Both the position numbers and the translations under genes were made by a program. Below are positions 1 to 14,648 of a stretch of DNA of 14,648 nucleotides, in pieces. This DNA is from Campylobacterota bacterium (lineage in GTDB: Bacteria; Campylobacterota; Campylobacteria; Campylobacterales; Sulfurovaceae): NCBI GenBank assembly GCA_003646505.1, contig QMKT01000026.1, forward strand, positions 1 through 14,648, in the 5' to 3' direction. The stretch's first letter is position 1; each line of letters starts with the position of its first letter. The notes under the pieces were generated by a model, which had not been told where the DNA came from, searched no databases, and was given only the letters and a program-made list of their open reading frames with translations.

Positions 1-3000
1 ATGAACTGGCATCGTTATTATAAGGTAAAGCATACTCAGCTTTACCTGCTACATAATAACCATTCTTAGGATGAAGTTTAGAATCTCTGGCATCATAGGA
101 GAATTCAAGAAACGGACCGGTTAAAAGATAGTTTCCCAATGAGAGCGTATGTATTGGGGTGAATTTATCCTTATTATTGGATGATAGATCAATATGCTCT
201 AAAGCTATCCCTGCTTTTAGGCTTAATTTTTCATCATTATAATCCAAGCTAGCCTCAGCATAGACTTTCTCTTCTTTGAAACCTGTATAGGTGAAGTGAC
301 TGTAACCGATCTTACTGGTGAGATCTATATAATGATCCAAAAAATTAAACTTGGCTGGTACAAAATAGCTTACTTCTGCAACCTTATATATGCTGGAGTA
401 TCCTAAATGTAAGCCAATTTGTTTAGCATTTCCCCTAAAGTTTGTTCGTACAGCATCCGCAGATACACTGAATCCTGTCTCAGTGTTAAAATTCAAACCA
501 CCTTTAAAGTACCAGGGTCTTGAGATCTCTCTTCCTTCTATCTCTATAGGTATGACATTATGAAGATTTTTATCATACTTCACAGAAACAAAATCAAATG
601 CGCCCAGACCATACAGTGCATCATAACTCTCCTTGATCCTCTTTAGACTAAAACGCTCTCCTTCACGGATTCTAACTCTGGAAAGCACCACAGAATCATC
701 TATGGTTTTTAATCCTTTTACAGTCACTTTTCCAAAAGTACAGACATCCCCTTTATTCAATGTGTATTTTATCTTTACTTCATATTTATCTATGTCCACA
801 TAGGCCTTACTGTCAAGTACATAGCTACAATAACCGTCATTCAATAATCTTTGACCAATAGTACGCTTGATAGAGCTAAACGCTTTTGCTTTAAAAATAT
901 CATTCTTTTTAAATGTGATCAGATCAGCAATATCATGATCACTGCTTATTTTTATCTCTCTGATCTTAATGGGTTTATTTTCATCAATTTTTACAGCAAC
1001 GTTTGTTTTTGACGTTTTGATCGAAAACTCGGCATCATAAAACCCCTCAGAGATATAATAATTTCGAAGAGATTCTTCCAGTGCAGGCAAGAGCTTGTCT
1101 TTTATCTTAGGTTTATCCTTTTTCCAAAATTGGACTATACTTTTTGTATCAACAGCCATTGCTTTTTGAAGATGACTTTCTTTCACATGCTCCTGTCCTG
1201 TGAACTTTATCTCATGAGAAGGAATACCATTCTTGTCTTCTTTACTAAAAAAGGTGAAAAATGCTTTTTTTGTCTTATTGATATCATTTGACTTACCGAT
1301 GAAAGGGAGGGCATCAATATTTATTCCAAGTGTTGAAAAAACTGTATTTACCACAGTCTCTCCTGCATTGGAGAGAATGGACTTGACTACATTACCATCC
1401 GTCATGGTTTGTTTTTCCTCTTCGCTATATTCACTTGCATTCGCAGCAGGGTTGAAAAGGATCGATGTAAGTATCTCATCTTTGCTCATGTATGGTATGG
1501 AAGAGAGAACAATCTCCGGTGCCGTTAAACTTCCTGCTATTTGTATGTTTATTTCTGCCTTGACTGTGTTATATCCGGCAGATATATTAAGCATAGGTTC
1601 TGTTGGATCTCCGGTAAACTCTATGATACTTTTTTTGAAAACAAATTTTTTATTTTCAATTTTATAAGATGAACCTTTGAGAATTTCAATTATTCCCAAG
1701 ACAGATATAGGTCCATTAGCTTCTTTTTTGATCAATAGCTCAGTTTTTGCTTTAATATCTGCTTCATCCGTTTTATACAGAAGAGGACTTTCGGTATTGA
1801 CTTTAATAGAGGTGGCTAAATTGTCCATAAAAGGGCTTGGTTTCTTTTTTTCTATCTCTTGAACAATAATAATATCTTTGTCCCTTGAAAAACTCTTTTT
1901 ATCCATGTCATAATAGACATTTCCACCCATGATTGTGATCGTACCATCAATCGTTGTATTATTGCCCTCTATATTACTTTTTATGTTGATACGGCTGAGC
2001 AGATCAGTCATCTCATGAGATACAACAAGAGGGTCTGCATACCCAAGGATCTCTCCCTTTTTGTTCTCAATGTCATATTTGCCTGTAACCTTTAATTCAT
2101 CATTGATCCAGAGGGGGGAAACATCTACATTACCCTCCTTCACATTGATCTGTGATGCTTTTGTAGCAAATACTTTTTGTCCTTGAAAAGTAGTATGGTA
2201 TTTATTCAAAGTCAAAGCAGAATCAACAAAAGCCAGGGAGATCATTGTATCGGTCAAGATATGTTCTGTTTCTTTATCCACCTCGTAAGTCAAAGTATGG
2301 GAATTGAGTTTTAACTCTAGATCTCTCATCTCAGTCAACACGATAGAGACTTTAGCATCTCCATCCAAGGGTGGTACCTCAAAAGCATACATAGTATTTA
2401 TCTGATGTAATAGGCTTTGTAATGAAGGTATATTTTTATCAAGTGTGATCTTTTTCTCTACATTCCCTTTAAATACAAACTTGGCAGCACCTAAAATAAG
2501 ATCACCCTCAAGATTTTTGTTATCTGAATTAAAATTAACTTTAGAGGTAAACCCGTTAGATGTCACGTCAACATGTACTTTATTCTCAGCCAATAAAATA
2601 TCAGTCCGCAATGGACTAAGCGTATCAAAGTTCAACGCTTTATTATACGCTCGAAGAAGTGATTTTTGAGGGACAATGGTTCTTGTTATGATCTTCAACT
2701 TTTCATCATAAAGCAGATCCGCATCTACATTGGCAAGATTTGAAGTGATCTTTGCTTTTGCATGAAGTGGGGTGAAATTAGCAAAATCCAAGGGAACGTG
2801 AATGTCCACTTCGGCTTGAGAAGTCTGAAGTTCTGTCGGAAGTGAAAACATCTCCTTAATCATAAGTGCTTGTTTCGTTGAAATAGTGAGGTCACCCTTC
2901 TTAAAGTCCGTAGAAATAAATTTCCCTTCTACATTATCAGAATCTATGAGCCCTTCAATACTTTTTGCATTACCATGGTAAGTGACTGTTAGATCATTCA

Positions 3001-4687
3001 GAGCTTTAGTATAATTTGTATCGATTCCCTCAAGATTCCCTAGCCTCACCTTACCTTTATAGTCAAGGAGACCATCTTCCAGAGTTAAAAGGTTGGTAAG
3101 ATGAATATCCTTGGCATAAGGTATCGAAATATTCCCTTCATTTTCAACGATAAGTTTACCTTTTGGAATCAAATATGTAATATGATTATTTAATGAAATA
3201 TCTTCAACATTGAATTCACCATCATGCACTTGAAGTATCTCCTTTCCCTTGAACTCCATATCAATTATTATCTGCTTTTCGTCTGTATGCATGGTCAGAG
3301 GAATCGTATCAAAGGCATCCTCTTTCAAAGGTAGTCCATATGTTTCAAAGAGTGCTTTGTGTGCTGTAATATCTCCCTGAGAAATGATATGGTTATCTTT
3401 GATCACCCCATGCTGTACAAAGGATGCAAAACTGCTTACAACAGCAACATCCACATTTCCAGTCTCTGCAGTTAAAGTACCGATATCCAACATGACATTC
3501 GTCGCATTTACTTCAGCACTCTGGATCAAAAGAGGATCATATGTCACACCCTTTATCGAAGAGTCCATGTGCTTTATATAAAGTAACTTTGGTAATAAAG
3601 TGTTAGGTGAATTGGTTTGTGCTACTTTGGGTTCCGCAGATTCCACTGTAGAGGTTTGATTATTTTCCAGTGATACTAGAAACTTTTTCAAAGCCATCGT
3701 ATCTATATCTTCTAACGATAAGGACTCAACCGTGATCTTTTCATTCTCTAGATTGCCATTCGTGGAGAGTTTAAAAAGATTACTCTCCATAAGCACATAG
3801 AGATCAGATAATTGAATCGTATCGGGATGAAGATCTATCATCCCATAGATATCAACATCTAACTCTTTTATATTTACCTCTCCCCGTTCGAGTCTTACCT
3901 GAGGATAAGTAGCAGGCTTAAGCGTTAAAACAACAGAGTCAACCCGTACACTTTGAGGGATAAAGTTATCTTTCCCTGCTTTATACTCTTCTATCTCAGG
4001 CTCTACTTTTTCTACGATCGCATCATCTATTTTGATAGCGATCATTTTCTTAATAACATCTTCAAATGCAATCGTATCGATATCAACGATACTGAGTTTT
4101 TTGATCCTGATCTTTTTCTCTTCTATCATCCCACGAAGCTGTATATTTGTGACATTGGTATCAATGACAAGAGAGAGGTCATCTATATTAATACCTTCTC
4201 CATAATAGACAATGCCCTCACCAGCCAATGCTATATGTTGAAATCCAATACCACTTTCATCAAAAGGCTTTACCGTTACATTGAATTCTCCCAAACCAAT
4301 AGTGACTGGCAGTATAAGGGTACTGTTATCTTCTTTTTTTTCATCTGTAGAAGCAAAAGTATCTACAACTTTTTTAATCTTTTCAACATTCAAACCATTG
4401 GCATGCAGGTGGGTAATAGAGATTTTATTGTAGAGGAGAGAAGCGGGATTCCAACCTAATTTCAGGCTATCAACCAATGTAGCATTTTTGAAAGTCAATG
4501 CTTCAACTTCAAGACCAGTAAGAAGACCACCAGAAATCTTTTTGTATCCAAATCCATATTGTGGAGCATAAGTATTTGCCACCCACTCTATGGTTTTCGT
4601 TGAGTTTAGTAAAAAGAATACTACGATAACACTAAGTGCGATCAACATGAGCAATGTATACCAAATGCGATCCCATACTATTTTCAT
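1..4687 (-). CDS. TamB-TamA fusion protein: membrane-anchored DUF490 body joined to POTRA domains and an Omp85 barrel (3' end outside window)
   Basis: The frame stays open from the ATG at 4687 to the window edge, giving at least 1562 residues. AGGAG lies about 10 nt before the ATG. Residues 8-27 form one hydrophobic helix after a basic start and lack a cleavage site, so it is probably a signal anchor. Residues about 29-1135 are a long beta-rich TamB/AsmA-type body. Its C-terminal part carries DUF490-like features: GDPTEP near 1026, and SSIPYMSKDEILTSILFN at about 1062-1079. After a short linker come three POTRA-like units, at about 1158-1238, 1239-1315 and 1316-1389. A barrel begins near 1390 and includes FSYDARDSKLHPKNGYY, an Omp85-type motif. 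In known TAM systems TamB spans the periplasm from the inner membrane and docks on the POTRAs of the separate outer-membrane protein TamA. Here both are one chain. No internal start with a ribosome site or signal peptide precedes the POTRAs. The likely role, inferred, is outer-membrane protein or lipid transport and assembly. Confidence 0.9.
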   Translation of the reverse strand, partial: MKIVWDRIWYTLLMLIALSVIVVFFLLNSTKTIEWVANTYAPQYGFGYKKISGGLLTGLEVEALTFKNATLVDSLKLGWNPASLLYNKISITHLHANGLNVEKIKKVVDTFASTDEKKEDNSTLILPVTIGLGEFNVTVKPFDESGIGFQHIALAGEGIVYYGEGINIDDLSLVIDTNVTNIQLRGMIEEKKIRIKKLSIVDIDTIAFEDVIKKMIAIKIDDAIVEKVEPEIEEYKAGKDNFIPQSVRVDSVVLTLKPATYPQVRLERGEVNIKELDVDIYGMIDLHPDTIQLSDLYVLMESNLFKLSTNGNLENEKITVESLSLEDIDTMALKKFLVSLENNQTSTVESAEPKVAQTNSPNTLLPKLLYIKHMDSSIKGVTYDPLLIQSAEVNATNVMLDIGTLTAETGNVDVAVVSSFASFVQHGVIKDNHIISQGDITAHKALFETYGLPLKEDAFDTIPLTMHTDEKQIIIDMEFKGKEILQVHDGEFNVEDISLNNHITYLIPKGKLIVENEGNISIPYAKDIHLTNLLTLEDGLLDYKGKVRLGNLEGIDTNYTKALNDLTVTYHGNAKSIEGLIDSDNVEGKFISTDFKKGDLTISTKQALMIKEMFSLPTELQTSQAEVDIHVPLDFANFTPLHAKAKITSNLANVDADLLYDEKLKIITRTIVPQKSLLRAYNKALNFDTLSPLRTDILLAENKVHVDVTSNGFTSKVNFNSDNKNLEGDLILGAAKFVFKGNVEKKITLDKNIPSLQSLLHQINTMYAFEVPPLDGDAKVSIVLTEMRDLELKLNSHTLTYEVDKETEHILTDTMISLAFVDSALTLNKYHTTFQGQKVFATKASQINVKEGNVDVSPLWINDELKVTGKYDIENKKGEILGYADPLVVSHEMTDLLSRINIKSNIEGNNTTIDGTITIMGGNVYYDMDKKSFSRDKDIIIVQEIEKKKPSPFMDNLATSIKVNTESPLLYKTDEADIKAKTELLIKKEANGPISVLGIIEILKGSSYKIENKKFVFKKSIIEFTGDPTEPMLNISAGYNTVKAEINIQIAGSLTAPEIVLSSIPYMSKDEILTSILFNPAANASEYSEEEKQTMTDGNVVKSILSNAGETVVNTVFSTLGINIDALPFIGKSNDINKTKKAFFTFFSKEDKNGIPSHEIKFTGQEHVKESHLQKAMAVDTKSIVQFWKKDKPKIKDKLLPALEESLRNYYISEGFYDAEFSIKTSKTNVAVKIDENKPIKIREIKISSDHDIADLITFKKNDIFKAKAFSSIKRTIGQRLLNDGYCSYVLDSKAYVDIDKYEVKIKYTLNKGDVCTFGKVTVKGLKTIDDSVVLSRVRIREGERFSLKRIKESYDALYGLGAFDFVSVKYDKNLHNVIPIEIEGREISRPWYFKGGLNFNTETGFSVSADAVRTNFRGNAKQIGLHLGYSSIYKVAEVSYFVPAKFNFLDHYIDLTSKIGYSHFTYTGFKEEKVYAEASLDYNDEKLSLKAGIALEHIDLSSNNKDKFTPIHTLSLGNYLLTGPFLEFSYDARDSKLHPKNGYYVAGKAEYALPYNNDASS
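3482..4162 (-). repeat. Diverged internal protein duplication in the TamB part (two units of about 105 residues)
   Basis: Residues about 176-280 and 298-402 of the fusion protein share an ordered pattern. Each begins with an Asn-Val or Asn-Leu beta segment. Next come KKLSIVDIDTIAFEDVIKKM in the first copy and ESLSLEDIDTMALKKFLVSL in the second. A variable acidic or Thr/Ser-rich linker follows. Each then has a strand series ending in VNIKELDVDI or VNATNVMLDI. The match is at protein level only, so the duplication is old. It fits growth of the TamB groove by repeat addition. Confidence 0.55.
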
Positions 4688-4742
4688 GTAGATTCTCCTC
4701 TCAAGATATATCTAAACGGTATTATTTGGTATTTTCTTTTTT

Positions 4743-4748
4743 ATTATA
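4743..4748 (-). promoter_or_regulatory. Candidate -10 element of the TamB-TamA gene
   Basis: A perfect TATAAT reads on the minus strand about 55 nt before the ATG at 4687, which would give a leader of roughly 48 nt. No convincing -35 hexamer is seen at 17 nt. That is common for sigma-70 promoters of Campylobacterota, where T-rich stretches replace it, and a run of six T lies just upstream on this strand. The call rests on the hexamer and its position between two divergent genes. Confidence 0.4.
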
Positions 4749-4839
4749 CTTAAAAAAGTTTATGAAAAATATCTATAGAATTAAGACAATACAAAATAGT
4801 TCCAACTAATTATGTTACACTCATAATGAAGGACAAAAA

Positions 4840-5379
4840 ATGTACAAAATCTTACTACCCGTCTTACTCACACTCACACTCAATGCAGGAGAAACAATGA
4901 AAAACTTTTATGATTTTAGCGCGAAGAACATCAAAGGAGAAGAAGTATCTATGTCTGCCTATGAAGGTAAGGTAGTACTTGTTGTCAATGTAGCCAGCAA
5001 ATGCGGATTTACTCCCCAGTATGAAGGTCTGGAAACACTCTATAAAACTTACCACATTCAAGGATTAGAAATATTGGGATTTCCCAGTAACCAATTTGGA
5101 AAACAAGAACCCGGGTCACCTGAAGAGATACAGAACTTCTGTAAAGTAAACTTCGGCGTGACATTCCCACTCTTTGAGAAGATAGATGTCAACGGAGACC
5201 ATACCCATCCACTCTATGTTCACCTCAAGAAGAAGGCTCCCGGATTCTTGGGTACCGAAAGCATAAAATGGAATTTTACAAAATTTTTAATAAATAGAGA
5301 GGGAAAGGTTATTGAACGTTACGGTTCTTCAACAAAACCTAGGGAGATTGTTGAAGATATTGAAAAGTCATTACAGTAA
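4840..5379 (+). CDS. Glutathione-peroxidase-family thiol peroxidase, probably exported
   Basis: This 179-residue protein reduces hydroperoxides. The peroxidatic Cys55 lies in NVASKCGFT, where animal enzymes carry selenocysteine. Gln85 in [12 protein letters not shown] and Trp144-Asn145 in WNFTKFL complete the catalytic set of the family. Cys101 in [13 protein letters not shown] aligns with the resolving Cys of plant and bacterial thioredoxin-dependent members, so thioredoxin or a similar thiol donor is more likely than glutathione (inference). Residues 1-17 ([17 protein letters not shown]) look like a signal peptide, suggesting a periplasmic enzyme. Most bacterial relatives start near Met20. 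GAAGGA precedes the ATG at 4840, supporting that start, but Met20 has its own ribosome site. The gene is divergent from the TamB-TamA gene and ends 8 bp from the converging RND gene. It is the only plus-strand gene here. Confidence 0.93.
4887..4899 (+). promoter_or_regulatory. Internal ribosome binding site and ATG (Met20) in the peroxidase gene
   Basis: AGGAG at 4887-4891 is followed by a 5-nt spacer and ATG at 4897. This signal is at least as good as the one for the upstream ATG at 4840. Starting at Met20 removes exactly the predicted signal peptide and gives the usual cytoplasmic length of the family. Two start sites could therefore produce an exported and a cytoplasmic form, or 4897 may be the only true start. 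Confidence 0.5.
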
Positions 5380-5387
5380 TAACCTCA

Positions 5388-8300
5388 TCAGTCTCTTGAA
5401 GGGTGGATCTTATTGACCACGGCATAAAGTGCAGGCAGGTAGATAAGGTTCAGTACTGTTCCCCAAAGTAATCCAAACCCAATTGAAATGGCGATAGGCT
5501 GTAAGATAACCGCTTGACCAGTAGCATAGAAAATAAGCGTAAAGAGCCCAAGAAAAGTGGTAATGGAAGTGATCAAAATAGGACGCAGTCTTAGTTTGGC
5601 TCTTTCATAAAATTTATCTGCATCAGAGGTGCCGTGAAGGAAGTCCAGCATGATGATCCCATCATTGATGACAACCCCAGCAAGTCCAAGCATACCGATG
5701 ACTGAGGGCATGGAAAGGTTGACTCCTACCACCATATGTCCCAGTAATGCGCCAAGCATAGTAAATGGTATAACTGACATGACCATCAAGGCATAACGAA
5801 TTTTCGGGAAGATAAAAAGTAAGGTGATCAAGATCAGAAAAACAGCTATGATCAATGATCGGATCATATCATTTTTAAATTGTTGATTCTTTTCATTCTC
5901 ACCTAGAAGGTTCACTTCTATTCCCTCATCTTTGATCTCTTCTAACAAAGGCTTGATATCATGAAGGACATTTACGGATGTTGTATTTTTTTTATCTATA
6001 TTTGCAAACACTGATTTAACGGTGTTACCATCTCTTTTTTCGATCTTTTCATAGGCTCTTACTTTTTTAATATCTACTATATCGGTCAGTTTGACAACAG
6101 AACCAGAAGGTGTAGGGATCATAAAACCTGTTAAAGTTGTTTCTGAATCTTTATTGATCGCTTTGGTTCTGATCTCCATGACACCATTATCACTAAAGGT
6201 CATCGCTTTTCTGCTGTCGAGGAAGTATCCGGAAAGTGCCTGCGCTATACCCACTTCACTCAATCCCAATTGTTCACCATAAGCGTTGATGCGTAATTTA
6301 TATTCCATTTTTCCAAACTGTGCATTGTTACTTACATTTTTCACATGAGGAATGCTGGAAAGTTTCGCTTCAATTCTTTTCATAGCAAGTGCAATCTTTT
6401 CATTCTCTTTACCAGAAAAATTAATTTGAATATCATTTTTAATGAGTCCTGGTTTATCTTCCACTACCCCAAGCTCTTCAAGGTCATACTTTTTCATCAG
6501 AGGGAGTATCTCTTTTTTCAGATCTTGCGCAAGATCATAGGTATGTTTCTCTCTGATCTTTTCAGGATCATTAAATTTAAATGAAAAGTTAAAGATAGGA
6601 TTTATATAGGCATCTATAAAACTCTGCGGCTTCATATCATAGAGTTCCATCGTGATATATAGCATGTTATCACCATTTTCATTTTCACCCGAAAGTGCTC
6701 TTCTAAAGCCTACAACTGTAGAAGTGGCTTTCAGTGCATAGGTATCTTTATTTGCAAGAACATACTTCTCCAGCACTTTAGCGATCTCTTCTGTCTCTTC
6801 AATGGAAGTGTCTACATTACTTTTACCCGTAATATACAGATAGTTACCGTCAAAACCGGGGAAAAACTGGAAATTAAGCATCTTGACCGTAATGATGCTC
6901 AAAACAGGTATGAGAACAATAAAGGTAAATAAAAACACATATTTAAGTCGTATAACATGATGTAAGAATGCTTCATATTTACTCTGTAGCGGTTCCCAAT
7001 TTATAAAATTTTTCTGTTTTTTGAGTAATTCGCCTGCATGTAAAGGTAAAAAGACAAAACTTTCAAGAAGGGATCCGAGTAAGATCATCACCACGGCAAT
7101 AGGAATGAGGATAATAAAGTTTTTGATCTCCCCTGTAAGCATAAACAAGGGAAGAAATGCTGCTACAGTGGTTAATGTTGCCAATGTGACAGGCAAGAAC
7201 ATCTCTTTGACTCCCATATAGACTGCCTCTTTTGGGGAGAGTCCTTCATTCATATGACGCTGAATATTCTCTGAGACAACAATGGCATCATCGACCACAA
7301 TACCAATGACAATAAGCCCTCCCAATAAAGAAACAATGTTAATAGAGTAGCCCATAAAATATAATAACATGATACCTATGGCAAAAGAGATAGGAATACC
7401 CATAGCTACGACCGAGGCAATACGTACATTGATCAATAATGTCATAGATAAAAATACCAGTACCAAACCAAACATCAAATTGGATATCACCGTATTGAGC
7501 CTGTCTTTCACCGGTTTAGAAGTATCTTGATAAAAATTGAAATAAACATTAGGGAACTCTTTAGCCAGTTTTTCCTCAGCAAAGGCTCGCAGATCTTTTG
7601 AGATATGCATTGAATTTCCCTCATGCCCCTTTGAAATGACTAAGGTCACATTTTTACGTCCGTTAAACGTAGAGAGTGTGGTATTTTGAGGATAAGAGAT
7701 CTCAACGTTAGCCACATCTCCCAACCTAACTTGTTTTTCACCTATTTTTATGAGGGCTGATTCCCATTCTTCTTTACTTTCTTTTCCATTAACCGTGGAG
7801 AGGAAGATATAATTCCCTCCTTCTTTAATGTCACCTATAGGATAGATATAAGAGAGTTTGGAAACGGCTGAGATGATGGCTGTAGGATCTAATCCATAAG
7901 CCCTGACTGCTTCTTCATTAACCTGTACAGAAACTTCCTGATTTGCATCTCCATAGATCTTCACTTCAGAGACGAAAGGATTTCTGGAAATTTTAGATTT
8001 TACCTTTTTGGCCGTTTCTATCAATTGACCTTTATTCATATGTTCCGATGAGAGAGAAAGTCGTATGAGAGGTCTATTGTGCATTAATATCTGAGCTGTG
8101 GGCTCTACCATATCGGAAGGCAGGTATTGTCTGCTTCTGGCAATGGCATCTTTTGCTTTATTGAGCGCGTCTGCTTTGTCTGCACCATTGATAAGGTTAA
8201 GAATTATCGTAAACCGACCTGGCTTGATCACCGTCTCTATTTTATCGATACCTTGTATATTGCCCAGTTCATCTTCGATGTCACGTACGGCCATTTTATC

Positions 8301-8480
8301 AAGATTATCCGCAGAAGCACCGGCATACGAACCACTGATCGAAATTTTATCTAAAGATATTTCTGGAAAAAGTTCTTTGGGAATGTTTTGATAAGCATTG
8401 ATCCCCAAAAAAAGGATGAAGATGAGAAGTACATAATTAAGACTTTTATTTTCTATAAAATAGTTTATGATTCTCATCAT
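5388..8480 (-). CDS. RND-family efflux transporter, inner-membrane permease (AcrB/CzcA-like)
   Basis: The length of 1030 residues is typical for RND pumps, which export drugs, detergents or metals with proton motive force. TM1 is at about 14-30. A periplasmic porter region follows, then a TM2-6 block at about 330-480, TM7 near 513-533, a second porter region, and a TM8-12 block at about 872-1022. Asp397-Asp398 in GIVVDDAIVVSEN of TM4 match the proton-relay aspartates of AcrB. TM10 reads VVINDGIIMLDF, with Asn-Asp where AcrB has Lys940-Asn941. The start is the first of two adjacent ATGs, with AAGGA 6 nt before it. No membrane-fusion or TolC-like gene lies beside it, so partners must be elsewhere. 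The substrate cannot be told from sequence. It stops 8 bp from the convergent peroxidase gene. Confidence 0.93.
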   Translation of the reverse strand: MMRIINYFIENKSLNYVLLIFILFLGINAYQNIPKELFPEISLDKISISGSYAGASADNLDKMAVRDIEDELGNIQGIDKIETVIKPGRFTIILNLINGADKADALNKAKDAIARSRQYLPSDMVEPTAQILMHNRPLIRLSLSSEHMNKGQLIETAKKVKSKISRNPFVSEVKIYGDANQEVSVQVNEEAVRAYGLDPTAIISAVSKLSYIYPIGDIKEGGNYIFLSTVNGKESKEEWESALIKIGEKQVRLGDVANVEISYPQNTTLSTFNGRKNVTLVISKGHEGNSMHISKDLRAFAEEKLAKEFPNVYFNFYQDTSKPVKDRLNTVISNLMFGLVLVFLSMTLLINVRIASVVAMGIPISFAIGIMLLYFMGYSINIVSLLGGLIVIGIVVDDAIVVSENIQRHMNEGLSPKEAVYMGVKEMFLPVTLATLTTVAAFLPLFMLTGEIKNFIILIPIAVVMILLGSLLESFVFLPLHAGELLKKQKNFINWEPLQSKYEAFLHHVIRLKYVFLFTFIVLIPVLSIITVKMLNFQFFPGFDGNYLYITGKSNVDTSIEETEEIAKVLEKYVLANKDTYALKATSTVVGFRRALSGENENGDNMLYITMELYDMKPQSFIDAYINPIFNFSFKFNDPEKIREKHTYDLAQDLKKEILPLMKKYDLEELGVVEDKPGLIKNDIQINFSGKENEKIALAMKRIEAKLSSIPHVKNVSNNAQFGKMEYKLRINAYGEQLGLSEVGIAQALSGYFLDSRKAMTFSDNGVMEIRTKAINKDSETTLTGFMIPTPSGSVVKLTDIVDIKKVRAYEKIEKRDGNTVKSVFANIDKKNTTSVNVLHDIKPLLEEIKDEGIEVNLLGENEKNQQFKNDMIRSLIIAVFLILITLLFIFPKIRYALMVMSVIPFTMLGALLGHMVVGVNLSMPSVIGMLGLAGVVINDGIIMLDFLHGTSDADKFYERAKLRLRPILITSITTFLGLFTLIFYATGQAVILQPIAISIGFGLLWGTVLNLIYLPALYAVVNKIHPSRD

Positions 8481-8517
8481 GACAGATCCTTATTAAAGTC
8501 TTAAACAATGTACGTCA

Positions 8518-8523
8518 ATTATA
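8518..8523 (-). promoter_or_regulatory. Candidate -10 element before the RND gene
   Basis: TATAAT occurs on the minus strand 38 nt before the RND start, in the 68-bp gap after the phnA-like gene. No good -35 is visible. Just upstream is a small inverted repeat, CTCTT-TTAGTT-AAGAG, without a following T run, so it is not a clear terminator. The pump may thus have its own promoter rather than depend on the operon upstream. Confidence 0.4.
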
Positions 8524-8548
8524 CCTCTCTTAACTAAAAGAGTATGGG

Positions 8549-9052
8549 TTACAGTTTCTTTAAAAATGCAGAGATGATAAAGATCATCGTTCCGTTTACA
8601 CGTCCTTGAATATGCAGAGGATCACCCGGTGCCATACGGATATTTTTAACCGTAGTACCTTGTTTTGCTGTAAATCCCGCACCTTTTACCACAAGATCTT
8701 TGATGATACTCACAGAGTCACCTTCTACCAGGATCGTTCCATTGGCATCACGTGTTGGCTCTTGTTTCTCTTCGTTTAGCCCTTCTTCTGCCCATGCTCT
8801 TACCTCATCTTCCAGATAGAGCATATCAAGCTGGTCTTGTGCGCCAAGTTGTGTGAAGAGTCTAAATGCCATGACCTGAACCGCAGGTTCTGTACTCCAC
8901 ATGCTGTCATGCAAACAGTTCCAGTGTTTTTCATCTGTAGTCGGGTCTTCTATACTCGATGCACAGGTAACACAAATTGTTATAGTCTCATCTTTTGGTG
9001 CTACCGTATAAGCTGTTAACCCCTCTTCACTTCCACATAAATCACATGCCAT
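8549..9052 (-). CDS. yjdM: PhnA/YjdM-family zinc-ribbon protein
   Basis: This 167-residue protein has an N-terminal zinc ribbon formed by Cys3, Cys6, Cys27 and Cys30. Its C-terminal PhnA domain (about 102-167) has the family pattern DANGTILVEGDSVSIIKDL followed by VKG and GTTVKNI. E. coli phnA (yjdM) lies near the phosphonate operon and gave the family its name, but its biochemical function is unsettled. It should not be confused with the unrelated phosphonoacetate hydrolase also called PhnA. No phosphonate genes are seen here. The ATG has AAGGA about 6 nt upstream. It lies 34 bp after modC on the same strand, so it may be read through from the molybdate operon despite a weak hairpin between them. 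Confidence 0.88.
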   Translation of the reverse strand: MACDLCGSEEGLTAYTVAPKDETITICVTCASSIEDPTTDEKHWNCLHDSMWSTEPAVQVMAFRLFTQLGAQDQLDMLYLEDEVRAWAEEGLNEEKQEPTRDANGTILVEGDSVSIIKDLVVKGAGFTAKQGTTVKNIRMAPGDPLHIQGRVNGTMIFIISAFLKKL

Positions 9053-9065
9053 ACTATATCCTTCT

Positions 9066-9089
9066 AAAAAATTAAGGTATTTTACCTTA
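9066..9089 (-). terminator. Weak hairpin with T run after modC, possible partial terminator
   Basis: On the minus strand a 7-bp stem TAAGGTA / TACCTTA with an AAA loop (9073-9089) is followed by ATTTTTT (9066-9072). The modC stop codon lies inside the stem. The stem is AT-rich with only two G-C pairs, so it would be inefficient. It may reduce rather than stop transcription into the phnA-like gene. Confidence 0.35.
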
Positions 9090-9767
9090 TAAACTATAAG
9101 TAGTAGTAGTTACCTTTTGAAGTATCTTATCTTTGGCACCATCTTTAATCACTTTTCCCTGATCGAGTACAAGAATTCTGTCTGCTAAGGTATACGAAGC
9201 TTCCGTATCATGACTCACCATGATAGTGGTTGTACCGAACTCTTTATGTAGTTTTACTATCTCATTTTGAAGCTTCACTCTCATCTTAGCATCGAGTGAA
9301 GAAAGTGGCTCGTCCATAAGAAGAAGTTTTGGTTTGTTCATCATTGCGCGGCATAGACTTACTCTTTGTTTTTGACCGCCACTGAGGCTCTTAACATTAC
9401 GCGAGGCCAATTCATTTAACTCTGTAAGTGCAAGAAGCTTAAGGGCTAATGCTTTGTCATCCTTGACAAACAACAAATTTTGCTCTACGGTCATATTTTC
9501 AAACAATGCATAATCTTGAAATACAAAGCCTATCTGTCTTTCTTGGCAAGCAAGCATCTTTTTCTCACCCATCCAAAATACATTTTCAACCTCTATCTTT
9601 CCTTCGGCTTTTTCCAATCCTGCCAGAATTCTCAGCAGTGTTGTTTTCCCAGAACCACTCTCACCCATCAATGCGATGAACTCACCCTTTTGTATTTCTA
9701 ACTTTACATCAAGGTTCATCTCACCCTGACTGCCGTGCAAGACTTTATGTATATCTAGATGTATCAT
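9087..9767 (-). CDS. modC: Molybdate ABC transporter ATP-binding protein, short form without TOBE domain
   Basis: This 226-residue ABC ATPase energises oxyanion import through ModB. Visible are Walker A GESGSGKTT (35-43), Q-loop Gln84 in VFQDYALF, signature LSGGQ (128-132), Walker B LLLMDEP (148-154) and switch His186. E. coli ModC is about 350 residues and has a C-terminal molybdate-binding TOBE domain. This protein ends after the ATPase fold with Thr-rich VTTTTYSL, so that regulatory domain is missing. The start ATG shares one base with the modB stop (TAATG), implying translational coupling. Identification as ModC rests mainly on its neighbours, because the ATPase core alone would also fit other small-anion or sulfate transporters. 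Confidence 0.9.
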   Translation of the reverse strand: MIHLDIHKVLHGSQGEMNLDVKLEIQKGEFIALMGESGSGKTTLLRILAGLEKAEGKIEVENVFWMGEKKMLACQERQIGFVFQDYALFENMTVEQNLLFVKDDKALALKLLALTELNELASRNVKSLSGGQKQRVSLCRAMMNKPKLLLMDEPLSSLDAKMRVKLQNEIVKLHKEFGTTTIMVSHDTEASYTLADRILVLDQGKVIKDGAKDKILQKVTTTTYSL

Positions 9768-10441
9768 TAGAGTATACCTATCTTTTTTTGTTTGTGATTA
9801 AAAATATAGACAGCCATAAGTACCATAAAACTCATAAGTACCATAATAGCAGAGTAGATATGTGCTTGCCCGTACTCCATCACCTCAACCATCTCATAAA
9901 TGGCAACTGAGGCTACTTTAGTCTCCCCAGGTATGCTTCCTCCAACCATCAGTACCACACCAAATTCACCTACCGTATGTGCAAAAGTAATAATAAGTGC
10001 AGTGATAAGGGAAGGCTTGATGTTTGGAAGTGCCACATACCAGACCGTTTGCAGTTTAGATTTCCCTGCAAGATAGGAAGCTTCCAGCATATGTTTATTC
10101 AACGCTTCAAAACCACTCTGCAAAGGCTGTACCATAAAAGGCAGAGAGTAAAAACATGAAGCCACAACCAAACCGGTAAAGGTGAACACCAACTTCACAC
10201 CAAAAAGATCTTCAAAAAATCCTCCCACAGCCGAGTTGGGAGAGAGTACGATCAAAATATAAAAACCCAATACAGAAGGAGGAAGAACAATGGGAAGTGC
10301 TGTCAATGCTTCCAAGACTGGTTTGGATCTTGATTCTGTTTGAGACAGATACCATGACAAAGGCAGAGCGATCACAAATAAAATAAGTGTCGTCACACCT
10401 GCCAGTTTAAAAGAGAGTAAAAACGGTCCTAGGTCGATCAT
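9767..10441 (-). CDS. modB: Molybdate ABC transporter permease
   Basis: This 224-residue inner-membrane protein has about five hydrophobic helices (near 8-31, 47-67, 84-104, 143-168 and 197-214). [14 protein letters not shown] (48-61) is typical of ModB. The cytoplasmic EAA loop, which docks to the ATPase, is seen as [20 protein letters not shown] (120-139). [12 protein letters not shown] follows (157-168). Its ATG overlaps the modA stop by 4 nt (ATGA) and its stop overlaps the modC start by 1 nt. It should form the homodimeric channel that receives anion from ModA. Confidence 0.95.
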
Positions 10442-11184
10442 AAGACTTTGTATCCAAACGATTTCAAGATCTCTTTAGCCTTTTGGCTTAACATAAAATC
10501 ATAAAAAGCCTTCACCTCAACATTTCCTTCACCCCTCTTCAAAATGGCCATCCCCTGATCAATAGGTGTATAAAGATCTTCATCTATATCAGCCCAGTGT
10601 ATCGCCTCTTTAAAATGTGCCATTTTCGGTGAATAAAGTGATGATTTGGCAATGATACCTATGTCTGCGGCGGTTGTCGCATACGTGATGGTCTGAGAAA
10701 TAGACTCACCATACACAAATTTTTCTTTCAACTTTTCATAAAGTCTTGCATTTTTCAAAGCCTCTACTGCGGCCACACCATAAGGAGCAGTTTTAGGGTT
10801 GGCTATGGCGATCTTTTTGACATTTGCTGACTTAAGGACGTACATTTCCGCACAGTAGTTACGTTCTTTGACAGAAAGAATAGCCAATGCCCCCTGTGCA
10901 TAGATCACAGGTACGGTTATTGCCATTTTCTCTTTGTAGAGTGCATCAGGATACTTCATATTGGCTGACAGCAAAAGATCATAAGGTGCACCATGTTTTA
11001 TCTGTGCAGTAAGTTTTCCCGAAGACCCAAGTATAACATTAACTTTTGTTTCAGGATGTTCCAATTTAAACTCTTTTTTTAAGGATTCTATGGCATAGCT
11101 TACATTTGCAGCTACAGCAATGCTGATCTCTCCTGCACTGACACTCGCCAGTCCAAACAGACATGCAATGATTATCTTTTTCAT
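10438..11184 (-). CDS. modA: Periplasmic molybdate-binding protein
   Basis: This 248-residue solute-binding protein carries a signal peptide (about 1-18, cleavage likely after VSAG). ModA features are [13 protein letters not shown] (23-35), [10 protein letters not shown] (53-62), [10 protein letters not shown] (65-74) and [15 protein letters not shown] (129-143). They place Ser and backbone groups around the tetrahedral oxyanion in known ModA structures. Tungstate would bind similarly, so which ion is physiological is open. There is no lipobox, so the protein is probably soluble in the periplasm. The ATG follows the porin stop by 9 nt, and the TAGGA containing that stop serves as ribosome site. 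It delivers the ligand to ModB. Confidence 0.95.
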
Positions 11185-11193
11185 GCCAACGTC

Positions 11194-12729
11194 CTAAAAC
11201 AGATAATTGATCTCAATACGAACCTCATTATAAGAGGGGTCAAGCTTAGTGAAGCCATTACTCGTGATCGTATCATCATCTCCTACAACATGGGCAAATC
11301 TTGTTTTTAAATAGTAAGATGTTTCTCCAAGCCCTTTAAGAAAGTCGATCGTAAAAACATTTGAATCTGCCTGTACCCCTATCTTCTCATCATCAAAATC
11401 CTGTATGGCAAAACGTGATATGATCTTAAAGTCAGAGACATTATCAAACTTATAATCAAGTTGCATCATATAACTTTCTGTGTTGGCACACCAATTATAC
11501 TGTGACATGGCACGTGTAAATCCAGCCGTAGGAAAACCTCTCCATGGTGCCACTATGTCACCTTCATCAGATATCTGAGTATAGGCAAATCGTAATTTAA
11601 AGGCATCTTGGACCACATCCACTCTTGCAGCATAAAGAGCCGCATCTAAACTATCTGGATCACTATAACCTTGCGTAAGTGTTTTAAGGTTCGCACCCCC
11701 TATTTCGCCTGCTCCATCATCAAACTGCTGCATATATCTGAGTGCTGGTATCACTGACCATCCACCCACATCCATTCTATAATCAACTTGTATCATGGCA
11801 GAAGAGACCAACTCAGGTACTGCAGTATAGTTCATGTTTATCGTCAAGTTGTCTATACTTCTATTTTTAGCCTCTGCTACGATCAATTTATCATCAATAC
11901 CTCTGGCTTCCAATTCAGATTTTTTCAAACCAAAATGCATGGCAGCATCATCATTCTCACTATAGAGGTTATAAGGGTCATTATCCAGATCACCTGCTGC
12001 CAAGACATGATGAAAATCAGAGTGGTCCCTTAATTTTTGACTTATTAAATATGCCATATTGAATGAAGTGTCATACATTGATGAGCTGTTGATAGTAAGC
12101 CCTTCAAAGGTATTGGGTATCATTTTTGTATCATTACTTTTAGTTAAAAAACTCTCAAATACCTGTCGTCCTACTTTGATATTAATCTTTTCATGTCTAT
12201 ATTCCAAATAGGCTTGTGCCAAAGAATAGAGATTTGCAGAACCATTCCTGCCATAGTCATATCGATTGAAGACACCTTTTCCTGCTTTATATAAATAGGC
12301 TTCTGATTCATCGAGACTACCTGCAGCACTGCTAACATAAAGTCCCCCACCTACAGAAAACCCATTCAGGCACCCAGATCTATAGATCAAGCTCCCACCT
12401 ATCGCTGCGATGGCATGGTTTTCTCTTACTTTAACATCATTTACAGCAACTTCATTCTTCCATCTATGCCCAAAGCTGTTAAAACGTACACGTTTATAAA
12501 ATATCCCTTGAGTGAGCATATCTCTAATATTATCTACATTTCCAGGGTCTTCATTATACGTTTGAAACATATTACACCGAATACTATGTTTTACAGCATC
12601 TTCCATTTCAAGCATATCGTCCACTGTGTATACTGTTCTAACGGTATCTACTACTTCAACAGTATCTTCCATCGCGTATACTGTACCTAGTAACGCTATC
12701 CAGAGCCATCCTGATCTTAATACTCTCAC
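11194..12729 (-). CDS. OprD-like outer-membrane porin within the molybdate operon
   Basis: The 511 residues begin with a signal peptide (about 1-19, ending TVYA). A beta-barrel pattern ends in SYNEVRIEINYLF, with the terminal Phe of outer-membrane barrels. OprD-like signatures are IGGSLIYRSGCLNGFSVGGG, KVGRQVFESF followed by DTKMIPNTFEGLTI, and PWRGFPTAGFTRAM. OprD porins let small solutes through the outer membrane. Position between modE and modA suggests this one serves molybdate or tungstate (inference). The start is GTG at 12729, 3 nt after the modE stop, with only a weak GGGA upstream, so translation is probably coupled to modE. The next Met, residue 20, would lose the signal peptide. 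Three Cys in the mature part are unusual for a porin. A run of TV triplets follows the signal peptide. Confidence 0.82.
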   Translation of the reverse strand: MRVLRSGWLWIALLGTVYAMEDTVEVVDTVRTVYTVDDMLEMEDAVKHSIRCNMFQTYNEDPGNVDNIRDMLTQGIFYKRVRFNSFGHRWKNEVAVNDVKVRENHAIAAIGGSLIYRSGCLNGFSVGGGLYVSSAAGSLDESEAYLYKAGKGVFNRYDYGRNGSANLYSLAQAYLEYRHEKINIKVGRQVFESFLTKSNDTKMIPNTFEGLTINSSSMYDTSFNMAYLISQKLRDHSDFHHVLAAGDLDNDPYNLYSENDDAAMHFGLKKSELEARGIDDKLIVAEAKNRSIDNLTINMNYTAVPELVSSAMIQVDYRMDVGGWSVIPALRYMQQFDDGAGEIGGANLKTLTQGYSDPDSLDAALYAARVDVVQDAFKLRFAYTQISDEGDIVAPWRGFPTAGFTRAMSQYNWCANTESYMMQLDYKFDNVSDFKIISRFAIQDFDDEKIGVQADSNVFTIDFLKGLGETSYYLKTRFAHVVGDDDTITSNGFTKLDPSYNEVRIEINYLF

Positions 12730-12732
12730 TCT

Positions 12733-13512
12733 CTATTTTCCCAACATAATATTATTTGCTTTTATAGTGATCCAAACAAGATCCCCTACTTTCATTTTCA
12801 TATTTTCTAACATCTCTTTGGATATCACAGAAACGATCTTGTCATGACTTCCTATATCTATCAATACCTTGGCATTTTCAAGATCTGTATCTATCTTTTC
12901 AACGATACCTTCGAGTCTATTTTTTTCAAATTTATCATCACTCATTTCAGAGAGTAAAACTGCAGATGATTTAAAGATCACCGTCACGTACTGATCTTTT
13001 TCTATATGCAGATTTTCTACAGCTTCTTTTGTAATGACTGAAACCAGTACCTGTCCGCTTTTCAACTCTAAATGTATCTTTGCATTTACATTTTCACATT
13101 CAATAGAAACAACCTTGGCTCGCATCTGATTTCGGGCAGAGATCTGTAAAGAAAGTCTTTCTATAGTCTTAAATGTACCACTTTGGATATCAGTCAATGC
13201 GGATAATCTTTCTAAAAAATGTGTATGTTCTCTTTTAAGCATTGCATAGTTTTCAAGCAATTGTCTACCATAAGTCGTGATCGTAGTACCGCCACCATCT
13301 TTTCCACCAGTCTCTCGACACACAATGGGTTCTGGTGAGAGAGAGTTCATCGTATCTACTGCTTCCCATGCACTCTTATAACTCATGGGTACTGCCTTTG
13401 CCGCCTTTGAAATAGACCCCTGTTCTTCTATGGCATGTAAAAGTGATATACGCTTCTCAAGTAAAAAAGGTTGACCTAACATTTCTAAAGTAAGTGGCGA
13501 TGAAAGTTCCAT
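12733..13512 (-). CDS. modE: ModE-family molybdate-responsive regulator with two TOBE domains
   Basis: This 259-residue protein has an N-terminal winged helix with GSISKAAKAVPMSYKSAWEAV (split by the HTH turn, 32-52) and the wing ETGGKDGGGTTIT (67-79), both typical of ModE. The linker has SARNQ (125-129), the start of the first molybdate-binding TOBE/Mop domain (about 125-187). A second TOBE domain follows (about 198-258), with the repeated pattern VxVSVISKEMLENM. In E. coli, ModE dimers loaded with molybdate repress modABC. Here modE is the first gene of the operon. It is preceded by two dyads of ModE-operator type, so autorepression of the whole operon is likely (inference). AAGGA lies upstream of the ATG inside the proximal dyad. 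Confidence 0.94.
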   Translation of the reverse strand: MELSSPLTLEMLGQPFLLEKRISLLHAIEEQGSISKAAKAVPMSYKSAWEAVDTMNSLSPEPIVCRETGGKDGGGTTITTYGRQLLENYAMLKREHTHFLERLSALTDIQSGTFKTIERLSLQISARNQMRAKVVSIECENVNAKIHLELKSGQVLVSVITKEAVENLHIEKDQYVTVIFKSSAVLLSEMSDDKFEKNRLEGIVEKIDTDLENAKVLIDIGSHDKIVSVISKEMLENMKMKVGDLVWITIKANNIMLGK

Positions 13513-13518
13513 CCTTGT

Positions 13519-13542
13519 CCTTATATCCTAAACTATATAACG
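13519..13542 (-). promoter_or_regulatory. ModE-type operator, proximal copy
   Basis: The minus strand reads CGTTATAT, 8 bases, ATATAAGG: an inverted repeat with one mismatch from the perfect ATATAACG. From memory, the E. coli modA operator has CGTTATAT, an 8-base spacer and ACATAACG, the same geometry. This copy ends 6 bp before the modE ATG and its right half contributes AAGGA, the likely ribosome site. It covers the predicted transcription start, so a bound regulator would block initiation. Confidence 0.7.
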
Positions 13543-13546
13543 ATAT

Positions 13547-13552
13547 ATTATC
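13547..13552 (-). promoter_or_regulatory. Candidate -10 element of the modE operon
   Basis: GATAAT lies on the minus strand between the two dyads, overlapping the distal one by a single base. Transcription would start near 13540, inside the proximal dyad. No clear -35 is seen. The placement between two operators is the main support. Confidence 0.4.
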
Positions 13553-13575
13553 CTTATATACCTTAAGATATAACG
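13552..13575 (-). promoter_or_regulatory. ModE-type operator, distal copy
   Basis: This is a second CGTTATAT-N8-ATATAAGG element with identical half-sites, including the same single mismatch, but a different spacer (CTTAAGGT against AGTTTAGG). It starts 33 bp from the proximal copy, about three helical turns, so two dimers could sit on the same face of the DNA. It covers the -35 region and spacer of the candidate promoter. Confidence 0.7.
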
Positions 13576-13592
13576 GTTAAACCAATAAAAGC

Positions 13593-14108
13593 TTACTTTA
13601 TCCATTCAAAGCGTGCCAATAAGCCTGCAGTAGAGGTGTACCCTACTTCGCTAAAGCGCAATTGCCCTTGAGAATCATAGATAAATGTTGTAGGATACAT
13701 TTCTACTTTAAACTGCTTTGCCCAAGTACCATCTCTGTCATTGAAGACTTTAAAACTTAGATTCTGTTCTTGCATATATTCTTTTACTTTTGTATCACTT
13801 CCAGAATCAACGGCAATACTTAACACCTTATATTTTTTAGATACCGCTTCTATATTGGATGCTTCAAGTTTACATGTCGGACACCACAGCGCCCAGAAAT
13901 GTATGAGTATAGGCTGGTCCTTTGGAACGGTGAATATACTGCCATCCAACAGTTGTAGTTCTATCTTAGGAAGCTGTGATGAATCCAGATCAGGTTTACG
14001 TAAATAGCTCATGATATTACTTAATATAAACATAAGCACTATGACTATGAGTATCTCTTTAAGTATTGATCTCCAATTCCAATTCTTAGACTTTATACGA
14101 CTTATCAT
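13593..14108 (-). CDS. Membrane-anchored thioredoxin-like protein (ScsD/TlpA type)
   Basis: This 171-residue protein has a basic N-terminus, one membrane helix (about 17-35) and a thioredoxin fold facing the periplasm. The redox motif is WCPTC (Cys76, Cys79) in HFWALWCPTCKLE, and the cis-proline is Pro139 in MYPTTF. The pattern SIAVDSGSDTKVKEYM, then FNDRDGTWAKQF, then GYTSTAGLLARF fits the ScsD/Mtb-DsbE branch of TlpA-like proteins (protein disulfide oxidoreductases). Whether it oxidises or reduces partners is not decided by sequence; ScsD relatives are tied to metal or oxidative stress. Its ATG overlaps the stop of the upstream kinase-like gene by 4 nt. It ends 80 bp before modE, from which the candidate promoter separates it. 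Confidence 0.88.
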   Translation of the reverse strand: MISRIKSKNWNWRSILKEILIVIVLMFILSNIMSYLRKPDLDSSQLPKIELQLLDGSIFTVPKDQPILIHFWALWCPTCKLEASNIEAVSKKYKVLSIAVDSGSDTKVKEYMQEQNLSFKVFNDRDGTWAKQFKVEMYPTTFIYDSQGQLRFSEVGYTSTAGLLARFEWIK

Positions 14109-14648
14109 ACTTTCAACCTTTTAAGTACTTGTTCCAATTGATCTATATAACTGTCCCCATAAAGTGTCACATGCACCAAAAGTGGGTAAATCTGATAAAG
14201 CGGTACTTTAACCTCATGAAAATCATCACTTAAAGAGTGTACCTCTTCATACGCTCTAAAAAATGTCTCTCCAAAGGTATCAAACAACATAATAAAAGCC
14301 AACTCAATCTCTTTATCTCCAAAGTAGAGAGCTGGATCAATGACGGTAGCGCCATTCATATTAAACAATATATTGCCACTCCACATATCTCCATGAAGCA
14401 AGGACGGTTTGTTTACAGGAAGTAATTCTGGCAACAGATCATAAAATCGGCGATACCTATCGATAAGGTCATTCGAAACCAAATGATTTTTGATGGCCAA
14501 TTTCAATTGAAACTCCAGTCGATACTGGATAAAAAAATCAATCCAATTATTAGTCTCATCATTAGGCTGATGAAGTTTCCCAATGTAATTGTCATGATCC
14601 AATCCAAAGTTTTCAGCAGTATTACCTCGATGCATTTCTGCCAGAGCA
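14105..14648 (-). CDS. Fructosamine-kinase-family phosphotransferase (5' end outside window)
   Basis: The visible 181 codons are the C-terminal part. In-frame residues Ala-Leu-Ala-Glu precede Met at 14635. ALAEMHRGNTAENFG matches the conserved internal LAxLHR segment of the family, so this Met is not the start and the gene continues beyond the edge. Other family features are an LHQPN segment followed by NWIDFFIQYRLEFQL, the catalytic loop LLHGDMWSGNILF and VIDPALYFGDKEIELAF, where HGD and IDP carry the active-site Asp and metal ligand. Fructosamine 3-kinases phosphorylate sugar adducts on protein amines so that they fall off. Bacterial members act on ribulosamines or unknown substrates. The ATP-binding N-lobe lies outside the window. 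Its stop overlaps the thioredoxin-like gene by 4 nt. Confidence 0.88.
   Translation of the reverse strand, partial: ALAEMHRGNTAENFGLDHDNYIGKLHQPNDETNNWIDFFIQYRLEFQLKLAIKNHLVSNDLIDRYRRFYDLLPELLPVNKPSLLHGDMWSGNILFNMNGATVIDPALYFGDKEIELAFIMLFDTFGETFFRAYEEVHSLSDDFHEVKVPLYQIYPLLVHVTLYGDSYIDQLEQVLKRLKV

Follow-up and report, generated by a model that had tools for sequence, protein, structure and literature searches.

A TamB-TamA gene fusion carried alongside a separate tamA-tamB pair in a few genomes of one genus of Sulfurovaceae

Can the two partners of the translocation and assembly module (TAM), TamB and TamA, be made as one polypeptide, as the initial annotation of this DNA proposed, and if so, what would such a chain do in the envelope? 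The window analysed here is the entire contig G000:C26 (14,648 bases) of a source genome, from a marine sulfur bacterium, that lies in 142 contigs and is ~80% complete. Its minus strand carries a single open frame of 1562 amino acids, read from an ATG with a strong Shine-Dalgarno sequence ahead of it, which has no stop and exits the window (Table 1). The 3′ end of the barrel is absent because the contig stops there, and a search at E up to 1e-30 did not find it on the other contigs of the source genome. Pfam identified TamB (E 3.5e-22), three stretches of POTRA and Omp85 (residues 1416-1558) in the translated protein, where the match to the conserved TamB/DUF490 domain reaches only profile position 299 of 381. 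The features described by Heinz 2015 (PMC4494059, as far as available) were used as the criteria for TamB. The N-terminus has a hydrophobic helix, the 19-residue Kyte-Doolittle maximum being taken within the first 60 residues, and a long β-stranded groove body is predicted by the structure models as a ladder of strands (residues 17-456 of the fused relative P0031 and 851-1064 of the window protein). The separate TamB of another genome, G030, aligns with window residues 3-1112 at 35% identity. The fused protein also has the three POTRA domains and the 16-strand Omp85 barrel of a TamA, but it is not a separate protein with its own signal peptide. Its Omp85 half is of the TamA type rather than the BamA type, as it groups with the TamAs of the genus in the tree and has mostly 41-56% identity to them. 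A BamA identity was rejected, as the NCBIfam BamA model scores 128 bits against a cut-off of 297, the tree groups the half with TamA, and the BamA-like protein of the source genome is another gene (22% identity). Among solved structures the best TamB chain by sequence was 23sp_B at a non-significant E of 0.27, and the fold searches of the first model were dominated by the Omp85 half, so that the groove half was barely compared with solved folds. Elsewhere in the window, positions 9087-13512 hold a molybdate-type ABC transporter set (ATPase, permease and binding protein), a porin-like protein and a ModE-like regulator, all named from translations only.

Table 1. Coordinates of the fused gene, its parts and the decayed tamA tails (window positions unless another locus is named)
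Feature	Position	Strand	Basis or remark
Fused TamB-TamA gene	2..4687	-	1562 codons present
Shine-Dalgarno GAGAGGAGA before ATG	4694..4702	-	sequence read
Signal-anchor helix, residues 8-27	4607..4666	-	Kyte-Doolittle maximum 2.67
TamB periplasmic groove, residues 28-1077	1457..4606	-	separate-TamB matches; β-strand ladder, model of residues 851-1562
Pfam TamB (PF04357), residues 902-1123	1319..1984	-	profile 56-299 of 381, profile end absent
Low-confidence, probably flexible tether, residues 1078-1154	1226..1456	-	pLDDT <50, model residues 228-304; alignment
Tether part like TamA mature N-terminus, residues 1134-1156	1220..1288	-	moderate support only
Three TamA POTRA domains, residues 1157-1389	521..1219	-	Pfam, model
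Omp85/TamA barrel, first part, residues 1390-1562	2..520	-	Pfam, model; remainder beyond contig
Decayed tamA tail, G011	L090 7080-7118		overlaps fused start codon
Decayed tamA tails, G072 and G064 fused starts	L066 and L067	reverse

A search of 60 related genomes gave a match to window residues 5-1561 at 56%, in one frame, on contig G011:C27 of Sulfurovum sp. NORP77 (NVUY01000029). This ORF starts at a TTG, is 1706 codons long and includes a complete barrel; the corresponding database protein, P0002, is annotated to begin five codons later. The Omp85 half of G011 was then used for a database search in which only proteins of at least 938 residues could return. Among the 45 matches, 37 (P0002-P0038, the window's own included) are of the fused type with a recognisable linker in common, and of the other 8, seven are distant fusions and one lacks TamB. 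Pfam finds TamB and POTRA in all 37 and Omp85 in 35, the remaining two being cut short. The 14 longest of the 37 have 1701-1721 residues, and some with an intact N-terminus have ~1470-1570; P0016 (1719 residues), also one of the 37, comes from a contig of 2.9 Mb in Sulfurovum sp. CS9. A terminal Phe ends the barrel in 33 of the 33 complete fused proteins. The TamB-TamA fusion is real and its frame uninterrupted: the proposal of both proteins in one chain is borne out by the continuous frame, by independent relatives and by a single phylogenetic origin (see below). It may be noted that the source genome is fragmentary, with the window as one of its contigs, as would suit an assembly or sequencing chimera of adjacent tamB and tamA. 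Yet the junction is common to independent assemblies, and in the order tamA-tamB a lost stop cannot yield TamB-TamA, so such an artefact is hardly conceivable.

The initial annotation also raised the prospect that the fusion is clade-wide, which it is not. Although a match to the TamA half is present in 70 of 78 genomes of the genus (E up to 1e-30), a fused frame through the junction was found only in 2, the source genome (G000) and G011. Two more, G072 and G064, have a TamB part of the fused type that is broken off by contig ends. Among 298 genomes drawn evenly from the order, the TamA half matched in 116, and the only frame above 1000 amino acids was that of the window. The fused gene is therefore rare and, within the sampled genomes of the order, confined to the genus. 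A plasmid-borne gene was rejected, as each of the 46 matching plasmid records falls short of 80% query coverage and of 60% identity. The fused-type TamB of G072 (L066, G072:C201) is without ~210 groove residues (window ~436-644), and groove length varies in the family. The gene has other neighbours than its counterparts in G011 and the window, with a tRNA-Val (gac) at L066 3212-3287 upstream of it.

All four genomes with the fused gene (G000, G011, G072 and G064) also have a separate tamA-tamB pair; in the source genome, contig C45 carries a separate TamA of 593 amino acids, whose start is signal-peptide-like, and after it the beginning of a TamB. The fused protein is thus an additional TAM and not a substitute for the normal one. 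In G030, the separate tamA (L052, G030:C6:201300-207200) is interrupted by stops and changes of frame, its tamB being intact, which is either a pseudogene or an assembly error. As the fused gene is present in 2 to 4 of 78 genus genomes and is possibly redundant with the separate TAM, it may be asked if it is a functionless duplicate in decay. We regard this as very improbable, since 37 divergent proteins retain the frame and the linker, and the terminal Phe is kept in every complete one.

Two features say more than the fusion as such: the end of the TamB part and a scar at the start codon (see below). In the genus alignment, 18 of 18 separate TamBs run on for 60-77 residues of strand-like sequence past the DxL motif; 7 of them end in F and the other 11 bear a short extra tail. 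In these proteins the C-terminal strands follow a helical first part. The strands are absent in 13 of 13 aligned fused proteins (of the 37), which have a short linker and then POTRA1 in their place. The profile match agrees with this: PF04357 reaches 378-381 of 381 in 4 of 4 unfused TamBs, and stops at 291, 292, 299 and 327 in four fused ones, the match ending at 327 extending into POTRA1. By alignment and profile, then, the last ~60-77 residues of TamB, including the strands that engage the TamA barrel in E. coli, are gone from the fused protein. As the TamB C-terminal feature is lacking, we refer to it as a TAM-derived single-chain variant and not as an ordinary TamB or TamA. In the cryo-EM structure of E. 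coli TamAB (2026; PMC12800296, available part), TamB contacts POTRAs 1-3, its last strand pairs with β-1 of TamA and strands 3-6 lie inside the barrel lumen; the same part of the report states that deletion of TamB β-1 or α-2 strongly impaired growth. The strand of this hybrid barrel (the last of TamB on β-1 of TamA) is not encoded in cis in the fused protein, and pairing in trans with the other TamB of the genome is possible. On the whole, the fused protein shares with E. coli TAM the signal anchor, the groove, TamB/DUF490, three POTRAs and the Omp85 barrel, with expected docking of the groove on POTRAs 1-2. E. coli TAM differs in having two chains, a TamA signal peptide and TamB end strands in the TamA barrel, all three of which the fused protein is without. 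The missing strands weigh more for the mechanism than the 1:1 stoichiometry.

The junction had been placed at 1200-1290, which is correct: sequence like mature TamA starts near residue 1134 (base 1288), and POTRA1 near residue 1157 (base 1219). The TamA part had also been described as lacking a signal peptide and a ribosome site of its own. The former stands, as the junction has no signal-peptide-like hydrophobic stretch in any of the 37 fused proteins (19-residue maximum 0.48-1.39). The latter holds for the ATG at residue 1177 (2 of 6 to AGGAGG) but fails for the GTG at residue 1112, which has AGGAGA upstream (5 of 6). An internal start for a separate TamA at this GTG was nevertheless rejected, as its product would be without a signal peptide and the counterpart in G011 is not a start codon; start codons close by in G011 have at most a 4 of 6 Shine-Dalgarno match. 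The linker SDANKTKKALFSFFS resembles the mature N-terminus of unfused TamAs SDSNKTSYALFS. Shuffling gave p <0.05 in 8 of 12 pairs, and not in the other 4, the pairs being 6 hand-chosen fused proteins of the 37 against 2 unfused TamAs. Derivation of the linker from the TamA mature N-terminus is moderately supported by this resemblance. The tether is predicted to be disordered in both structure models, yet it is conserved, with a column conservation of 0.617 as against 0.655 for the groove and 0.70-0.75 for POTRAs and barrel, the highest of the protein.

A disordered yet conserved tether would also be expected if one chain is made and a periplasmic protease then cuts the tether to give TamB and TamA subunits at 1:1, and such a cut would free the barrel from the inner membrane and so remove the biogenesis problem. 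We hold this to be rather unlikely, since with the TamB C-terminal strands missing the cut pair would be held by POTRA contacts alone, and the hydrophobicity of the junction gives no signal-peptide-like stretch. Of similarly low probability is the idea that the fused protein is no longer a barrel inserter but a lipid bridge, in which the barrel merely anchors the groove end in the outer membrane. In its favour, phospholipid binding is described for the periplasmic portion of E. coli TamB (PMC12800296, available part), the strands at the TamA gate are lost, and a second, separate TAM is left for the other tasks; however, the conservation of POTRAs and barrel exceeds that of the groove and is above the need of a mere anchor.

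We tested the origin of the gene by trees of the two halves. In the TamA-half tree (37 of 92 rows, plus L133), the 15 fused rows form one clade (100/100) that joins the unfused TamAs L092, L106 and L133 at 100/100, and the usual TamAs of the genus lie in another group (93/83). In the TamB-half tree (40 of 85 rows, with the fragments of G072 and G064 included; the bootstrap is rough), the 17 fused rows again form one clade (100/100), followed by L092 with L103 and then by L106. Quick trees of all 92 and 85 rows gave the same placement, with supports of 94-100 at these forks and 83 for L092 with L103. The agreement of both halves points to one fusion event whose nearest relatives are unfused tamA-tamB operons. 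These unfused loci, L092 (QMKU01000093), L106 (DZAQ01000015) and L103/L133, have ~60% (TamA) and 41-57% (TamB) identity to the fused halves. All of them have two genes, with the TamB C-terminus present; the order is tamA-tamB in L092 and L106, and L103 and L133 are on two contigs of one genome. The TamAs of L106 and L133 have, by eye, a signal-peptide-like start, and the start of L092 is cut off. On inspection by eye, the unfused TamA of L133 (G102:C54) has a Cys (LLWC) at the likely signal-peptide end and so could be, as TamL is, a lipoprotein. No TAM other than the unfused pair was found at E up to 1e-20 in the genomes of L092, L103 and L106; the last of these appears, by contig number and coordinates, to be G290, which belongs to a different genus of the same family. 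It follows that the fused gene may have been taken up from a lineage of this kind, or may be an old paralogue. Descent from the fusions of Acidobacteriota (see below) was rejected on pairwise identity, the Omp85 half having 21-26% to these as against mostly 41-61% to separate TamAs, both those of the genus and those of the unfused sister loci.

Since the usual gene order is tamA then tamB, the loss of a stop codon alone could not yield a TamB-TamA chain. The TTG start of tamB overlaps the TGA of tamA in L092 and L106, and at the fused TTG of G011, G072 and G064 we found a decayed 3′ tail of tamA (its last dozen codons, with stops, in the same register). Over 34 bases, the identity of this scar to the tails of L092/L106 is 24/26 in G011, 26/25 in G072 and 22/23 in G064. 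A best match of this quality was reached in 0 and 0 (G011), 0 and 0 (G072) and 4 and 1 (G064) of 1000 shuffles per upstream region. At the window start no scar was found (16 and 17 of 34, which shuffles reach as well), and the gene has its own ribosome site there. From three of four loci, we infer that the scar would be the remnant of an upstream tamA after tandem duplication of tamAB. The tail would have been retained because it carries the ribosome-binding site, and the decayed sequence probably still acts as such a site. The steps may have been a head-to-tail duplication of tamA-tamB, a deletion that fused tamB of the first copy to tamA of the second, and loss of the first tamA save for the last codons bearing the ribosome-binding site.

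TamB-Omp85 fusions are already abundant in sequence databases, chiefly in Acidobacteriota. A search with P0045 gave at least 107 matches, 106 of them with Pfam TamB and Omp85, and one with P0041 gave at least 378, with both domains, by eye, in all among the 120 matches listed; only candidates sharing most words were scored, so that these counts are lower bounds. All named hosts are Acidobacteriota (Vicinamibacteria, Thermoanaerobaculia, Bryobacteraceae, or the phylum alone), and some of the proteins bear the joint automatic name BamA/TamB. P0040-P0046 and most of P0047-P0269 are such TamB-POTRA-Omp85 fusions, some with N-termini that are weakly DUF748/YhdP-like. Like the Sulfurovum-type fusion, these proteins (mostly 2000-2440 amino acids, e.g. 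P0041 and P0045) run from TamB through POTRAs to an Omp85 barrel in one chain; unlike it, they are longer and of separate origin by the low identity of the Omp85 half. In the three tested, PF04357 reaches 357-368 of 381, the TamB end being largely kept before 2-5 POTRA stretches, and in two of these there are weak DUF748/YhdP matches below the Pfam cut-offs. No printed description of TamB-Omp85 fusions, of the lost TamB end or of the scar was found in open-licence PMC papers. The words fusion and fused are absent from the main text, in the portions available, of PMC4494059, PMC11014939 (the 2024 TAM review), PMC12800296, PMC13382580 and PMC12045153 (TamL). In the available portion of Heinz and Lithgow 2014 (PMC4104836) one of them occurs once, applied to a BamA-BamB-like protein. 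The BAM-TAM hybrid of Borrelia (PMC13382580, available portion) consists of separate proteins, and in the model put forward the BamA barrel is completed by strands of TamB. It is alike in that TamB is tied to an Omp85 partner, and differs in that its barrel-completing TamB strands are absent in the fused protein.

On combining these results, the frame is continuous and conserved, both halves come jointly from a tamA-tamB operon that related genomes still have in its unfused form, and the TamA signal peptide and the TamB end are gone. The best explanation of the whole, which we consider likely, is a one-chain translocation and assembly module carried next to a normal two-protein TAM. Uncleaved, it would form a trans-envelope bridge in both membranes. 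Sec would insert the chain by the TamB anchor, which would remain in the inner membrane; the groove would cross the periplasm and BAM would fold the C-terminal barrel into the outer membrane. The groove end could dock on POTRAs 1-2 of the same chain, with the flexible tether of ~65-77 residues holding groove and barrel together. The strand plug (TamB β-6 on TamA β-1) would then be unneeded, its holding role being assumed by the tether, and the lateral gate would be left free for substrates, to which the groove may feed phospholipid or unfolded barrels. We put at about even chances the full proposal of a single uncut polypeptide, anchored in the inner membrane, spanning the periplasm and ending in an outer-membrane β-barrel, in which the tether replaces the TamB strand plug, so that with the Acidobacteriota fusions a single-chain lipid or barrel conduit would have evolved at least twice.

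The fusion poses the question by what means BAM could fold a barrel that is still joined, at its N-terminus, to the inner membrane, and it limits the distance to be spanned by a single chain. With the 2026 TamAB structures came the question of what the TamB strands in the TamA barrel do, which may be holding the two proteins together, gate opening or lipid hand-over. A covalent TAM without these strands sets these roles apart when it is placed next to the Acidobacteriota fusions, in which that region is mostly kept. If true, the fused protein would be a natural experiment in which the TamA-TamB hybrid barrel has been removed while the complex is still joined.
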